From: an uncultured Erysipelotrichaceae bacterium
Lineage (GTDB): Bacteria; Bacillota_I; Bacilli_A; Erysipelotrichales; Erysipelotrichaceae
Assembly (NCBI GenBank): GCA_900315225.1
Contig: OMYM01000414.1
Coordinates: forward strand, 1 to 64,000
DNA: 64,000 nt
Reading direction: 5' to 3'
Under the pieces are notes generated by a model. The model was not told the origin of the DNA, did no database searches, and saw nothing but the letters and a program-made list of their open reading frames with translations. Each line of letters starts with the position of its first letter. Positions within the stretch are counted from its first letter, which is position 1. The position numbers and the translations under genes were made by a program. Positions 1 through 64,000 of the stretch are shown piece after piece.

Positions 1-84
<84 letters not shown>

Positions 85-93
85 GGTTCACTC

Positions 94-116
94 GCATGCG
101 GAAGCATGCTTTTTTT
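94..116 (+). terminator. Terminator of the rRNA operon
   Basis: Perfect stem GCATGC / GCATGC with a GGAA loop, followed by seven T. It lies just after the 5S rRNA. Confidence 0.88.
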
Positions 117-131
117 CTTTGATTACATAGG

Positions 132-158
132 AAAAGCCATGCTTTTTGCATGGCTTTT
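132..158 (-). terminator. Terminator of the P-type ATPase-like gene
   Basis: Stem AAAAGCCATGC / GCATGGCTTTT around a T5 loop. It overlaps the TAA stop of the minus-strand gene. The symmetric A and T tracts mean it could also back up the rRNA terminator. Confidence 0.8.
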
Positions 159-2298
159 AATGCGTCTGGCTATAAATGATATAGGTCAGAATATAAGCGA
201 TCAAAGCGCTTATATACGCTGGAAACGGCTGACTAATCAACAATGGGAATATGAGACCTGTCAACAAGGCAACGATGGCATGATAGCCAAGAACTTCTAA
301 TTGCGATTGATGAACTCTATTGTAGAGCTTCCTTGCCAGATTGATTGCTTCGAGATAATCGGAAAGTGATTCCCTGGCGATGATAATATCGCCTGAGGTT
401 TGGTCCATGCCTATGCCTACGCCAGTGACAATGGAAAGATCGGTTGTGCGCAATAATATGCTTTCTGGATTGGTTGTAATCAACCCACTGGTTGTATAAT
501 CCGTTTCTTCCTGGTAGTCAATTAACTCCTCTTGTGTTGGGTTTTGAAGGATTTCAATATTCGCGTATGCACGCTTGATGTTGATTGTTTCGTTTTCATT
601 TCCATTTGCAATAATAATTGGCTCGATGCCCGCAGCTTCAAAGCGGTTAATCATTTCAATGGACTCTGGAATGATGTCTCTGTCTGCCGCAATCAAGCCA
701 AGATACGTATTTTCCGATGAAAAAACCAATATGCGCTTTCCCTGCTTATATAGGTTTTCGGCGTATTCTAGGTGATCTGTAATGTTGATTCCCTTTTCCA
801 TTGCGTTTGCCAAAGAATTTACTTCATAGCTTGACAATGTATGAAGGGGGTCGTTTCCAAGCCGCGTGAAGCGGGCTGGCTCGAATGTGTTTTCGTGTGA
901 ATTCTTGTGGTCACGAAGGTATTGCGTAATTGCCTTGGCGATTTGTTTATCGTTTTTATTCATGAGAGCCAAGGCGATGTATTCGAATTTGCCTCGGGAT
1001 ATGCCATTGGCAGGTATAAAATCAGTAATATAGAAATTCGTTTGCGTGATCAATCCGTCCTGCTCAATAAATATCATGTCGGTCTTTGCGGTCAAATCCA
1101 TGGAAGTCACGTTTTTAAACAATATATGCGATTTGACGGCATTGGCCGATGTATGAACAACGGCAGAATCGGAGCAAAGGTTTAACGCCGACAGGCTTGT
1201 GCATGCCATAACGGAAAGAGCGCAGCCCAAGGCAAATCCAATGCTGGATCCAGTGAACATCCAGCCAGTGAATACAATCAACGCAGCAAGCATCATGTAA
1301 AGTAATAAATAACGGCCATGTATGCGGTAGGGAGACTGTAGCGATGTTTCCGTTGCTGTGTCTTTTGCCATGGTAACAAGTTTCATCATGGCGGTGTGAT
1401 CGCCGGTAAGCTTTGTGTTGATAGTGATAGAGCCGGTTTTCAGTTCAGTTCCCGCATACACATCCATTCCTTCCTTTTTCAAGACAAGGCTATCATCTCC
1501 TGAAAGAATGGACTCATCGACGGTTGCACTGCCTTTGATAACGGGACCATCGACTGGGATTTTTTCACCTTGGCGCACAAGGATCAGTTCGTTTTTCTGT
1601 ATGTTCGAAACATAGCTGACAGATTCATGGTAGTCTTTGTACACAAATGCTGTTTCTGGAATGCTAGATTGAAATTCCTTCCAGAATTGGGTTGCCTTGG
1701 CACGGGATTTCTTGACGATTGATGCAATGCCTGCGCCACTTAGCAAGATGCAGGCTGCGGATAGGCAGAAGAAAGAAGCATTGCTGTCGTTGCGAAGCCA
1801 CAGAGTGATAGCGCTGCCTATCGCAAAGGCTGCACCGATCGCGCTGGCTGCGGCTTGTGAGAACAAGATGGGCATTTTGCTGCGGAATTGCTGTAGATAC
1901 ACATCCTTCAACAGATACAAGATTACAAGCAGCGGCAAAGCGGAAATAACGGACGGGACAGGGGTGATTCCTGGCAGTAAAATCAATATCAGCGACACGA
2001 TGATCGGCACGGGATTGATTGAAATGGCAGGCAATGCATCGTCTTTTTGGTTTTTCTCGCCCACATCAAGTTTGAAGTCATCGTATGGATAGGCATGGTG
2101 ACCTAAGGATGAGACGATGTCAATGATATCAGACTCGCCAATGCGGTCAGGATCGAAAGAAACCATAAGTATATGTGATGACATATCGAACCTGGCTTTT
2201 CGAATTCCATCCGTTTTTTTCAGATGTTTTACCATCGCGTCAGCGCTGGCCTGGAGAATAATATTCTCTATGTAATAAGATCGCTTTAAAATGACCAT
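157..2298 (-). CDS. Degenerate heavy-metal (P1B-type) P-type ATPase, probable pseudoenzyme
   Basis: 713 residues with the layout of a P1B metal pump. An N-terminal HMA-like ferredoxin-fold segment (about 5-70) lacks its CxxC metal site. Paired membrane helices follow (about 95-135 and 145-190), then an actuator domain with VDESILSGDD (259-268; family TGES), further helices (330-370) and a soluble P/N region. Every catalytic signature is altered. DKTGT is IEQDG (411-415, Glu in place of the phosphorylated Asp). CPC is CTS (366-368). The HP motif of the N domain is gone (KQIAKAI, 451-457), TGDN is ANGN (564-567), and GDGxND is absent near 603-612. The frame is intact over full length, which argues for selection on a non-pumping role such as metal sensing or a regulatory partner; the role is unknown. 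It is monocistronic. The ATG is chosen because the HMA fold begins there. Confidence 0.85.
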   Translation of the reverse strand: MVILKRSYYIENIILQASADAMVKHLKKTDGIRKARFDMSSHILMVSFDPDRIGESDIIDIVSSLGHHAYPYDDFKLDVGEKNQKDDALPAISINPVPIIVSLILILLPGITPVPSVISALPLLVILYLLKDVYLQQFRSKMPILFSQAAASAIGAAFAIGSAITLWLRNDSNASFFCLSAACILLSGAGIASIVKKSRAKATQFWKEFQSSIPETAFVYKDYHESVSYVSNIQKNELILVRQGEKIPVDGPVIKGSATVDESILSGDDSLVLKKEGMDVYAGTELKTGSITINTKLTGDHTAMMKLVTMAKDTATETSLQSPYRIHGRYLLLYMMLAALIVFTGWMFTGSSIGFALGCALSVMACTSLSALNLCSDSAVVHTSANAVKSHILFKNVTSMDLTAKTDMIFIEQDGLITQTNFYITDFIPANGISRGKFEYIALALMNKNDKQIAKAITQYLRDHKNSHENTFEPARFTRLGNDPLHTLSSYEVNSLANAMEKGINITDHLEYAENLYKQGKRILVFSSENTYLGLIAADRDIIPESIEMINRFEAAGIEPIIIANGNENETINIKRAYANIEILQNPTQEELIDYQEETDYTTSGLITTNPESILLRTTDLSIVTGVGIGMDQTSGDIIIARESLSDYLEAINLARKLYNRVHQSQLEVLGYHAIVALLTGLIFPLLISQPFPAYISALIAYILTYIIYSQTH

Positions 2299-2584
2299 GA
2301 TAATACCAATTACTATTTTACCTAGAAATACAGTAACGTCAATGGAGGATTCAGGTAATTGTATCCCTAAAGAAACAATCGGGTGGCGTTGCGCAATACC
2401 TGTAGACGGTCATAAAGGTGTTGCTTTGGGGGATTTACCAGTACCTGCCTACAGATATAAACAGACCGATGAAAATCTGGCCCAGATATAGGATCGTTTG
2501 ATAGAAACCACTGCTTTGTTTTTTTGAAGCTATTGGCATGCGATATTTCGTTTATAATAGTAGCAATGATAATGAGAGGTGACC
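2299..2584. other. Divergent intergenic region
   Basis: Non-coding gap between the ATPase-like gene (leftward) and the M24B peptidase (rightward). A TATAAT at 2553-2558 is a likely -10 for the peptidase, with only a weak -35. A 49-codon frame from 2341 has no ribosome site and is not called. Confidence 0.5.
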
Positions 2585-4390
2585 ATGTTGGTTAATGAGA
2601 AAATCGAAGCGTTACGTAGACTCATGCGGGAAAAAGGCATTGACGTATATTACGTTCCTAACGAGGATGACCATTTATCGGAAGAATATACCGCGGATTA
2701 TTTTAAAAGCAAATCGTTTTTGACGGGATTTAGTGGCGAAGCGGGATGTGCCATTGTCACACAGGATTTTGCTGGATTGTGGACGGATGGAAGGTATTTC
2801 ACCCAAGCAGAAGGGGAGCTATCAGGAACGTGTGTCAAGTTGATGCGCCTACATCAGGAAGGTGTCCCGAATCCAATGGATTTTCTGATTTCAAATACAC
2901 CGGAGAATGGCTTGCTTGGCTTTGATGGGAATGTCGTTGGTTCACTCGACAGCAAGAGGCTTTCTAATGCACTCGCCAAGAAAGGCGCACGTCTTCATAT
3001 CGAAGATGATCTTGTTGGCGAAATCTGGGGGAACAAGAGACCTCGAATGCCTAGGCACCCTGTCTTTGTGCTTGATGAGAAGTATACGGGGGAGACCGCA
3101 CATGTAAAAATCGAGCGCGTAAGGGAAAAAATGAGGGAAAAAGAGGCAGATGTCCTTGTCTTGACTCGCTTAGAGGATCCTTGCTGGATGTTGAATATCA
3201 GGGGTGATGACATTGAATGCACTCCCGTCGCATATGCCTTTGCGATGGTGTTTGCCCAAAAAGTGCTTTATTATATTGATGAAGACCAGATAGATGGTCT
3301 GGTGCGTGATTATCTTGGCGATAACGGCGTGGAGATCAAGGCGTATGATGATTTAGCAAATGATCTTGCGTCTTTGCATGGCAAAAGGATATGGGTGGCG
3401 CTTGGATCGTTGAACACGAAGCTGTATTCTTCCATTGCGCAAGACAATCTAATCATCAACGAGGTTTCCCCCGTTGCAATGTTTAGGGCTGTCAAGAACG
3501 ACACAGAGCTAGCGAACACGCGGAATGCACATTTGAAGGATGCCGTGGCAATGGTTCGTTTCTTGCGCTATGTCAAGGAGAACGTGGCATCGGGCAAGAT
3601 GAGTGAAGCTATTGCCCAGGAATATCTGTATCGGTTGCGCGAGCAACAGGATGGGTATATCGAGCCTTCCTTTCCGACAATTTGCGCCTATCAGGAGAAT
3701 GGCGCAATGATGCATTATTGCGCAACGGAAGAAAACCATGCGATGGTAAAGCCAAGGGGGTTCCTTTTGGTTGATTCTGGCGGGACGTATTTCGATGGAA
3801 CAACAGATATTACCAGGACAATCGCCTTGTCTGGGTTGAGCGATGAAGAGAAAATGTACTATACGCTTGTCTTAAAAGGTCATTTGGCTCTTGCGAATGC
3901 CAAGTTTCTTCAAGGTTCCTCGGGGTATAACCTTGATATTCTTGCTCGGCAACCGCTATGGCAGATTGGCATTGACTATCAATGTGGCACGGGGCATGGC
4001 GTTGGGCATGTGCTTTCGGTGCATGAGGGTCCCCATGGCATACGCTGGGGGATGCCATCGCCATTAAGGCCATGCGTAGCCTTGGTTCCTGGAATGATTG
4101 TCACGGATGAACCAGGGGTATATTTGCCACATAAGCTGGGAATACGCATAGAAAACGAATTGATTGTCACAAAGGCCGAGAAGAATGAATATGGTCAATT
4201 CCTGGCGTTTGAAAACCTAACATATGTTCCGTATGAGCTGGATGCGATTGACTTGTCATATCTATCCGACCAAGAGATTAAACAGATCAACGATTACCAT
4301 GCGATGGTTTTCAGCAAGCTGAAGGATCGGCTGGCTGGTGCTGACTTGGCATGGCTGAAGGAGGCAACGGCGCCGTTGTCACGCGTATGA
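2585..4390 (+). CDS. Xaa-Pro aminopeptidase, M24B family (three-domain type)
   Basis: 601 residues. It removes N-terminal residues that precede proline and acts in the cytoplasm on peptides. Two creatinase-like N-terminal domains (about 1-300) precede the pita-bread metallopeptidase domain. The metal ligands are visible: Asp in VDSGGTYF and TTDITRT, His in GTGHGVGHVL, Glu in DEPGVY and RIENEL. Length fits the long (about 600-residue) XPNPEP1-like branch. The ATG at 2585 is preferred to the in-frame GTG at 2579, because the ribosome site AGAGGTG (2575-2581) covers that GTG. The stop overlaps the next start (ATGA), so exonuclease III is translationally coupled. With PepV, Pcp and PepC nearby, peptide use looks important. 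Confidence 0.93.
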   Translation: MLVNEKIEALRRLMREKGIDVYYVPNEDDHLSEEYTADYFKSKSFLTGFSGEAGCAIVTQDFAGLWTDGRYFTQAEGELSGTCVKLMRLHQEGVPNPMDFLISNTPENGLLGFDGNVVGSLDSKRLSNALAKKGARLHIEDDLVGEIWGNKRPRMPRHPVFVLDEKYTGETAHVKIERVREKMREKEADVLVLTRLEDPCWMLNIRGDDIECTPVAYAFAMVFAQKVLYYIDEDQIDGLVRDYLGDNGVEIKAYDDLANDLASLHGKRIWVALGSLNTKLYSSIAQDNLIINEVSPVAMFRAVKNDTELANTRNAHLKDAVAMVRFLRYVKENVASGKMSEAIAQEYLYRLREQQDGYIEPSFPTICAYQENGAMMHYCATEENHAMVKPRGFLLVDSGGTYFDGTTDITRTIALSGLSDEEKMYYTLVLKGHLALANAKFLQGSSGYNLDILARQPLWQIGIDYQCGTGHGVGHVLSVHEGPHGIRWGMPSPLRPCVALVPGMIVTDEPGVYLPHKLGIRIENELIVTKAEKNEYGQFLAFENLTYVPYELDAIDLSYLSDQEIKQINDYHAMVFSKLKDRLAGADLAWLKEATAPLSRV

Positions 4391-5142
4391 AGATAGTTTC
4401 GTGGAATGTGAATGGCTTGCGGGCGTGCCAAAAGAAAGGCTTTGAGGATTTCTTCAGGGATGTGGACGCGGATATTTTTGCGGTACAGGAGACAAAGATG
4501 CAGGAAAGCCAGTTGACCGATTCCCTGCGGTTCAAAGGATACCGGGTGTATATGAACAGCGCTGAAAAGAAGGGGTATTCCGGGACACTGGTATATGCGA
4601 AAGAAGAGCCTTTGCGGGTGGTCTATGGAATTGATGGAGATAATAGCCGAGAAGGCAGGGTTATTTCGTTGGAATACCCTGGATTTTGGTTTGTTTGCGC
4701 GTATGTTCCTAATTCTAAGGAAGGTCTTATAAGACTGCCATATCGGCTGGAATGGGAAGAATGGATGAAGGAACACTTGAAAAGGCTAGACCAGGAAAAA
4801 CCGGTGATCTATACGGGTGACCTGAATGTGGCGCATGAAGAGATCGATATTAAGAATCCTTCTTCAAACCATAAAAACCCAGGGTTTTCAAATCAAGAAC
4901 GCGAGAAGATGACGCAGCTATTGGCCAGCGGGTTTTCCGATACATTTCGGGAACTCTATCCCGATACAGTGAAATATTCGTGGTGGAGCTATCGATTCAA
5001 GGCAAGGGAAAGGAATGCAGGATGGCGCATTGACTATTTCCTGGTGTCCGAAAGGCTGATGCCCTTGGTGAATGATGCGTTGATTTTTGAAGAGGTCTTG
5101 GGATCGGATCATTGCCCGATTGGTCTAATTGTGGGAATTTAG
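4387..5142 (+). CDS. xth: Exodeoxyribonuclease III
   Basis: 251 residues, normal size for the ExoIII/AP-endonuclease family. It cuts DNA at abasic sites and degrades 3' ends in base-excision repair. Signatures: SWNVNGLRA at the N-terminus, QETKM (metal ligand E35), GDLNVAHEEID, DYFLVSE and the terminal GSDHCPIGL. The start is the ATG that overlaps the TGA of the upstream peptidase gene and gives the family's MKIVSWNVNG beginning. An in-frame ATG at 4351 lies inside that upstream gene and would add 12 unlikely residues. The AAGGAGG at 4358-4364 is 22 bases away, so coupling probably drives initiation. Confidence 0.94.
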   Translation: MKIVSWNVNGLRACQKKGFEDFFRDVDADIFAVQETKMQESQLTDSLRFKGYRVYMNSAEKKGYSGTLVYAKEEPLRVVYGIDGDNSREGRVISLEYPGFWFVCAYVPNSKEGLIRLPYRLEWEEWMKEHLKRLDQEKPVIYTGDLNVAHEEIDIKNPSSNHKNPGFSNQEREKMTQLLASGFSDTFRELYPDTVKYSWWSYRFKARERNAGWRIDYFLVSERLMPLVNDALIFEEVLGSDHCPIGLIVGI

Positions 5143-5158
5143 AAATAAGTTGTATAAT
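5129..5158 (+). promoter_or_regulatory. Promoter of pepV
   Basis: TTGTGG (5129-5134), an 18-base spacer, then TATAAT (5153-5158). It sits at the very end of xth, 25 bases before the pepV start codon. Confidence 0.6.
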
Positions 5159-5182
5159 GATTTTGTTTGGGAGGTAAATAAG

Positions 5183-6544
5183 ATGGACATTGACGCCTTG
5201 GTGGAAGGCTATCGTGGCAAGTTGGTGGAACGATTGGGCAAACTTGTCGCAATAGATAGCACGGAATCGCAGCCCTTGCCAGGGGCTCCGTTTGGGCTAG
5301 GTCCAAGGCTTGCCTTGGAAGCAGCGCTTGCCATGATGAAGGAAGATGGGTTTAAAACGGTCAATCTTGACAACTATATAGGATATGCGGAAATGGGCGA
5401 AGGGAAGCAGTTGATCGGTATTGTCGGGCACCTGGACGTTGTTCCTGCCAGGATTGGCGATGGATGGTTGAGCGATCCCTTTGAAATGACAGAGAAAGAT
5501 GGCGTCTTGTATGGGCGTGGCGTCAGTGATGACAAAGGAGCTGTCGTTGCGTCAATGATCGCTATGAATGTGGTACGCGACATGGGTATCCCCATGGAGA
5601 AGCGCGTGCGGTTGATCATGGGGACAAACGAGGAAACAGGCTCCCGTTGCCTAAAACATTATGTCAATCGAGAGGGATCGGTGGACTATGGTTTTACCCC
5701 TGACGGGGAGTTTCCAGGTGTGCATGGGGAAAAAGGCATGATTGCGGCCATCTATCGGTCGAAAAAAACCAATATTCGCGATATCAAGGGAGGCACGGCC
5801 AAAAACGTTGTCTGTCGGGAATGCTCGATTGTTGTGGATAAATGCACGTTCTCCAAGAAAAAACTGGAAGATTATTTCAACAATCATAACCTAGAGTTCT
5901 CCATGGAGGAAGAATGCGATACGGTCAGGATCACGGTGATCGGGGCTGCGGCGCATGCCAGCACGCCTGAAAAAGGAATCAATGCGATATCCTATCTATT
6001 GAATGGCTTGGCGGAAGCAGGGTTCCAGGATCCTTTTGTTGCATTTTACATGAGTCATTTTGGTTTATCAACGGATGGCGCAGGAGTAGGCGCAAAGTGC
6101 GCGGACGAGCATGGCGAGTTGACAATGAACAATGCGACCATTAGGATGGAAGATGGCGTGATCGAGGGAACCATTGACATTCGTTTTCCTGTCACGATGT
6201 CTTCACGGCAAGTCATTCGGCTGATGGGCGACAGGATGGAAGACGACAATGGCGTGATTGAAATTGTCCATGCGGTGGAACCGTTGTTTTATCCCATGGA
6301 CTCTCCGCTGGTGCAGTCGCTTTTGAAAGCGTACCAGGAAGTCACAGGGGACTTTCAATCGCTTCCCATGACCATGGGCGGAGGGACATACGCCAAGGGA
6401 ATCGAAAATACGATCGCGTTTGGCTGTGCATTCCCTGGCAAAAACTATCGCATCCACGATGCGAATGAATACGTATCGGTGGACGAGCTTCTTTTGCAGG
6501 TGAAGATCTATGTTTCCGCGATTAAAAGGCTATTGTCATTGTAG
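5183..6544 (+). CDS. pepV: Dipeptidase PepV-like, M20 family
   Basis: 453 residues. A zinc dipeptidase that completes peptide breakdown in the cytoplasm. M20 landmarks: GHLDVVPA (metal His and catalytic Asp), YGRGVSDDKGA (bridging Asp), GTNEETGS (catalytic Glu and ligand), FTPDGEFP, and the lid domain with AAAHASTPEKG. The ATG at 5183 follows GGGAGGT at an 8-base gap. A longer in-frame reading from 5129 would begin inside xth and lacks a ribosome site. It has its own promoter and ends at a strong terminator, so it is a single-gene unit. Confidence 0.93.
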   Translation: MDIDALVEGYRGKLVERLGKLVAIDSTESQPLPGAPFGLGPRLALEAALAMMKEDGFKTVNLDNYIGYAEMGEGKQLIGIVGHLDVVPARIGDGWLSDPFEMTEKDGVLYGRGVSDDKGAVVASMIAMNVVRDMGIPMEKRVRLIMGTNEETGSRCLKHYVNREGSVDYGFTPDGEFPGVHGEKGMIAAIYRSKKTNIRDIKGGTAKNVVCRECSIVVDKCTFSKKKLEDYFNNHNLEFSMEEECDTVRITVIGAAAHASTPEKGINAISYLLNGLAEAGFQDPFVAFYMSHFGLSTDGAGVGAKCADEHGELTMNNATIRMEDGVIEGTIDIRFPVTMSSRQVIRLMGDRMEDDNGVIEIVHAVEPLFYPMDSPLVQSLLKAYQEVTGDFQSLPMTMGGGTYAKGIENTIAFGCAFPGKNYRIHDANEYVSVDELLLQVKIYVSAIKRLLSL

Positions 6545-6569
6545 GCATATGGAAACATATGCTTTTTTT
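6545..6569 (+). terminator. Terminator of pepV
   Basis: Perfect 7-bp stem GCATATG / CATATGC with a GAAA tetraloop and seven T. Confidence 0.92.
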
Positions 6570-6596
6570 CGAAAAGGCTAGGGCGGGTGATATAAT
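6568..6596 (+). promoter_or_regulatory. Promoter of the HAD-CBS pair, predicting a leaderless mRNA
   Basis: TTCGAA (6568-6573), a 17-base spacer and TATAAT (6591-6596). The ATG begins at 6604, where transcription would be expected to start, and no Shine-Dalgarno sequence lies between. Confidence 0.6.
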
Positions 6597-6603
6597 AGTT
6601 TTT

Positions 6604-7455
6604 ATGAAAAAAGCAGCTATACTATATGATTTTGACAAGACTTTGTGCGCAAAGGACATGCAGGAATACAGCCTGATTCCTTCACTTGGGTATACTAATC
6701 CCCGTGATTTTTGGGATGAAGTAACGGAAATAGCCAACCGCAACAGAATGGATGGCATCAGCGCGTATCTTTTTGTTCTGCGAGAAAAATTCGAGGAACA
6801 AAACCATCCGTTGACCCGCAAGATGTTTCGGGAAATCGGTTCTTCCATCGAGCTTTACAATGGGGTAGAGACGTGGTTCAGGCGAATCAATGAGCATGCC
6901 AGGAAAGCAGGGTTGTATTTAGAACACTACATCATTTCTTCGGGAATGGCGGAGATCATTGAAAGCACGTCCATTGCCGAACAATTTGCCAGGATCTACG
7001 CTTGTCGCTATCATTATGATGAAAGTGGAAAAGCGGTCTGGCCGGCGCAAATCGTCAACTATACGACAAAGACACAGTATATATTCCGCATTAACAAGCA
7101 AGTGTTGGATGAAAACGATGACTATAGCCTAAATGTCTATATGCCACACAAAGACCGTCCAGTTCCATTCGAGAGGATGATCTATATCGCCGATGGATTG
7201 ACGGATGTTCCGTGCATGCGGCTTGTGAAGGAATATGGGGGAAAGTCGATCGCTGTTTATAACAAGGATTCGCAGCGCGCCTTTGGCATTGCCAAGCAGC
7301 TGCTAGAGGAAGGAAGGGCGAACTACATGATGCCTGCAGATTATGAAAAAGGCAGCGACATGGAGAATCTTATCATGATGATCATTGATGAAATGGGGAT
7401 CGCTGCGAAGCTGGAGGAAATCGAGAAAAACAGCCGCAGAAAGGCAGGCATTTGA
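6604..7455 (+). CDS. HAD-superfamily phosphatase
   Basis: 283 residues. A haloacid-dehalogenase-fold hydrolase resembling phosphoserine-phosphatase-like HADs; substrate unknown. Motif I is YDFDKTL (nucleophile D9, acid D11), motif II is IISSG, a motif III Lys lies in TTKTQYIF, and motif IV is IADGLTDVP. A large helical cap lies between motifs I and II. The ATG at 6604 is required to keep motif I, yet it sits 8 bases after a TATAAT with no ribosome site, so translation is probably leaderless. The stop overlaps the start of the CBS-domain gene (TGATG), indicating one operon and perhaps CBS control of the phosphatase. Confidence 0.88.
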   Translation: MKKAAILYDFDKTLCAKDMQEYSLIPSLGYTNPRDFWDEVTEIANRNRMDGISAYLFVLREKFEEQNHPLTRKMFREIGSSIELYNGVETWFRRINEHARKAGLYLEHYIISSGMAEIIESTSIAEQFARIYACRYHYDESGKAVWPAQIVNYTTKTQYIFRINKQVLDENDDYSLNVYMPHKDRPVPFERMIYIADGLTDVPCMRLVKEYGGKSIAVYNKDSQRAFGIAKQLLEEGRANYMMPADYEKGSDMENLIMMIIDEMGIAAKLEEIEKNSRRKAGI

Positions 7456-8150
7456 TGGAACAAAGCAATGCGGAAAGATTCCTGGGGGCTTACGCTAAGA
7501 TTGAGCGCAAGATGACGGAGATGCGAGGAGCAACGACGTATATTCCATTTTCGTCTTTGTTATCAAAGTGCGCGCAGGATGATCCCGTGATCATGGCAAA
7601 TCAAGAGAATCTAAGGGAATACCACGAATTACGCAACTCTATTGTTCATTTGCGCGGGCGCGAGAATGAGATTATCGCCGAACCAGTGGACAGTGTGACG
7701 ATGGACATTGAAAGAATCGCCACGTTGTTGGAGAGAACGGGCAATGTCATGCATTATGCCTCGCAGCCTGTGAAGGCGGTGAAGCTTTCCGACAGCATTG
7801 AAGATGCCTATGCGTTGATGGAGAAGTTGAATACAGCCAAAATCCCGGTATACGACAACGGAGCGTATTGCGGCTTGTTAACAACGGAAGCGATCGCCAA
7901 ATGGGCGATTAAGGGCAACCAGAAAGACAGGAGCGTCCACAATGTGCTGGGCGAGGATGGCAAGAACCGCGTTGCGTTTGTCAGCCGTACCACGGGTGTC
8001 AAGGCGGTGTTGAATGCTTATCAGGAAAATCTTATGAAAGGAACGCCGTTGCTGGCGGTGATTGTCACGGAGCATGGAAAGCGTTCAGAGAATCCAGCGG
8101 GGATCATTACCCCTGCTGATCTTCCACGAATATACGACGATATCATCTAG
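7455..8150 (+). CDS. CBS-domain protein coupled to the HAD phosphatase
   Basis: 231 residues. A helical N-terminal region (1-100, including an SIVHLRG segment) is followed by two CBS repeats (about 105-160 and 165-231). CBS pairs typically bind adenosyl nucleotides and regulate an attached or partner activity. No catalytic domain is visible. The start codon shares its A with the TGA of the HAD gene, so the two are translated together and a shared function is likely. The in-frame TTG one codon upstream is less likely. The ligand is unknown. Confidence 0.82.
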   Translation: MEQSNAERFLGAYAKIERKMTEMRGATTYIPFSSLLSKCAQDDPVIMANQENLREYHELRNSIVHLRGRENEIIAEPVDSVTMDIERIATLLERTGNVMHYASQPVKAVKLSDSIEDAYALMEKLNTAKIPVYDNGAYCGLLTTEAIAKWAIKGNQKDRSVHNVLGEDGKNRVAFVSRTTGVKAVLNAYQENLMKGTPLLAVIVTEHGKRSENPAGIITPADLPRIYDDII

Positions 8151-8305
8151 AAACAAATGGATTTATTAAGCGGCGAAGGCTTGTGCATATGAAAGCGTGC
8201 GGGGCAATGAATTTCCAGCCATTTGCTCCGCTGGGCATAATCTGTTCTTTTCAAAGTGATGCGTTTCAACGATAATAATATAGGACTGTACACCAGGGGG
8301 TTGTT

Positions 8306-10522
8306 ATGAAAGCAGGTTTTAAGAGTCAGGTTAATAAATGGGAAGTGTTCGAGGTGGCTGTTCAAGGTCCCTCCAGCGGTAATCCTTTTGTCGAGCAAAG
8401 GATCGATGGAATATTTGCCGGGAGGCGTGAAAGCAAGATTGTCAGTGGATTCTATGATGGCAATGGTGTCTATCGGGTGCGATTCATGCCAGGATATACG
8501 GGAAGATATTCGTTTGTTGTCAAGGGATCGTTTCTGGAGTCTCCGGTTTCTGGTTCATTCGAGGTTTTGGATGCCAGGGAAGGCAACCATGGACCAGTGC
8601 GGGTTCAGGGAAAGCATTTTGTGCATGCGGATGGAACCCCGCATTATTCCATTGGCACTACTGCCTATGTATGGAACCTGCAGGACGACAGGCTGATCGA
8701 AGAAACGCTGGAAAGTCTACGGCATTCTCATTTTAACAAGATTCGATTCTGCGTCTTTCCCAAGCATTACGACTTTAACCTGGGGGAACCAAGGTCGTAT
8801 CCGTATGTTGGAACGCCAATGGATTCCACCGTCCTGACATCAGACAATTTTATGGAGTATACATTCAAGACAGAGGGAAATCACTTTGACATGGCAATGT
8901 TCAATCCAGTGCATTTCCAGAATATCGACAAGTGTGTGGATGCCTTGGAGAAAATGAACATCCAGGCGGACTTGATCTTGTTTCACCCGTATGATAGGTG
9001 GGGATTCTCTTCCTTGACGAAGGATCAAAGCGACCTTTATCTGTCGTATATGGTGAGTAGGTATAGCGCATATGCGAATGTCTGGTGGGCGCTGGCGAAT
9101 GAATACGACCTATTTGATTTGGACGAAAAAGCAAAGAAGAGCATCGAAGAATGGGATAGGATGGGTTCCTTGGTGAAAAAAAAGGATATCTATGGTCATC
9201 CGCGCTCTATTCATAATTGCCGTACAATGTACGATCATTCTAAGCCTTGGATCACGCATTGCTCGGTGCAGCGCATCGACTTGTACAAGGGAGCTGAGCT
9301 GACGAATGAATTGATAGAAAAGTATGGCAAGCCGGTTGTCATGGATGAATTGGCATATGAGGGCAATATCCAGCATGGCTGGGGAAACATCACCGGCGAA
9401 GAAATGGTTCGTCGATTCTGGGAGACCGCTGTCAGGGGTGGGTATCCTGGTCATGGCGAGACATTCATGAGCGATGATGGCGTTCTTTGGTGGTCGCATG
9501 GCGGCAAGCTCAAAGGCGAGGCGTGGCGGCGTTTTGGTCTTTTGAAGTCTGTCCTAGAGGAAGTACCAGGGAATGGCTTGGCGTGCATTGACATGCATTG
9601 GGATTGCGTGACGGGCGTTCCAGAGAACGAGGTTGGCGATGATGTCAAGTCGATGTATCTGTTTTACTATAGTTTCATGCGTCCTTCTTTCCGCGATTTT
9701 CATATCGATGACGATACATACTTCAAGGTCGATGTCATTGACACTTGGGAGATGACCATTGAAGACAAGGGAATCTTCAAGGGAAAGTTCCGCATCTCCC
9801 TTCCTGGAAGGCAATATGTGGCGGTTCGCTTGAGAAAGGCAAGCGAAGAGGACATACGCCTGGATGTGGAGCAGGAGGAATTTGTCCAGAACGTGGATGC
9901 TAGTGAACCGGAAATGGGAAAGGAAGACATTGACTATAGCGAGGTCGCTAGGCTTGGGCAGGATTCCGAGGGCATCGACAATCTGCTTGCCCAGGTTACG
10001 GATACTTTCAACGCTGACCAGAAGAGTAGTGAGGCTTCCTCCGATGATGCCAATGCCAAGGAAAACGAAAGGTTTGAGGCATATGAGGATGCGCAGCTGC
10101 TTAATGCACCGGTTAGGCATGCCAAAGAGATCGAGGACACGGTTGTCATCAAGACCCAAGAGGAAACGCGCGCCCCTTATGAATACGTACCTGCGCACAT
10201 GGCAACGAGAAAAGAGAGGGTGGCAGACAATCCTGTAAGCGCTGCCGCAAGAGAGGCAGAGAGTAAACGTTCCAGCACTGTTGCAAGAGAAACGGAGAAC
10301 AAGCGTTCCAACACAAAGCGTCTTTACAATACAGACCAGATATCGTTTGCGGAAATCAACGGATTCGATGATCTCAAGCAAGAGGTTTCCCAAGGGTATC
10401 TCAATCGATTGAACCCAAACGATGTCGGACGCTCTCTGTTTGCGCCTCCATCGGATGACGATGATATCAGTGATGATGTTACCCAGGAAATTCGTCCATG
10501 GGAGTATAGACGCAAGAGATGA
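8306..10522 (+). CDS. GH140/DUF4038-type glycoside-hydrolase-like protein with long disordered tail
   Basis: 738 residues. Residues 8-90 fit a DUF5060-type beta-sandwich. Residues 100-440 form a DUF4038 (GH140 apiosidase-like) TIM barrel with candidate acids E266 in ALANEYD and E348 in VMDELAYE. Residues 445-512 fit a DUF5605-like C-terminal sandwich. There is no signal peptide, so it should act inside the cell. Residues 513-738 are unusual: a very acidic, low-complexity tail with an imperfect 12-residue duplication (AREAESKRSSTV, then ARETENKRSNTK; bases 10247-10318) ending in a basic RRKR. I know no domain for the tail. The ATG follows AGGGGG. The stop overlaps pcp (ATGA). The substrate is unknown. 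Confidence 0.82.
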   Translation: MKAGFKSQVNKWEVFEVAVQGPSSGNPFVEQRIDGIFAGRRESKIVSGFYDGNGVYRVRFMPGYTGRYSFVVKGSFLESPVSGSFEVLDAREGNHGPVRVQGKHFVHADGTPHYSIGTTAYVWNLQDDRLIEETLESLRHSHFNKIRFCVFPKHYDFNLGEPRSYPYVGTPMDSTVLTSDNFMEYTFKTEGNHFDMAMFNPVHFQNIDKCVDALEKMNIQADLILFHPYDRWGFSSLTKDQSDLYLSYMVSRYSAYANVWWALANEYDLFDLDEKAKKSIEEWDRMGSLVKKKDIYGHPRSIHNCRTMYDHSKPWITHCSVQRIDLYKGAELTNELIEKYGKPVVMDELAYEGNIQHGWGNITGEEMVRRFWETAVRGGYPGHGETFMSDDGVLWWSHGGKLKGEAWRRFGLLKSVLEEVPGNGLACIDMHWDCVTGVPENEVGDDVKSMYLFYYSFMRPSFRDFHIDDDTYFKVDVIDTWEMTIEDKGIFKGKFRISLPGRQYVAVRLRKASEEDIRLDVEQEEFVQNVDASEPEMGKEDIDYSEVARLGQDSEGIDNLLAQVTDTFNADQKSSEASSDDANAKENERFEAYEDAQLLNAPVRHAKEIEDTVVIKTQEETRAPYEYVPAHMATRKERVADNPVSAAAREAESKRSSTVARETENKRSNTKRLYNTDQISFAEINGFDDLKQEVSQGYLNRLNPNDVGRSLFAPPSDDDDISDDVTQEIRPWEYRRKR

Positions 10523-11100
10523 TGATTGTCTCGGCCTTTGAACCATTTGGCGATGATCAGTTGAATAGTTCTCTTCTTGTCTTGAATGAACTTCCAGATG
10601 AGCTTCAGGGAGAGCGCATTGAAAAGGTGGTTTTGCCAGTGCGCGCATCAGCTGCCGACATGCTTGCGCATTGTATTGTTGCACATGGTGCCCGCATGAT
10701 CGTCATGCTGGGACAGGCTGGCGGAAGGAATCGAATCATGGTTGAGAGGATCGCCATCAATTGCGACGATTATGGAATTGCGGATTGCGATGGGAATATC
10801 GTTCGGGAAACCAAGATCATCGAGGGTGGCGCCGATGGACTGTTTACAACTCTTCCATATGCTGCGATTATCAAAGATGTACAAGAGCTAGGCGTTGACA
10901 TTGCAATGTCAAATACCGCAGGCACGTATATTTGCAATCATGTGTTTTATGTGGTCCGCCACATGTTTCCGAGTCTTACAGCGGGGTTTATCCATATTCC
11001 TTACCTGGAATGCCAAGGAAAGGCACCGTTTGTTACAAAAAAGGATGCTGTGGATGCCATTGCCCAGGCACTGTCTACGACAATGAAAAAGGCTGGATGA
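10519..11100 (+). CDS. pcp: Pyrrolidone-carboxylate peptidase
   Basis: 193 residues, slightly short for family C15. It removes N-terminal pyroglutamate from peptides in the cytoplasm. The catalytic triad is present: E76 (MVERIAINCDDY), C139 (SNTAGTYICN) and H159 (GFIHIPYL). The N-terminal FEPFG signature is also present. The start overlaps the stop of the glycosidase-like gene (ATGATG), giving a two-gene unit that ends at the hairpin 11088-11112. The pairing with a sugar hydrolase has no obvious logic. Confidence 0.94.
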   Translation: MMIVSAFEPFGDDQLNSSLLVLNELPDELQGERIEKVVLPVRASAADMLAHCIVAHGARMIVMLGQAGGRNRIMVERIAINCDDYGIADCDGNIVRETKIIEGGADGLFTTLPYAAIIKDVQELGVDIAMSNTAGTYICNHVFYVVRHMFPSLTAGFIHIPYLECQGKAPFVTKKDAVDAIAQALSTTMKKAG

Positions 11101-11112
11101 ATCCAGCCTTTT
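11088..11112. terminator. Bidirectional terminator between pcp and the ArdC-like gene
   Basis: AAAGGCTGGAT / ATCCAGCCTTT with an A tract on the left and a T tract on the right. It contains the pcp stop and abuts the stop of the convergent gene. Confidence 0.88.
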
Positions 11113-11944
11113 ATGTGCCAGGGGAGATGATGGAGTTGATTGTCTCGATCAGCCTTGACGATGTGGAGCGAATTGTCTGCAAAGAGTTCTTCAGTTCAGG
11201 AAGTTCGCTCGAAGAAGACCATGTTGCAATGTAGTTAAAAGAGTATTCCGAGGTATCGATTCCATAATAGGAACTGACGGAATAGGCAACGCTTTCCGCT
11301 TCGATCTCTTGCCTGATTCTTGTGCGCTCGTTTCTTTCTGTTTCTTGTGCATGCATGATTGCGTGCGCGATCTCATGCAAGACTGTCTTGACCGTTTGGC
11401 TTTCGCTCATGCCCTCCTTGACCACGATGTCTTTGTCAATCGGACGGTAGAAACCATTTGTTTCTCCTTCAATGCGATTGAAATGGATTTTGACAGGCGA
11501 TGCTAACAGCAATGCGTTGATGAACAATTGGTAATTGTCGACCGCTGTCTCCAATGGCTTTGCAAGAGAGAGAGAGACATCAGAACCATTTGTCTGGCTG
11601 ACATCAAACACAGATGCGGCGCGGTAGCCCAGGATAATGTCATCATCATCGTCGTCATTCCCTTCGGTCTTGTCCTTCTTTTTTTTCAATGGCGCAAGGA
11701 TGCGGATCGCCTTTTCGCCTTTATTGACGTAACGATTGAGCTTTTTCCAGTTGCTGTAGCTTGTGACAAGCGTTGCGTCTGGTCTTTGCATGAAAATCAG
11801 CAAAGAGTTGTTCAGGCTGTATTTCCTGAAATACGACAGGGTCTTGAGATAGCGTTGGTAGTTCTCGCCCTTGAATATTTCCGCAACGCCTTCTTCTAGC
11901 TTGCGGGAAATCATATCCAAGGCAAAGTCGTTTGTGTCGTTCAT
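11111..11944 (-). CDS. ArdC-like ssDNA-binding plus ImmA/IrrE-type metallopeptidase
   Basis: 277 residues. The N-terminal part (1-90, with a YSLNNSLLI segment and WKKLNRYVNKGEKAI) fits the ArdC/LtrC-type single-stranded-DNA-binding domain of plasmids and integrative elements. An acidic linker with six consecutive Asp (97-102) follows. The C-terminal half carries a zinc protease motif HEIAH (190-194) and a downstream EAESVAY that could supply the third ligand. Relatives are antirestriction or plasmid-maintenance proteins, but no mobile-element gene is adjacent. The ATG at 11944 follows AAGGAGG. The longer in-frame reading from 12013 lacks a ribosome site. Confidence 0.83.
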   Translation of the reverse strand: MNDTNDFALDMISRKLEEGVAEIFKGENYQRYLKTLSYFRKYSLNNSLLIFMQRPDATLVTSYSNWKKLNRYVNKGEKAIRILAPLKKKKDKTEGNDDDDDDIILGYRAASVFDVSQTNGSDVSLSLAKPLETAVDNYQLFINALLLASPVKIHFNRIEGETNGFYRPIDKDIVVKEGMSESQTVKTVLHEIAHAIMHAQETERNERTRIRQEIEAESVAYSVSSYYGIDTSEYSFNYIATWSSSSELPELKNSLQTIRSTSSRLIETINSIISPGT

Positions 11945-11996
11945 AGTGTTCCTCCTTCCAATAAATATTGCCAGGAGTTTTGGAAACACCCAAAAA

Positions 11997-12025
11997 TTGT
12001 TGGAGCAAGGCATTCATGATATAAT
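11997..12025 (+). promoter_or_regulatory. Promoter of the FakA-domain gene
   Basis: TTGTTG (11997-12002), an exact 17-base spacer and TATAAT (12020-12025), 26 bases before the start codon. Confidence 0.75.
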
Positions 12026-12050
12026 TTGCAAGGAAAGGAAGGATAAGACT

Positions 12051-12308
12051 ATGGAACAACTCGAATTCAAATTTGACACTCAATTGTTGATTGACGGAGA
12101 AAACCTAGACGAGGATGTCATCAACGACTACATTACAGAGCATTTCAAGGGCGATTGTCTTCTGGTGGTTGGCGATGATACATTGATCAAGATTCATTTT
12201 CATACCAATGAGCCTTGGAAGGTTCTCGAATATGGACAGTCGATCGGCGATATCTACGATGTTGTCGTGGAGAACATGCAACGTCAGGAAGAGGGCTTAA
12301 AGGGATAG
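12051..12308 (+). CDS. Free-standing FakA/YloV middle-domain protein
   Basis: 85 residues. The sequence follows the segment that in FakA (YloV) comes after the DhaL kinase domain: GDCLLVVGDDTLIKIHFH, then TNEPWKVLEYG and a terminal VVENMQRQ. In fatty-acid kinase this domain belongs to a large protein acting with an acyl-binding DegV partner. Here it is alone, with its own promoter, a good ribosome site (GGAAAGGAAGG) and its own terminator, so it is not a broken gene end. The function alone is unknown; it could modulate a full-length FakA encoded elsewhere. Confidence 0.75.
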   Translation: MEQLEFKFDTQLLIDGENLDEDVINDYITEHFKGDCLLVVGDDTLIKIHFHTNEPWKVLEYGQSIGDIYDVVVENMQRQEEGLKG

Positions 12309-12323
12309 TGTTTTGCGATGCGG

Positions 12324-12353
12324 CACCTGCATTCATGCAATGTGGGTGTTTTT
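12324..12353 (+). terminator. Terminator of the FakA-domain gene
   Basis: Two stacked stems, CACC / GGTG outside TGCAT / ATGCA, followed by five T. The bases from here to the darA promoter (to about 12555) hold nothing I recognise. Confidence 0.6.
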
Positions 12354-12557
12354 CTCCCTTGAGACAATCCTGGTCAATACACAAAGACAGGGCTATGTTG
12401 CGCGCTTATATTTCCTCGCTGGCAAGGCGCGTTCTTTGTTTCCAAGGATACAGTTTGCAAGCCCGATTGCTGATGCGCAACGAATCTTTTGCGGTATATG
12501 AAATGGCGATCAAGGAACGCGAAGGCATCTATCATCGTTTCTTTTGGGGGGCTGCTT

Positions 12558-12566
12558 TGGTATAAT
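12558..12566 (+). promoter_or_regulatory. Extended -10 promoter of darA
   Basis: TGGTATAAT, a full TGn extended -10, 25 bases before the darA start codon. Confidence 0.65.
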
Positions 12567-12591
12567 TAAGGCAGAGGATTGGAGAAAGTAT

Positions 12592-12894
12592 ATGAAGTTA
12601 GTAATGGCTATTGTGTCAAAAGAAGATACATCATCGGTGACACATGCGTTGACAAAAGAAAACTACTACATTACGCGTTTGTCGACAACTGGCGGTTTTC
12701 TCAGGGCAGGCAACACGACATTGTTGATTGGAACGGATGACGAGAAGGTTGATCATTGCATTGAATTGATCGGTGCGCACTCAAAGCATCATACACAGAA
12801 AGCTGCTAGTTCTGCGCCAGATGGTTCAAGGGAAGTCAAGGCTGGCGGTGCCACGGTCTTTGTCCTTGGCGTTGGGCAATTCCAAAAGCTTTAG
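12592..12894 (+). CDS. darA: Cyclic-di-AMP receptor DarA (PII-like, YaaQ)
   Basis: 100 residues, slightly shorter than B. subtilis DarA. This PII-like trimer binds cyclic di-AMP and is a signalling protein of unclear output. Family features: N-terminal MKLVMAIVSKED, STTGGFLRAGNTT for the ligand pocket, LIGTDDEKVD, and a terminal GGATVFVLGVGQF strand. The ATG at 12592 follows GGAGAAAG. It is a single-gene unit between an extended -10 promoter and a hairpin. Confidence 0.9.
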   Translation: MKLVMAIVSKEDTSSVTHALTKENYYITRLSTTGGFLRAGNTTLLIGTDDEKVDHCIELIGAHSKHHTQKAASSAPDGSREVKAGGATVFVLGVGQFQKL

Positions 12895-12919
12895 GCTGAT
12901 TCCAGTACGCATGTCCCCG

Positions 12920-12944
12920 GAAGCCCACATGGCTTCTTTCTTTG
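12920..12944 (+). terminator. Probable terminator of darA
   Basis: Stem GAAGCC / GGCTTC with a 5-base loop and a T-rich tail (TTTCTTTG). Confidence 0.55.
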
Positions 12945-13031
12945 TTTTGATCGTTCCGCATATGACATCAGGCAGACAATTCGGCATTCCGCCTACTTGT
13001 GCCGCTGAGTATAGAAAGGTTTGGTTAGCAT

Positions 13032-13805
13032 ATGGTTATATACAAAGAAATGTGGTATTGGCCGCATCAGTCTTATCGGAGAATCCATATCTATCTCCCT
13101 GATGACTATCATTTCAATGAAAAAGAGAAGTACCCTGTCATGTATTTTTTCGATGGACAGAACCTATTTTTTGACGAAGAAGCAACGTTTGGAAAATCGT
13201 GGGGATTGAATGGCTTTCTTTCTCAATGGGACAAGAAAATGATTATCGTTGGCTTAGAGTGCGCGCACGAAAACAATGATCGGTTGAGCGAGTATTTTCC
13301 CTATAGCCGCAAGATGTTCAAAGAACAGATTGATGGGCTGGGGGACCAAACCATGGAATGGTTGATTTACAATGTGAAGCCGATGATCGATAACCAATAT
13401 CGTACGTATAGCTTCCGCGAAGCGAGTGCGATTGGTGGCTCTTCACTGGGAGGGATCATGGCGATGTACGCGGTGATTAAGTACAACCAATTCTTTTCCA
13501 AGGCAGCGTGTGTAAGCGCATCTGTCTACCATAATCTTTCGAGTTTCCGCAAGACATTGGAAGAAGCGGTGATTTTGCCTGATACGCGCATCTTCATCTC
13601 ATGGGGAGAACACGAGGCGGGACAAGCGCCGCACAATGGCAATCCAGAGTTTGATACCTGCGAGGCGCGTTCGGTACATAAGTTCGAAAGAGAGCTTCAA
13701 GCGCGTGGGGCACAAACGTATTATTATTTCCAGAGAGACGGCGGACATAGCGAAGAGAGCTGGCAATGGCAGGTTCCTGTGTTCATGGAGTGGCTTTGGA
13801 AGTGA
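13032..13805 (+). CDS. Putative esterase, alpha/beta-hydrolase (esterase D/Fes-like)
   Basis: 257 residues. The nucleophile elbow is GGSSLGG (S138 predicted catalytic), a late His lies in DGGHSEESW, and the N-terminal VMYFFDGQNLF is typical of the COG2819 esterase group. There is no signal peptide, so it is predicted cytoplasmic. The ATG at 13032 has AGAAAGG 12 bases upstream. It stands alone between two terminators. The substrate cannot be inferred; relatives act on acyl esters, siderophores or S-formylglutathione. Confidence 0.83.
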   Translation: MVIYKEMWYWPHQSYRRIHIYLPDDYHFNEKEKYPVMYFFDGQNLFFDEEATFGKSWGLNGFLSQWDKKMIIVGLECAHENNDRLSEYFPYSRKMFKEQIDGLGDQTMEWLIYNVKPMIDNQYRTYSFREASAIGGSSLGGIMAMYAVIKYNQFFSKAACVSASVYHNLSSFRKTLEEAVILPDTRIFISWGEHEAGQAPHNGNPEFDTCEARSVHKFERELQARGAQTYYYFQRDGGHSEESWQWQVPVFMEWLWK

Positions 13806-13822
13806 CGATAACACAGTTATTC

Positions 13823-13873
13823 AACAACACCGTTAACGATTCCTTTGTGAATCAATAGCGGTGTTGTTTTTCG
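13823..13873 (+). terminator. Terminator of the esterase gene
   Basis: Long hairpin AACAACACCG / CGGTGTTGTT with a 26-base interior and a T tail. The arms resemble the hairpin at 34265-34301. Confidence 0.8.
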
Positions 13874-14082
13874 GCGGGAGCGTATGACGGCATATTCAGG
13901 GAAGGAAAATGACTTTTTTTGCGCCGTGTTCCTAAATAGGTACAATAAATCTTGGGGCATCATATATGATCTTTTGCAAGGAGGCAAGGAGTCATGCGTT
14001 GTTAAGGGCTTTTAGAGTCATGGGCATTAGATGATATACTATGCTATAGGGCTGAATTTTGAAATTAAAGGGGGGAGACGAT
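13874..14082. other. Intergenic region before the TPR-DUF4037-nrdG operon
   Basis: No coding signal. A TATACT at 14034-14039 is the best -10 for the operon, about 45 bases before the first start codon. Confidence 0.4.
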
Positions 14083-14901
14083 ATGTCAGACAGAAGGTTG
14101 AATCTTGAGGACTATCTGGAGTCGGAATGCGCCTTGTGCCCGTCATCAAGCGTCAAGCCAATTCCGCAGAAGCGGATTATAGAGAAAATGGATGAATACA
14201 TGGATAGGCAGGATTTTGCTGGAGCGGAACGCCATCTTCTCTATTGGCTGGGCGAGGCGCGCATGGTTTGTGATATGCGCGGTCAACTGTTTTTATGCAA
14301 TGAGCTGGTTGGATACTATCGGAAGATGAACAACAAGGAGAAAGCATTTGCGTATGGGGAGAAGGCGCTGGCGCTGCTGAATGAACTGGATTTTGCTGGC
14401 TATACAAGCGCAGCGACTACATATGTGAATTACGCGACTGCATGCAATGCTTTTGGCGAGAACGAAAAGGCGCTAGCCTTGTTCAAGAGCGCAAAGGATA
14501 TCTATGAGAGCAGAGAAACAGATCCTTCCTTGTTGGGAGGGTTGTATAACAACATGGGATTGGCTCAAGTTGCCTTGGGGCGGTATGATGAAGCCTATGC
14601 GCTATATGATGCTGCCTTGGAGCAAATGGGGAAGGTTGAAAACGGTGAATTGGAACAGGCAATCACGCTTTTGAACCGATGCGATGCCTTGGAGGCACAG
14701 CTCGGAATGGAAGAAGCGGAGGAACAGATTTTTGCGTTGTTGGACGAGGCGCTGGCGCTGTTGAAAATACCGACGATTCCGCGTGATGGGTATTATGCCT
14801 TCGTGCTGGAAAAGTGCGCGCCAGTGTTTGGGTATTATGGCTGTTTCATGGCGGCGGAAGAATTGGCAGCGGTTGCGAAGGAAATTTATGCAAGGACTTG
14901 A
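14083..14901 (+). CDS. Tetratricopeptide-repeat protein, function unknown
   Basis: 272 residues, almost all helical. Several TPR-like helix pairs are visible, for example around KAFAYGEKALALL, NEKALALFKSAKDIY and GRYDEAYALYDAAL. A short N-terminal segment holds CALCPSSS. There is no signal peptide and no enzymatic motif, so a cytoplasmic scaffold role is likely. The ATG at 14083 follows GGGGGGAG. Its end overlaps the DUF4037 gene by 14 bases, which in turn overlaps nrdG, so the three are translationally linked. Confidence 0.75.
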   Translation: MSDRRLNLEDYLESECALCPSSSVKPIPQKRIIEKMDEYMDRQDFAGAERHLLYWLGEARMVCDMRGQLFLCNELVGYYRKMNNKEKAFAYGEKALALLNELDFAGYTSAATTYVNYATACNAFGENEKALALFKSAKDIYESRETDPSLLGGLYNNMGLAQVALGRYDEAYALYDAALEQMGKVENGELEQAITLLNRCDALEAQLGMEEAEEQIFALLDEALALLKIPTIPRDGYYAFVLEKCAPVFGYYGCFMAAEELAAVAKEIYART

Positions 14902-15835
14902 GTTGGCAAAAGCCTATTATGAAGCATTTGGCAAGCCTATGCTGGAAGAACAATTTTCATGCTTGTTACCACATATAGCGGTGGGTTTGTGCGGTAGCGG
15001 ATCGGAATGCCTTGGGTATGATGATGGCGTGTCCGTTGACCATGATTTTGAACCGGGTTATTGTATCTTCTTGCCATCGGAGGAAATCGTTGACCGCCGT
15101 CAGGCTTTTTTGCTGGAAAGGGCATATGCTAAACAGCCAAGAGAGTTTATGGGATTTCGGAGATCATTGGTAAGTCCTGTGGGCGGCACCCGCCGTGGCG
15201 TCATCCGATTAGAAGATTTTCTGCATGAGAAGACTGGTAAAAAGGATGGAATGCTTTCGGGAATGGAGTGGCTTTTAGTGCCGGAACAGTCCCTGGCGGA
15301 ATGTACAAACGGGGAAGTGTTCCATGACGGTAGCGGCGCGCTTGTCCGTGTCCGGGAATACTTGTCGTATTTTCCCGAGGATGCAAGGCGTAAGAAGCTT
15401 GCTGGCGCGTTGTTTATCATGGGTCAGGCAGGACAATATAATTACAGCCGCATCCTGCGCCATGGCGAAACAGGTGCTGCGCAATTGGCTGTGTTTGAAT
15501 TCACCAAGGCCGCCATATCTGCGATCTTTTTGTTGAACAAGAAATACCAGCCTTACTACAAGTGGGGTTTTAGAGCCATGCGGACGCTGCGGCTGCTTTC
15601 GATTGAGGCGGAACTCTTGGAGTATCTGATAACGTCTGACAATGAAGATGGCGTGTGGCAAGAGAAGCAAGATGTCATGGAAGGTATTGCGGCGGATATC
15701 GTAGGCGAACTGGCGCAGCAAGGTCTTGGCAAGACGGGTTGCCTTGACCTGGAAAAGCAAGCCTATGCTATCAACGACAGCATTGCCAGCGCCCAGCTGC
15801 GCAATTTGCATATTCTTTCGGGGGTACAGTCATGA
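14888..15835 (+). CDS. DUF4037 protein with nucleotidyltransferase-like signature
   Basis: 315 residues. The N-terminus (MQGLELAKAYYEAFGKPM) and the segment CGSGSECLGYDD followed by SVDHDFEPG are hallmarks of DUF4037. The GS...D.D arrangement resembles the metal site of the polymerase-beta nucleotidyltransferase fold, so nucleotidyl transfer is a possibility, not established. The start lies inside the TPR gene end (14-base overlap) with AAGGAAA before it. The stop overlaps the nrdG start (ATGA). Tight coupling to both neighbours suggests a shared process. Confidence 0.82.
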   Translation: MQGLELAKAYYEAFGKPMLEEQFSCLLPHIAVGLCGSGSECLGYDDGVSVDHDFEPGYCIFLPSEEIVDRRQAFLLERAYAKQPREFMGFRRSLVSPVGGTRRGVIRLEDFLHEKTGKKDGMLSGMEWLLVPEQSLAECTNGEVFHDGSGALVRVREYLSYFPEDARRKKLAGALFIMGQAGQYNYSRILRHGETGAAQLAVFEFTKAAISAIFLLNKKYQPYYKWGFRAMRTLRLLSIEAELLEYLITSDNEDGVWQEKQDVMEGIAADIVGELAQQGLGKTGCLDLEKQAYAINDSIASAQLRNLHILSGVQS

Positions 15836-16518
15836 AGATATATGGATTGCAAAAGATGACGCTGCTGGATTTTCCAGGCAAAGTGGCATGCACTGTCTTC
15901 TTAAATGGCTGCGACTTTCGGTGCCCGTTCTGTCATAACTATGGCTTGGCTATCGGCGCGGAACAGCCAGTTATGGAAGAAGAGGAATTGTTGCGGTTTC
16001 TGGAAAAAAGGAAAGGGCTTTTGGATGGCGTGGCATTTACGGGCGGCGAGCCATGCCTGCATAATGACTTGCCTCGATTGATTGCCAGAATCAAGGCGAT
16101 GGGCTATGCCGTTAAGCTGGATACCAATGGATATCACCCAAAGATGCTGGAAAAAGTTCTGCCAGAAGTGGATTATGTTGCCATGGATATCAAGAACAGC
16201 CCAGAAAAATACGCCGTGTCATGCGGGGTGGAAAGACTTGATATGTCGGTGATTGAGGAGAGCATTCAGCTTCTTAAGGAAAGGGTTGCGCCATTTGAGT
16301 TCCGTACCACGGTCGTAAAGGAATTGCATTGCGCCAAGGATTTTGAAAAGATCGGACCGATGATCGAGGGAAGCGAGAACTATTATCTTCAGGGCTTCGT
16401 TGACCGAGTTTCCGTTCCCTTTGGCAACTTGCATGCCCCGGAAAAGGAAGATCTGCTAAGATATGCAGAAATTGTGCGCCCGTACGTAAAAAATATACAA
16501 ATTAGAGGTGTAGAATAA
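15832..16518 (+). CDS. nrdG: Anaerobic ribonucleotide reductase activating enzyme
   Basis: 228 residues. This radical-SAM enzyme installs the glycyl radical on NrdD using S-adenosylmethionine and a [4Fe-4S] cluster. The cluster ligands are C27, C31 and C34 (CDFRCPFC). FTGGEP forms the SAM-binding region. The early LQKMTLLDFPGKVA matches the longer NrdG2-type activase and not the short E. coli type. It is the third gene of an overlapping operon, and nrdD follows 324 bases downstream behind a structured leader. Confidence 0.9.
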   Translation: MKIYGLQKMTLLDFPGKVACTVFLNGCDFRCPFCHNYGLAIGAEQPVMEEEELLRFLEKRKGLLDGVAFTGGEPCLHNDLPRLIARIKAMGYAVKLDTNGYHPKMLEKVLPEVDYVAMDIKNSPEKYAVSCGVERLDMSVIEESIQLLKERVAPFEFRTTVVKELHCAKDFEKIGPMIEGSENYYLQGFVDRVSVPFGNLHAPEKEDLLRYAEIVRPYVKNIQIRGVE

Positions 16519-16842
16519 ATAATAGCTGAAAAATCAAGGCGCTGAAAAGCAGAATGTGCGTTCATGCGTTAAGGAAAAAACGCGGTTCTTCTGCACTTTT
16601 CGTTGGTGAAACCAATGTGTCTATCCGCAAAGGCGTTAGGAAAAACAAAATCTTTCGACACAACTTTGTGGGCAGTGCATTAGAGTGCGCCCGTTGTCAA
16701 ATGATTTTCGCGGCATAAAACAAACGGTTTCATTTGAAACTAGCGATCACTGTAGAAGGACATGAGCATTAGAAAACCATCGCCTTTGAGGGAGATTTGG
16801 GGTAGAATGGTTTCTACGTTGAACAGGGAGGTTAACAAGAGA
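16519..16842 (+). promoter_or_regulatory. Structured nrdG-nrdD intergenic leader with palindrome
   Basis: 324 bases without a gene. Visible: an outer GCAGAA / TTCTGC pair (16549-16594) enclosing GCGTT / AACGC; a small hairpin TTGGT-GAA-ACCAA (16603-16615); a strong hairpin closed by GACA.AAC / GTTGTC with inner GGGC / GCCC (16657-16698), possibly terminating nrdG transcripts; a palindrome GTTTCATTTGAAAC (16727-16740), a candidate operator; and the ribosome site AGGGAGGT (16825-16832). No known riboswitch class is recognised. Confidence 0.5.
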
Positions 16843-19221
16843 ATGTATAGAGTAGTCAAGCGAGACGGCAAAATTGTTGAATTCAACATTAATAAAATCG
16901 GCACCGCGATCACCAAGGCGTTCGATGCCGTGGGTAAGAAGTATCATCCCAGTATCATCGACTTGATTTCATTGCGCGTTACCGCTGATTTCGAAGAAAA
17001 AATATATAATGATTTAGTCACTGTCGAAGATATTCAAGACAGTGTTGAAAAGGTACTTTCCGAATCTGGCTACGCGGATGTCGCGAAGTCCTATATTCTA
17101 TATCGCAAGCAGCGCGAGAAGGTTAGAAACGTCAATTCCGCATTGCTGAACTACAAGGATCTGGTAGACGATTATCTCAAGATCAATGACTGGCGCGTGA
17201 AGGAGAATTCCACTGTCACATATTCTGTGGGCGGTTTGATTCTCTCAAACTCTGGCGCCATTACCGCAAATTATTGGCTGAGCGAAGTATATGACGCGGA
17301 AATCGCGGAAGCGCATCGTTCCGCCGCCATCCACCTGCATGATTTATCCATGTTGACGGGCTATTGCGCAGGGTGGAGCTTGAAGCAGTTGATCCTGGAA
17401 GGCTTGGGCGGCGTGCCAAGCAAGATCACATCCTCGCCAGCCAACCACCTGTCCACCCTGTGCAACCAGATGGTCAATTTCCTAGGCATCATGCAAAATG
17501 AATGGGCTGGCGCCCAGGCGTTCTCTTCCTTTGACACCTATCTGGCACCGTTTGTCAAGGTGGACAATCTTTCCCAGAAAGAAGTCAAGCAGGCTGTGCA
17601 GTCCTTTGTTTATGGCGTCAATACCCCAAGCAGATGGGGGACACAGGCGCCGTTCTCCAACATTACCCTCGATTGGGTTGTGCCAAACGACCTGAAGAAC
17701 CTCCAGGCGATCGTTGGCGGCAAGGAGCAGGATTTCACCTATGGCGATTGCCAGAAGGAAATGGACATGATTAACAAAGCGTTCATTGAAATCATGATCG
17801 AAGGCGATGCCAATGGTCGAGGCTTCCAGTATCCTATTCCAACCTACTCCATCACGCGAAATTTCGACTGGAGCGAGACAGAAAACAATAAACTGTTGTT
17901 TGAAATGACAGCCAAGTATGGCACGCCATATTTCTCCAACTATATCAACTCCGACATGGAGCCAAGCGATGTGCGTTCCATGTGCTGTCGCTTGCGCCTA
18001 GACTTAAGGGAATTGCGCAAGAAATCCGGAGGTTTCTTTGGCTCTGGCGAATCCACTGGTTCAATTGGTGTCGTCACGATCAACATGCCGCGCATTGCCT
18101 ATGAAGCAAAGGATGAAAATGAATTCTATGAACGTCTAGACAAGCTCATGGACATCGCGGCCAGAAGCCTGAAGACCAAGCGCACAGTCATTACCGAGTT
18201 GATGGAAAACGGCTTGTATCCATATACCAAGAGATATCTTGGCACCTTCTCCAACCACTTCTCCACCATTGGCTTGATCGGCATGAATGAAGTTGGCCTT
18301 AACGCCAATTGGCTAAAGGCGGATCTCACCGATCCCAAGGTACAGAAGTTCACTCTGGAAGTTCTCAATCATATGCGGGAAAGACTTTCCGACTATCAGG
18401 AAAAGTATGGCGATCTTTATAACCTAGAGGCTACTCCGGCTGAATCCACGACCTATCGTTTCGCCAAGCATGACAAGGAACTCTATCCCGATATCATTAC
18501 CGCGAACATGAATGGCACGCCATACTATACCAACTCTTCCCATCTACCGGTAGGCTTCACTGAAGACGTTTTCTCCGCCCTGGATATTCAGGACGAATTG
18601 CAGACGCTGTATACTTCAGGCACTGTCTTCCATGCTTTCCTAGGCGAAAAGCTTCCCGATTGGAAAGCAGCGGCGAATTTGGTCAGAAAGATTGCGGAGA
18701 ACTACAAGTTGCCGTATTACACCATTTCTCCGACGTATTCAGTCTGCCGCGACCATGGCTATCTTGTCGGAGAGCAATCCACATGCCCGATCTGTTCCAA
18801 AAAGACAGAAGTCTACAGTCGTATAACCGGCTACTATCGCCCAGTGCAGAACTGGAACGATGGCAAGGCGCAGGAATTCAAGGATCGCAAGGTCTATAAC
18901 ATTGGCAACTCTCACTTGACGCATGTTGGTCCGATTGAAGAGCCAGTGCATGTGGAGGATCCCAAGGCACCTAATGTCATGGAATCGGGATCCACGTATC
19001 TTTTGTTCAAGACCCCGACATGTCCCAATTGCAAGGCGGCTATCGCTTTGTTGAACAAAGCTGGCGTGGATTTCCAGGAGCTTAATGCAAATACCGAAAA
19101 GGAACTGGTTGCCAAGTATGGCATCCGCCAGGCTCCAACCTTGGTATGCATCGATGGCAATAAATTTGAAAAATACCTTGGTGTATCCAACATCAAAGGC
19201 TGGCTAATGAAAAGAGCGTAA
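16843..19221 (+). CDS. nrdD: Anaerobic ribonucleoside-triphosphate reductase fused to a C-terminal redoxin
   Basis: 792 residues. It reduces ribonucleotides to deoxyribonucleotides under anaerobiosis with a glycyl radical. An ATP-cone lies at 1-100. The catalytic core has the finger-loop Cys in MLTGYCAGW (C175). The zinc site uses C635 (CRDHG) and CPIC (648-651). The radical glycine lies in RITGYYRPV (G663). After a linker (about 690-714), residues 715-792 form a glutaredoxin/thioredoxin-like domain with CPNC (727-730) and cis-Pro in RQAPT. The reductant module is therefore built in, and thioredoxin reductase follows directly. The ATG at 16843 is set by AGGGAGGT. An upstream in-frame ATG at 16762 is not supported. 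Confidence 0.94.
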   Translation: MYRVVKRDGKIVEFNINKIGTAITKAFDAVGKKYHPSIIDLISLRVTADFEEKIYNDLVTVEDIQDSVEKVLSESGYADVAKSYILYRKQREKVRNVNSALLNYKDLVDDYLKINDWRVKENSTVTYSVGGLILSNSGAITANYWLSEVYDAEIAEAHRSAAIHLHDLSMLTGYCAGWSLKQLILEGLGGVPSKITSSPANHLSTLCNQMVNFLGIMQNEWAGAQAFSSFDTYLAPFVKVDNLSQKEVKQAVQSFVYGVNTPSRWGTQAPFSNITLDWVVPNDLKNLQAIVGGKEQDFTYGDCQKEMDMINKAFIEIMIEGDANGRGFQYPIPTYSITRNFDWSETENNKLLFEMTAKYGTPYFSNYINSDMEPSDVRSMCCRLRLDLRELRKKSGGFFGSGESTGSIGVVTINMPRIAYEAKDENEFYERLDKLMDIAARSLKTKRTVITELMENGLYPYTKRYLGTFSNHFSTIGLIGMNEVGLNANWLKADLTDPKVQKFTLEVLNHMRERLSDYQEKYGDLYNLEATPAESTTYRFAKHDKELYPDIITANMNGTPYYTNSSHLPVGFTEDVFSALDIQDELQTLYTSGTVFHAFLGEKLPDWKAAANLVRKIAENYKLPYYTISPTYSVCRDHGYLVGEQSTCPICSKKTEVYSRITGYYRPVQNWNDGKAQEFKDRKVYNIGNSHLTHVGPIEEPVHVEDPKAPNVMESGSTYLLFKTPTCPNCKAAIALLNKAGVDFQELNANTEKELVAKYGIRQAPTLVCIDGNKFEKYLGVSNIKGWLMKRA

Positions 19222-19224
19222 AGG

Positions 19225-19260
19225 CAAGCAGGCAGAAACATCTTGTTTCTGCTTGTTTTA
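19225..19260 (+). terminator. Hairpin between nrdD and trxB
   Basis: CAAGCAGGCAGAAACA pairs with TGTTTCTGCTTG with a small bulge, followed by TTTT. It could attenuate read-through into trxB, whose ribosome site follows at once. Confidence 0.7.
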
Positions 19261-19275
19261 TCAGGAGGTAAAAGG

Positions 19276-20196
19276 ATGTTTGATGTAATTGTGGTCGGTG
19301 GCGGACCAGCTGGCATGACGGCGGCATTGTATGCAGAAAGAAACGGAAAACATGCGCTTGTCATTGAGAAGGAGGGTTTCGGCGGGCAGATCACCCATTC
19401 GCCTAAAGTGGAAAACTATCCGGGAACGTTGTCTATGAGTGGCAACGAATTTGCGGATCAGATGCTTGAGCAGATTATGGCGCAGGGAGCGGAGATTGAA
19501 TTAGAACAGGTAGTTGCGGTTGAAAAGGAAGGGAATGCCTGGCTGGTGAAAACCGAAGAGGGTGGAGAATATGATGGAAAAACCGTTATTCTTGCGACAG
19601 GGGTTAAGCATCGCATGCTAGGATTGGAAGGAGAAAACGAACTAGTTGGCGCGGGCATTTCTTTCTGCGCGATTTGCGATGGAGATTTTTATATCGACAA
19701 GACGGTTTGTGTCGCTGGGGGAGGAAATTCAGCCTTTCAGGAAGCGATTCTTCTGGCGGACAAGTGCAAAGAGGTCGTTATTCTTCAAGATCTGCCGTTT
19801 GTCACTGCGGAGAAAAAACTGCAGGATGTGATTCATGCTCGCAACAATGTCAGGGTTTTGACCAATGTGAAGATCACAGGTTTTGAAACTGGCGATGAGG
19901 GATTGACAGGTGTGTGTATCCGACAAGCGGACAATCCCGCTGTCATCAAATGTGATGGATTGTTTGTGGCCATCGGTCTGATTCCCGAAAACAAACCGTT
20001 TGAAATGCTGGTGGAACTTAATGACCATGGCTATTTTGATTCCGATGAGCGTTGCTTGACGAAGACAGCGGGAATCTTTGTGGCAGGCGATTGTCGTGCC
20101 AAGGATGTCAGGCAATTGACGACGGCGGTTGCGGATGGAGCTTGCGCAGCCTTGGCTGCTGTCAGGTATATCAACGAAAACACATCGCTTTGGTAA
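19276..20196 (+). CDS. trxB: Thioredoxin reductase
   Basis: 306 residues, standard for low-molecular-weight TrxR. This FAD enzyme moves electrons from NADPH to a redoxin. FAD motif GGGPAGMTAAL (8-18), redox-active CAIC (131-134), NADPH motif AGGGNSA (147-153) and C-terminal FVAGDC. The ATG at 19276 follows AGGAGGT. The position 54 bases after the redoxin-fused nrdD makes it the likely NADPH-side partner for that domain, although it may also serve general thioredoxins. Confidence 0.94.
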   Translation: MFDVIVVGGGPAGMTAALYAERNGKHALVIEKEGFGGQITHSPKVENYPGTLSMSGNEFADQMLEQIMAQGAEIELEQVVAVEKEGNAWLVKTEEGGEYDGKTVILATGVKHRMLGLEGENELVGAGISFCAICDGDFYIDKTVCVAGGGNSAFQEAILLADKCKEVVILQDLPFVTAEKKLQDVIHARNNVRVLTNVKITGFETGDEGLTGVCIRQADNPAVIKCDGLFVAIGLIPENKPFEMLVELNDHGYFDSDERCLTKTAGIFVAGDCRAKDVRQLTTAVADGACAALAAVRYINENTSLW

Positions 20197-20226
20197 CGAG
20201 TGCTGCGTAGTCTTTCAAGGCTAACG

Positions 20227-20255
20227 AAAAGGTTGTGGTTAAAGCAACCTTTTTT
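20227..20255 (+). terminator. Terminator of trxB
   Basis: AAAAGGTTG / CAACCTTTTT with a 9-base loop and T run. Confidence 0.85.
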
Positions 20256-20355
20256 GATTTGGCTATTTCTAGGCATTGGGTTGTTTGCAAGTTTCCGATT
20301 ATTCCTGTGGGGGTTTTTCATTTGAAGGGCAATAAGAGGTTAGGAGGTATTGCGA

Positions 20356-20724
20356 ATGACAATGGAAAACCAAGGACAAGAGATAGGCATGGTCGCTTTC
20401 AAGAGGCTGTGCAAGTGCTATGGCGCGCAAAAGAAATTGTTGGAAAAGGACAGTCTTGGCAATGCAAAGATGGATGAATCGGGTGAAGCAATGATCAAGG
20501 ACATGCATGATCGCTTGTTAAGGCGCAATGTGAGCATCGTTGAGAGGATCTTTGATCGGCTGGAAAAGGCACATGGGAAAGAAGCGAGGCTTGCGCTTTG
20601 GGAAATGTATGTAGAAGGTGCGAAGCAGCCTGATGTTGCGCAACGGCATGGGTTCTCATTGCGAACATTGCAAAGGAATGCGGCGACATGGGTAAAGGAG
20701 TGCCTGGAGGGAGAATATGCTTAG
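20356..20724 (+). CDS. Small helix-turn-helix protein, phage-regulator-like
   Basis: 122 residues, unrecognised. The C-terminal third (DVAQRHGFSLRTLQRNAATW) has the shape of a sigma-region-4 or HTH motif, and the rest is helical and charged. Together with the next gene it recalls the small sigma-like late activators of Gram-positive phages. No phage gene is nearby. The ATG follows AGGAGGT by 7 bases. It overlaps the next gene by 8 bases. Confidence 0.6.
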   Translation: MTMENQGQEIGMVAFKRLCKCYGAQKKLLEKDSLGNAKMDESGEAMIKDMHDRLLRRNVSIVERIFDRLEKAHGKEARLALWEMYVEGAKQPDVAQRHGFSLRTLQRNAATWVKECLEGEYA

Positions 20725-21109
20725 CGGGCGTGCATTGTTGAAAGAATGCGAGAATTATCGCGGCTATTGTCGGAAATTGCAGGCGATTCACGATAAAATG
20801 GCAGTTTTGGATGCTTGGAAAAAAAGTGTCAGTTCTCCTTCTATTGTGCGTCATAAAGGGTATTCTGGCAGGGACAGGGTACTTGAAAAGATCTGTGAAT
20901 ACGATGAACTTGTCGAGGAGGAAAAAAGATGGCGTGGGAAAATAGAGCTTGTCGAAAAATCTGTTCACGCGTTTCCTGACGGGGATTTGTTGTGGATGTT
21001 GTGGGTAGAGAAGCTGACCATCAAGGAGATGGCTGTCATATGTGGGATGAATGATGCGCAAGTCAGGGTGTGTCTTAAGGAAGTGAAGAGGCAAGTGGGT
21101 AAAGAATAG
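20717..21109 (+). CDS. DUF1492-like small regulator, phage-associated family
   Basis: 130 residues. A coiled N-terminal half (about 1-80, ending in a KICEYDELVEEEKRWRGKI helix) is followed by a C-terminal HTH-like segment (LTIKEMAVICGMNDAQVRVC). This is the architecture of DUF1492/RinA-type phage transcription regulators. The family assignment is by eye and moderate. A GGAGGGAGA site precedes the ATG, which overlaps the end of the preceding small gene, so the pair is one unit. The target is unknown. Confidence 0.6.
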   Translation: MLSGRALLKECENYRGYCRKLQAIHDKMAVLDAWKKSVSSPSIVRHKGYSGRDRVLEKICEYDELVEEEKRWRGKIELVEKSVHAFPDGDLLWMLWVEKLTIKEMAVICGMNDAQVRVCLKEVKRQVGKE

Positions 21110-21112
21110 CGC

Positions 21113-21130
21113 TTGTCATTTCATTGACAA
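21113..21130 (+). promoter_or_regulatory. Inverted repeat upstream of pepC
   Basis: TTGTCA, six bases, TGACAA. It overlaps a TTGACA (21124-21129) that could be a -35 and may be an operator. No convincing -10 is seen at the right distance. Confidence 0.35.
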
Positions 21131-21165
21131 AGATGTATCTTTCTTTCAGAAAGAAGGACTTATAA

Positions 21166-22485
21166 ATGAAAATGAATCCTGTAGCGCTGGAATTGATTGA
21201 TCAATTGAGAGATGATTACCTAGGCGATGCGAAGGCAAGGGTTGTCAGGAATGCCTTGACTAGAAACGATCTTGCCCAGATCAGCCGTGTCTTTGAGTCG
21301 GAGGCTGCCAATCCGAACCTGTTTTCCATCAACTTGAAGACGATGCCCGTCACCGACCAGAAACGGTCGGGAAGGTGTTGGATTTTTTCTGCCATGAATG
21401 TTTTGCGTGAGAAGATCGCAGCGAAGTATGGCATCGAGAAGTTCGAATTGTCGCAAAACTATATTGCGTTCTACGACAAGCTGGAAAAAACGAATTATTT
21501 CATGGAGGCAATCCTCCAGGAAAAGGACAAGCCCCTGGATGATGAGACAAACCGCTATCTTCTCGCTACCGGCGTGCATGACGGGGGTCAATGGGACATG
21601 GTGGTAAGCCTTGTGAAGAAATACGGTCTTTGCCCAAAGACGGCAATGCCGGAAACGTATCAATCAAGCCACACCGCTGCCATGAACAAAGTGCTAAACG
21701 CGCGCTTGAAGAAGTTTGCGGCAGATGTGCATGCATCGCTGGATCAAGATTTCACGGCATTGAAAGAGACATGCCTCAAGGAATGCTTTAGCTTGATTGC
21801 GTCCTGCTTTGGGGTGCCTCCCAAGACATTCACGTTCGAATACGAAGACAAGGATGGCGCCTATCACGCAGAATATGACGTGTCGCCAATGCAGTTCTAC
21901 GAGAAGTATCTGGGCGTAGACTTGGACGATTATATCGTGATCATCAACGGTCCAACGGCAGACAAGCCGTTCCATGAGCTATATACAGTCAAATACCTGG
22001 GAAATGTGGCGGGAGGAAATCCCATTACTTTCTTAAACCTGGACATTGATGAGTTCAAGGCACTTGTGTTGAGCCAACTGAAAGATGGCGAGCTGGTGTG
22101 GTTTGGTTGCGATGCAGGAAAGGATTCTGATCGGCAAAATGGCATTTGGGATGATCAACAGTTTGCATATGGAGAGACGTTTGACATGAATTTGGAAATG
22201 ACAAAGGCACAAATGCTTGACACGGGGCTTAGCGCCATGAATCATGCCATGGTGTTCACTGGCGTGAATCTTGTCAACGATACACCAACGCGCTGGAAAA
22301 TCGAGAATTCATGGGGCGATGAAACAGCAAACAAAGGTTATTTCGTTTGCTCTGACACTTGGTTTGACAAATATGTGTACGAAGCGGTAGTCGATAAGAA
22401 ATACTTGGATGATCAACAGCGCAAGGCGCTGGAAAAGACACCGCATGAACTGAAGCCATGGGATCCTTTTGGATCGCTGGCATAG
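21166..22485 (+). CDS. pepC: Aminopeptidase C (bleomycin-hydrolase family, C1B)
   Basis: 439 residues, normal for PepC. A cytoplasmic, self-compartmentalising cysteine aminopeptidase. The papain-type triad is visible: C71 (SGRCWIFSA), H360 (MNHAMVF) and N381 (KIENSWGD). The C-terminal residues form the arm that blocks the active site in this family. The ribosome site AAGAAGG lies 7 bases before the ATG, within a small CTTTCT / AGAAAG hairpin. It is a single-gene unit closed by a terminator. Confidence 0.95.
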   Translation: MKMNPVALELIDQLRDDYLGDAKARVVRNALTRNDLAQISRVFESEAANPNLFSINLKTMPVTDQKRSGRCWIFSAMNVLREKIAAKYGIEKFELSQNYIAFYDKLEKTNYFMEAILQEKDKPLDDETNRYLLATGVHDGGQWDMVVSLVKKYGLCPKTAMPETYQSSHTAAMNKVLNARLKKFAADVHASLDQDFTALKETCLKECFSLIASCFGVPPKTFTFEYEDKDGAYHAEYDVSPMQFYEKYLGVDLDDYIVIINGPTADKPFHELYTVKYLGNVAGGNPITFLNLDIDEFKALVLSQLKDGELVWFGCDAGKDSDRQNGIWDDQQFAYGETFDMNLEMTKAQMLDTGLSAMNHAMVFTGVNLVNDTPTRWKIENSWGDETANKGYFVCSDTWFDKYVYEAVVDKKYLDDQQRKALEKTPHELKPWDPFGSLA

Positions 22486-22489
22486 AAAT

Positions 22490-22511
22490 AAGGGGCATTA
22501 TAGCCCTTTTA
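22490..22511 (+). terminator. Terminator of pepC
   Basis: AAGGGGC / GCCCTT stem, A-rich left side and TTTT tail. Confidence 0.75.
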
Positions 22512-22544
22512 TTTTGGCGTTGGAGGGCAAGGCAATGGTATTTC

Positions 22545-22553
22545 TGCTATAAT
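22545..22553 (+). promoter_or_regulatory. Extended -10 promoter of rimO
   Basis: TGCTATAAT, 29 bases before the rimO start codon. Confidence 0.65.
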
Positions 22554-22581
22554 GACATAGCCTTTTTGGAGAATAAATAGG

Positions 22582-23883
22582 ATGAAAATTGGAGTTATTT
22601 CTTTGGGGTGCGCTAAAAACCTGGTAGATACGGAAAACCTATTGGGAATTCTGCAGGCTGCAGGTCAGGAAATAGTGACATCTTACGATGAAGCAGAAGC
22701 TTTGATTATCAATACATGTGGTTTTATTGAAAGCGCCAAAAGCGAAGCGATTGACACAATACTGGAAGCCGCCGACTTGAAGGAAGGATGTCTTGAAAAG
22801 CTGATTGTCATGGGCTGCCTTGCCCAGCGGTATAAGCCACAGCTACAGGAAGAGATGCCAGAGGTCGATTGTTTCATATCGATCAATGAATATGGCAGCC
22901 TTGGCGCCATTCTTTCGCGTGTCCTTGGGGAGAAGATCCCTAATACGTATGGAAAGACACCGCGGATTTTATCAGGCAAGCCTTGGATGGCGTATCTCAA
23001 GATAGCGGATGGCTGCGACAATAAATGTTCATATTGCGCGATTCCCCTGATCAGAGGCGCATTGCGGTCATTTCCCCAGGAGGAAATCATCGCTGAAGCG
23101 CGGCGCCTTGTCTCATGCGGTGTCAAGGAACTAAACCTGATCGCGCAGGATTGCTCGCGCTATGGCTTTGACCTAGACCATCGTTTACACTTGTCTTCTC
23201 TTTTGCGAGAACTGGATCAAATCGATGGGGTTCATTGGATTCGCGTGCTTTATCTGTATCCTGATGAGATACCGGATGACTTGATCATGACAATAAAAGA
23301 ATGCAGGCATGTTCTTCCTTATTTCGACATACCCGTACAGCATGGCAGCGATAGGATTCTTAAGGCGATGAACCGTCGCGGGAGCCAGAAAGAAATCATA
23401 GAGCGTTGCAAGAAGATCAAAGAGGAATTGCCTGGAGCAGTATTGCGCACAACGTTGATTTCGGGTTTCCCTGGAGAGACAAAGGAAGATCACCGCGAGA
23501 CGCTTCGCATGATCGAGCAAGTGCGATGGGATCACCTTGGTGTGTTCACATATTCAAGAGAGGAGGATACCCCTGCTTATAAACTTGACGATGATGTTCC
23601 TGCGCAAGTCAAGGAAGACAGGCGGCGCGAGATCATGATGCGCCAGAACGAGATAGCAAGAGAGCTTCTTGCTGCGCGTATTGGCAACGTTGAAGAAGTA
23701 ATGGTGGAAAGAATCGATCCCTTGACCGACATGTACATAGGCAGAAGCGCGCTCTATGCGCCAGACAATATCGATGGATGCGTGCGTTTCCGTTCACCGC
23801 AATCTCTTGCGCCAGGGGATTTCGCGATGGTGCGCTATACAAAGGTTAGCGGCCAAAACTTGATCGGTGTACAGGAGCATTGA
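22582..23883 (+). CDS. rimO: Ribosomal protein S12 methylthiotransferase RimO
   Basis: 433 residues. A radical-SAM enzyme with two [4Fe-4S] clusters that methylthiolates an aspartate of ribosomal protein S12. The N-terminal MTTase domain has Cys in SLGCAKN (C10), NTCGF and GCLAQRY. The radical-SAM motif is GCDNKCSYC near residues 144-152. A C-terminal TRAM domain follows. SLGCAKNLVDTE is RimO-type, separating it from MiaB. The DUF2779 gene begins 7 bases after it, suggesting co-transcription. Confidence 0.94.
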   Translation: MKIGVISLGCAKNLVDTENLLGILQAAGQEIVTSYDEAEALIINTCGFIESAKSEAIDTILEAADLKEGCLEKLIVMGCLAQRYKPQLQEEMPEVDCFISINEYGSLGAILSRVLGEKIPNTYGKTPRILSGKPWMAYLKIADGCDNKCSYCAIPLIRGALRSFPQEEIIAEARRLVSCGVKELNLIAQDCSRYGFDLDHRLHLSSLLRELDQIDGVHWIRVLYLYPDEIPDDLIMTIKECRHVLPYFDIPVQHGSDRILKAMNRRGSQKEIIERCKKIKEELPGAVLRTTLISGFPGETKEDHRETLRMIEQVRWDHLGVFTYSREEDTPAYKLDDDVPAQVKEDRRREIMMRQNEIARELLAARIGNVEEVMVERIDPLTDMYIGRSALYAPDNIDGCVRFRSPQSLAPGDFAMVRYTKVSGQNLIGVQEH

Positions 23884-23889
23884 TCCGAT

Positions 23890-25371
23890 ATGGTGTTTCA
23901 TATTTCAGACTGTAAAAAATATCTTCGATGTCCACGTATGTTTTATTATGAATCACAGTCGCAAAAGAGCGAGTTCCAGCCATATGTCAGGCTGGACGAG
24001 GAGATAACGATGCTGGCGGCGCAAAAGCTCGGTGTCACGGAGCGCTTCAAGGGAAGCGTTGGCGATGATCCAAGCCTGGCGTTGGAAGCTATGAAAGAAT
24101 ACGACTGGTTGATCAAGGCGCGTTTCGAGCATATGAACCTGCGCATCAAGGTTCCGTTTCTTCATCGGAATGGAGAAGGATGGGATTTGTACTTTCTGCA
24201 CGCGGGATTGTTTCCTAGGTCGGACGACATGCAGTTTTATTGCGAGACCGTATGGGTGTTACGTGGAAATGGAATCGATATCAAGGACTACTATGTGATT
24301 CATCTGAACAAAGACTATGTGCGCCGCAAGGAGCTGGACACCAATCGGCTGTTCATTGTCAGTGACTGTTTCTACAATAACAACAACCGCCCTGGCATAT
24401 TGGTCAAGGAAGCCATTGAATCGCAAATCAGGGACATGCGGATGACGCTGTTGGAGATGGAAGGGTGCGATTATGACACCTTGGATCCTCCAGTGCGCAC
24501 ATCTCGCTGTAGTGGGCGGCAGAAATGCCGCTTCTATGAGCAATGTTTTCCCAATGAGAGCGTGGAGGAGCCTAACGCCATCACAACACTGATTGCTTCG
24601 CAATACCGATATGCCATGGCGCAAGATGGGATACAGAGGCTTCGCGATGCGCAGGTGTCGCTGATTGAGGGGACGCGCATGCAATACGCGCAAATCCGCA
24701 GCGATTTCCTAGGGGGACAGTTTGTGGACAGGCTGGCCTTGCGCTCGTGGATGTCTTACATCAAATACCCGATTACATTTCTCGATTTCGAATGGGAAAG
24801 ATATGCCATACCTCCATATGAAGGCATGCGTCCCTTTGATGTCATGCCGTTTGAGTATTCGATTCATGTCTTGGAGGAAGATGGGACAATCACCCATAAG
24901 GTCTATCTGTCGGTGCATGACGACCGCAGGGATCTTGCGCGGAATTTGATTAACGACGTGCGGCCAACGGGAACAGTGATTGCGTACAACGCTGATGCGG
25001 CAGAAAAGATACGTATCCAAGAACTTGCGGAGGTGTTTAAGGAATATGCGGATAGCTTGTTATCGATCAATGAGCGCATGGAAGACCTGCAGGCTCCATT
25101 TACATGTGGCGCGTTCTACGATACGCGCATGCGCGGGCTATGGTCGCTGAAGGTAATTATGGCGTTGATGGATGATCCTGGATACAAGGCGCTGGACATC
25201 CAGGGAGGCATGGATGCTGTGTTTCAATGGCGCCATCTCGACTATGGCGATGAAACGGCGGATAGCCAAAAGATCATCGAGGATCTAAAGGCTTATTGTG
25301 GCATGGATTCCTACGCAATGACCGTGGTCTTCCGATGGCTCAAAAACCTTTCGCTTCAGCCACTCGTATGA
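23890..25371 (+). CDS. DUF2779 protein, predicted nuclease with Cys cluster
   Basis: 493 residues. DUF2779 features: an N-terminal DCKKYLRCPRMFYYE segment, a central Cys cluster (CSGRQKCRFYEQCF) that could bind an iron-sulfur cluster as in Cas4/AddB-type nucleases, and a C-terminal domain with TFLDFEWERYAIP, whose acidic residues fit an RNase-H-like 3'-5' exonuclease fold. The activity is inferred from these motifs. It lies 7 bases after rimO with GGAG upstream. A GTG one codon later is an alternative start. Confidence 0.8.
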   Translation: MVFHISDCKKYLRCPRMFYYESQSQKSEFQPYVRLDEEITMLAAQKLGVTERFKGSVGDDPSLALEAMKEYDWLIKARFEHMNLRIKVPFLHRNGEGWDLYFLHAGLFPRSDDMQFYCETVWVLRGNGIDIKDYYVIHLNKDYVRRKELDTNRLFIVSDCFYNNNNRPGILVKEAIESQIRDMRMTLLEMEGCDYDTLDPPVRTSRCSGRQKCRFYEQCFPNESVEEPNAITTLIASQYRYAMAQDGIQRLRDAQVSLIEGTRMQYAQIRSDFLGGQFVDRLALRSWMSYIKYPITFLDFEWERYAIPPYEGMRPFDVMPFEYSIHVLEEDGTITHKVYLSVHDDRRDLARNLINDVRPTGTVIAYNADAAEKIRIQELAEVFKEYADSLLSINERMEDLQAPFTCGAFYDTRMRGLWSLKVIMALMDDPGYKALDIQGGMDAVFQWRHLDYGDETADSQKIIEDLKAYCGMDSYAMTVVFRWLKNLSLQPLV

Positions 25372-25399
25372 GAGATTTTTTAACTTCATCAAATTACCA

Positions 25400-25428
25400 T
25401 TCGAGAAAGCAAAATAATCGTGTATAAT
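25400..25428 (+). promoter_or_regulatory. Promoter of hpf
   Basis: TTCGAG (25400-25405), a 17-base spacer and TATAAT (25423-25428) preceded by TG. The predicted leader is about 105 bases, with no obvious strong structure. Confidence 0.65.
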
Positions 25429-25538
25429 ATAGATACATTAAAAGGTTTCAGGACAATTCAGGCATCATTGTAGTTCAGCTGTTTTGAAGTCTTTGCAATA
25501 TTCATTAGATACAATGATTAGAACTTAGGAGGTAACGT

Positions 25539-26075
25539 ATGCGTATCGAGATTGTTGGAAAGAACATCACCATTACTGAGAGCATGCAGGAGAAGATCGA
25601 GAAGAAGCTTTCCGCGTTGGACAAGTATCTTCTGATCGATCCCGCAACAACCGCAAGGGTTCTCGCGAGGGTCTACCCGGATTCACAGAAAGTCGAGGTC
25701 ACCGTTCCAACAAAAGTCGGTGTCTTGCGCGCAGAAGTTGCGCATGACGACTTCTACGCGGCGGTTGACTTGGCGATTGACAAGCTTGAAGATCAGATTC
25801 GCAGACAAAAGACAAGATTGAGCAGAAGGCATCGCGAGCATTTGGCGAATGCATTTGTGCAGATTGAAGAAGCAGAAGAAGCAAAGAAGGATATTCCTGT
25901 CAGGACAAAGACGGTCACTGCCGATGTCATGGACTTGGACGAAGCGATCATGCGCATGGAGCTTCTTGGCCACAATTTCTTCATCTACACCGATGAAGAA
26001 TCCGACAAGATCGCGGTTGTCTATCGTCGTAAAACGGATGGATATGGCTTGATCGAGGTTGAACCTGCTGAGTAA
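25539..26075 (+). CDS. hpf: Ribosome hibernation promoting factor, long form
   Basis: 178 residues. The long HPF binds the 30S decoding region and, through its C-terminal domain, pairs 70S ribosomes into inactive 100S dimers in slow growth. The N-terminal S30AE domain begins MRIEIVGKNITITESM (1-100). The C-terminal dimerisation domain has EAIMRMELLGHNFF and ends GLIEVE (about 125-178). TAGGAGGTAACG precedes the ATG. It is a single gene with its own promoter and terminator, as expected for growth-rate control. Confidence 0.95.
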   Translation: MRIEIVGKNITITESMQEKIEKKLSALDKYLLIDPATTARVLARVYPDSQKVEVTVPTKVGVLRAEVAHDDFYAAVDLAIDKLEDQIRRQKTRLSRRHREHLANAFVQIEEAEEAKKDIPVRTKTVTADVMDLDEAIMRMELLGHNFFIYTDEESDKIAVVYRRKTDGYGLIEVEPAE

Positions 26076-26089
26076 AAGCCAAATAAAAG

Positions 26090-26114
26090 GAGAGTTCATG
26101 GAACTCTCTTTTTT
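26090..26114. terminator. Terminator of hpf, also facing the membrane-protein gene
   Basis: Perfect GAGAGTTC / GAACTCTC stem with ATG loop and six T. An A-rich left flank makes it usable from both sides. Confidence 0.9.
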
Positions 26115-26772
26115 ACATCATTGAAACGACCATCGAGGCAAAGTATACAACGCCCATTGCCAGCATGCCTGGCATGAATGAACTGGATTGGTAATATAGA
26201 AAAGACAATATCGATACCAGCACCATGTTGTACAGGTATGTTCGAAACCATAGCCCAAGATCCAATGGCGTGAAGAGGGCAGTGAAGCATAGGCCAAACA
26301 ATAGACCCGAAATCAGGATCGCTTGGATCTCCAGAGATCTTACGTTCATATGGTCGGTCAGGCATTTGAAGCCAATATTTGCAATCGCGGCTTCTATGAT
26401 GCTGAAGGCGATCATCATGCCAGGGCGCGCATATCCATAAGCGATCAGGGAAAATGCATTGGGCAAGAGAATTTTGCTTTGCAAAAAAGCCATCCCTAGG
26501 AAATGCAATGCGGCAATCAAGACGATGCCGATGATAAAATACAGAAAAAAAGTACCTGGCGCGCTTTTGGACCGGTTATAGTGAATGCCGAATAGATTCC
26601 AGTCGTATATGATCAAGATGGATCCGCAGATGTTCAAGGCGAACATCATGGAAATATCCTGTTGACCGACAAATACATCGATGCCGTTGGCAATGGCAGG
26701 AATCAACGCCAGCAATAGCAATGATATGAATATACGCTTCAATGAAAGCGAGGATCGCGTTGGTTCAGACAT
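26113..26772 (-). CDS. Multi-pass membrane protein, degenerate CPBP-like
   Basis: 219 residues with about seven hydrophobic segments. The second half follows the CPBP (Abi) intramembrane protease plan: a helix with IIEAAIANIGF where active members have EExxxR, then LISGLLFGLCFTA where they have FxxxH, then a final helix. The catalytic Glu/Arg and His residues are missing, so it is either an inactive relative or an unrelated fold. AAGGAG precedes the ATG at 26772. An upstream in-frame ATG at 26817 lacks a ribosome site. It is convergent with hpf and monocistronic. Confidence 0.6.
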   Translation of the reverse strand: MSEPTRSSLSLKRIFISLLLLALIPAIANGIDVFVGQQDISMMFALNICGSILIIYDWNLFGIHYNRSKSAPGTFFLYFIIGIVLIAALHFLGMAFLQSKILLPNAFSLIAYGYARPGMMIAFSIIEAAIANIGFKCLTDHMNVRSLEIQAILISGLLFGLCFTALFTPLDLGLWFRTYLYNMVLVSILSFLYYQSSSFMPGMLAMGVVYFASMVVSMM

Positions 26773-26971
26773 AGAATACTCCTTGTAACTTGGATATTTT
26801 AACCGATTATGCGGCAATTGTCATCACAGTGTAACAGAATGTAGCGTAGGCGCCTAATGTATATTATCAATTCTTTTAGCCATTGCGTGTGTCATATAAA
26901 GTCATGGCTTGAAAACAGGCTGAAAATAACGCATTCTTCTGCCATACGGATCGTATTGTGCGGGGGTGTAT
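26773..26971. other. Divergent intergenic region
   Basis: About 200 bases between the membrane-protein gene and the next small gene. No coding sequence is recognised; promoters for both directions are presumed but not clear. Confidence 0.35.
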
Positions 26972-27301
26972 ATGGCAGATGGGAAGACAGGCATCGAGAG
27001 AAACGAAATGATTGTGAGACGCATCGCCGGGGCATATCGGAGATCGCGGGCAAGGATTGCGTTGCGTGAGCAAAGAAGATTGGTGTCAGAGGACGATGAT
27101 ATGTACGAAAGCGACCGTTGCCTCGTAGACACAATCGATGGAGTGTTGCAGGAATGCAGCGAAGATGCGCGCAAGGTGATTGAGAAAGTTTTTTTCCCCT
27201 TGGAAGCAGATGATTTGCCTGAAAAGTGGCAGACGCAAGAGGAACGTGAAAAGGCGCGGCAAAGCGCGATTGAGGAATTCATGCGTTGCCTAAACATGTG
27301 A
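26972..27301 (+). CDS. Small charged helical protein, unrecognised
   Basis: 109 residues, rich in Arg and Glu. The N-terminal half has RIAGAYRRSRARIALREQRR. The second half has a helix VDTIDGVLQECSEDARKVIE and ends without a clear HTH. Size and composition recall the small phage-type regulators at 20356-21109, but no family match is claimed. GGGGGTG precedes the ATG. It stands alone, 128 bases before ptsI. Confidence 0.5.
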   Translation: MADGKTGIERNEMIVRRIAGAYRRSRARIALREQRRLVSEDDDMYESDRCLVDTIDGVLQECSEDARKVIEKVFFPLEADDLPEKWQTQEEREKARQSAIEEFMRCLNM

Positions 27302-27429
27302 TAGATGATAAAATTAGCATAAAGAAATGCACATGTGCCAATAAAGGCTAGTTTGCGGATTGGAATGTACCCTCAATGGTTTTCAAGGGCATGTGCATCA
27401 TCCTTAAGCATGCAGGAGGTAATGATAAA

Positions 27430-29133
27430 ATGCTCAAAGGTATTGCTGCTTCGCAGGGAATTGCCGTAGCGAAGGTCTACAAGCTTGAACAGCCTGTGCT
27501 CGAAATCGTCAGAAAAAACGCTGTCGTTGAGGAAGAACTTGCAAAGCTTGATGCAGCTTTTGCAAAGACTGTCGAAGACATTGAAAAGATCAAGGAAGTT
27601 GCGTCCAAGAGTCTTGCGCCGGAAGAACTGGCTGTTTTCGATGCTCATCTCATGATGGCAGGCGACCCTGAGTTGCGCGGACAGATTGAAGAAAGTATTA
27701 AAAACGAAGGCATTAACGCTGAATATGCGACAGAGCAGGTCGCAAGCATGATGGTTTCCATTTTTGAATCGATGGAAGATGCATACATGAGGGAAAGAGC
27801 TGCGGATATCAAGGATGTTACCTTCCGCCTCAAGTGCAATCTGTGCGGCAAAGCCATCCCTAACCTTGCGACAATCGACGAGCCGGTCGTCATCGTGGCA
27901 AAGGATCTGACTCCTTCCGACACAGGCTCCTTGAATAAAGAGTTTGCCAAGGGTTTTGCAACAGAAATTGGTGGACGCACAAGCCATAGCGCCATCATGG
28001 CTCGTTCCCTTGAGATTCCGGCTGTCGTTGGTGTCACAGGCATCCTTGAGACTGCCAAGGAAGGTGATTGTGTTATTCTCGATGCCATCAATGGCGAAGT
28101 CATTCTGAATCCGACCGAGGAGCAGATCGCTGAATATGAGGCAAAAGGTGCGCAGTATCGCGCTGAGAAAGAGGCTTTGAAGGCCTTGAAGGGTCAGCCT
28201 TCCATTTCCACCGATGGACACAAGGTTCTGTTGGTTGGAAACATTGGCTCGCCAGCTGATGTTGCCGGCGTCAATGACAATGGTGGCGAAGGCGTTGGCT
28301 TGTTCCGTACAGAGTTCCTTTACATGAAGGGCGAGGATTGGCCGACAGAAGAAGTCCAGTACCAGGCATACAAGTCTGTCTTGGAAGGCATGGAAGGCAA
28401 GCCTGTTGTCATCCGTACGCTTGACATTGGCGGCGACAAGAAGCTGAAGTACTATCAGTTTGAAGAAGAAATGAACCCGTTCCTTGGCGTTCGCGCTGTT
28501 CGTTTCTGCCTCATCAAGAAAGACATTTTCCGTACACAGTTAAGGGCTCTGCTACGTGCTTCGGCGCATGGACACCTTTGCATTATGTTCCCGATGATCG
28601 CGACTGTCGCAGAATTCAGGGCTGCCAAGGAAGTCTACAATGAAGAGCGCGCAAAGCTGATCGAAGAAGGCATTGCTGTTGGTGAAAAGGTTGAAGTCGG
28701 CTGCATGATCGAGATTCCTGCAGCGGCTGTCTTGGCAGACAAGCTTTCCAAGGAAGCTGATTTCTTCTCTATCGGAACAAACGACCTGATCCAGTACTCG
28801 ATGGCTGCTGACAGAATGAGCCAGCCTGTATCTTATCTGTATCAGCCGCTCAATCCGTCTATTCTGCGCTTGATCAAGCTCACAATCGATGGCGCGCACA
28901 AGAATGGCAAGTGGTGTGGCATGTGCGGCGAGATGGCAGGCGACGAGCTTGCCGCTCCAGTGCTGCTCGGCCTTGGACTCGATGAGTTCTCTATGAGCGC
29001 TACATCTATTCTTGGCGCTCGCAAGATGATCAACGGTCTCAGCTATGCTGAAATGAAGGATCTTGCGGACAAGGCGATCGACCTTGACACAATGGAAGAA
29101 GTTGTCGATCTCATCAAGACGACAATCGCTTAG
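27430..29133 (+). CDS. ptsI: PTS phosphoenolpyruvate-protein phosphotransferase (enzyme I)
   Basis: 567 residues. First enzyme of the sugar phosphotransferase system: takes phosphate from PEP and passes it to HPr. The active-site His is H186 in GGRTSHSAIMARS, and the PEP-domain Cys is C499 in GMCGEMAGDE. Length is typical. ATG CTC at 27430 follows AGGAGGT; a longer in-frame start at 27376 has no site. ptsH is not adjacent, unlike in many Firmicutes. It ends at a strong bidirectional terminator. Confidence 0.96.
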   Translation: MLKGIAASQGIAVAKVYKLEQPVLEIVRKNAVVEEELAKLDAAFAKTVEDIEKIKEVASKSLAPEELAVFDAHLMMAGDPELRGQIEESIKNEGINAEYATEQVASMMVSIFESMEDAYMRERAADIKDVTFRLKCNLCGKAIPNLATIDEPVVIVAKDLTPSDTGSLNKEFAKGFATEIGGRTSHSAIMARSLEIPAVVGVTGILETAKEGDCVILDAINGEVILNPTEEQIAEYEAKGAQYRAEKEALKALKGQPSISTDGHKVLLVGNIGSPADVAGVNDNGGEGVGLFRTEFLYMKGEDWPTEEVQYQAYKSVLEGMEGKPVVIRTLDIGGDKKLKYYQFEEEMNPFLGVRAVRFCLIKKDIFRTQLRALLRASAHGHLCIMFPMIATVAEFRAAKEVYNEERAKLIEEGIAVGEKVEVGCMIEIPAAAVLADKLSKEADFFSIGTNDLIQYSMAADRMSQPVSYLYQPLNPSILRLIKLTIDGAHKNGKWCGMCGEMAGDELAAPVLLGLGLDEFSMSATSILGARKMINGLSYAEMKDLADKAIDLDTMEEVVDLIKTTIA

Positions 29134-29145
29134 TATTCTCTAGCG

Positions 29146-29172
29146 AAAAGGGATGCCTTAGGCATCCCTTTT
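29146..29172. terminator. Bidirectional terminator between ptsI and the phosphatase gene
   Basis: Perfect 12-bp stem AAAAGGGATGCC / GGCATCCCTTTT with TTA loop. Confidence 0.93.
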
Positions 29173-29173
29173 A

Positions 29174-29902
29174 TTATCCTCCACGGCGTGGATATGAAGA
29201 TTTGACGTAGAATTCCTTCATGTCGTCTAGGCGAAGGCAGCCGAGTGTGCGTCCATATACACAACCGCAATCAATGTGGATCGTATGGTCGTTTTCGCTA
29301 TGAATTATTTTTCCATCGTATTCCGGACCGTATAGAAATGTTGGAATGTGTCCGACAATCAACGTACAGTCGTTATAGGGATTGGCATCAAGGTCGACAT
29401 GTGACCAGACAAGGATTGGTTCAGGAACGGTATCCAAGTCCAATTCAGGGTACAGGTAGTCATCTGTTAAGCCTGCATGAATCAGGAGAAATTTCTTGTC
29501 ACTGACAGTCAGCCACTTGTACAGCAGCTTGTTTTCCAGGTATTTCTTGATTTCGTGGCAATCTTCCAATTCAAGGTCCATGAATTGGTCGGCCGTGCGG
29601 TAGCCACCATTATAATGTAGCCAACACATTAGATCTTCTGTCATGTCAACGGCGTTGTTGTCCAGCTTAGCGTCTATGAGTTCCTGCGCATAGCGCGCAA
29701 GCCAAATATCGTGGTTTCCGAAAATCAAATGGATGTTTTTCCGAGGTATGATATCCTTGAGAAGCTGGATTGAATCCACGCCTCTATCGCATACATCCCC
29801 ATTGATCCATAGTTCATCATCATCGGTGAAACCTATGAGTTCCAGCATCTTGTTGAATTCCTGCCTGCAGCCATGCAGGTCGCTCATTACATATGTAGAC
29901 AT
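29174..29902 (-). CDS. Serine/threonine protein phosphatase, PPP (calcineurin-like) family
   Basis: 242 residues. Metallophosphatase motifs in order: SDLHGC, NGDVCDRGVDS, FGNHDIW, LLIHAGL, and GHIPT with a late HIDCG. These ligate two metal ions. Bacterial relatives include phage-lambda-type PP and diadenosine tetraphosphatases, so the substrate could be phosphoprotein or dinucleotide. The ATG at 29902 follows GAGGTTAATT. It is transcribed in the same direction as the lipoprotein gene upstream (81-base gap), possibly together. Confidence 0.88.
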   Translation of the reverse strand: MSTYVMSDLHGCRQEFNKMLELIGFTDDDELWINGDVCDRGVDSIQLLKDIIPRKNIHLIFGNHDIWLARYAQELIDAKLDNNAVDMTEDLMCWLHYNGGYRTADQFMDLELEDCHEIKKYLENKLLYKWLTVSDKKFLLIHAGLTDDYLYPELDLDTVPEPILVWSHVDLDANPYNDCTLIVGHIPTFLYGPEYDGKIIHSENDHTIHIDCGCVYGRTLGCLRLDDMKEFYVKSSYPRRGG

Positions 29903-29983
29903 AATTAACCTCAGTTGAGTATATTGTAACATATCCAGACCATGCTTGGCGTTGTTATCCAGTGATTTTATTCGCAAGGATGC

Positions 29984-30307
29984 TTATTTGTCGCTATCGG
30001 TTTCGTTGCTTTTGCTTTCTTCGTTTTCGATGACTTGGACCAGGCGTAGATCTCCTTTGGAATAGGTACACAATACAGTATCGTTGTCCTGAAGGAAAGA
30101 AGGATTGACGATGCAGTCGTTCGCCAGGATCAATACGTTTTCAAGATCCAGGGTGATTTCTTTTCCTTTGATTGAGGCCAAAGCCTCGTCGTTTTCAACT
30201 GAGGATATCGTTGCCTTGACGGAAGTGGTTTCATCGTTTTCTTGCGGTGAGCAGCCGGTGGTAAATAATATCATTGCCATAAGGAATGGCATAAGCAGTT
30301 TTTTCAT
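29984..30307 (-). CDS. Small predicted lipoprotein
   Basis: 107 residues. A 19-residue signal peptide ends in the lipobox FTTGC, with the lipidated Cys followed by SPQ. The mature part is acidic, about 88 residues, possibly an OB-like small beta domain (KGKEITLDLENVLIL), ending in a Ser/Glu/Asp tail. It would be anchored outside the membrane. Function is unknown. GGAGGAA precedes the ATG. Confidence 0.78.
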   Translation of the reverse strand: MKKLLMPFLMAMILFTTGCSPQENDETTSVKATISSVENDEALASIKGKEITLDLENVLILANDCIVNPSFLQDNDTVLCTYSKGDLRLVQVIENEESKSNETDSDK

Positions 30308-30394
30308 AGGAAGTTCCTCCTTGCGTATAATATGCTACAATGCGAATCTGGAATGAAAGTGTTGCGTGTTTGAATGTTTTGTGAACATGAGTTC

Positions 30395-30423
30395 TTCACA
30401 ATGAAATTGCTGTTTGATATAAT
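30395..30423 (+). promoter_or_regulatory. Promoter of yebC
   Basis: TTCACA (30395-30400), an exact 17-base spacer and TATAAT (30418-30423) with an extended TGA. It predicts a 5' leader of about 165 bases. Confidence 0.75.
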
Positions 30424-30430
30424 TCTTTCG

Positions 30431-30593
30431 TTGTTGCACACTTTTCGTTGATTCATGAAAGCGTGTAATGCAATGCCTGGGCAAAGCCTAGGCGAAAACA
30501 GGATGTCTGGCATATCCTGGGAGGGGTATCCTTCACGCATGTGTAGCATGCGAAGCCAGTTCTCACAATCATATAGGAAGGTAGGTATCAATT
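30431..30593 (+). promoter_or_regulatory. Structured 5' leader of yebC
   Basis: Four hairpins can be drawn: ACACTTTTC / GAAAG(C)GTGT (30438-30466), GCCTGGGC-AAA-GCCTAGGC (30475-30493), CAGGAT / ATCCTG (30499-30519), and CGCATG / CATGCG (30536-30552). The loop of the third holds CTGGC (30507-30511), complementary to GCCAG at 30555-30559, suggesting a pseudoknot. No known riboswitch class is recognised. Confidence 0.5.
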
Positions 30594-31328
30594 ATGGGAA
30601 GAGCACATGAAGTCCGCGCTGCCTCGATGGCTAAGACAGCGGCATTGAAATCAAAGCTTTATTCAAGATTCGGTAAAGAGCTGTATATTGCGGCAAAGAG
30701 CGGCGTCCCTGATCCGGATATGAATTTGTCATTGAAGAGAAAAATTGCCGAGGCTAAATCGAACCAGGTTCCTGCGGATGTCATTAAAAGAGCAATCGAT
30801 AAGGCAAAGGGTGGATCGGATGAAAGCTATGACGAGGCAAGGTATGAAGGGTTTGGCCCAGGCAACAGCACGATTATCGTAGACTGTCTCACGGACAACA
30901 CAAATCGTTCATATACCAATGTCAAGACTGCTTTCAACAAGTCCAAGGGTTGCAAGCTGGCAGGCGCAGGCGCAGTGTCGTTTGGCTACGAGAACGTTGG
31001 GTTGTTCGTGTTTGAATACGAAGACGAAGAGGCAATGCTTGACGCAATGATGGAACAAGATGTCGATGTCCAGGACATCACGGTCGAGGATGGCTACATG
31101 ACGGTCAAGACGGCATTCTCCGACTTTGGCAAGGCACAGGAAGCAATCGAGAACCTGATCAAGGATGTCAACTTTGAGACTTGCGAGGCAACGATGTTGC
31201 CAAATGAATACGTCGAATTGACAAACCAGGAAGACATTGACGCATACCATAAGCTAATGGATATGCTGAATGACGTCGAGGATGTAAACAAGATATATAC
31301 CAATGTCATCATTCCTTCCGAGGAATAA
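30594..31328 (+). CDS. yebC: YebC/PmpR (TACO1) family protein
   Basis: 244 residues. Begins MGRAHEVRAASMAKTAA, with the conserved ARYEGFGPGNSTIIVD segment. Members act as DNA-binding regulators or relieve ribosome stalling at polyproline, and the sequence alone does not decide which. ATAGGAAGG precedes the ATG. It is a single gene with a long leader and a strong terminator, so post-transcriptional control is likely. Confidence 0.93.
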   Translation: MGRAHEVRAASMAKTAALKSKLYSRFGKELYIAAKSGVPDPDMNLSLKRKIAEAKSNQVPADVIKRAIDKAKGGSDESYDEARYEGFGPGNSTIIVDCLTDNTNRSYTNVKTAFNKSKGCKLAGAGAVSFGYENVGLFVFEYEDEEAMLDAMMEQDVDVQDITVEDGYMTVKTAFSDFGKAQEAIENLIKDVNFETCEATMLPNEYVELTNQEDIDAYHKLMDMLNDVEDVNKIYTNVIIPSEE

Positions 31329-31330
31329 GA

Positions 31331-31359
31331 AAAAGGTGAGCAAGAAATGCTCACCTTTT
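31331..31359. terminator. Bidirectional terminator between yebC and tmcAL
   Basis: AAAAGGTGAGCA / TGCTCACCTTTT with a 5-base loop; perfect 12-bp stem. Confidence 0.93.
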
Positions 31360-32466
31360 AACATATGTTGCGCCTTGGGTTTCTTCCAGCAGGATTGCTT
31401 CCCGCCGTTCTTCGCTAAGGACGCTGGCGTAGGCAATGGCTGCCTTGTATTCCATGGCGCGCCATGGATAGGGTACATCGGTGAAACGACTGGCAATCCT
31501 TGCGTTTTTACCGCGCATTTCGTGAAGCCATGCGCGCCCAGTATCACTAAATGCCAGAATATGCAGCGTTTGTAGTGCGGGAAGTTTTTGGACATCGCGC
31601 GCGGTGACTTGGCACAACGCGCTGAGGCAAGTGCGCCTGATCCGAGATGCGGTGTAACGGTGGGTAACAGCGTTATTCATAAATGATTCGTAAGTGGGAC
31701 TGATTCTTGCGGCGTTAGCCAGATGCTTTTCAATGCCTTCGCTGAACAAAAACAGGGATGAAAGCGATTCCCTTGAAGACGTAAGCAAGAATGTTCGCAG
31801 ATAGGGGTAGTACATTTCAGGGAATACCGGTTCCTGGGTCAAAAGAGCAGGTTCCATGGGTGTGGCATAGCTGAAAGAAGTGTGTTCCTTGACGGCTTTT
31901 CGAATGGCCAAGGCGCTTGCGTTTTTGTGCATGTCGGTACTTAGGTAGGCGTTTTCCCTTTTGACGATACAGGGGACGATCTCTGTGTCCGCAAGGCATT
32001 TTAGGTAGGATACCGCTAGAATGTCGTTTGGCAACATGTTGCTGGTCAGCAGGCTGTATGCCTCGGGATAGGACATCCCATTGTCCATTGCCTGGTGGAG
32101 ATGATCAGGATTGATCGGTGTTTCCGCGATTTCCTTTAGGTTTTCCAGGTTTCCGCATTCGCTGCCGAAGGAAAGGTAGTCGACGTGGGCTGCTTTCAAG
32201 AGACCTATTGCTCCTTTGGCAAACATGGTGGCCGATTGAACAGAATAGATGTAAGGCAACTCGATGACGATGTCTACGCCATTTTGCACTGCCGCAATGG
32301 CGCGCAATCGCTTGGAAATGATCGCTGGCTCGCCGCGTTGGGTGAAATTTCCGCTCATGACGGCGATGATGCAATCGCAGCCAGTCTTGAGCCGTGTTTC
32401 TTCAATATGATGCAGATGACCGTTGTGAAACGGATTATATTCCGCTATGATGCCGCATGTTTTCAT
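31351..32466 (-). CDS. tmcAL: tRNA(Met) cytidine acetate ligase TmcAL
   Basis: 371 residues. Uses ATP and acetate to acetylate the wobble cytidine of elongator tRNA(Met), forming ac4C34 (YlbM family). Nucleotidyltransferase-like start CGIIAEYNPFHNGHL with the HxGH-type motif, and the typical AVMSGNFTQRGEPAI. The C-terminal helical domain binds tRNA. The ATG at 32466 gives the family start MKTCGIIAEYNPF and has AAAGG upstream. It is convergent with yebC and divergent from the lipase. Confidence 0.93.
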   Translation of the reverse strand: MKTCGIIAEYNPFHNGHLHHIEETRLKTGCDCIIAVMSGNFTQRGEPAIISKRLRAIAAVQNGVDIVIELPYIYSVQSATMFAKGAIGLLKAAHVDYLSFGSECGNLENLKEIAETPINPDHLHQAMDNGMSYPEAYSLLTSNMLPNDILAVSYLKCLADTEIVPCIVKRENAYLSTDMHKNASALAIRKAVKEHTSFSYATPMEPALLTQEPVFPEMYYPYLRTFLLTSSRESLSSLFLFSEGIEKHLANAARISPTYESFMNNAVTHRYTASRIRRTCLSALCQVTARDVQKLPALQTLHILAFSDTGRAWLHEMRGKNARIASRFTDVPYPWRAMEYKAAIAYASVLSEERREAILLEETQGATYVKR

Positions 32467-32519
32467 GATAGATACCTTTTTGGTGCGAACAGCCAGATAG
32501 GCTGTCCGCATAGTCTTTC

Positions 32520-32528
32520 TGATATAAT
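32520..32528 (+). promoter_or_regulatory. Extended -10 promoter of the lipase gene
   Basis: TGATATAAT, 33 bases before the start codon. The -35 is poor. Confidence 0.55.
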
Positions 32529-32560
32529 GATACTATAAAACAAACGGAGAGAATTGAACA

Positions 32561-33454
32561 ATGAAACAAATAGACAGAACCAGTGTGTTCATGCCTCGCG
32601 AGTGCAAGGCCGCCATCGTCATTGTCCATGGCATGCAAGAACATCGCCATCGTTACGAAGCTCTTGGAGAATACCTTGCGCAAAATGGAATCGGTACCCT
32701 GGCGTATGATCTTCCCGGGCATGGAAAATCGCTTCCGCATGAAGAGCTTGGCTGGTTCGGGGAAGATGGATGGGACAATCTGGTGGAAAGCGCTGTGCAT
32801 GAGATAAAAGCCGCCAGACAGATCTTTGACAATGTGCCAGTCTTTTTCCTTGGTCACTCCATGGGAGCGATGATCGGGCGGTGTTTTTTGCAGGAACACG
32901 ATGCGTTGATCGATGGCATGATCCTATCGGGTCCTCCATGCTTTAACAAAAGCGCTGGCGTAGGAAAGGCAGTGGCATCCATGGTCAAAAAGGCAAAAGG
33001 CGACAGGGGTTTTTCAACGGTCTTGGACAACTTGGCAACAGGATCTTTCAACAAGGCAATTGAAAATCCCCGCACTAGCTTGGATTGGCTCAGCTACAAC
33101 GAGGAAAACGTGGATGCATACATAGCGGATGAATATTGCGGTTTTCCCTTTACCGTAAAGGGATATGAAGATCTGCTGGAGGGGATGCTGCGGATGCATG
33201 ACCCAAGGCGCTTCCATGTCACTGCCCCGGACTTGCCTTTGTACGCGTTTGCTGGACAAGACGACCCATGCATCGGAGGGGAAGAGGGTTTTAATGCGAC
33301 AGTCCGCTTTCTGCTCAAGGTGGGATATCAATGCGTGAAAAACAAACTGTATCCTGGCATGCGACATGAAACGATGCACGAGACAGGGCGCGAAAAGGTT
33401 TTCGGCGATATTTGCGGGTGGATTTGCGCGCAATTAACTAAGACTTACAAATAG
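32561..33454 (+). CDS. Alpha/beta-hydrolase, monoacylglycerol-lipase/lysophospholipase-like
   Basis: 297 residues. GHSMGAMIG gives nucleophile S100. The oxyanion-hole segment is VIVHGMQEH, and LPGHGKS follows. An Asp in FAGQDDP and a late His in GMRHETMHE complete the triad. There is no signal peptide, so it is cytoplasmic or membrane-peripheral. It resembles COG2267 lysophospholipases; the substrate is inferred only. GGAGAG precedes the ATG. It is a single gene. Confidence 0.87.
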   Translation: MKQIDRTSVFMPRECKAAIVIVHGMQEHRHRYEALGEYLAQNGIGTLAYDLPGHGKSLPHEELGWFGEDGWDNLVESAVHEIKAARQIFDNVPVFFLGHSMGAMIGRCFLQEHDALIDGMILSGPPCFNKSAGVGKAVASMVKKAKGDRGFSTVLDNLATGSFNKAIENPRTSLDWLSYNEENVDAYIADEYCGFPFTVKGYEDLLEGMLRMHDPRRFHVTAPDLPLYAFAGQDDPCIGGEEGFNATVRFLLKVGYQCVKNKLYPGMRHETMHETGREKVFGDICGWICAQLTKTYK

Positions 33455-33467
33455 TATAAAGTCTTTT
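33440..33467 (+). terminator. Probable weak terminator of the lipase gene
   Basis: AAGACTT / AAGTCTT stem with a 12-base loop and TT. It overlaps the gene end and is AT-rich. Confidence 0.4.
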
Positions 33468-33468
33468 G

Positions 33469-33496
33469 TTGACAACAAAAAACGGTTTGCTATAAT
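33469..33496 (+). promoter_or_regulatory. Promoter of the DUF177-rpmF operon
   Basis: Consensus TTGACA (33469-33474), a 16-base spacer and TATAAT (33491-33496) with an extended TGC. One of the strongest promoters in the window, fitting a ribosomal-protein operon. Confidence 0.88.
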
Positions 33497-33526
33497 ATTC
33501 TAGCGTTAACGAACGAGGAGATTACC

Positions 33527-34030
33527 GTGGAATGGACGAAAGATGAGCTTTTGGAAAATCAAGGACGTGTTGTTTTCGATGAAATGGTCGAGATTGAACC
33601 AGAAGCGTTCGGTATGAACAGCAGGATAAATTCTGTCGAGGATGTCCGTGTCTATGGAACAGGCTATCTTGATCCTGAGGATGAACGTTTTTACGTTGAA
33701 CTCAATGTGGAGGGTGTCATGCTTGTGCCCGATGCATTGACTGGTGAGGAAATCGAGTATTCTTTCACTGCGGACAGCCAGGAAGTCTATGCATTCAAAG
33801 AAACGGATGAGGATTGGGTGCGTGTCGTTACGGATGATGTCATCAGGTTGCTTCCGGCTGTTGTGGATGACATCCTGCTTGAAGTGCCTTTGCAGGTAAC
33901 CGTTGCAGATGAAGAGGATCTTCCCGAAGGAGATGGCTGGAAGATCTACACGGAAGCGGCATATCAGGAACAGCAAAAGGACGCTATCGACCCGCGTCTT
34001 GCCGTTCTAAAGCAATTCAAAGAAGAATAG
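33527..34030 (+). CDS. DUF177 (YceD) family protein
   Basis: 167 residues. The family sits next to rpmF in most bacteria, and in E. coli and plants it is linked to 23S rRNA accumulation. The acidic middle and the C-terminal DPRLAVLKQFKE are typical. The start is GTG with ACGAGGAG 7 bases upstream. The nearby ATG at 33532 is out of frame. rpmF follows after 14 bases, so they are co-transcribed from a near-consensus promoter. Confidence 0.88.
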   Translation: MEWTKDELLENQGRVVFDEMVEIEPEAFGMNSRINSVEDVRVYGTGYLDPEDERFYVELNVEGVMLVPDALTGEEIEYSFTADSQEVYAFKETDEDWVRVVTDDVIRLLPAVVDDILLEVPLQVTVADEEDLPEGDGWKIYTEAAYQEQQKDAIDPRLAVLKQFKEE

Positions 34031-34044
34031 GGAGGTGCTAGACA

Positions 34045-34209
34045 ATGGCTGTACAGCAAAGAAGAAATTCCAAGACTAGGAAAAGAAAAAGAAGGACTCA
34101 CTACAAGCTGATTGCTCCGACACTGATTAAGTGCCAGCTTTGCGGTGCTTACAAGCGTCCGCATCATCAGTGCCCATCGTGTCATGGCATGAAGCCAGCG
34201 GACAACTAA
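34045..34209 (+). CDS. rpmF: Ribosomal protein bL32
   Basis: 54 residues. Begins MAVQQRRNSKTRKRKRR, the standard L32 start, and has a zinc ribbon with C30, C33, C43 and C46. The Cys-containing form suggests a zinc-dependent L32. GGGAGGT lies 8 bases before the ATG. It is second in the DUF177-rpmF operon and is followed by a terminator. Confidence 0.97.
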   Translation: MAVQQRRNSKTRKRKRRTHYKLIAPTLIKCQLCGAYKRPHHQCPSCHGMKPADN

Positions 34210-34217
34210 TTTTTAAA

Positions 34218-34244
34218 AATTGATCCTGAAAGGGGTCTTTTTTT
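34218..34244 (+). terminator. Terminator of the rpmF operon
   Basis: GATCC / GGGTC stem (one G-T pair), TGAAA loop and seven T. Confidence 0.8.
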
Positions 34245-34264
34245 ACGCGGGTTGCCCCATGAAT

Positions 34265-34301
34265 CGATAACGCCGTTATTGAAATAATGTCGGTGTTATC
34301 G
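34265..34301. repeat. Long intergenic hairpin upstream of mraZ
   Basis: CGATAACGCCGTTATT pairs almost fully with TAATGTCGGTGTTATCG across a GAAA loop. An alternative pairing ACGCCG / CGGCGT ends in TTTT. It may be a second terminator or an insulator. The arms resemble those at 13823-13868. Confidence 0.6.
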
Positions 34302-34323
34302 GCGTTTTCGGGCAAAAAAAGAC

Positions 34324-34376
34324 TTGTCAAATACCTATCAGGTGGTACCATTGTGGTGGAAAGTAGAACAAAGTGG
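34324..34376 (+). promoter_or_regulatory. mraZ promoter with tandem MraZ boxes
   Basis: TTGTCA (34324-34329), 16 bases, then a weak TACCAT (34346-34351). Four GTGG-type units follow or overlap it: CAGGTGG (34339), ATTGTGG (34350), AAAGTAG (34360) and AAAGTGG (34370). The last three have an exact 10-base period, as known for MraZ operators. They cover the -10, the start site and the ribosome site, fitting autorepression. Confidence 0.72.
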
Positions 34377-34378
34377 GG

Positions 34379-34810
34379 ATGAGGTACACAGGCGAATTCA
34401 GGCATACGCTTGATGCGAAGAACCGCATCATCATTCCCGCCAAGTTCAGGGCTGGGCTTGGTGATACTTTCATGGTATCGAAATGGCTCGATGGCTGCCT
34501 TGCGGTATTTCCCATGGAGACGTGGAACGATGTGGCGGAAAGGATGTCGAGGATGTCGGCGGGAAAAAAAGAATCGCGCCAGTTCATGCGCAAGCTGATG
34601 TCTAGTGCAAATGAATGCACGTTTGATTCGCAAGGAAGGGTCCAGCTTCCCCAGTTGCTTTTGGAGAAGGGCGGCTTTGTCAAGAATTGCGCGATTATCG
34701 GCGTGGGCGACAGGGTGGAGATTTGGCCATTGGAGAAATGGGAGGCATATAGCGATGAGGCGGAGGAAGTCTTTGACGCTGTTGCCGAGGAGTTGACGGA
34801 GTATATTTAG
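34379..34810 (+). CDS. mraZ: Transcriptional regulator MraZ
   Basis: 143 residues. First gene of the division/cell-wall (dcw) cluster; a ring-shaped DNA-binding protein that represses its own operon. Two SpoVT/AbrB-like repeats: YTGEFRHTLDAKNRIIIP (near 4-21) and CTFDSQGRVQLP (near 83-94), each with the DxxGR-type motif (DAKNR in the first). The ATG at 34379 is favoured over the in-frame GTG at 34373 by alignment of MRYTGEF with the family start. rsmH follows after 2 bases. Confidence 0.95.
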   Translation: MRYTGEFRHTLDAKNRIIIPAKFRAGLGDTFMVSKWLDGCLAVFPMETWNDVAERMSRMSAGKKESRQFMRKLMSSANECTFDSQGRVQLPQLLLEKGGFVKNCAIIGVGDRVEIWPLEKWEAYSDEAEEVFDAVAEELTEYI

Positions 34811-34812
34811 GT

Positions 34813-35751
34813 ATGGAACATAAAAGCGTGCTTCTTGATGAAACGATTGATCTTATGGGCATAAAGCCAAACGGGATTTATGTGGATGGCACGCTTGGCA
34901 GGGGCGGGCATGCGGCGGCGCTCTCTAGAAAACTACAGAATGGAAAGCTATATGCATTCGACAAGGATGCGGCGGCTTTCAAGGAATCGATGAAAGCGCT
35001 TTTGCCCTACAGCGACAAGATTGTCTTCATACATAGCGATTTCCGCTGCATCAAGGAGCAGCTTGCCCAGCGTGGTGTGTACGGCGTGGATGGGGTCATG
35101 CTTGACCTAGGCGTTAGCTCGCCGCAATTCGACGATGCATCGCGTGGCTTTAGCTATCGTTTCGACAGCCGTCTCGACATGCGCATGGACCAATCGCAGG
35201 CAAAGGATGCATGCCAAGTGGTAAATACCTACTCGGTTGATGAATTGACCCGCATTTTTAGGGAATATGGCGAAGAGCGTTATGCCAGGTCGATTGCCCA
35301 AGCGATCGAAAGAAGCAGAAAAGAAGCGCCCATCGTCACGACAGGACAGCTCGTGGATGTCGTTCGGCAAGCCTTGCCGAACAAGGAGCTGAGAAAAAAA
35401 GGGCATCCAGCGAAACAGACGTTTCAGGCGCTGCGCATTGAGGTCAATGATGAACTCGGCGCCTTGCGCCAATGCTTGATAGATGTGATGGAACTGTTGA
35501 ATCCTGGCGGCAGGTGTGCCGTCATTACCTTCCATTCCCTGGAAGACAGGACCGTCAAGAGTATTTTCAAGGAATATTCCTCTGCTCCATTTGTGGAACC
35601 TAGGCTGCCACTGACGGAGACACAAATGGAGCAGGCCTCCTTCCATCTGGTCACCAAAAAGCCAGTTGTCCCGCAGGAGGATGAATTGATTGCGAATAAT
35701 CGCGCGCATAGCGCGAAGCTTAGGGTTATAGAAAGGAACAGTGATGTTTGA
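34813..35751 (+). CDS. rsmH: 16S rRNA (cytosine(1402)-N4)-methyltransferase
   Basis: 312 residues. SAM-dependent methylation of C1402 in 16S rRNA. Signatures: HKSVLLDETID, DGTLGRGGHA (SAM loop), LDLGVSSPQFD and TFHSLEDR. Length is normal. It is second in the dcw operon: 2 bases after mraZ, and its TGA overlaps the ATG of ftsL (TGATG). Confidence 0.96.
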   Translation: MEHKSVLLDETIDLMGIKPNGIYVDGTLGRGGHAAALSRKLQNGKLYAFDKDAAAFKESMKALLPYSDKIVFIHSDFRCIKEQLAQRGVYGVDGVMLDLGVSSPQFDDASRGFSYRFDSRLDMRMDQSQAKDACQVVNTYSVDELTRIFREYGEERYARSIAQAIERSRKEAPIVTTGQLVDVVRQALPNKELRKKGHPAKQTFQALRIEVNDELGALRQCLIDVMELLNPGGRCAVITFHSLEDRTVKSIFKEYSSAPFVEPRLPLTETQMEQASFHLVTKKPVVPQEDELIANNRAHSAKLRVIERNSDV

Positions 35752-36074
35752 TGGCGAGGAAGACTGTTAAAAAACGCAAAGCGCATCGTGAGGCTTTATT
35801 GCTGCGGTTGACGGTCTTTTTCCTTATGTTTTCGGCGATTGTATATCTTACATGCTCCTTGTTTCTGAGGCAGTACAACAATTCTTTGAGTACCAAGAAA
35901 CAACAGCTTGACGAGAGCATTAAGACGGTTCAAGCGGAAAACATAGAAATGGAGGTGGAGATTGCCCAACTGACCTCCAGTGACCGCGTAGACGAAATTG
36001 CGGCAAGCAGTGGAATGACGCGAAACCAAGAAAACATTGTTACCTTGACCCCGGAAGACGAATCGGGTGACTGA
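35751..36074 (+). CDS. ftsL: FtsL-like cell-division protein
   Basis: 107 residues. A basic cytoplasmic N-terminus (1-20), one membrane segment (LLRLTVFFLMFSAIVYLTCS, about 18-40) and a periplasm-side coiled coil (45-85) of the FtsL/DivIC type. Position between rsmH and a class B penicillin-binding protein supports FtsL. Sequence conservation is low in this family, so the call rests on topology and context. The start overlaps the rsmH stop; an in-frame TTG one codon earlier is less likely. Confidence 0.85.
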   Translation: MARKTVKKRKAHREALLLRLTVFFLMFSAIVYLTCSLFLRQYNNSLSTKKQQLDESIKTVQAENIEMEVEIAQLTSSDRVDEIAASSGMTRNQENIVTLTPEDESGD

Positions 36075-36076
36075 AT

Positions 36077-38245
36077 ATGGGAAGGAAGCAGATTCGCAAT
36101 ATTGCGCTGGTCAGCGGACTTGCCGTGGCATTGATTGTCGCCGATGTCTTTACTGTTTCGGTTGCGAAAGTGCATATGCGCTCAGGTGAAGATCTGAGCG
36201 CTTATGCCGAAAACGCCAACATTCGCTATGTCAAGACCAATGCTATGCGTGGGTATATCTATGATCGCTATGGATCCACGGTTGCCCAGGATGCAAAGAC
36301 GTATAACATTTATTGCGTCCTTAGCGAAGATAGACCTTCCGCCGACAATGAGATTGCATATGTGAAGGACAAGGAGTACACGGCGAGTGTCTTGGCCAAG
36401 ATTCTTCATGCGGACTATGACGTATTGCTAGGCTATCTCAATGCGGATGTCTATCAGACAGAGCTTGGCAACGCAGGGCGAAAGCTCTCCAAGGAAGTCA
36501 AGGAAGAGATTGAAAGCCTGAAGCTGCCTGGCGTCGAGTTTACCGATTCGACACAGCGAAACTATCCGATGGGGGTTTTTGCGTCAAATTTGGTCGGCTA
36601 TGCCCAGGCGAACGATGAAGGGGAAATCGTTGGCAAGATGGGGCTGGAACTCTACCTAAATTCATACTTGACGGGAAGCGATGGCTTTCGGTCCTATCAA
36701 GTGGACAAAAAAGGCTATGTGCTTCCTGGCATGCGCGAGACGAATGTCAGCGCGGTGAATGGATACAACGTGTATTTGACGCTTGATGGTGGCATTCAGA
36801 ATGCCTTGGAGCAATCGTTTAAGATGACCCAGGAGCGTTATGAGGCAGAGGCGGTATATGGCGCCGCCATGGAGATTAACACCGGCAAGGTGATTGCCTG
36901 GGGTCAGTATCCTTCATTTGACGCGAATGTCCTGGATATCCAGGAATACAATAATATAGGCATGGAGCTGCCGTATGAGCCGGGCTCTACCTTGAAGACA
37001 TTTACTTGGGCTGCCGCAATCAATGAAGGTGTCTACAATGGAAGGGCGATCGCGGACGGGAATGTCTTTTGTTATACATATGACGCCAACAACAACCCAG
37101 TCAGGACTTCGAGCAAGAATTCCGAGGGGTGCATATATAATGCGCGGCGTATCCAGCATGGAATGGTCGAGATGGACAAGGGTTTGACGCTTTCGTTGAA
37201 CACTGTGGCCGCAAAGGTGGAAACAGAGTTGATCACGCCCCAGATCTATCTGGACTATCTAAAGCGATTTGGCTTTTTTCGCGAAGTGAGTACCGATGGC
37301 TTGCCTGAGCAGCCAGGCTACTTGAACTTTAACTATGCGGCAGATCGTTTGTCTTTGTCATATGGGCAGGGTTCGACAGTGACAATGCTGCAGCTGATGC
37401 AGGCATACAGCGCCGTGTTTTCCAACGGCACAATGGTCAAGCCGTATTTTGTCGATTCGATCCGGGATCCCTATGACAACGCCAAGGTGATCTATCAGGG
37501 CGAAAGGAAAGTCGTTGGCACCCCCATTACCGAGGAAACGGCGAAGGAATTGCAAAGGATTCTCTACCGCACCGTCAACGACGATGATGGAACGGCGAAA
37601 TTCTACCAGATTCCCGAGTGCAGGCTCATTGGCAAGACGGGAACAACCGAATGGGCGGCCGATGGCGGGTATGAGTCGGGAAAGACGATTACATCGATCA
37701 TGTGCGCCATGCCGGCGGAAAATCCGCAGATTCTTGTGTATTATGCATTCCGTAGCAACTATGATCCTATGGCGCACAGGGAGACAGAGGCAGTCACCAG
37801 CTTTCTCAGAAAGATTGCGATGTCGTATGGCTTGGCAAAAAAAGAAACGCTTGCGGATGAAAACATCGCCGCAAAAGTTGAAAACATCAAGACCGTAGCA
37901 ATGCCGAATGTAGTCAACCACAGCCTTGAATACGCGCAAGAAAAACTAGAAGGGCTGGATGCCCTCGTGTACGTCCTTGGCGAAGGAGGAGGGGTAGTGG
38001 ACCAGTTCCCTTCCGCAACATCGATGGTCAACTCTGGACAGAGAGTGTTTTTGTTAACAGATGCGTCCAGCATCACAATGCCTGACTTGACAGGATGGAC
38101 GCGGAAGGATGTGACGGCGCTTTGGGCGGTCACAGGGTATGGCTTCAAGGTCGAAGGAGCGGGCATCGTGGCGTTTCAAAGCATAGCGCCAGGAACGGTG
38201 ATCAACAAAGGAACGAGCATTAGCGTGAGATTGGAAGGTGGATGA
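36077..38245 (+). CDS. ftsI: Class B penicillin-binding protein with PASTA domains
   Basis: 722 residues. A septal peptidoglycan transpeptidase. One N-terminal membrane anchor (8-30), a pedestal domain (50-230) and a transpeptidase domain with S304-T-L-K307 (nucleophile Ser), S373-L-N and K520-T-G. Two PASTA-like repeats close the protein (from about 613 and 673, starting MPNVVNHSLE and MPDLTGWTRK), as in PBP2x/SpoVD-type enzymes. It follows ftsL by 2 bases, and its TGA lies 1 base before the mraY ATG. Confidence 0.93.
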   Translation: MGRKQIRNIALVSGLAVALIVADVFTVSVAKVHMRSGEDLSAYAENANIRYVKTNAMRGYIYDRYGSTVAQDAKTYNIYCVLSEDRPSADNEIAYVKDKEYTASVLAKILHADYDVLLGYLNADVYQTELGNAGRKLSKEVKEEIESLKLPGVEFTDSTQRNYPMGVFASNLVGYAQANDEGEIVGKMGLELYLNSYLTGSDGFRSYQVDKKGYVLPGMRETNVSAVNGYNVYLTLDGGIQNALEQSFKMTQERYEAEAVYGAAMEINTGKVIAWGQYPSFDANVLDIQEYNNIGMELPYEPGSTLKTFTWAAAINEGVYNGRAIADGNVFCYTYDANNNPVRTSSKNSEGCIYNARRIQHGMVEMDKGLTLSLNTVAAKVETELITPQIYLDYLKRFGFFREVSTDGLPEQPGYLNFNYAADRLSLSYGQGSTVTMLQLMQAYSAVFSNGTMVKPYFVDSIRDPYDNAKVIYQGERKVVGTPITEETAKELQRILYRTVNDDDGTAKFYQIPECRLIGKTGTTEWAADGGYESGKTITSIMCAMPAENPQILVYYAFRSNYDPMAHRETEAVTSFLRKIAMSYGLAKKETLADENIAAKVENIKTVAMPNVVNHSLEYAQEKLEGLDALVYVLGEGGGVVDQFPSATSMVNSGQRVFLLTDASSITMPDLTGWTRKDVTALWAVTGYGFKVEGAGIVAFQSIAPGTVINKGTSISVRLEGG

Positions 38246-38246
38246 T

Positions 38247-39209
38247 ATGGCGATGAAGATGATAATGTGTTTTTTTGCAAGCTTGGTGGCGGTAATGGCG
38301 ATCATGCCTTGGTTTATTGGTTTTTTGAAAAGGTTGTCGTTTAAGCAGTCGGTAAGCGAGTATTCCCTAGAGGATGACAAAAAGAAAGCAGGAACGCCAA
38401 TCATGGGCGGTATTCTTTTCATCTTGGCACCGATCGTGGCCACGCTGCTGGTGTCCCCTTCGCTCATTGGTGATTTTGATACCTTGACGGTAATGCTTGC
38501 CTTTTTTGGCTATGGCTTGATTGGCTTTATCGATGACTATCTGATCGCGGTAAAAAAGAACAACGATGGACTAACCCCTGCGCAAAAATTCGGCATGCAG
38601 CTGGTGCTGGCGATTGTGTTCTTTATGATGTATCGTGGACGCGCCGACCTCTCGGTGTCGATTCCCTTTACACAGACGAGAATCTCGTTTGGCTGGGGAT
38701 ACTTTATTTTAATCTTGTTTATGTTCACCGGTTCTTCCAACGCGGTGAACCTGACAGATGGCATGGATGGCTTGGCGGCGGGATGTTCGGTCTTTGCGCT
38801 GATTCCGTTTGTTGCTTTTTCGGTTGTTGGGCAAAAGACGGGACTGTCTATCTTTACGATTGGCTTGATTGGCGCGTTGGTAGGCTATTTGTACTACAAT
38901 AAAAAGCCCGCACGCGTCTTCATGGGGGATACCGGTGCATTGGCTCTTGGCGGTGTTTTGGCGGCCTTGGCGATGATCACAAAGAAAGAATTCGCGTTAG
39001 TCGTTGTCGGGGGTGTCTTCGTTGTTGAGACGCTGTGCGTGATCATCCAGCAGGTATCGGTCAGGACAGGACATGGAAAGGTGTTCTCCTACACGCCGAT
39101 ACACTACGCATTCCGACTTCAGGGGGTTCCAGAGGAAAAAATCGTCCTGTCTTTTTGGATCGCTGAAGCGGCGTGCGCCGCACTTGGTCTTTGGATAGGA
39201 CTTCACTAA
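38247..39209 (+). CDS. mraY: Phospho-N-acetylmuramoyl-pentapeptide-transferase
   Basis: 320 residues with about ten membrane helices. Makes lipid I from UDP-MurNAc-pentapeptide and undecaprenyl phosphate. MraY motifs: FIDDYLIAVKKNN, NLTDGMDGLA and FMGDTGALALG. The ATG at 38247 is preceded by GGAAGGTGG; the in-frame GTG at 38238 would overlap that site. It is the last gene of the dcw operon here: a terminator follows at once, and murD, ftsW and murG are absent. Confidence 0.95.
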   Translation: MAMKMIMCFFASLVAVMAIMPWFIGFLKRLSFKQSVSEYSLEDDKKKAGTPIMGGILFILAPIVATLLVSPSLIGDFDTLTVMLAFFGYGLIGFIDDYLIAVKKNNDGLTPAQKFGMQLVLAIVFFMMYRGRADLSVSIPFTQTRISFGWGYFILILFMFTGSSNAVNLTDGMDGLAAGCSVFALIPFVAFSVVGQKTGLSIFTIGLIGALVGYLYYNKKPARVFMGDTGALALGGVLAALAMITKKEFALVVVGGVFVVETLCVIIQQVSVRTGHGKVFSYTPIHYAFRLQGVPEEKIVLSFWIAEAACAALGLWIGLH

Positions 39210-39231
39210 AAAAATGCCGATAGGCATTTTT
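39210..39231 (+). terminator. Terminator ending the dcw operon after mraY
   Basis: AAAAATGCC-GATA-GGCATTTTT, perfect stem with T tail, directly after the mraY stop. Confidence 0.92.
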
Positions 39232-39282
39232 CACTATTTTAAAGGAAAAAATGTGATTGACATCGCCGTTGTAAACGTTTTT

Positions 39283-39291
39283 TGATATAAT
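39283..39291 (+). promoter_or_regulatory. Extended -10 promoter of comN-secDF
   Basis: TGATATAAT, 24 bases before the start codon. A TTGACA at 39257 is too far (23 bases) to be its standard -35. Confidence 0.6.
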
Positions 39292-39314
39292 ACTTGAATT
39301 GTCAGGAGGGGGCA

Positions 39315-39605
39315 ATGAGCGTTGAGAAATTTGATGTTAATCATCGTTTAGTGCAATTGACGATGACTTTGAAACTGCAAAAACTGCAGCGCACCGAGCT
39401 ACCAACCCTGACGTATGGAAATCTTGAGGACTTTCTGATGGGAAGCCTATGGAAGAAAGGCACGCCGAAATCCTTGCACAAAGCTGCCGACGAGATCCTG
39501 TCTGTATCCGCCAGCGATATCGTCCGCTTTCTTTCCAAGATGGCGGTTGTGGATGGCGCCAAACAGAATCTGGAAGATTTCTCTGATGTCATAGGAGGGA
39601 GCTAA
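39315..39605 (+). CDS. comN: ComN-like post-transcriptional regulator
   Basis: 96 residues. Fits the Post_transc_reg family (B. subtilis ComN, which influences comE mRNA localisation). Key region: a FLMGSLWKKGTPKSLHKAAD helix, followed by DEILSVSASDIVRFLSKMAV. In Bacillus the gene also lies beside secDF, as here, which supports the call. The ATG follows AGGAGGGGG. secDF begins 7 bases after the stop. Confidence 0.8.
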   Translation: MSVEKFDVNHRLVQLTMTLKLQKLQRTELPTLTYGNLEDFLMGSLWKKGTPKSLHKAADEILSVSASDIVRFLSKMAVVDGAKQNLEDFSDVIGGS

Positions 39606-39612
39606 CATATAT

Positions 39613-41907
39613 ATGGCAAACAGCAAACAAAAGAAGGGTGGCTTATGGGTCTTCTTCGCCTTTGTTGCGGCGATCGTTGTACTCATAGCCTCCACATTCA
39701 ATGTAATCAAGGATAATTTAAACCTTGGTCTTGACCTAAGGGGCGGCTTTGAGATCTTGTACCAGGCTGAGCCGCTGAACGGTGAATCCGATACAGAAGT
39801 AGACATGACTTCCGTGGTCAACAGCATCTCCAAGCGCATCAACGTGCTGGGTGTCAGTGAACCGGAGATCATTACCGAGGGAACAGACCGCATCCGCGTG
39901 CAGCTAGCGGGCATCGAGGATCAGGAGTCTGCACGCCAGATGATCGGGACGACGGCGAATCTAACGTTCCGCGACGTGGATGACAACGAGCTAGCGACAG
40001 CCGACATCCTGGTCGAGGGCGGAGCATCGCTGGCGTATAACGATGGACTTCCGATTGTATCCCTTAAAATCAAGGATGCATCGACGTTCTCCTCTATCAC
40101 ATCGTCTATTTCGGCGAAGTCCAGCGGCGAAAACATCATGGTCATTTGGCTCGATTGGGAGGAAGGCGATTCCTATTCCGATGAGAGGGCAAAGGAACTT
40201 GCTGGAGAGGAGCCAAAATATATTTCTGCTGCTTCAGTCAGAAGCGCGATTTCGGGAGACTGCATCATTGAAGGCAACTTCACCGAGGCAGAGGCGAGGA
40301 CACTTGCAAACCTGATCAACTCAGGTTCCTTGCCCGTCAAGCTGACAGAGATCAGTTCCAACGTTGTTTCGGCCGAGTTTGGCGAAGATGCGTTCCACAA
40401 GACAGCCATTGCCGGCGTTATCGGCATTGTTGCTGTCATGGCGTTCATGATTGCGATGTACCGTATGCCTGGCGCTGTCTCGGGTGTCATGTTGTTGTTC
40501 TACATCTGGGCGGTATTTGCTCTCTACAGCATGATGGGAGCGGTATTCACGCTTTCCGGCATTGGCGCGCTTGTGCTTGGCGTTGGCATGACCGTTGACG
40601 CAAATATCATCAACTACGAGAGAATCAGGCAAGAACTCTACAAAGGTCGCAGCATTCCAAATGCTGTTTCCGAGGGACAGAAACTATCTTATTCAGCTGT
40701 GTTTGATGCACAGTTGACAACCTTGATCGCCGCCTTGATCATGTACATCTGGGGCAATGGCGCCGTCAAGGGATTTGCAACGATGTTGATCATCACCGTG
40801 GTCATGACGCTGCTCATCACGGTATGGCTTTCGAAATTCCTGCTTTCCCTGATTGTCGACACGGGCATTGCCAACGACAAATTGTCGTGGTTTGGCGTCA
40901 AGCCAGAGCAGATTCCAGACATCCACAAGGGCGAGTCGCAGAAATACACAGGAACACATCAGTACGATTATGTCGCAAAGTCTAGCCTTGTCTCCAAGAT
41001 TAGTGTTGGCATTCTTGCTATTGCCCTAGTCTTCAGCATTGCCAACACGTTCATGGGCAAGGGATTCTTCAATCTTGGCATTGACTTTGCCTCAGGAACA
41101 AAGTTGACGGTTACTTCCGACAACAGCGTCTCCATTTCCGATGTGCGCACTGAGATGGAAAGCCTTGGCTATAGCGGCTTTACATATCAGGCGGCAGGCA
41201 GTGACGCAGTGTATGCGATTACCAAGGATGCCTTGTCAACAAGCGAATTGTCGCAAATCAAGGAAGCATTTGCTGAGAAATATGGCCAAGAGCCAGGCGA
41301 CAACGTTGTTACGCCTGTCGTTGGGCGCGATCTTGTTAGAAACGCGTTCATCCTGACCATCGTTGCCTGGATTGCCATGATGGGATATGTCACGATCCGT
41401 TATGAGTGGGACTATGCCTTGGGTTGTCTTGTTGCCCTGATGCATGACGTGGGAATTGTCCTTGCCGTGTTCTCGATCTTGCGCATGGAAGTCAATACAG
41501 AAGTCATTTCCGTCTTGTTGACCATCATCGGTTATTCCATTAACAACTCTATCGTTGTGTTCGACCGTGTCAGAGAATTGATTGCTGGATACAGGAAGAA
41601 CATGAAGGATTCCGACTATGATGATGTCATCAACAAGTCGCTCGATGCAACGATCAAGATGTCGATCAATAGCTCGATTACGACGATGTTGCCGGTAATC
41701 TTCTTGCTTGTCCTTGGCTCTAGAAGCATTTTCACATTTATCTTTGCGATGTTTATCGGCTTGATTGCTGGTACAATTAGCTCCATCTTTATTGCTCCAA
41801 CGGTATGGCGTTGGGCAAGGAAGAACATCAAGCCAAAGGCAAGGAAACAAAAGAAGGAAACAAAGGAATCCCTGGACGAATACTCAATCAAGGGAATTAA
41901 CGCATAG
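39613..41907 (+). CDS. secDF: Protein translocase SecDF fusion
   Basis: 764 residues. Uses the proton motive force to assist Sec-dependent export. SecD half (1-410): first helix, LGLDLRGGFEI motif, extracytoplasmic P1 domain, then five helices including GVGMTVDANIINYERI. SecF half (about 450-750): GIDFASGTKL, VVGRDLVRNA and SINNSIVVFDRVRE. The single fused chain is typical of Firmicutes. A basic cytoplasmic tail ends it. GGAGGGAG lies upstream. Confidence 0.95.
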   Translation: MANSKQKKGGLWVFFAFVAAIVVLIASTFNVIKDNLNLGLDLRGGFEILYQAEPLNGESDTEVDMTSVVNSISKRINVLGVSEPEIITEGTDRIRVQLAGIEDQESARQMIGTTANLTFRDVDDNELATADILVEGGASLAYNDGLPIVSLKIKDASTFSSITSSISAKSSGENIMVIWLDWEEGDSYSDERAKELAGEEPKYISAASVRSAISGDCIIEGNFTEAEARTLANLINSGSLPVKLTEISSNVVSAEFGEDAFHKTAIAGVIGIVAVMAFMIAMYRMPGAVSGVMLLFYIWAVFALYSMMGAVFTLSGIGALVLGVGMTVDANIINYERIRQELYKGRSIPNAVSEGQKLSYSAVFDAQLTTLIAALIMYIWGNGAVKGFATMLIITVVMTLLITVWLSKFLLSLIVDTGIANDKLSWFGVKPEQIPDIHKGESQKYTGTHQYDYVAKSSLVSKISVGILAIALVFSIANTFMGKGFFNLGIDFASGTKLTVTSDNSVSISDVRTEMESLGYSGFTYQAAGSDAVYAITKDALSTSELSQIKEAFAEKYGQEPGDNVVTPVVGRDLVRNAFILTIVAWIAMMGYVTIRYEWDYALGCLVALMHDVGIVLAVFSILRMEVNTEVISVLLTIIGYSINNSIVVFDRVRELIAGYRKNMKDSDYDDVINKSLDATIKMSINSSITTMLPVIFLLVLGSRSIFTFIFAMFIGLIAGTISSIFIAPTVWRWARKNIKPKARKQKKETKESLDEYSIKGINA

Positions 41908-41916
41908 GAAATCTTG

Positions 41917-41949
41917 GGCGGCGGGCTAGGTTTTGGCCTGCCGTCTTTG
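41917..41949 (+). terminator. Terminator of comN-secDF
   Basis: GC-rich stem (GGCGGCGGGC with GGCCTGCCGTC, two G-T pairs) and TTT tail. Confidence 0.7.
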
Positions 41950-41966
41950 CTATATGGAGGAGAAGT

Positions 41967-42632
41967 ATGATAAAGGCTGTTTTGTTCGATTGCGATGGAT
42001 TGATGTTTGAAACGGAATTGGTGGCGCAGGGGATTTGGCGGTTTGAAGCCCAGAAAAGGGGGATTGTATTGCCTGAGGATTTCTTTGTGCATATCACGGG
42101 AACGTCAGGACCTGGTGAAGAGGCTTATCTTGCCAGCATTCCAGGCATGAAAAAGGCCAGGAAAGAAATTGGCAAGCTTAGGTTTGACCTAGATTTTTGG
42201 CGTAGTATTCACACGGATTGCCTGAATAAGAAGGGATTGATAACGCTCTACAGGTATCTAAAGGACAATGATTATAAGATGGCGATATGTTCATCCAGCG
42301 GGAGAGAGTATGTCGAGACATTGTTGTCAACGGTTTCGGTGAACATGGCATTCGATGCGATTGTTGGAGGGGATATGGTGAGTCATTCGAAACCTGACCC
42401 AGAGATCTTTTTGCTTGGCGCAGAGAAGTGCGGCGTGCAGCCGTGCGAATGCCTGGTTCTGGAGGATTCAAAGTGGGGGATCCTGGCTGCTGGAAGGGCA
42501 GGCATGCGCTCTTGCTTTATCGAGGATACGATTGTCCCGGACGAGGAAATGATGCGTTTCATTGACTTGAAGGCATATTCCCTGGATGATGTGTGCGGAT
42601 TGCTGGAGAAGCTTTGCAAAGGTGACGCATGA
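41967..42632 (+). CDS. HAD-superfamily hydrolase, beta-phosphoglucomutase-like
   Basis: 221 residues. Motif I FDCDGLMFETE (D8 nucleophile, D10 acid/base), motif II CSSSGRE, motif III Lys in HSKPDPEIFL, and motif IV VLEDSKWGI. The cap is the small helical type (C1) of the beta-PGM/phosphatase branch, so a sugar-phosphate or nucleotide phosphatase role is likely. The ATG follows GGAGGAGAAGT. Its TGA overlaps the recJ start (ATGA). Confidence 0.87.
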   Translation: MIKAVLFDCDGLMFETELVAQGIWRFEAQKRGIVLPEDFFVHITGTSGPGEEAYLASIPGMKKARKEIGKLRFDLDFWRSIHTDCLNKKGLITLYRYLKDNDYKMAICSSSGREYVETLLSTVSVNMAFDAIVGGDMVSHSKPDPEIFLLGAEKCGVQPCECLVLEDSKWGILAAGRAGMRSCFIEDTIVPDEEMMRFIDLKAYSLDDVCGLLEKLCKGDA

Positions 42633-44218
42633 GCTGGGAAATCATTGAGCCAGAGTATCGGGAGATACAACGGAAATACGGTGTTTCTCGATTGACCGCA
42701 ATGTTGATGAGTGCTAGTGGATTGGATGAATCACAGGCAAGAGAATTGCTGGATCCTTCCATGCGTCTTTTCACCAGCAAGGCTAAGTGTGTCTTGGATG
42801 CCGTTGAGAGAATCATGCTGGCAAAGAAAAAGGATGAGAAGGTGTTTGTCGGTGGCGATTATGATGCGGATGGTGTTTGTGCAACAACGATCATGAAAGA
42901 CACGCTTGACAGGCTAGGCATCGTCAATGGCTACTATATTCCCGACCGTTTCAAGGAAGGGTATGGCTTGGCGGCGTCCACGGTGGAAAAGGCGCATGAG
43001 AAAGGGTATTCGCTTGTCATCACAGTGGACAATGGCGTCAAGGCGCATGAGGCGATAGAAAAGGCGCATTCCCTGGGCATGGAAGTCATTGTCACAGACC
43101 ACCATCGTATTGAAGAAGAGGTAAAGGCAGACATTGTCGTCCATCCCGATTATATGGAAGAGTCTTGCGCATATTTTTGTGGCGCTGCGGTGGCCTTGCA
43201 GCTAAGCAGGAATCTGCTTGGATACAATCGCGCCCATACGGTCTTGGCGGCGATCGCTTCCATTGGCGATGTCATGCCCATGTGGAGGGAAACCCGCAAA
43301 ATCGTTAAACATGGCTTGGATTTGCTCAACAACAGGCAAGTTCTTCCCTCGGTGCAGGCGTTGATCAAGACCCCTTATGTCGATGAAACGACAATTTCGT
43401 TTCATGTGGTTCCCAAGATCAATTCTGTCGGACGGATGAACGATATTTCCAATGTCAACAGCCTTGTTCGTTTTTTGGCATGCCAAGATATGAACCAAGT
43501 TCTTCATTATGCGCAACAGCTTGAAAATGTCAACGATGCAAGGAAGAGTCTTTCCTCTAGCGAGGCGGAAAAAGCGCTCAAACTTTGCGGTGATGAGATG
43601 TTTCCGATTATCTATGACGCGTCATTCCATGAAGGGATCTGTGGTTTGGTTGCCGGGAAGCTTGCGGCAAGCCTGAAGAAGCCTGTGCTTGTGATGGCTA
43701 GAAACGGCGATCTTGTCAAGGGAAGCGGAAGAAGCGTTGAGGGATTTGACATGTTTGCGTTCTTTTCCGACTTTGAGGAATTGTCGGCGTTTGGTGGTCA
43801 TGCGATGGCGGTTGGTCTGTCGGTGGAAGAATCCAGGTTCGAGGAATTCCGCAGCCATGCGCAAAAAAAGATGGAAAGCATGCCTTTTCATTTCGAGCCA
43901 CCTGTACGCAAGGCGATCAAGATTGATCCCAAGGATGCGACATTTGAGGAAATTGATGGCTTGCGGAGACTGTCACCTTATCCCCGTGACATGATTGCGC
44001 CGTATTTTGTCATTGAGGCGCCGTTTGTGAAGACGTTTTCTTCCGAGAAAGTCGTGCGTTATGCGCCTAAGGCAGAGGAGTGTCTTTTGGAGGGGGTCTT
44101 GTTTGCCCAAAAGGAAATCGAGGCGATTGAACATCCTTGCCGCTTGGTCGGGACGCTTGGGGTGAACCGATACCGCGATAAGGTGATTTGCCAGATGGAA
44201 ATTGAAGATATGTCTTGA
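42629..44218 (+). CDS. recJ: Single-stranded-DNA exonuclease RecJ, short form
   Basis: 529 residues, shorter than Bacillus RecJ (about 790). DHH/DHHA1 motifs: [11 protein letters not shown] (D77, D79, D81), TVDNG, VTDHH (157-159), [32 protein letters not shown] and FGGHAMAVG. The core and an OB-like end are present, while the long C-terminal extension of Bacillus RecJ is absent. It degrades ssDNA 5' to 3' in repair. ATGA overlap with the HAD gene. It overlaps the apt promoter at its end. Confidence 0.9.
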
Positions 44219-44235
44219 AGCAAGAAGATTTGTTG

Positions 44236-44241
44236 TATAAT
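44236..44241 (+). promoter_or_regulatory. -10 element of apt
   Basis: TATAAT preceded by TTG. A TTGAAG at 44215-44220 is the closest -35 (15-base spacer). It lies just past the recJ stop. Confidence 0.5.
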
Positions 44242-44268
44242 ATCCTTGTTCTTATGGAGGATTTGTGT

Positions 44269-44796
44269 ATGGCTTTAAATCTGGAAGATTATATTGCGTC
44301 CATCAAGGATTTCCCTACGGAAGGGATCATGTTCCGCGATGTTACGCCTCTTATTGACGATGGGGAAGCTTTTCACGAGGCGATTGACCGCATGGCGGCG
44401 TTTGCCGAGTCGGTCGGCGCCGATTTGATCGCTGGACCGGAAAGCCGTGGCTTTATTTTCGGCTGTCCTGTCGCGTATAAGCTTGGGCTTGGATTTGCGC
44501 CAATCAGGAAGCCAGGCAAGTTGCCGCGTGAGACAGTTTCCTGCAAGTACGACTTGGAGTATGGTTCCAACGAAGTATTCATGCATAAGGATGCGGTCAA
44601 GCCTGGACAAAGGGTCGTTATCGTGGACGATCTTCTTGCGACAGGCGGAACTGCCGAAGCCACCATCAAGATGATCGAAATGCTTGGCGGCGTTGTTGCT
44701 GGACTGGCGTTTGTCATTGAGCTGGAAGGCTTGAACGGCATGGAGAAACTGAAAGGATACAAAGTCTTCTCCATGATGTCAATGACTGACAAATAA
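44269..44796 (+). CDS. apt: Adenine phosphoribosyltransferase
   Basis: 175 residues. Salvages adenine to AMP with PRPP. Begins [20 protein letters not shown], the standard Apt start. [10 protein letters not shown] and the PRPP-binding loop [14 protein letters not shown] are intact. ATG at 44269 follows GGAGG. rel lies downstream beyond a terminator; the apt-rel order is widespread in Firmicutes. Confidence 0.96.
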
Positions 44797-44800
44797 TCAA

Positions 44801-44826
44801 ATCGAAGAAGGCATCTTCGATTTTTT
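44801..44826 (+). terminator. Terminator of apt
   Basis: ATCGAAGA / TCTTCGAT stem, AGGCA loop, five further T. Confidence 0.9.
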
Positions 44827-44866
44827 CGCATTTATAATTCTTGAAAGAAAGAGAGGTGAATGACAA

Positions 44867-47062
44867 ATGGCACAATACAAGAATGCCGATTTAGATGCAG
44901 CGTTGCAGGAAGCGAAGTCCTATATCCATAATAGCGAGCATATCGATCTTTTGATTCATGCGGCAGACTTTGCGAAAAAGCATCATGAAGGAAAGCTCCG
45001 CAAGAGTGGCGAGCCATATTTCATTCATCTGACAAATGTGGCTTATATACTGGCGACCATGCGCCAACAGCCGGCGACCATTGCGGCGGGATTCCTTCAT
45101 GATGTCATTGAAGATTGCAAGGTGACCAGACAAGAGCTACAGGAAGAGTTCAGCGAAGAGATTGCCTACATGGTCGATGCGGTCACAAAGGTTGGCATGC
45201 TGGAGTTCAAGGGGAAAGACGACCCGGAATACCAAGCTGCCAACCACCGCAAGATCTTCATTGCGATGGCATCCGATGTGCGTGTGATCATCATCAAGCT
45301 AGCGGATCGCCTTCACAATATGCGCACATTGCAATACCAGCCGGAAGCATCGCAAAAGAGAATCGCGGCGGAGACGCTGGATGTATACGCGCCCATTGCC
45401 CATCGCCTTGGCATAGGCACGATCAAGAACGAATTGGAGGATCTTTCTTTCTTCTACTTGAACAGGGGCGCATATTACCACATTGCTCATCTTGTAGAAG
45501 CGAAGAAGGCGGAGCGCGATGAAGCGGTGAATCAAATGATCCGTGAAATTTCCGACACATTGCGCGAGCAGGGGATCAAATTCCGCATATTCGGGCGATC
45601 AAAGCACTTGTATTCGATTTACAAAAAAATGGAGACGAAGAACAAGCGCTTCGAGGAAATACTGGATCTTTTGGCGATCCGCATCATCACTGACACCAAA
45701 CAAAACTGCTACAACATCCTCGGGATTGTCCATGAGACATACAAGCCGATCACTGGCAGGATGAAGGATTATATCGCGGTTCCCAAGACCAACCTGTACC
45801 AATCCCTGCATACAACGGTTGTGGCAGATGGCGGCAAGATTTTCGAGGTGCAGATTCGAACCGAGGAAATGGACGAGGTGGCAGAGCGCGGCATTGCGGC
45901 GCATTGGCGCTATAAGGAAGGCAAGGCATACGATGCCAAGGCACAACAGAAGGAGATCGAGGACAAGCTTTCCTGGCTCAAGAATTTCTCCATCTACAAC
46001 GAGGAGAATGATGAATCCGCCACGGGTTTCATGCATTCGCTTCAAAAAGATGTTTTTGAAGCGAATGTGTATGTCATGACGCCAAAGGGAAGAGTCATTG
46101 AACTGCCCAATGGGGCGACACCGATTGACTTCGCATACCGCATTCATACCGAAATTGGGAATACAACGGTTGGAGCAGTTGTCAATGGAGGCATTGTTCC
46201 GCTAAACAAGGAGCTTCATACCGGCGATGTTGTAAATATCAAGACACTCAAGGGAACTGGTCCTAGCGAAGACTGGCTGAAATTTGTCAAGTCGAACCAG
46301 GCGCGCCAGAAAATCAGGAGCTATTTCCAAAAGCGAGAAGCAGAGGAAAAGGAAAACAAGGTTCCCGAAGGGGAGAGATTACTGGCGGAAGAGCTTAAGA
46401 AGCGAGGATTGGAACCCAAGGAATGGATGGATAAGAAACGGCTTGAAGGTTATTTCAAGGAATTCCGTGTAGCCAATTATATCGACTTTATGTATGGCAT
46501 AGCGGTGAAGTCCATCAATGCTGTGCAAGTCGTGGAAAAGGTTACGAACCATCATCGGGCGGTGCATGATGAAGCGGCGCTGAATCGTGTGTTGGGCAAG
46601 GAAGTGCCGCACAGGGTGTCGAAAAATGGCCTGATTGTGCCAGGCATCGAGACCATGAAAATGTCGCTTGCGCATTGTTGCCTTCCAGTGCATGGGGATG
46701 AGATCATTGGGTATGTCACCAAGGGTTCCGGAGTCAAGGTACACCGCAAAGATTGCGCCAATGTGCGTGGGATTCAGGGAAACATGATCGATGTCCAATG
46801 GGACGATGGGAGCCAGGAACGCCTATATGATTGCGACTTGACGGTCATTGCGACAGACCGCAGCTATCTGTTGACGGACATTGTAACGATGATTTCGCAG
46901 AACAGGGTTCCCATCGACTCGGTCAACGCCAAGGCAAATCATGTGACATTGATCAGTTCCATCAAGATTTCCATGCGTGTAAAAGACCTGGAACAAGTGA
47001 ATGCATTGATCGCCAATGTGCGAAAAATCGATTCAGTCATTGATGTAAAACGTGGCGGGTGA
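44867..47062 (+). CDS. rel: Bifunctional (p)ppGpp synthetase/hydrolase Rel
   Basis: 731 residues, full-length long RSH. The N-terminal HD hydrolase has FLHDVIED (H78, D79, E82, D83) and RLHNMRTL. The synthetase domain has RSKHLYSIYKKM and VPKTNLYQSLHT. These are followed by TGS (GRVIELPNGATPIDF, near 405), a conserved-Cys region (HCCLPVHGDEI) and a C-terminal ACT domain. Both activities look intact, so it can make and remove the stringent alarmone. GAGAGGTG precedes the ATG. A TATAAT at 44833-44838 is a likely -10. Confidence 0.96.
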   Translation: MAQYKNADLDAALQEAKSYIHNSEHIDLLIHAADFAKKHHEGKLRKSGEPYFIHLTNVAYILATMRQQPATIAAGFLHDVIEDCKVTRQELQEEFSEEIAYMVDAVTKVGMLEFKGKDDPEYQAANHRKIFIAMASDVRVIIIKLADRLHNMRTLQYQPEASQKRIAAETLDVYAPIAHRLGIGTIKNELEDLSFFYLNRGAYYHIAHLVEAKKAERDEAVNQMIREISDTLREQGIKFRIFGRSKHLYSIYKKMETKNKRFEEILDLLAIRIITDTKQNCYNILGIVHETYKPITGRMKDYIAVPKTNLYQSLHTTVVADGGKIFEVQIRTEEMDEVAERGIAAHWRYKEGKAYDAKAQQKEIEDKLSWLKNFSIYNEENDESATGFMHSLQKDVFEANVYVMTPKGRVIELPNGATPIDFAYRIHTEIGNTTVGAVVNGGIVPLNKELHTGDVVNIKTLKGTGPSEDWLKFVKSNQARQKIRSYFQKREAEEKENKVPEGERLLAEELKKRGLEPKEWMDKKRLEGYFKEFRVANYIDFMYGIAVKSINAVQVVEKVTNHHRAVHDEAALNRVLGKEVPHRVSKNGLIVPGIETMKMSLAHCCLPVHGDEIIGYVTKGSGVKVHRKDCANVRGIQGNMIDVQWDDGSQERLYDCDLTVIATDRSYLLTDIVTMISQNRVPIDSVNAKANHVTLISSIKISMRVKDLEQVNALIANVRKIDSVIDVKRGG

Positions 47063-47072
47063 CATTTTGGGC

Positions 47073-47101
47073 TTGATCTTTGTTGGCAAAAAAGATAGAA
47101 T
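47073..47101 (+). promoter_or_regulatory. Promoter of the hisS-aspS T-box transcript
   Basis: TTGATC (47073-47078), an exact 17-base spacer and TAGAAT (47096-47101). Confidence 0.65.
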
Positions 47102-47107
47102 TGCGGC

Positions 47108-47329
47108 ATATTGAAAATCTGTGAATGAGAATACGCCTTGCTGGACGGCACAGAGACAATGGGTGGGTGAGAACATTGACGAAAGGCATGGCGGTTGACA
47201 CTCAGGAGATGGCATTCTGAAACAAAGTAGGAATGCCCGTGTTCCGCGTTAAGGAAACGAGCGCATGATATATTCATGAACTAAGGTGGCACCACGCAAG
47301 CAAGCGTCCTTGGATCTGGACGCTTTTTA
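47108..47329 (+). promoter_or_regulatory. T-box leader of hisS-aspS
   Basis: The T-box sequence AAGGTGGCACCACG (47283-47296) precedes a terminator AGCGTCC / GGACGCT plus TTTTATTTT (47303-47329). Upstream, AGAGA (47152) and GGGTGGGTGAGAA with flanking CAATG / CATTG match the distal Stem I region. Lower Stem I pairs TGAG and CGCC with GGCG and CTCA. The 3' strand between these arms reads GTTGACA and runs into CTCA, so GACAC (47197-47201) contains both GAC (Asp) and CAC (His). Uncharged tRNA should favour antitermination. Confidence 0.85.
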
Positions 47330-47345
47330 TTTTAAGGAGGAGCAT

Positions 47346-48611
47346 ATGGGATATCAGACACCGCGGGGAACCTATGACATCTTGCCGGATGAAATCGCAA
47401 AATGGAACGATGTCGAGCAGGTGATCCGAGAAAAGACAAGGCTTTACCGCTACCATGAAATGAGAACGCCCTATTTTGAGGATACAAAAGTCTTCAAAAG
47501 GGAAAACGATAGTTCCGACATGGTAAACAAGGAAATGTATACGTTCGCGATGGGTTCGGAGTCATATACGCTGCGCCCAGAGGGAACAGCGGGCGTGATC
47601 AGGGCGTTCGACCAGCATAAGCTTTATGGGTCGATGGAGCTTCCGGCGCGCTTTTGGTATATGGGCGCGATGTTCAGGCACGAGAGACCGCAGAAGGGGA
47701 GGCAGAGGCAGTTTACGCAGTTTGGCGTTGAAAATATCGGCGCCAAGACTCCAGAACTGGATGCCGAGACAATCGCGCTAGGATACGATATCGTCAAGTC
47801 AATGGGGATTTCCAGCGTCAAGGTGTTGATTAACACATTGGGCGATGATGAGAGCAGGGCGGCATACCGCAGCGCGCTCAAGGAGTATTTTGCGCCGTAT
47901 ATCGAGGATTTGTGCGGCGATTGCAAGAGACGCTACGAACAAAATCCGTTGCGAATCCTCGATTGCAAAGTCGATCATGAAAAGGAATGCATGGCGCACG
48001 CACCGTCCCTGGGCGAATACCTGAACGAGGAATCCCGCAAATACTTTGACAGGGTGCTGGAATGCCTGGACGCTTTGTCGATTCCGTATGAGATCGATGA
48101 GAAACTTGTCAGAGGATTGGACTACTATACGCACACAGTGTTCGAAGTGGTTTCCACGCGCCCTGATTCTGGCGCACAGGCAACGGTCTTCGCGGGCGGA
48201 AGGTATGATCATTTTGTTTCGTACTATGGCGGACCTGACATGAGTGGCATAGGCTTTGCGATCGGGCTGGAGCGCTTGATTGCGTTAGCTACGGAGGAAG
48301 GCTATGCGTTTAGCCAAGAGCCGCAACTACAGGCGTATGTGATTGGCTTGGGTGAAGTTGGACCAGCGGTGTTGAAGACAGTGCAGATGCTAAGGCGCGA
48401 AGGGTTTGTTGCGGAAGGAAACCTTGTGCCCCGCTCGCTGAAAGCGCAATTCAAGAGCGCCGACCGCAACAAGGCGAAATACATTGTCATCCTTGGCGAG
48501 GATGAAGTGAAAAACGGAACAGTCAATGTGAAGAAGACTGGCGACAGGTCGCAAGAAACACTGCCAATTGATGGATTGGCAGAGGCATTGCGTAGATGGG
48601 AGAATGAATAA
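47346..48611 (+). CDS. hisS: Histidyl-tRNA synthetase
   Basis: 421 residues, class II. Motif 1 lies near LYRYHEMRTPYFED, motif 2 is FRHERPQKGRQRQFTQFG, and the His-specific segment is LVRGLDYYTHTVFEV. Motif 3 is GIGFAIGLERL. The C-terminal anticodon domain is present. ATG at 47346 follows AAGGAGG. It is controlled by the T-box leader upstream, and aspS begins 2 bases after its stop. Confidence 0.96.
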   Translation: MGYQTPRGTYDILPDEIAKWNDVEQVIREKTRLYRYHEMRTPYFEDTKVFKRENDSSDMVNKEMYTFAMGSESYTLRPEGTAGVIRAFDQHKLYGSMELPARFWYMGAMFRHERPQKGRQRQFTQFGVENIGAKTPELDAETIALGYDIVKSMGISSVKVLINTLGDDESRAAYRSALKEYFAPYIEDLCGDCKRRYEQNPLRILDCKVDHEKECMAHAPSLGEYLNEESRKYFDRVLECLDALSIPYEIDEKLVRGLDYYTHTVFEVVSTRPDSGAQATVFAGGRYDHFVSYYGGPDMSGIGFAIGLERLIALATEEGYAFSQEPQLQAYVIGLGEVGPAVLKTVQMLRREGFVAEGNLVPRSLKAQFKSADRNKAKYIVILGEDEVKNGTVNVKKTGDRSQETLPIDGLAEALRRWENE

Positions 48612-48613
48612 AG

Positions 48614-50371
48614 ATGGAAAGAACATGTGGAAACGGAACCCTTCGCTTGGGCGATGAGGGGAAAAAGGTCACGCTCGTTGGTTGGGTTGCGAAGAGAAGA
48701 AACTTTGGGCAATTGGTGTTTATCGACTTGCGTGATCGATCCGGCATTGCGCAGGTCACCTTCGATGAGACGATGGCGGAAAAAGTCAAGGATGTAAGAA
48801 ACGAGTTTGTCCTGCAGGTCAAGGGGACGGTTGTAAAGCGAAAAGATCCAAACCCGAAGCTAGCGACAGGCGAGGTCGAGGTATCGGCAGAGGAAGTCGT
48901 GATTGTTAATCGCGCGCAGACGGCTCCGATTACCATCGCCGATGATACGGACACAAACGAGGATACGCGCCTCAAGTATAGATACCTTGACTTGCGCAGG
49001 CCAATTCTTCAACAAAACTTGATGCTAAGGCATAAGGTGTGCATGGTTGCGCGCAATGTGCTGGACGCACAAGGATTCATTGAGGTCGAGACACCGATCT
49101 TGGCGAGATCTACGCCAGAGGGTGCGCGCGATTATTTGGTCCCATCCCGCATCTACAACGGAAGGTTCTGGGCATTGCCGCAATCGCCGCAGATCTTCAA
49201 ACAATTGTTGATGATCTCTGGAATGGAGCGCTATTTCCAGATTGCGCGTTGTTTCCGCGATGAGGATTTGCGCGCAGACAGACAGCCTGAGTTTACGCAG
49301 ATCGACATTGAGATGAGCTTTGCGGACGAAGACGAAATCTTTGGCGTTGTCGAAAACCTCATGCATGAGATCGTCAAGGAAACCAAGGGCATTGAGATCG
49401 AGCAAAGCTTCTTGCGCATACCGTATGCAGAATGCATGAAGCGCTTTGGCACGGACAAGCCTGATTTGCGCTTTGGCAATGAAATACAGGATCTTTCCGA
49501 TCTTTTTGCGGAAACCAGCTTCCAGGTGTTTAGGAATGCCTTGGACAATGGCGGGATGATCGGCGCGCTGAAGTTTGAAAACGCAGCGGACAAGTATAGC
49601 CGAAAGGGTCTAGACAAACTACAGGAGTTTGTCAAGCATGGCTTCAAGGCAAAGGCGTTGGCGTATCTCAAAATGGAGAAGGGAACGCTGGGTGGTTCCA
49701 TCGCAAAACCTTTGAGCGATGCGGAAAAGGCGGCTATCGCCGAACGTTTGTGTCTCAATGACAATGACTTGGTTCTTGTCATTGCGGACAAGCCGTCCAT
49801 TGCGCTTACTTCACTTGGCGCATTGCGCGCAAGACTTGCCCATGAACTGGATTTGATCGAAAAAGATGTTTATAAGTTTTTGTGGGTGACGGATTTTCCG
49901 ATGTTCGAATACAGCGAGGAAGAAGACCGCTGGGTAGCGGCGCATCATCCATTTACTGCACCGAAACACGAGGATATCGACAAGCTGTTCAGTGATCCGG
50001 GAAATGTATCCTCGCGCGCATATGACCTCGTTTTGAACGGATACGAACTTTTGAGCGGGTCGATCAGGATCTTTGACCAAGATCTACAGGAGAAAGTATT
50101 CGAAGCCATTGGCATGACCATGGAGGAAGCGCGCGCAAAGTTCGGGTTCTTCCTGGATGCGTTCCAGTACGGCACGCCTCCCCATGGCGGCGTGGGCATT
50201 GGGCTTGAGCGTCTTGTCATGGTTCTTGCGGGAACGGAAAATATCCGTGATGTAGTAGCATTCCCAACGACGAACAGTTCGCTTGACTTGATGAGCGAAT
50301 CGCCAAATGTCGTTGACCAGGCGCAGCTGGATATACTGGGTATTGAAATAGCCAACAAGGATAAACAATAA
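48614..50371 (+). CDS. aspS: Aspartyl-tRNA synthetase
   Basis: 585 residues, class II bacterial type. N-terminal OB anticodon-binding domain (1-110, with GWVAKRRNFGQLVFIDLRDR), catalytic domain with ARSTPEGARDYLVPSR, the motif 2 region FQIARCFRDEDLRADRQPEF, an inserted GAD domain, and motif 3 GVGIGLERLVM. It forms an operon with hisS (2-base gap) under the T-box. Whether it is discriminating for Asn cannot be told by eye. Confidence 0.96.
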   Translation: MERTCGNGTLRLGDEGKKVTLVGWVAKRRNFGQLVFIDLRDRSGIAQVTFDETMAEKVKDVRNEFVLQVKGTVVKRKDPNPKLATGEVEVSAEEVVIVNRAQTAPITIADDTDTNEDTRLKYRYLDLRRPILQQNLMLRHKVCMVARNVLDAQGFIEVETPILARSTPEGARDYLVPSRIYNGRFWALPQSPQIFKQLLMISGMERYFQIARCFRDEDLRADRQPEFTQIDIEMSFADEDEIFGVVENLMHEIVKETKGIEIEQSFLRIPYAECMKRFGTDKPDLRFGNEIQDLSDLFAETSFQVFRNALDNGGMIGALKFENAADKYSRKGLDKLQEFVKHGFKAKALAYLKMEKGTLGGSIAKPLSDAEKAAIAERLCLNDNDLVLVIADKPSIALTSLGALRARLAHELDLIEKDVYKFLWVTDFPMFEYSEEEDRWVAAHHPFTAPKHEDIDKLFSDPGNVSSRAYDLVLNGYELLSGSIRIFDQDLQEKVFEAIGMTMEEARAKFGFFLDAFQYGTPPHGGVGIGLERLVMVLAGTENIRDVVAFPTTNSSLDLMSESPNVVDQAQLDILGIEIANKDKQ

Positions 50372-50410
50372 GATTTTTACTGTTGAGACTACAATTGCAT
50401 AAAACACTGG

Positions 50411-50418
50411 TATATAAT
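50411..50418 (+). promoter_or_regulatory. Promoter -10 region of 6S RNA
   Basis: TGGTATATAAT offers either an extended -10 TATATA (50411) or TATAAT (50413-50418). The RNA would start near 50425. Confidence 0.55.
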
Positions 50419-50424
50419 ATATAT

Positions 50425-50580
50425 GCCGAAGGAAACCACATATTTTTCCTACATAGCGATATAAGGGAATCCTGACTGGAGACTCCTGTGTTGAAAGCTC
50501 GGTACGGCCGAGAATCCTAACGGATGACCATGGATACCCACCTCTACGAAAGAGGGAACATATATCAACCCTTCGGCTTT
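50425..50580 (+). ncRNA. ssrS: 6S RNA
   Basis: About 156 bases with closing stem GCCGAAGG / CCTTCGGC and long, interrupted pairing inside. It follows the bacterial 6S pattern: TCCTGTGTTG on the 5' side, the hairpin GCTCGGTACGGCCGAG, AATCCTAA, GATGACC, and CACCTCTACGAAAGAGGG on the 3' side. These line up in order with E. coli 6S (GCTCGGTCCGTCCGAG, GCCTTAA, GACGACA, CACCTTG...AAGGG). 6S RNA binds housekeeping RNA polymerase and dampens transcription in slow growth. The ends are estimated. Confidence 0.85.
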
Positions 50581-50593
50581 TATTGAAATGCAT

Positions 50594-50622
50594 AAGCCGC
50601 CCTCATGGCAAGGGCGGCTTTC
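50594..50622 (+). terminator. Terminator of 6S RNA
   Basis: Ten-bp GC-rich stem AAGCCGCCCT / AGGGCGGCTT with a 7-base loop and short T tail. Confidence 0.85.
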
Positions 50623-50693
50623 TGTATCTGTTTATTGCATGGAAATTAAAAAAAGGGTAGAATGTTGCATGTTTGATAAGGTGGTATAGTACT

Positions 50694-50906
50694 ATGAACG
50701 CTTTTTGGTCTTCATTGCTCTGGTTTGTTTTGGGAGCGTTGATTTCCGCCGTGGCAACATTCTTCATCACGAAGAACCGCTTTGAGAAACAGTTGCGTGA
50801 GAATCCTCCGATCAGTGAGAAGATGATCCGCGCGATGTTTATGCAAATGGGGAGAAAGCCAAGCGAGGCGCAGATCAAGCAAGTCATGCGAAGCCTTCAA
50901 AAATGA
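50694..50906 (+). CDS. YneF-like small membrane protein (UPF0154)
   Basis: 70 residues. One N-terminal membrane helix (LLWFVLGALISAVATFFI) followed by a basic amphipathic segment ending with the family's ENPPISEKMIRAMFMQMG and GRKPSEAQIKQVMRS. Function is unknown in Bacillus too. AAGGTGG lies before the ATG. It has its own hairpin terminator overlapping the stop. Confidence 0.9.
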   Translation: MNAFWSSLLWFVLGALISAVATFFITKNRFEKQLRENPPISEKMIRAMFMQMGRKPSEAQIKQVMRSLQK

Positions 50907-50928
50907 AAAGCCCTGGAAGGGCTTTTTT
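50906..50928 (+). terminator. Terminator of the YneF-like gene
   Basis: AAAAGCCC-TGGAA-GGGCTTTTTT. Confidence 0.9.
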
Positions 50929-50998
50929 CTATCGCAAAATATCAGAATCGACCTGAAACCACTTACATTTTGACCTGTTCTTTTATGTAGGTTCGTTC

Positions 50999-51004
50999 TA
51001 TAAT
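50999..51004 (+). promoter_or_regulatory. -10 element of nifJ
   Basis: TATAAT 25 bases before the start codon. A TTGACC at 50970-50975 is 23 bases upstream, too far for a standard -35. Activation by a regulator would explain this but is not shown. Confidence 0.5.
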
Positions 51005-51028
51005 ATGGTAAATAAAACAGGAGGACAT

Positions 51029-54000
51029 ATGAGTACAGAAAACAAAAAGGTTTTCGAAGCGATGGATGGCAATACCGCGACAGCTCATTCCGCGTATGCG
51101 TTCACGGAAGTTGCCGGCATTTATCCTATTACACCGTCGTCCCCAATGGCTGAAAATATCGATGCTTGGGCGACTGCGGGGAGAAAGAATGTTTTTGGCG
51201 ATGAGGTAAAGGTCGTTGAAATGCAGTCCGAAGGTGGCGCTGCAGGTGCTGTTCACGGCGCTTTGCAGGGCGGTTCTTTGGCTGCTACATTCACTGCTTC
51301 ACAAGGTTTGTTGTTGATGATTCCGAATCTCTACAAGCTCAAGGGTGAATTGCTGCCGGGCGTTATTCATGTAGCCGCACGTTCACTCGCGATGCACACA
51401 CTGAGTATTTTCGGTGATCATCAGGATGTCTACGCTTGCCGTCAGACTGGAATGGTCATGATGTGTTCGCACTCTGTCCAAGACTGCATGGACTTGGCGG
51501 GTGTTGCTCATCTGATTGCAATTGATGGCTCTGTCGCTGTCATGCATTTCTTTGATGGCTTCCGTACTTCTCACGAAATCGACAAAATCGAAGTCATGGA
51601 TTATGACTTCCTCAAGAGCTTGCTGCCGATGGACAAGGTCGAGGCATTCCGCGCCAGTGCGTTGAATCCTCATACAAATCCGATCACAAGAGGCGGCTCG
51701 CAGAACGACGACATCTACTTCCAGAGCATGGAAGCACAGAACAACCACTATGCGGCTGTTCCGGATATCGCTGCCAAGTACATGAAGGCTATCAGCGAGC
51801 ATACAGGAAGGACATATGCTCCATTTGTCTATGTTGGTGCGCCTGATGCCGAGAGAATCATCATTGCCATGGGTTCCTTGACAGACACGATTGCCGAGAC
51901 AGTGAACTCCTTGGTAAAGAGGGGCGAAAAGGTTGGCTTGATCAAGGTTTACCTGTACCGTCCGTTCTCCGAGAAGTATTTGGAAGATGTTCTGCCTGAT
52001 ACAGTCAAGAAGATCGCCGTCATCGACCGTGCCAAGGAGCCAGGAAGCAGGGAGCCATTGTTCCTTGATGTCTGCTATGCTCTCAGGAAGCACAAGGATC
52101 TCACAATCATTGGCGGTCGTGCAGGAATCTCCTCCAAGGACACGAACCCTGCCGATATCAATGCTGTGTTTGAAGAACTCAAGAAAGACGATCCGAAGGA
52201 AGAATTTACACTGTCAATCGAAGATGATGTCACGAATCTGTCGCTTGCACCGGTTCCGATCGATATCGATGCCGACTACACAAGCTGCTTGTTCTATGGA
52301 CTTGGCTCAGATGGAACCGTTGGCGCCAACAAGAGCACTGTCAAGATCATTGGCAACAACACAGACTTGTATTCCCAGGCTTACTTCGCATATGACTCCA
52401 AGAAGGCCGGCGGCGTTACAAGAAGCCACCTGCGTTTTGGCAAGTCGCCGATCCACAGCCCATACTATGTCGACAAGGCTGACTTCATTTCCTGCTCGCT
52501 TGACAGCTATTGCTTCAAGTTCGACATGGTCCGCAACCTGAAGGAAGGCGGAACATTCCTGCTCAACACAACGATTCCTGCCGAGGAAATCGGTGACAGG
52601 CTGCCTAATAGAATGCTAGCTTCATTGGCGAAGAAGAATGCGAAATTCTACATCATCAATGCTACAAAGCTTGCGGAAGAGACACACATGGGTCGCCATA
52701 CAAACACGATCCTGCAGAGTGCTTTCTTTGCCCTCAACGAGCAGATCATGCCATATGAGAAGTCCCTTGAACTCATGAAGGATTCCGCAAGGCACACATA
52801 TGCCCGCAAGGGTGAAGATGTTGTTAACAACAACTGTGCTGCGATCGACAAAGGTAACGAAGGTCTTGTCAAGGTCGATGTGAAGCCTGAATGGGCAGAC
52901 CTGCCTTACGATGAGAGCTTGATCGTCAAGACGGGCGATGAGTATTTCGACAATATCCTGCAGAGAATCAATGCGTTGGAAGGCTATGACATGCCCGTCT
53001 CCGCATTCACAGACCGTCGTATCATGGATGGCTCCATCCTTGAGAACGTTTCTTTCCGTGAGAAGAGAAACATCGCTACGGCTGTTCCTACATGGGATGC
53101 CACAAAGTGTATCGCTTGCGGCCAGTGTTCATTCGCTTGCCCACATGCAACAATCCGTCCGTTCCTGATGGATGCCGATGAGTTCGCAAAGGCAGAGGCA
53201 ATCGCAAAAGAGAACGACATCGAATTCACATGTGTCGACGACAAGAAGCTTGCGGCATATCCTGGCGCAAAGGATGCTGGACTCAAGTTCAGAATCCAGC
53301 TCTCTCCGATGAACTGTGTTGGTTGCGGCGTCTGCTTGACAGTATGTCCTACAAAGGCACTTACCGCTGCCGATGTCAATACACAGCTGAAGCAAGAGCC
53401 TTTGGCAGACTACCTCTACAAGGAGACAGTCTACAAGCCACAGTATGCTCGTCCAAATACAATCCAGCAGACAACGCTCCAGATGCCTTACTTTGAGGTC
53501 AGTGGATGCTGCCCAGGATGTGGCGAAGCTCCTTACTATAGACTTGTTTCCCAGCTGTTTGGCAAGGATATGATGGTTGCCAACGCAACAGGCTGCTCGA
53601 TGATCTACTGCTCGTCCACACCTTCCACACCATTCATCATCGACAAGAATGGCGAGGGTGTCGCATGGGCAAACTCCCTGTTCGAAGACAATGCTGAGTT
53701 TGGCTTTGGTATGGCGATTGCACAGAACCACAAGATGGCAAAGATCCTGAGACTCATGGAAGAGAATCTCGATGCTGTCGAGCCTGAACTGAAGGCTGCG
53801 TTTGAGGGATACATTGCTGCCAAGGATGACCGTGACAAGCAGAGAGAACTCAAGGATGCTATCGTTGCAGGTGTCAAGGCTTCCTCCAATGAGGCAGTCA
53901 AGGAATTGCTTGATCTTGAAAGAGACCTTGTTGGCAAGTCCGTATGGATCGTTGGTGGCGATGGATGGGCTTATGACATTGGCTATGGTGGATTGGATCA

Positions 54001-54580
54001 CGTCATGGCAAACAACCTGAACGTGAATGTCCTCGTTCTTGATACAGAAGTCTACTCCAACACTGGTGGTCAGTCCTCCAAGTCTTCCCAGGCGGCTTCC
54101 ATTGCGAAGTTCGCAGCCGGTGGTAAGCCTCTGGCAAAGAAGGATCTTGGACAGATCGTCATGGAATATGGCCATGTATACGTAGCGTCTGTCGCTATGG
54201 GTGCCAACCAGCTCCAGACAATCAAGGCGTTCAAGGAAGCCGAGTCCTATAATGGACCATCCCTCATCATTGCCTACAGCCCTTGCGCTGAACAGGGAAT
54301 CAAGGGTGGTCTGGTCAAGGCTCCGAAGGTTCAGAAGAATGCGGTTGAGTGCGGTTATGTCACACTGTATCGTTATGACCCAAGACTTGAGAAGCCTTTG
54401 CAGATTGACTCCAAGGCACCGAAGTGGGAGAAGTTCAATGAGTTCCTGATGAACGAAGCGCGTTACTTCAACCTGCCGAAGATCAAGGGTCAGGAAGCTG
54501 CCGACGCACTGTTCGCCAAGACTTTGTCTGACGCACAGACACGTTACAACAAGCTGGTCAACAAGGCTGAACATCAGTAA
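51029..54580 (+). CDS. nifJ: Pyruvate:ferredoxin (flavodoxin) oxidoreductase
   Basis: 1183 residues, single-chain PFOR. Oxidises pyruvate to acetyl-CoA and CO2 and reduces ferredoxin; central to anaerobic energy metabolism. Domain I begins near EVAGIYPITPSSPMAE. Two ferredoxin clusters are CIACGQCSFACPHA (near 694) and CVGCGVCLTVCPTKA (near 764). The TPP domain starts at SGCCPGCGEAPY (near 825), and GDGWAYDIGYGG binds TPP magnesium. ACAGGAGG precedes the ATG. It is the largest gene in the window and monocistronic, with consistently favoured codons that suggest high expression. Confidence 0.97.
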   Translation: MSTENKKVFEAMDGNTATAHSAYAFTEVAGIYPITPSSPMAENIDAWATAGRKNVFGDEVKVVEMQSEGGAAGAVHGALQGGSLAATFTASQGLLLMIPNLYKLKGELLPGVIHVAARSLAMHTLSIFGDHQDVYACRQTGMVMMCSHSVQDCMDLAGVAHLIAIDGSVAVMHFFDGFRTSHEIDKIEVMDYDFLKSLLPMDKVEAFRASALNPHTNPITRGGSQNDDIYFQSMEAQNNHYAAVPDIAAKYMKAISEHTGRTYAPFVYVGAPDAERIIIAMGSLTDTIAETVNSLVKRGEKVGLIKVYLYRPFSEKYLEDVLPDTVKKIAVIDRAKEPGSREPLFLDVCYALRKHKDLTIIGGRAGISSKDTNPADINAVFEELKKDDPKEEFTLSIEDDVTNLSLAPVPIDIDADYTSCLFYGLGSDGTVGANKSTVKIIGNNTDLYSQAYFAYDSKKAGGVTRSHLRFGKSPIHSPYYVDKADFISCSLDSYCFKFDMVRNLKEGGTFLLNTTIPAEEIGDRLPNRMLASLAKKNAKFYIINATKLAEETHMGRHTNTILQSAFFALNEQIMPYEKSLELMKDSARHTYARKGEDVVNNNCAAIDKGNEGLVKVDVKPEWADLPYDESLIVKTGDEYFDNILQRINALEGYDMPVSAFTDRRIMDGSILENVSFREKRNIATAVPTWDATKCIACGQCSFACPHATIRPFLMDADEFAKAEAIAKENDIEFTCVDDKKLAAYPGAKDAGLKFRIQLSPMNCVGCGVCLTVCPTKALTAADVNTQLKQEPLADYLYKETVYKPQYARPNTIQQTTLQMPYFEVSGCCPGCGEAPYYRLVSQLFGKDMMVANATGCSMIYCSSTPSTPFIIDKNGEGVAWANSLFEDNAEFGFGMAIAQNHKMAKILRLMEENLDAVEPELKAAFEGYIAAKDDRDKQRELKDAIVAGVKASSNEAVKELLDLERDLVGKSVWIVGGDGWAYDIGYGGLDHVMANNLNVNVLVLDTEVYSNTGGQSSKSSQAASIAKFAAGGKPLAKKDLGQIVMEYGHVYVASVAMGANQLQTIKAFKEAESYNGPSLIIAYSPCAEQGIKGGLVKAPKVQKNAVECGYVTLYRYDPRLEKPLQIDSKAPKWEKFNEFLMNEARYFNLPKIKGQEAADALFAKTLSDAQTRYNKLVNKAEHQ

Positions 54581-54601
54581 GCCATTGTCGATTCAATGAC
54601 T

Positions 54602-54631
54602 AAGGCATCGCTTGAAAGGGCGATGCCTTTT
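54602..54631 (+). terminator. Terminator of nifJ
   Basis: AAGGCATCGC / GCGATGCCTT with an 8-base loop and TTTT. Confidence 0.88.
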
Positions 54632-54653
54632 GTGCTTATTGAGGAGTATTGTT

Positions 54654-55361
54654 ATGGCAGTTTTTATAGGTATATCCGCCGAATCATATGAAGAAGGACA
54701 ACTTCAGTGGAGCAAGGCTGGACATGACTACATGAAATCCCTTGTCGCTGTTGGTGCAGTGCCTGTGATTATTCCCTTTGTGAATGACATTGCATTAGCA
54801 AAGGATTATGCGATCATGTGCGATGGACTTATCTTGCCTGGCGGGAATGATGTTGATCCATCGTTCTATGCAAGCCAAAAAAAGATGCATTGTGGCGAAA
54901 CGGATAAAGAATTTGATCGTTGGCAGATGGCTCTCTTGGAGAATTTTCTCGTCTTTAGCAGGAGGGTGCTTGGGATAAACCGGGGCATGCAACTGATTAA
55001 TGTGTACTTTGGAGGAAGCTTGTATCAGGACATAGTGAAAGAATACAAAAAAGCAGGGGCAAAGCACATGAATAATGGTCTGAAAGAGGAAATGTCGCAT
55101 GCTGTGGAAACTGTTCCAGGAAGTAGTTTATGGAATGTCTTGGGAGATCGCTTCTTGGTTAATAGCTTCCATCACCAGGCGATCAAGAGACTTGGCTCAG
55201 AGTTGTGCGTGACCGCTATGAGCAGCGATGGATTGATCGAGGGGATAGTATCAAACGATGGCCTAGCTTCTGGCGTACAATGGAATCCAGAGAGTTTTCT
55301 CCGCTTGTCTTCCAATCCCATGATTGCATTGTTCCAGGATTTTGTCGATCATTGTAAATGA
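54654..55361 (+). CDS. Class I glutamine-amidotransferase-like protein (C26) lacking catalytic residues
   Basis: 235 residues with the full C26 (gamma-glutamyl-GABA hydrolase-like) fold: LILPGGNDVDP, the nucleophile-elbow position, SFHHQAIKRLG, and a final GVQWNPESF. The nucleophile Cys of GICRG is Asn (GINRG, N109), and the catalytic His of QWHPE is Asn (QWNPE, N211); only the Glu (E213) remains. It therefore cannot use the normal mechanism. The frame and the rest of the fold are intact, so this looks like a maintained pseudoenzyme. GAGGAG precedes the ATG. It has its own terminator; the promoter is not evident. Confidence 0.88.
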   Translation: MAVFIGISAESYEEGQLQWSKAGHDYMKSLVAVGAVPVIIPFVNDIALAKDYAIMCDGLILPGGNDVDPSFYASQKKMHCGETDKEFDRWQMALLENFLVFSRRVLGINRGMQLINVYFGGSLYQDIVKEYKKAGAKHMNNGLKEEMSHAVETVPGSSLWNVLGDRFLVNSFHHQAIKRLGSELCVTAMSSDGLIEGIVSNDGLASGVQWNPESFLRLSSNPMIALFQDFVDHCK

Positions 55362-55390
55362 TCAAGTTTGTCATTTTTGGACTAGAGTGG

Positions 55391-55433
55391 CACAGGAGAC
55401 ATCGTCATGTTATCTCCTGTGTTTCGTTTTTTT
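55391..55433 (+). terminator. Terminator of the amidotransferase-like gene
   Basis: CACAGGAGA / TCTCCTGTG with a 13-base loop, then a T-rich tail. Confidence 0.8.
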
Positions 55434-55458
55434 CGTAGTCTGTCATATGCTTGAAGTA

Positions 55459-55467
55459 TGCTATACT
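55459..55467 (+). promoter_or_regulatory. Extended -10 promoter of the recX fusion operon
   Basis: TGCTATACT, about 60 bases before the start codon. Confidence 0.55.
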
Positions 55468-55528
55468 AAGGAGAATCAAAGTTGGAGAATACAATGCTAA
55501 AAAGTGTTCAAATGCGGAAAGGGGCAGG

Positions 55529-56824
55529 ATGAGGATCGGTTTGTTTTCGAACATGGATGATTGCGAGGCATGCAGATCATTGCTATGGGAGCTTCGCTCC
55601 AAGGGAAATGATGCGTTTGTCATTGCCCTGGACTTTGGCGCAAGGGAAAAGAAATGGAGCGATGACAATACAACGCTGTTTCTTTCTTCTTGCGATGCCT
55701 TGCTGGATATGCCTGATCTTGGACTTGATGTGGTTCATTGCTGTAGTCTGAAAGACATGGGGGAATTTGCGCATACATACGCAGAGGCAATGGACATACC
55801 AATGGTATGCTCATGTGATGGAACATGTGCTTTGCATGTGTCGTTCCTTACAAAAGAATGTGTCATGGCGGCAATTGCATCCGATGCCGAGGTTGCCCGC
55901 GTCATTGAGAAAAACCACGTCATGCGCCACCTGGTGGCAATCCCCAAGGAGGAATCAGTCGTTGTATATGCTGAAAAAGTCACCGATGTCTATCGGCAGG
56001 CAATCTTGGACTATGCCGCAAGAGCAAAGATAGAGACCATAGTGCCTAATGGAACACATCTTGTAGTAGGTACCTCGGTTTTCGGGAAGCAGGTTCAGTC
56101 TATTGCCGTCTCGCTGGATGACTATGCACAACTGAAGCTGAAGAAGGGAAGAAGACTTGTCCCCCAGGAACTGGATTATTTGATTGGCAGGCAAAGCGGC
56201 ATTGGCGCATATGAAAAATGTTTGCGAAAGATATCCTGTCGTGATCATAGCGAGAAAGAAGTGCGTGAATGGCTGAAGAAAGATTATCCTCAAGATGTAG
56301 CGGAAAGCGTTATCGCAAGGTTGAAGCGTGAAGGTTACATAGATGATGAGAAATACTGCCGCACACAGGTTGAACTCTTGGGCAAAGCGCTTTGGGGCAG
56401 GAAACAGATTGTTCGGCAGTTGATGGAAAAAGGCATTGCAAGCAATGTCATAGAACTGGTCATTAAGGAAACGGAACTGGATGGCTATGGCAATGCCTAC
56501 AAAGTAGGCGAAAAGGTTTTGAAGGCACATGGGAATGGGTCACTGCGCAAGACACAGGACAAGATTCGCAAGAAGCTCGCAGGCAGGGGATACGAAAGCG
56601 AAGAAATTGAAAATGCGCTGGAATCTCTGGATTATGGCGAGACAGAACTTCGGGAAAAGAAAAACTTGAAAAAATGTGCCGAAAAGGCGATGAAGCGCTA
56701 TGGACGGAAGCTATCTGGCGCCGCCTTGTGGAACAAAGTGTTTCAGTACTGCATGATGCAGGGCTATGGAACAGATGATATTGGGATAGTATTGGAGGAA
56801 TTGAAATATAATGAAGAAAATTAA
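55529..56824 (+). CDS. recX: Fusion of a GT4-like N-terminal half-domain with RecX
   Basis: 431 residues, twice the size of an ordinary RecX. Residues 1-155 look like the N-terminal Rossmann half of a family 4 glycosyltransferase: MRIGLFSN, GLDVVHCCSLKDMGEFA and MDIPMVCSCDG. The sugar-nucleotide-binding half is missing. From about 165 a complete RecX follows: AKIETIVPNG...SIAVSLDDYAQLKLKKGR, then the three-helix repeats (EWLKKDYPQD, YIDDEKYCRTQVE, KKLAGRGYESEEIENAL). RecX modulates RecA filaments. In related Firmicutes a glycosyltransferase gene is often next to recX, so the fusion may be a remnant of that pair. GGAAAGGGG precedes the ATG. Confidence 0.85.
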   Translation: MRIGLFSNMDDCEACRSLLWELRSKGNDAFVIALDFGAREKKWSDDNTTLFLSSCDALLDMPDLGLDVVHCCSLKDMGEFAHTYAEAMDIPMVCSCDGTCALHVSFLTKECVMAAIASDAEVARVIEKNHVMRHLVAIPKEESVVVYAEKVTDVYRQAILDYAARAKIETIVPNGTHLVVGTSVFGKQVQSIAVSLDDYAQLKLKKGRRLVPQELDYLIGRQSGIGAYEKCLRKISCRDHSEKEVREWLKKDYPQDVAESVIARLKREGYIDDEKYCRTQVELLGKALWGRKQIVRQLMEKGIASNVIELVIKETELDGYGNAYKVGEKVLKAHGNGSLRKTQDKIRKKLAGRGYESEEIENALESLDYGETELREKKNLKKCAEKAMKRYGRKLSGAALWNKVFQYCMMQGYGTDDIGIVLEELKYNEEN

Positions 56825-57749
56825 GGATTTTGAGGAAAAAGACCGATTGAGCCAACCATTGATGGTGAAAGAGGTCAGGAACGGAACCACCAACAAAGGG
56901 GCACCTTACCTGACTATTATTTTCCAGGATAACAGCGGTACGATTGATGGGAAATACTGGGATGTCAAGCCAGAGCAAAGGGATCTAGTCATTCCTGGGC
57001 ATGTATTGTTGGTGAATTTCGAGGTTTTGCTGTATAACAAAAATCTACAGTTGCGGATCAACAAACTGACCGAAATCGATGAGTCCGAGCTTGACATGAA
57101 TGAATTTGTCATAGCGTCGAATCAATCGGAAAGAGTGCGTCGGGAAAAGACAAATACATTGGTTTCCTTGATCCAAAACCCAGTTCTGCGGCAATTGACG
57201 GAAGCGATGCTGCAGTTAACAGGCGAGAAGTACTACACATATCCGGCTGCCAGCAGGATTCATCATGGGTATTTGGGCGGATTGTCCGAACATTCGCTTT
57301 CCATGGCGGAAATGTGCGTTGCGGTATGCGAGCATTATCCATTCCTTAACCGAGATTTGCTGGTTAGCGCCGCATTGGTTCATGACATTGGCAAGACACT
57401 TGAAATGAGTGGACCTGTGACCACGGAATATACATTGGCAGGGAGGATGGAAGGGCATATTTCCATTGCGAACGGCTGGTTGACAAAAGTTGCGGGAGAA
57501 CTTGGACTGGAAGAGAATGAGGAGACAATCATGCTGCACCACATGATCCTAAGCCACCATGGTCATTACGAATTTGGCTCGCCAGTGCTGCCGATGTTGA
57601 TAGAGGCGGAAGTTCTTAGCATGATCGATAACCTAGATGCGCGTGTCAATGCGATCAAGAGTGCGTTGGATATTACGCGTCCTGGCGAGTGGACGCAGAA
57701 GATGTTCTCGATCGACAACCGTCAATTCTATAGACCAAAGGGAGCATAG
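56811..57749 (+). CDS. yhaM: 3'-5' exoribonuclease YhaM
   Basis: 312 residues. An N-terminal OB-fold (about 15-100, with GAPYLTIIFQDNSGTIDGK) and an HD domain (from about 150) with HHGYLGGLSEHS, LVHDIGKT (H191, D192) and the late HH segment HHMILSHHGH. Acts on RNA, and on ssDNA in some relatives, from the 3' end. It overlaps the recX-fusion end by 14 bases with GGAGG upstream, so it is translationally coupled. murT follows after 2 bases. Confidence 0.93.
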   Translation: MKKIKDFEEKDRLSQPLMVKEVRNGTTNKGAPYLTIIFQDNSGTIDGKYWDVKPEQRDLVIPGHVLLVNFEVLLYNKNLQLRINKLTEIDESELDMNEFVIASNQSERVRREKTNTLVSLIQNPVLRQLTEAMLQLTGEKYYTYPAASRIHHGYLGGLSEHSLSMAEMCVAVCEHYPFLNRDLLVSAALVHDIGKTLEMSGPVTTEYTLAGRMEGHISIANGWLTKVAGELGLEENEETIMLHHMILSHHGHYEFGSPVLPMLIEAEVLSMIDNLDARVNAIKSALDITRPGEWTQKMFSIDNRQFYRPKGA

Positions 57750-57751
57750 GC

Positions 57752-59062
57752 ATGGGCATAAGGTTAAAGATTGTTCAAACGGTTCATGGAATCCTTGCGA
57801 AAAGAGGCAGGGGTGGATCGTTTCCCGGCGAGATTGCCTTGCGCATGGATCCGCATTTTATCGAAAAGTTCAAAATGCCTGGGATTGTTGTCCTAGTGAC
57901 GGGAACCAATGGAAAGACAACGACATCCAACTTGATTGCGGAGTCATTGCGCGCTGCTGGCTTGAATGTCATTAATAACAGGCGTGGCGATAATTTGAAT
58001 GTTGGCATTGCAACGTTGTTGGCAACCAATTCCAATAGCCACTTTCAGATCCAGGCAGATGCTGCTGTCATTGAAGTTGATGAATTGACGCTGTATCGAC
58101 AATTTAAAAATCTGAAGCCAACCCATTTGGTCGTGACCAACTTCTTCCGCGACCAGTTGGACAGGGCAGGTGAAATGGAGACGATCATTCGAAAGATCCA
58201 GGAAGTGACAGAGGATTTTAGAGGCGAGTTAATCCTGAATGGCGATGACCCCAATGTCGTTCGCATTGCGGACACGGCGAAAAAAGCAAAGATAAGGTTT
58301 TTCTCGGTATGCGAAAACAGTGTGTCGCAAAAGGATACCAATGAAGCCTCTGAGGGAAAGTTTTGCCCAAGGTGTGGCATGCCTCTGACATACGACTACT
58401 ATCAGTATTCGCATATCGGCAGGTTCCATTGCGACCATGACGGGTTTGGCAATATCAAGCCATATGTCCAGGTGGATGCGATCAATTATGATCAAGAGAC
58501 ATTTATGTGCGGGGGACAAGAGTTCCATTCTTTTATCAATACGATATATGCCGTTTATAACTGTTCCAGCGTGCTGGCTGTCATGAAGACGCTAGGATTG
58601 GATCCTTCCAACGCCGACAAGGTTTTCAGGACATTTGTGCTGAAGGAAGGACGCAATGAGGAATTTGCGCTGTCGAAGCCTTGCTTTATCAATCTTGTAA
58701 AGAATCCTACGGGTGCCAATGAGGTAATGAAATACATCATTGCGCAGCCAGGAGACAAGAACATATGCATCTTTTTGAATGACAATGACCAGGATGGCCA
58801 TGATGTCAGCTGGATTTGGGATGCGCATTTCGAACGTTTAAATGTGCCAGAGGTCAAGACTATTGTGTGTTCAGGAAGACGGGCGTATGACATGGCATTG
58901 CGTTTGAAATACGAGGGATTGGAGGATCGCATCAAGGTCATTGAAGACAGTGCAGAAGCGATTCATTGGCTGAATACAGCGAATGTAAAGAGCCATGTGA
59001 TTGCGACATATACCGCGCTTCATGCGACTAGGGCGATTTTGAAAAAGGAGGAGAGCGCATGA
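57752..59062 (+). CDS. murT: Lipid II isoglutaminyl synthase, MurT subunit
   Basis: 436 residues. Mur-ligase-fold ATPase that with GatD amidates D-Glu in lipid II. P-loop TGTNGKTT (50-57), NRRGDNLNVG, a zinc-ribbon insertion with CPRC and CDH (about 207-232) as in known MurT, and a C-terminal DUF1727 domain with KNPTGANEV and IWDAHFE. gatD overlaps its stop (ATGA). The upstream neighbour yhaM ends 2 bases before it. Confidence 0.95.
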   Translation: MGIRLKIVQTVHGILAKRGRGGSFPGEIALRMDPHFIEKFKMPGIVVLVTGTNGKTTTSNLIAESLRAAGLNVINNRRGDNLNVGIATLLATNSNSHFQIQADAAVIEVDELTLYRQFKNLKPTHLVVTNFFRDQLDRAGEMETIIRKIQEVTEDFRGELILNGDDPNVVRIADTAKKAKIRFFSVCENSVSQKDTNEASEGKFCPRCGMPLTYDYYQYSHIGRFHCDHDGFGNIKPYVQVDAINYDQETFMCGGQEFHSFINTIYAVYNCSSVLAVMKTLGLDPSNADKVFRTFVLKEGRNEEFALSKPCFINLVKNPTGANEVMKYIIAQPGDKNICIFLNDNDQDGHDVSWIWDAHFERLNVPEVKTIVCSGRRAYDMALRLKYEGLEDRIKVIEDSAEAIHWLNTANVKSHVIATYTALHATRAILKKEESA

Positions 59063-59793
59063 AACTGAAGATTCTTTGGATGTACCATGACTTGATGGAT
59101 CTGTATGGCGACAAAGGGAATGCCGAGGTGTTGCGCGTCAGGAGCGAGAAAAGGGGAATCGAATGCATCCTTGATACTTGTTCAATTGGCGACAAGAAGG
59201 ACATACGGGAATATGACTTGTTTTTCATGGGCGGTGGTGCCGATCGTGAACAGGGTTTGATTATCGAAGACTTGCTGTCGCGCAAAGACAATATCATCGA
59301 TGCAATGAATGAAAAAACGGCTTTCCTGTTGATATGCGGCGGATATCAATTGTTTGGGCAATACTACAAGGACCAAGATGGACATATTGTTAATGGACTG
59401 GGCATTTTTGACTATTACACGGAAGCAAGTGACCGCGATCATCGTTGCATCGGAAACATTGCCCTTGAAGCAACCGTTGATGGTGAAACGTTCCGTGCCG
59501 TTGGGTTTGAGAATCATGGCGGCCAGACAAAGAATGTCGCTTCACCTCTTGGCAAGGTCTTGCATGGTCATGGCAATACGTACAATAGTGGCTATGAGGG
59601 TTTTTTGAATGACTTGGTCATTGCAACGTATATGCATGGACCGTTGTTGCCAAAAAACCCAAGGATTGCGGATAGCCTTATCCGCAGGGCTTTGCGTAAG
59701 AGGCATGGCGATGTGGCGCTAGAGCCACTTGACGACACATTGGAAGACAAGGCCAGGATGGTCATGTTAAAAAGGCTGAAGGCCGACAAATAA
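59059..59793 (+). CDS. gatD: Lipid II isoglutaminyl synthase, GatD glutaminase subunit
   Basis: 244 residues. Class I amidotransferase that supplies ammonia to MurT. Nucleophile C93 in LLICGGYQ and His H193 in TYMHGPLLPKNP are both present, in contrast to the inactive-looking amidotransferase at 54654. Begins MKLKILWMYHDLMDLYGDKGN, the GatD/CobQ-like start. ATGA overlap with murT ensures equal expression. Confidence 0.95.
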   Translation: MKLKILWMYHDLMDLYGDKGNAEVLRVRSEKRGIECILDTCSIGDKKDIREYDLFFMGGGADREQGLIIEDLLSRKDNIIDAMNEKTAFLLICGGYQLFGQYYKDQDGHIVNGLGIFDYYTEASDRDHRCIGNIALEATVDGETFRAVGFENHGGQTKNVASPLGKVLHGHGNTYNSGYEGFLNDLVIATYMHGPLLPKNPRIADSLIRRALRKRHGDVALEPLDDTLEDKARMVMLKRLKADK

Positions 59794-59818
59794 AAAACGT
59801 CTCGCAGGAGACGTTTTT
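59793..59818. terminator. Bidirectional terminator between gatD and the Nudix gene
   Basis: AAAAACGTCTC / GAGACGTTTTT, perfect 11-bp stem with a 4-base loop. Confidence 0.93.
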
Positions 59819-60284
59819 ACTTTGTCTTGTCAAGGAAAGCGTTGATCAATTCTTCATCGATGCTGTTCAAGCGGTAGTCTTTCAGGTCTTCCTTATCCAC
59901 CCATTTTGCGGAAAGGGACTCTTCCCCTGTGACAACAGGCGGGTATTCGTCAAGGTTGACGCTATACCCGACAGAAATGACACGCCTGATTTCTCCATCG
60001 AGGAAAGAAACGATTCTCGTCGGGTGGTCAAAAATCCCGAGAAGCTCAAGCTGGGAATCCTTGATGTGGATGTTTGACTCTTCGATCGTTGAGCGAATGG
60101 CGCAATGGCGGAAGGATTCGCTTGGTCTGATTCCGCTGGAGACAATGCCCCATTGGAAATTGTCGCGGCGATGGAAGAGAAGAAGCTTGTTTTCACAAGT
60201 AATGACAACCTGGGCGCAAAGGAGCGGCTCTGTATTTGGCTCTGGTGCGTTGATGTCGCGCAAATAATAACGTGCTGTAGGCAT
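59817..60284 (-). CDS. Nudix-family protein with altered Nudix box
   Basis: 155 residues. Fold markers: CAQVVITCENKLLLF, FQWGIVSSGIRPSES and a C-terminal AKWVDKEDL. The Nudix box reads SGIRPSES...AIRSTIEES. The first Gly is Ser, and the Glu of RE is Ser, but the EE pair is kept. Activity may be weak or different. The TAA of the HIT gene overlaps the ATG here (TAATG), and AGAGGTG lies upstream, so HIT and Nudix are one operon; both families act on nucleotide derivatives. Confidence 0.82.
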   Translation of the reverse strand: MPTARYYLRDINAPEPNTEPLLCAQVVITCENKLLLFHRRDNFQWGIVSSGIRPSESFRHCAIRSTIEESNIHIKDSQLELLGIFDHPTRIVSFLDGEIRRVISVGYSVNLDEYPPVVTGEESLSAKWVDKEDLKDYRLNSIDEELINAFLDKTK

Positions 60285-60682
60285 TATTCACCTCTAACTG
60301 TCTTGAGGACTTCCCCAAGATCTTGCGGCTTGCTTTCGTTGAAGGCAATGACAATCGCATCGTTTTCATCATAGCGAGGAATGATATGAAAGTGAAGATG
60401 ATCGACGGTTTGTCCTGCGGACTCATGGGTGTTGTTGAGGATATTGCATCCAGAGGCATTGGTGTTGGCGGTAATCTGGATTGCCAGCTTTCGAACGGTT
60501 TCGGCGCATTGCGCAACGGTTTCCGGATCTGCTTCCAGAATGTTTGCCACATGCTTTTTTGGCATCACGAGAGTATGACCTTTGGTCACTTGGGAAATAT
60601 CAAGGATTGCCAGGGTGTTCTCGTCTTCATAGACAACGCTGGAGGGAATCTCATGATTGATGATTTTGCAGAAAATGCACAT
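60284..60682 (-). CDS. hit: HIT-family nucleotide hydrolase/transferase
   Basis: 132 residues. MCIFCKIINHEIPSS start and the histidine triad HLHFHI (H95, H97, H99) preceded by QTVD. The Hint-branch members hydrolyse adenosine phosphoramidates. AAAGGAG lies 9 bases before the ATG. It is the first gene of the hit-Nudix operon. Confidence 0.94.
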   Translation of the reverse strand: MCIFCKIINHEIPSSVVYEDENTLAILDISQVTKGHTLVMPKKHVANILEADPETVAQCAETVRKLAIQITANTNASGCNILNNTHESAGQTVDHLHFHIIPRYDENDAIVIAFNESKPQDLGEVLKTVRGE

Positions 60683-60706
60683 ATTGATATTCTCCTTTAC
60701 TTGCTA

Positions 60707-60715
60707 AGTATAACA
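60707..60715 (-). promoter_or_regulatory. Extended -10 promoter of the hit-Nudix operon
   Basis: Minus-strand TGTTATACT, about 25 bases before the hit start codon. Confidence 0.6.
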
Positions 60716-60731
60716 CTATCTGTGTAGAAAA

Positions 60732-60756
60732 GAAAAAGGCTTTGACAGCCTTTTTC
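60732..60756 (-). terminator. Terminator of the prsA-like operon
   Basis: GAAAAAGGCT / AGCCTTTTTC with a 5-base loop. Confidence 0.88.
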
Positions 60757-60758
60757 AA

Positions 60759-61634
60759 TTATTTGGAAACCGTGTCCTGGATCAGGTATTCAGGATAGTC
60801 GGCGGCGATCATATCGTAGACTGTCTTGTCGTAGATATGGAAATCATACTTTTTGAACCAGTAGACATCGCTCGCTTCATCGACTCCGCTAACGGACGAT
60901 AAGCTTTCAATGCAAGCATCCTTGAAATCTTCAGGATTTTTGGAATCAATCTTGAACAAGGAGTATGTCGCGCCATCGCTGGCAGCGATAACTGTCCAAC
61001 CATCTTCTTCGCTTGCGCCAAAGACAGCTGTTCTGACCGTTGCATCAAGGTCGGTGGATTCTGTTGTGTAGATGGATGGTGTTCCTCCACTGACAGAATT
61101 ATTGCTGCTTGCGGCTTCGGATGGATCCATGCCGGCCTCGATTGCTTCCTTTGCGGTGTTTGCTTCCTCTTCGCTGGAGAAGGCAATGACCGTTGCCTGG
61201 ATAGGCTGGTAATGCGCAACGACATCGGCGAAATTTTCCTCAATGTATTTATTGACTAGTTTTTCCGTCTGTTGCGAAGGAATGAGATATTCGTTCATGT
61301 AGTCATCTTCTGTCATTCCGTTGCTGGCAAGGTATGTGCTGAAATATTCGCCATAGAAGGAAGTGTACATTTCGAGCGTGCTCTTGGCGCTTTCTTTCAT
61401 CTCTTCGGTAATTTCGATTTCCTTCTCGGCGATCGCCGACTTTGCGTTGTTGATAATCAGGGATGCGCCGCTATAGTTCAGCATTGCATTGTACATTTGT
61501 CCCTTGGTAACGTTCTTTTTGCCAACCGACAAGAGAGTTGTTCCGCTGTCTTTTAGCTTTGCGGTTGCATCGGAGCAACCTGTCAGAAGCGCAAGTGCAA
61601 GCACTGATGCGCAAGCTAGTTTCATCTTCTTCAT
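60759..61634 (-). CDS. prsA: PrsA-like foldase lipoprotein
   Basis: 291 residues. Signal peptide with lipobox LLTGCS (Cys20 lipidated). A SurA-N-like chaperone region follows (about 35-140: KKNVTKGQMYNAML, TEEMKESAKSTLEMY), then a parvulin-like segment (PIQATVIAFSSEEEANTA onwards) that looks degenerate, with no clear GG.LG strand. It should assist folding of exported proteins at the outer membrane face. AAGGAG precedes the ATG. It is second in a two-gene operon, 12 bases after its paralogue. Confidence 0.82.
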   Translation of the reverse strand: MKKMKLACASVLALALLTGCSDATAKLKDSGTTLLSVGKKNVTKGQMYNAMLNYSGASLIINNAKSAIAEKEIEITEEMKESAKSTLEMYTSFYGEYFSTYLASNGMTEDDYMNEYLIPSQQTEKLVNKYIEENFADVVAHYQPIQATVIAFSSEEEANTAKEAIEAGMDPSEAASSNNSVSGGTPSIYTTESTDLDATVRTAVFGASEEDGWTVIAASDGATYSLFKIDSKNPEDFKDACIESLSSVSGVDEASDVYWFKKYDFHIYDKTVYDMIAADYPEYLIQDTVSK

Positions 61635-61646
61635 ATCTGGTTCTCC

Positions 61647-62753
61647 TTATTCTTCCTCTGTCAGGCCTAGGGAATTCTTGATGCTTTCCTCAAGGTCGTC
61701 GTTTCCATGGTAGTCAATGCCCAATTCGGCTGCCTTTGCCCAGACCGCCTTGCCGGAAAGTGTTGTGTCATAATTCGTTGTGAGTTCCTGGTAAGGGTCG
61801 CTCTCGGTATATAGCGATTCAAGTGTTTCGGGTGTCGCCGCATTGCACATGATCTTGAAATAGCCAAATTGTTCGGAGTAAACCCAATCGCTGACCTCGC
61901 CTTCATCGAGAGCGAGCGCAGCTTCTAAGAATGCAGCATCGAGATTGGATGTATTGGCATCGATAATGCCCAGTACTCCACCCTCGGAAGCAGTGGAGGA
62001 GTCTTCACTGTATTCTGCCGCAGCATCTGCGAAAGTGCCTGTCTTTAGGAATTCATCAACGGCATCCATTCTATCTTGCTCATCCTGTGTCGGTGTTGCA
62101 GCTTCCGTTTCCGTTGTTTCCTCGGTTTCTTCCGTTTCAGCGGTTTCTTCCGTTTCCACAGCTTCCTCTGTTTCAGTGGTTTCCTCAGTTTCTTCTGTTT
62201 CCGTTGTTTCCTCTGCTTCAGCAGGTGCCTCTGTTTCTGTTGCATCGGTTTCTTCTGGCTGTATCAGGATATAGGAAATCTGTCTGATGCTAAGGGCATC
62301 GAAGTTTGCCTTTGCGTAGTCGGCGCAAAGTTGGTCGAACTTCTGGGCTGTGATCAGGTATTCTTCAAGGTCAGTGTATCCTGTTCCAGCAAGGTCGCTT
62401 GCCAGCCTTGCTGCATAGTCTGTGCCATATTCGGATCTGTACTGGGATACAATGCTAGTAGACTGCGCCGCCGCGTTGTCCTTCATTTCGGCGGTTGTCT
62501 CGATTGCCTGGTCGGCAACGATGTTGCGGAACATTGTCGCCATCATGCTAGCGCCGCTGCTCTTGTACAGGTCGTCATAGAATTTTGCTACGGTCGTGTC
62601 TTCGTTGCCCAGCGAGTATACAACGTCAACGCCGTCGGATTGCTTTCCCTTTAGTTTTCCTTTGTTTGTATCATAAATATAGTAGATGCTGATAATGACA
62701 AATGCCAGCATTACCAATGAGACAAACCAGTTCTTCTTTATGAAACTTGTCAT
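61647..62753 (-). CDS. Membrane-anchored PrsA-like foldase with Thr/Glu-rich insert
   Basis: 368 residues. Anchored by an uncleaved N-terminal helix (WFVSLVMLAFVIISIYYIY), with no lipobox, unlike its downstream paralogue. A chaperone region (45-160) leads into a parvulin domain whose first strand (RQISYILIQPEE) is separated from the rest (FADAAAEYSEDSSTASEGG, then VLGIID) by about 55 residues of Thr/Glu repeats such as TETEETEETTETEE. AASEGGVLG keeps the parvulin glycine motif. The ATG at 62753 follows GGGAGG. An in-frame ATG four codons earlier overlaps that site. Promoter 62780-62808. Confidence 0.82.
   Translation of the reverse strand: MTSFIKKNWFVSLVMLAFVIISIYYIYDTNKGKLKGKQSDGVDVVYSLGNEDTTVAKFYDDLYKSSGASMMATMFRNIVADQAIETTAEMKDNAAAQSTSIVSQYRSEYGTDYAARLASDLAGTGYTDLEEYLITAQKFDQLCADYAKANFDALSIRQISYILIQPEETDATETEAPAEAEETTETEETEETTETEEAVETEETAETEETEETTETEAATPTQDEQDRMDAVDEFLKTGTFADAAAEYSEDSSTASEGGVLGIIDANTSNLDAAFLEAALALDEGEVSDWVYSEQFGYFKIMCNAATPETLESLYTESDPYQELTTNYDTTLSGKAVWAKAAELGIDYHGNDDLEESIKNSLGLTEEE
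62096..62245 (-). repeat. Short tandem repeats coding for Thr/Glu
   Basis: About 150 bases of imperfect 6-, 9- and 15-base units (ACGGAAGAA, ACTGAGGAA and variants on the coding strand) giving runs of TE, EE and ET. Length is likely to vary between strains by slippage. Confidence 0.8.
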
Positions 62754-62779
62754 AATGCCTCCCATTAAAATGCTTGTAT

Positions 62780-62808
62780 ATTATAGGCGATAGAGTTGTG
62801 TTTTGCAA
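62780..62808 (-). promoter_or_regulatory. Promoter of the two prsA-like genes
   Basis: On the minus strand TTGCAA (62808-62803), an exact 17-base spacer and TATAAT (62785-62780), 27 bases before the start codon. Confidence 0.8.
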
Positions 62809-62916
62809 TTTTTGAATCTGAATACTATGTGAACAATGCATTAATGCGCGCTTGAAGAGCTTTTTTTGGGGAAATGCGTGGGCGGGATAGTAGAACAACA
62901 CGAAAGTTGGATTGAA

Positions 62917-62925
62917 TGCTATAAT
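62917..62925 (+). promoter_or_regulatory. Extended -10 promoter of the suf operon
   Basis: TGCTATAAT, 27 bases before the sufC start codon. Confidence 0.6.
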
Positions 62926-62951
62926 CCTAGCCGGAATGAAGGTGATTGTGT

Positions 62952-63791
62952 GTGAAAAGCTTAGAGATTAAGAATCTATGCGTATCCGTTGGGGAAAAGG
63001 AAATCCTCAAGGGCGTCGACCTAGTGGTACGCGAAAATGAAGTACATGCCTTGATGGGTCCAAATGGCAATGGAAAGTCTACGTTGCTTGCGGCGATCAT
63101 GGGTAACCCAAAATACAATGTGACGGATGGATCAATCGTTTTTGATGGGAAAGATGTCTTGGCGATGCCAGTCAACGAACGCTCAAAGGCAGGGTTGTTT
63201 CTTGCCATGCAATATCCCCAGGAGATCCCAGGCGTTACCAATAGCGACTTTCTTAGGGCTGCGATCAATGTGCGCAGGGAGCGTCCAATTTCCTTGTTTG
63301 CGTTTATCAAGGCGATGGAAAGCTCGATTAGTGAGCTACAAATGAAAGAAGACTTGGCGCATCGTTTCCTAAACGAGGGTTTTTCTGGAGGCGAGAAGAA
63401 GAGAAACGAGATTGTGCAGATGATGTTGTTGAAGCCATCGCTTGCCATGCTGGATGAGATAGATAGCGGATTGGACGTGGATGCGTTGAGGATTGTTGCG
63501 AATGCGCTTGGCAAGCTGCGCGAGGAAACGAACATGTCGATGATCGTGGTATCGCACTATGGGAGATTCCTAGAATTGGTAAAGCCAACGTTTACGCATG
63601 TCCTGGTCAATGGCAGGATTGCATTGCAGGGTGACTATTCGATTGCCAAGCGAATAGATGAAGAAGGATACGACTGGATCTACCAGGAGTATGGCATCGA
63701 AAGGGAAGAAGAAGAGGCGATGCCCGCGCCTCGCGTCACCAGTATTGGTGCTTGCGCCGTGCGTGAATCCGTGAAAGGTGCCGGGAAATGA
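62952..63791 (+). CDS. sufC: Fe-S cluster assembly ATPase SufC
   Basis: 279 residues, slightly long for SufC (about 250) because of a C-terminal extension (EEEEAMPAPRVTSIG). ABC ATPase of the SufBCD scaffold. Walker A GPNGNGKST, Q-loop AMQYPQEIPG, signature FSGGEKKRNE, Walker B LAMLDEIDSGLD and H-loop VSHY. The start is taken as GTG at 62952 with AAGGTGAT five bases upstream; a TTG at 62946 overlaps that site. Its stop overlaps the next gene (ATGA). It is first in an operon that runs out of the window. Confidence 0.95.
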   Translation: MKSLEIKNLCVSVGEKEILKGVDLVVRENEVHALMGPNGNGKSTLLAAIMGNPKYNVTDGSIVFDGKDVLAMPVNERSKAGLFLAMQYPQEIPGVTNSDFLRAAINVRRERPISLFAFIKAMESSISELQMKEDLAHRFLNEGFSGGEKKRNEIVQMMLLKPSLAMLDEIDSGLDVDALRIVANALGKLREETNMSMIVVSHYGRFLELVKPTFTHVLVNGRIALQGDYSIAKRIDEEGYDWIYQEYGIEREEEEAMPAPRVTSIGACAVRESVKGAGK

Positions 63792-64000
63792 TTCCGGTTA
63801 GAGTCAACAGAGACATCGGTCTTGTTTCTGGCTACCAGGAATATGAGATTGATACCGAAAGGAATCTGGAGCTTTGCCTGGAGGCGAGTCAAGATTGCGA
63901 TGTTTTTGTCAAGATTGTGAATGTTCCAAAGCTGCGTATACGCATGTTTGTGAACCCGGGTGTCAAAGCGACAGTGTTGTTTTGGAACGCGATGGGCAGG
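63788..64000 (+). CDS. sufD: SufB/SufD-family protein, 5' part (runs out of window)
   Basis: 71 codons are visible. The start MIPVRVNRDIGLVSGYQEYE is followed by beta-rich sequence (VFVKIVNVPKLRIRMFVNPG). The SufD call rests mainly on the ATGA overlap with sufC and on the beta-strand pattern; too little is present for family motifs. It would form the scaffold with SufC. Confidence 0.65.
   Translation, partial: MIPVRVNRDIGLVSGYQEYEIDTERNLELCLEASQDCDVFVKIVNVPKLRIRMFVNPGVKATVLFWNAMGR

Follow-up and report, generated by a model that had tools for sequence, protein, structure and literature searches.

The question raised by this locus is what role is played by a full-length relative of the P-type pumps whose catalytic motifs have all been altered. 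The P-type pump cycle requires the phospho-acceptor environment, the Mg2+ acids, a dephosphorylating Glu and the His of the N domain. In the window (the whole stretch of DNA analysed, 64,000 nucleotides) the gene reads from an ATG through 713 residues with no internal stop. The features of the locus are listed below, with the type of evidence in brackets for most of them.

157..2298, minus strand: pseudo-P1B-ATPase gene, 713 aa (ORF, family alignment, orthologues)
2077..2298, minus strand: HMA-like domain, residues 1-74, CxxC replaced and S18 and D20 conserved instead (alignment and AF2)
1690..2076, minus strand: linker and first four TM helices, residues 75-203, AF2 helices at 97-210, among the least conserved parts
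1345..1689, minus strand: actuator (A) domain, residues 204-318, SGDD for TGES at 266-269, strongly conserved (Pfam and structure match)
1132..1344, minus strand: M3-M4, residues 319-389, SLS at 368-370 for the CPC gate (alignment)
1015..1131, minus strand: first P-domain segment, residues 390-428, EQDGL at 412-416 for DKTGT (alignment)
370..1014, minus strand: N domain and remaining P domain, residues 429-643, HP, TGD and GDGxND lost, G-K (520-521) kept
160..369, minus strand: M5-M6, residues 644-713, invariant Y-H (672-673) versus Y-N in CopA (alignment)
2315..2342, minus strand: probable sigma-70 promoter TTGACG-N16-TAAAAT, 16 nt upstream of the ATG
2579..4390, plus strand: pepP (aminopeptidase P, M24), divergent neighbour and locus marker beside the pseudo-ATPase

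An intact frame with P-type regions had been described in the first-pass annotation, and both the ORF reading and the profile scores bear this out. The window protein scored 90.5 bits with Pfam E1-E2_ATPase (PF00122; cut-off 28.1) and 86.8 bits with TIGR01494 (cut-off 62.3), slightly below the cut-off with Pfam Hydrolase (HAD; 25.7 against 26.4 bits), and under it with Pfam HMA (17.8 against 24.8) and the general heavy-metal ATPase model (180 against 346). Homology over the A, P and M domains makes it, in both descent and fold, a member of the P-type ATPase superfamily; by score it falls outside the CopA subfamily, since the CopA model TIGR01511 gave 138.9 bits, far under the cut-off of 397. 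The AlphaFold2 model (23-row alignment; pLDDT 82.6, pTM 0.74) has eight TM helices and the A, P and N domains. Its best match among solved structures was CopA 7r0g (Z 32.2, rmsd 4.0 over 606 residues); the A domain matched the CopA A-domain 2hc8 (Z 19.6, rmsd 1.7) and residues 3-73 of the HMA-like domain superposed on an ATP7B HMA-domain chain with rmsd 0.8. A CopA-like fold is thus predicted, a match that by itself says nothing on function.

The motifs were compared by aligning the window protein and its orthologues (23 members) to 20 intact CopA proteins. Most of the losses claimed at first reading were recovered in the window copy: L15...S18 stands where the HMA segment should carry CxxC, TGES reads SGDD (266-269), the phosphorylated Asp is replaced by Glu (E412, within E412-Q-D-G-L), HP is KQ (451-452), TGDN is ANGN (564-567) and the GDGIND stretch is TTNPE. 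In two cases the loss stood and the letters did not: the block aligned to DKTGT is EQDGL, not IEQDG, and the CPC positions are S368-L369-S370, the proposed CTS lying two residues upstream. Further changes at the Cu site had not been noticed before, namely Y-N to Y-H in M5 (672-673) and the disappearance of MxxSS from M6; the HMA domain that the CopA proteins carry at their C terminus is also missing. Hence the window protein has none of the features by which functional P1B-ATPases are recognized (DKTGT, TGE(S), GDGxND, HP and a CPC-type motif in M4), nor the M5 Y-N and M6 MxxSS Cu ligands of the P1B-1 type.

These losses are common to the family. None of the 23 members has CxxC, TGES, CPC, DKTGT, HP, TGD or GDGxND, so that sister orthologues with normal motifs were not found among them. 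Both HMA Cys are gone in 23/23, and the TGES Glu, the HP His, the Gly-Asp of TGD and the Gly and first Asp of GDGxND are each kept in 0/23; the Pro of CPC survives in a single member. The phospho-Asp position is occupied by Glu in 18 members and by Asp in five, and the Lys that follows it in DKTGT is absent throughout, Gln taking its place in 21/23; the first Thr of DKTGT is lost across the family as well. At the M5 site the family has His in all 23 members versus Asn in all 20 CopA proteins. Of 214 columns that are near-invariant in CopA, at least 90% of the members retain 22 and lack another 100. The kept residues include the structural A-domain positions D250-G251, G256, K274, G289, G299 and T302, as well as Y672. 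About 20 other columns are near-invariant in the family and unlike CopA, including S18, D20, H391, Q413, Y440, L461, E570 and H673, and the window copy departs from the family at two of them. The most divergent member, that of G033 (L045:9312-11453), has IYPCA in the M4 region and the TGES loop deleted outright, with an EQDD loop and Y-H still present. Because 23 orthologues share the pattern, chance is excluded as the origin of the motif losses.

The full-length orthologues were found by profile search in 23 of the 70 genomes searched in the genus (Erysipelotrichaceae), the window counted; each is about 700 aa long with an unbroken frame, and G078 carries the gene on two contigs. With a larger profile run over 316 genomes of the order, members scored 692-1068 bits versus at most 430 bits for all other proteins. 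The 246 genomes outside the genus yielded no further member, and the best non-members examined, including the next best hit at 430 bits, were CopA with all motifs intact. Among 80 matches from a genome collection, only five, all from this genus (uncultured Erysipelotrichaceae and Solobacterium sp.), were without DKTGT and GDGxND, in a short-pattern scan by which diverged members can be missed. The carriers with organism names are metagenome-assembled genomes.

Of the 22 other carriers, 21 have the gene in this position next to pepP, the two being divergent, and xth and pepV usually come next in the gene order. The exception is G077, in which the copy (L164:7361-9727) lies apart from pepP and is flanked on one side by an ApbE-like ORF next to Rnf-like genes and on the other by a mechanosensitive-channel-like ORF, as named by sequence reading. 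In the non-carrier loci read, the slot is empty of any pump, with pepP in most cases near nudC, and an intact-motif ancestor at that position was therefore rejected. A mobile or viral origin was likewise discarded, since a single-protein search of a viral collection found no encoding contig and the locus is syntenic. The neighborhood consists of housekeeping genes, among which no functional partner is visible. The site upstream of the ATG is probably a promoter, a consensus match that falls short of proof; sites like TTGAC[GT]-N16-TA[AG]AAT precede several orthologues, and 10 of 23 reach p <=0.03 in single-sequence shuffles.

Other features of the locus and the window were recorded separately. 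A 5S rRNA cut by the contig edge lies at 1-83, so the gene sits directly beside the end of an rRNA operon; a T-box leader (104 bits) is found at 47112-47314, and positions 8306-10522 encode an Apiosidase-like glycoside hydrolase that also has DUF5060 and DUF5605 and ends in a long C-terminal stretch of low complexity. In six species that lack the pseudo-ATPase, a RluD-like pseudouridine synthase ORF near the locus measures 777-939 aa versus the usual ~300 (L200:4032-6362, L208:2537-5353, L217:4531-7236; also L212, L213 and L216). In the three of these long ORFs that were scanned with Pfam, the frame runs on unbroken through Ig-like domains and a phage tail lysozyme domain, so that an RNA enzyme is, oddly, fused to a domain that lyses cell walls. 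The window genome (G000) is an assembly of 5.2 Mb in 591 contigs with a contamination estimate of 9%; at about twice the size usual for the genus, it could be a mixture of two genomes. In trees, both its pepP and its CopA group inside the genus.

That the gene is maintained and not in recent decay, as first proposed, is strongly upheld by the shared losses, the conserved locus, the single clade and the substitution rates. Close pairs gave dN/dS of 0.08-0.27 at dS 0.5-1.7 by a crude Nei-Gojobori estimate, indicating purifying selection on the family; the window copy itself shares ~32% identity with its closest relative, too little for dN/dS to be estimated on it directly. Pooled by domain, dN/dS was lowest in the P1 loop (0.086), the A domain (0.096) and M3-M4 (0.109), and highest in the first four helices (0.227) and the second P segment (0.231). 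In the protein tree the family forms one clade (100/100 support) beside the P1B-1 copper pumps, from which it appears to be derived or to which it is sister. Its branches are several times longer than those of CopA from the same species (2.28 versus 0.33 in the window genome); owing to these long branches the internal order of the clade is unsure, and because the family evolves fast the constraint on it is moderate. Carriers are scattered in the pepP tree, where at least six changes are needed; an old gene lost several times fits this distribution, and weak nodes allow fewer events. Judged by a conserved family, lost catalytic residues and purifying selection, these proteins would be classed as pseudoenzymes.

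Because the residues of the pump cycle are lost, that cycle should be impossible for the family, and E1-E2 pumping is inferred to be beyond its ability. A non-pumping job is probable, since selection preserves a dead but full-length pump relative, and selection on the A domain and the dead loop suggests a role in conformational change or in binding. The explanation that we favor, with reasonable though far from full confidence, is a maintained bacterial pseudo-P-type ATPase working in the membrane as a regulator or scaffold and not as a pump, with a conserved surface for a partner or ligand. The membrane core and the actuator and phosphorylation domains would be retained as a folded scaffold, while the residues needed to become phosphorylated and dephosphorylated, to coordinate Mg2+, to hold ATP in the N domain and to transport Cu(I) have been lost; the protein would sit in the membrane as a regulator or scaffold without pumping. 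The conserved surface, made of the A domain, M3-M4, the remodelled [ED]Q[DN] loop and the M5 Tyr-His, may be where a small ligand or a partner protein binds, and the bound state would be relayed onward by the A domain. Metal sensing through the HMA domain, one of the roles initially suggested, is weakened by the loss of both Cys in every member, leaving a scaffold or regulator as the best guess from that list. The five members that keep Asp at the phospho position count against the favored explanation. A broader proposal, that bacterial P-type pseudo-ATPases serve as membrane signaling or scaffold receptors in which the actuator and its conformational machinery are reused without phosphorylation and M5 Tyr-His is a new ligand site, is put forward only tentatively.

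The same M5 site could instead belong to a passive permease through which the core moves a metal or small solute downhill without ATP. The eight TM helices kept in the model, His673 in place of the Cu-site Asn in all members and P685 conserved in 22/23 would suit such a protein; this reading is nevertheless unlikely, as CPC and M6 MxxSS are lost and the cytoplasmic A domain is among the most constrained parts, which is unexpected in a simple pore.

Somewhat less likely still is a narrower version of the favored regulator or scaffold, in which the protein joins the cell's active CopA as a dominant or regulatory subunit. The check for an active pump in the same genome, suggested at first reading, gave a mixed answer: an intact-motif CopA occurs in the window genome and in most carriers, but it went undetected in G084 and G085 and is represented by a C-terminal fragment only in G083, all three being incomplete assemblies. 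CopA is also found in most non-carriers, so its presence does not track the pseudo-ATPase, and the two genes have no genomic linkage.

An active but non-canonical pump, such as human TMEM94/ERMA has been claimed to be, would rely here on the acidic residue (Glu or Asp) that opens the [ED]Q[DN] loop; this reading is improbable. The phosphorylation loop is highly constrained and its Asp is kept in 5/23, and for TMEM94, which has DKQGI and GSSANL and no TGES, Asp-dependent Mg2+ transport was reported by one group (PMC13322241); against this, most members have Glu, the Lys, the GDG Gly-Asp, the TGES Glu and the HP His are each absent from every member, and another group found that TMEM94 has neither ATPase activity nor Mg2+ binding (PMC12134183). 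A pseudogene or assembly error, to which the fast evolution, the long branches and the absence of the gene from some species might be ascribed, was rejected for the family as having almost no chance of being correct, given 23 open frames, the low dN/dS and the same substitutions in independent assemblies.

The routine label "heavy-metal-translocating ATPase" would mislead for these genes. A small, fast-evolving orthologous family in bacteria, with CopA of the same genomes as control, offers a test of the P-type fold without phosphorylation; in the open-licence literature, neither a bacterial P-type pseudo-ATPase family nor a P1B pseudoenzyme was found.

Among known systems, the best profile matches of the family are ATP7B and CopA. 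With CopA (P1B-1 Cu(I) ATPase, TIGR01511; PDB 7r0g and 3j09; human ATP7B 7xun) it shares the domain order HMA, MA/MB, M1-M2, A, M3-M4, P/N/P and M5-M6, but it differs in having neither the catalytic and Cu-ligand motifs nor the C-terminal HMA domain. The [ED]Q[DN]G loop is superficially like motif I of the HAD phosphatases (DxDGT); reversion to such a phosphatase was rejected as unlikely, since 18/23 members have Glu where the nucleophile should be and lack of the GDxxxD-type acids of motif IV goes with it. The nearest analogue is human TMEM94, a disputed case in which a P-type layout is likewise combined with altered DKTGT, TGES and GDGxND; the two are compared as co-members of one superfamily, the level at which their homology is known. 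TMEM94 is eukaryotic, has ten TM helices and keeps the Asp, whereas the family described here is bacterial, has eight TM helices, would be P1B-derived and mostly carries Glu.
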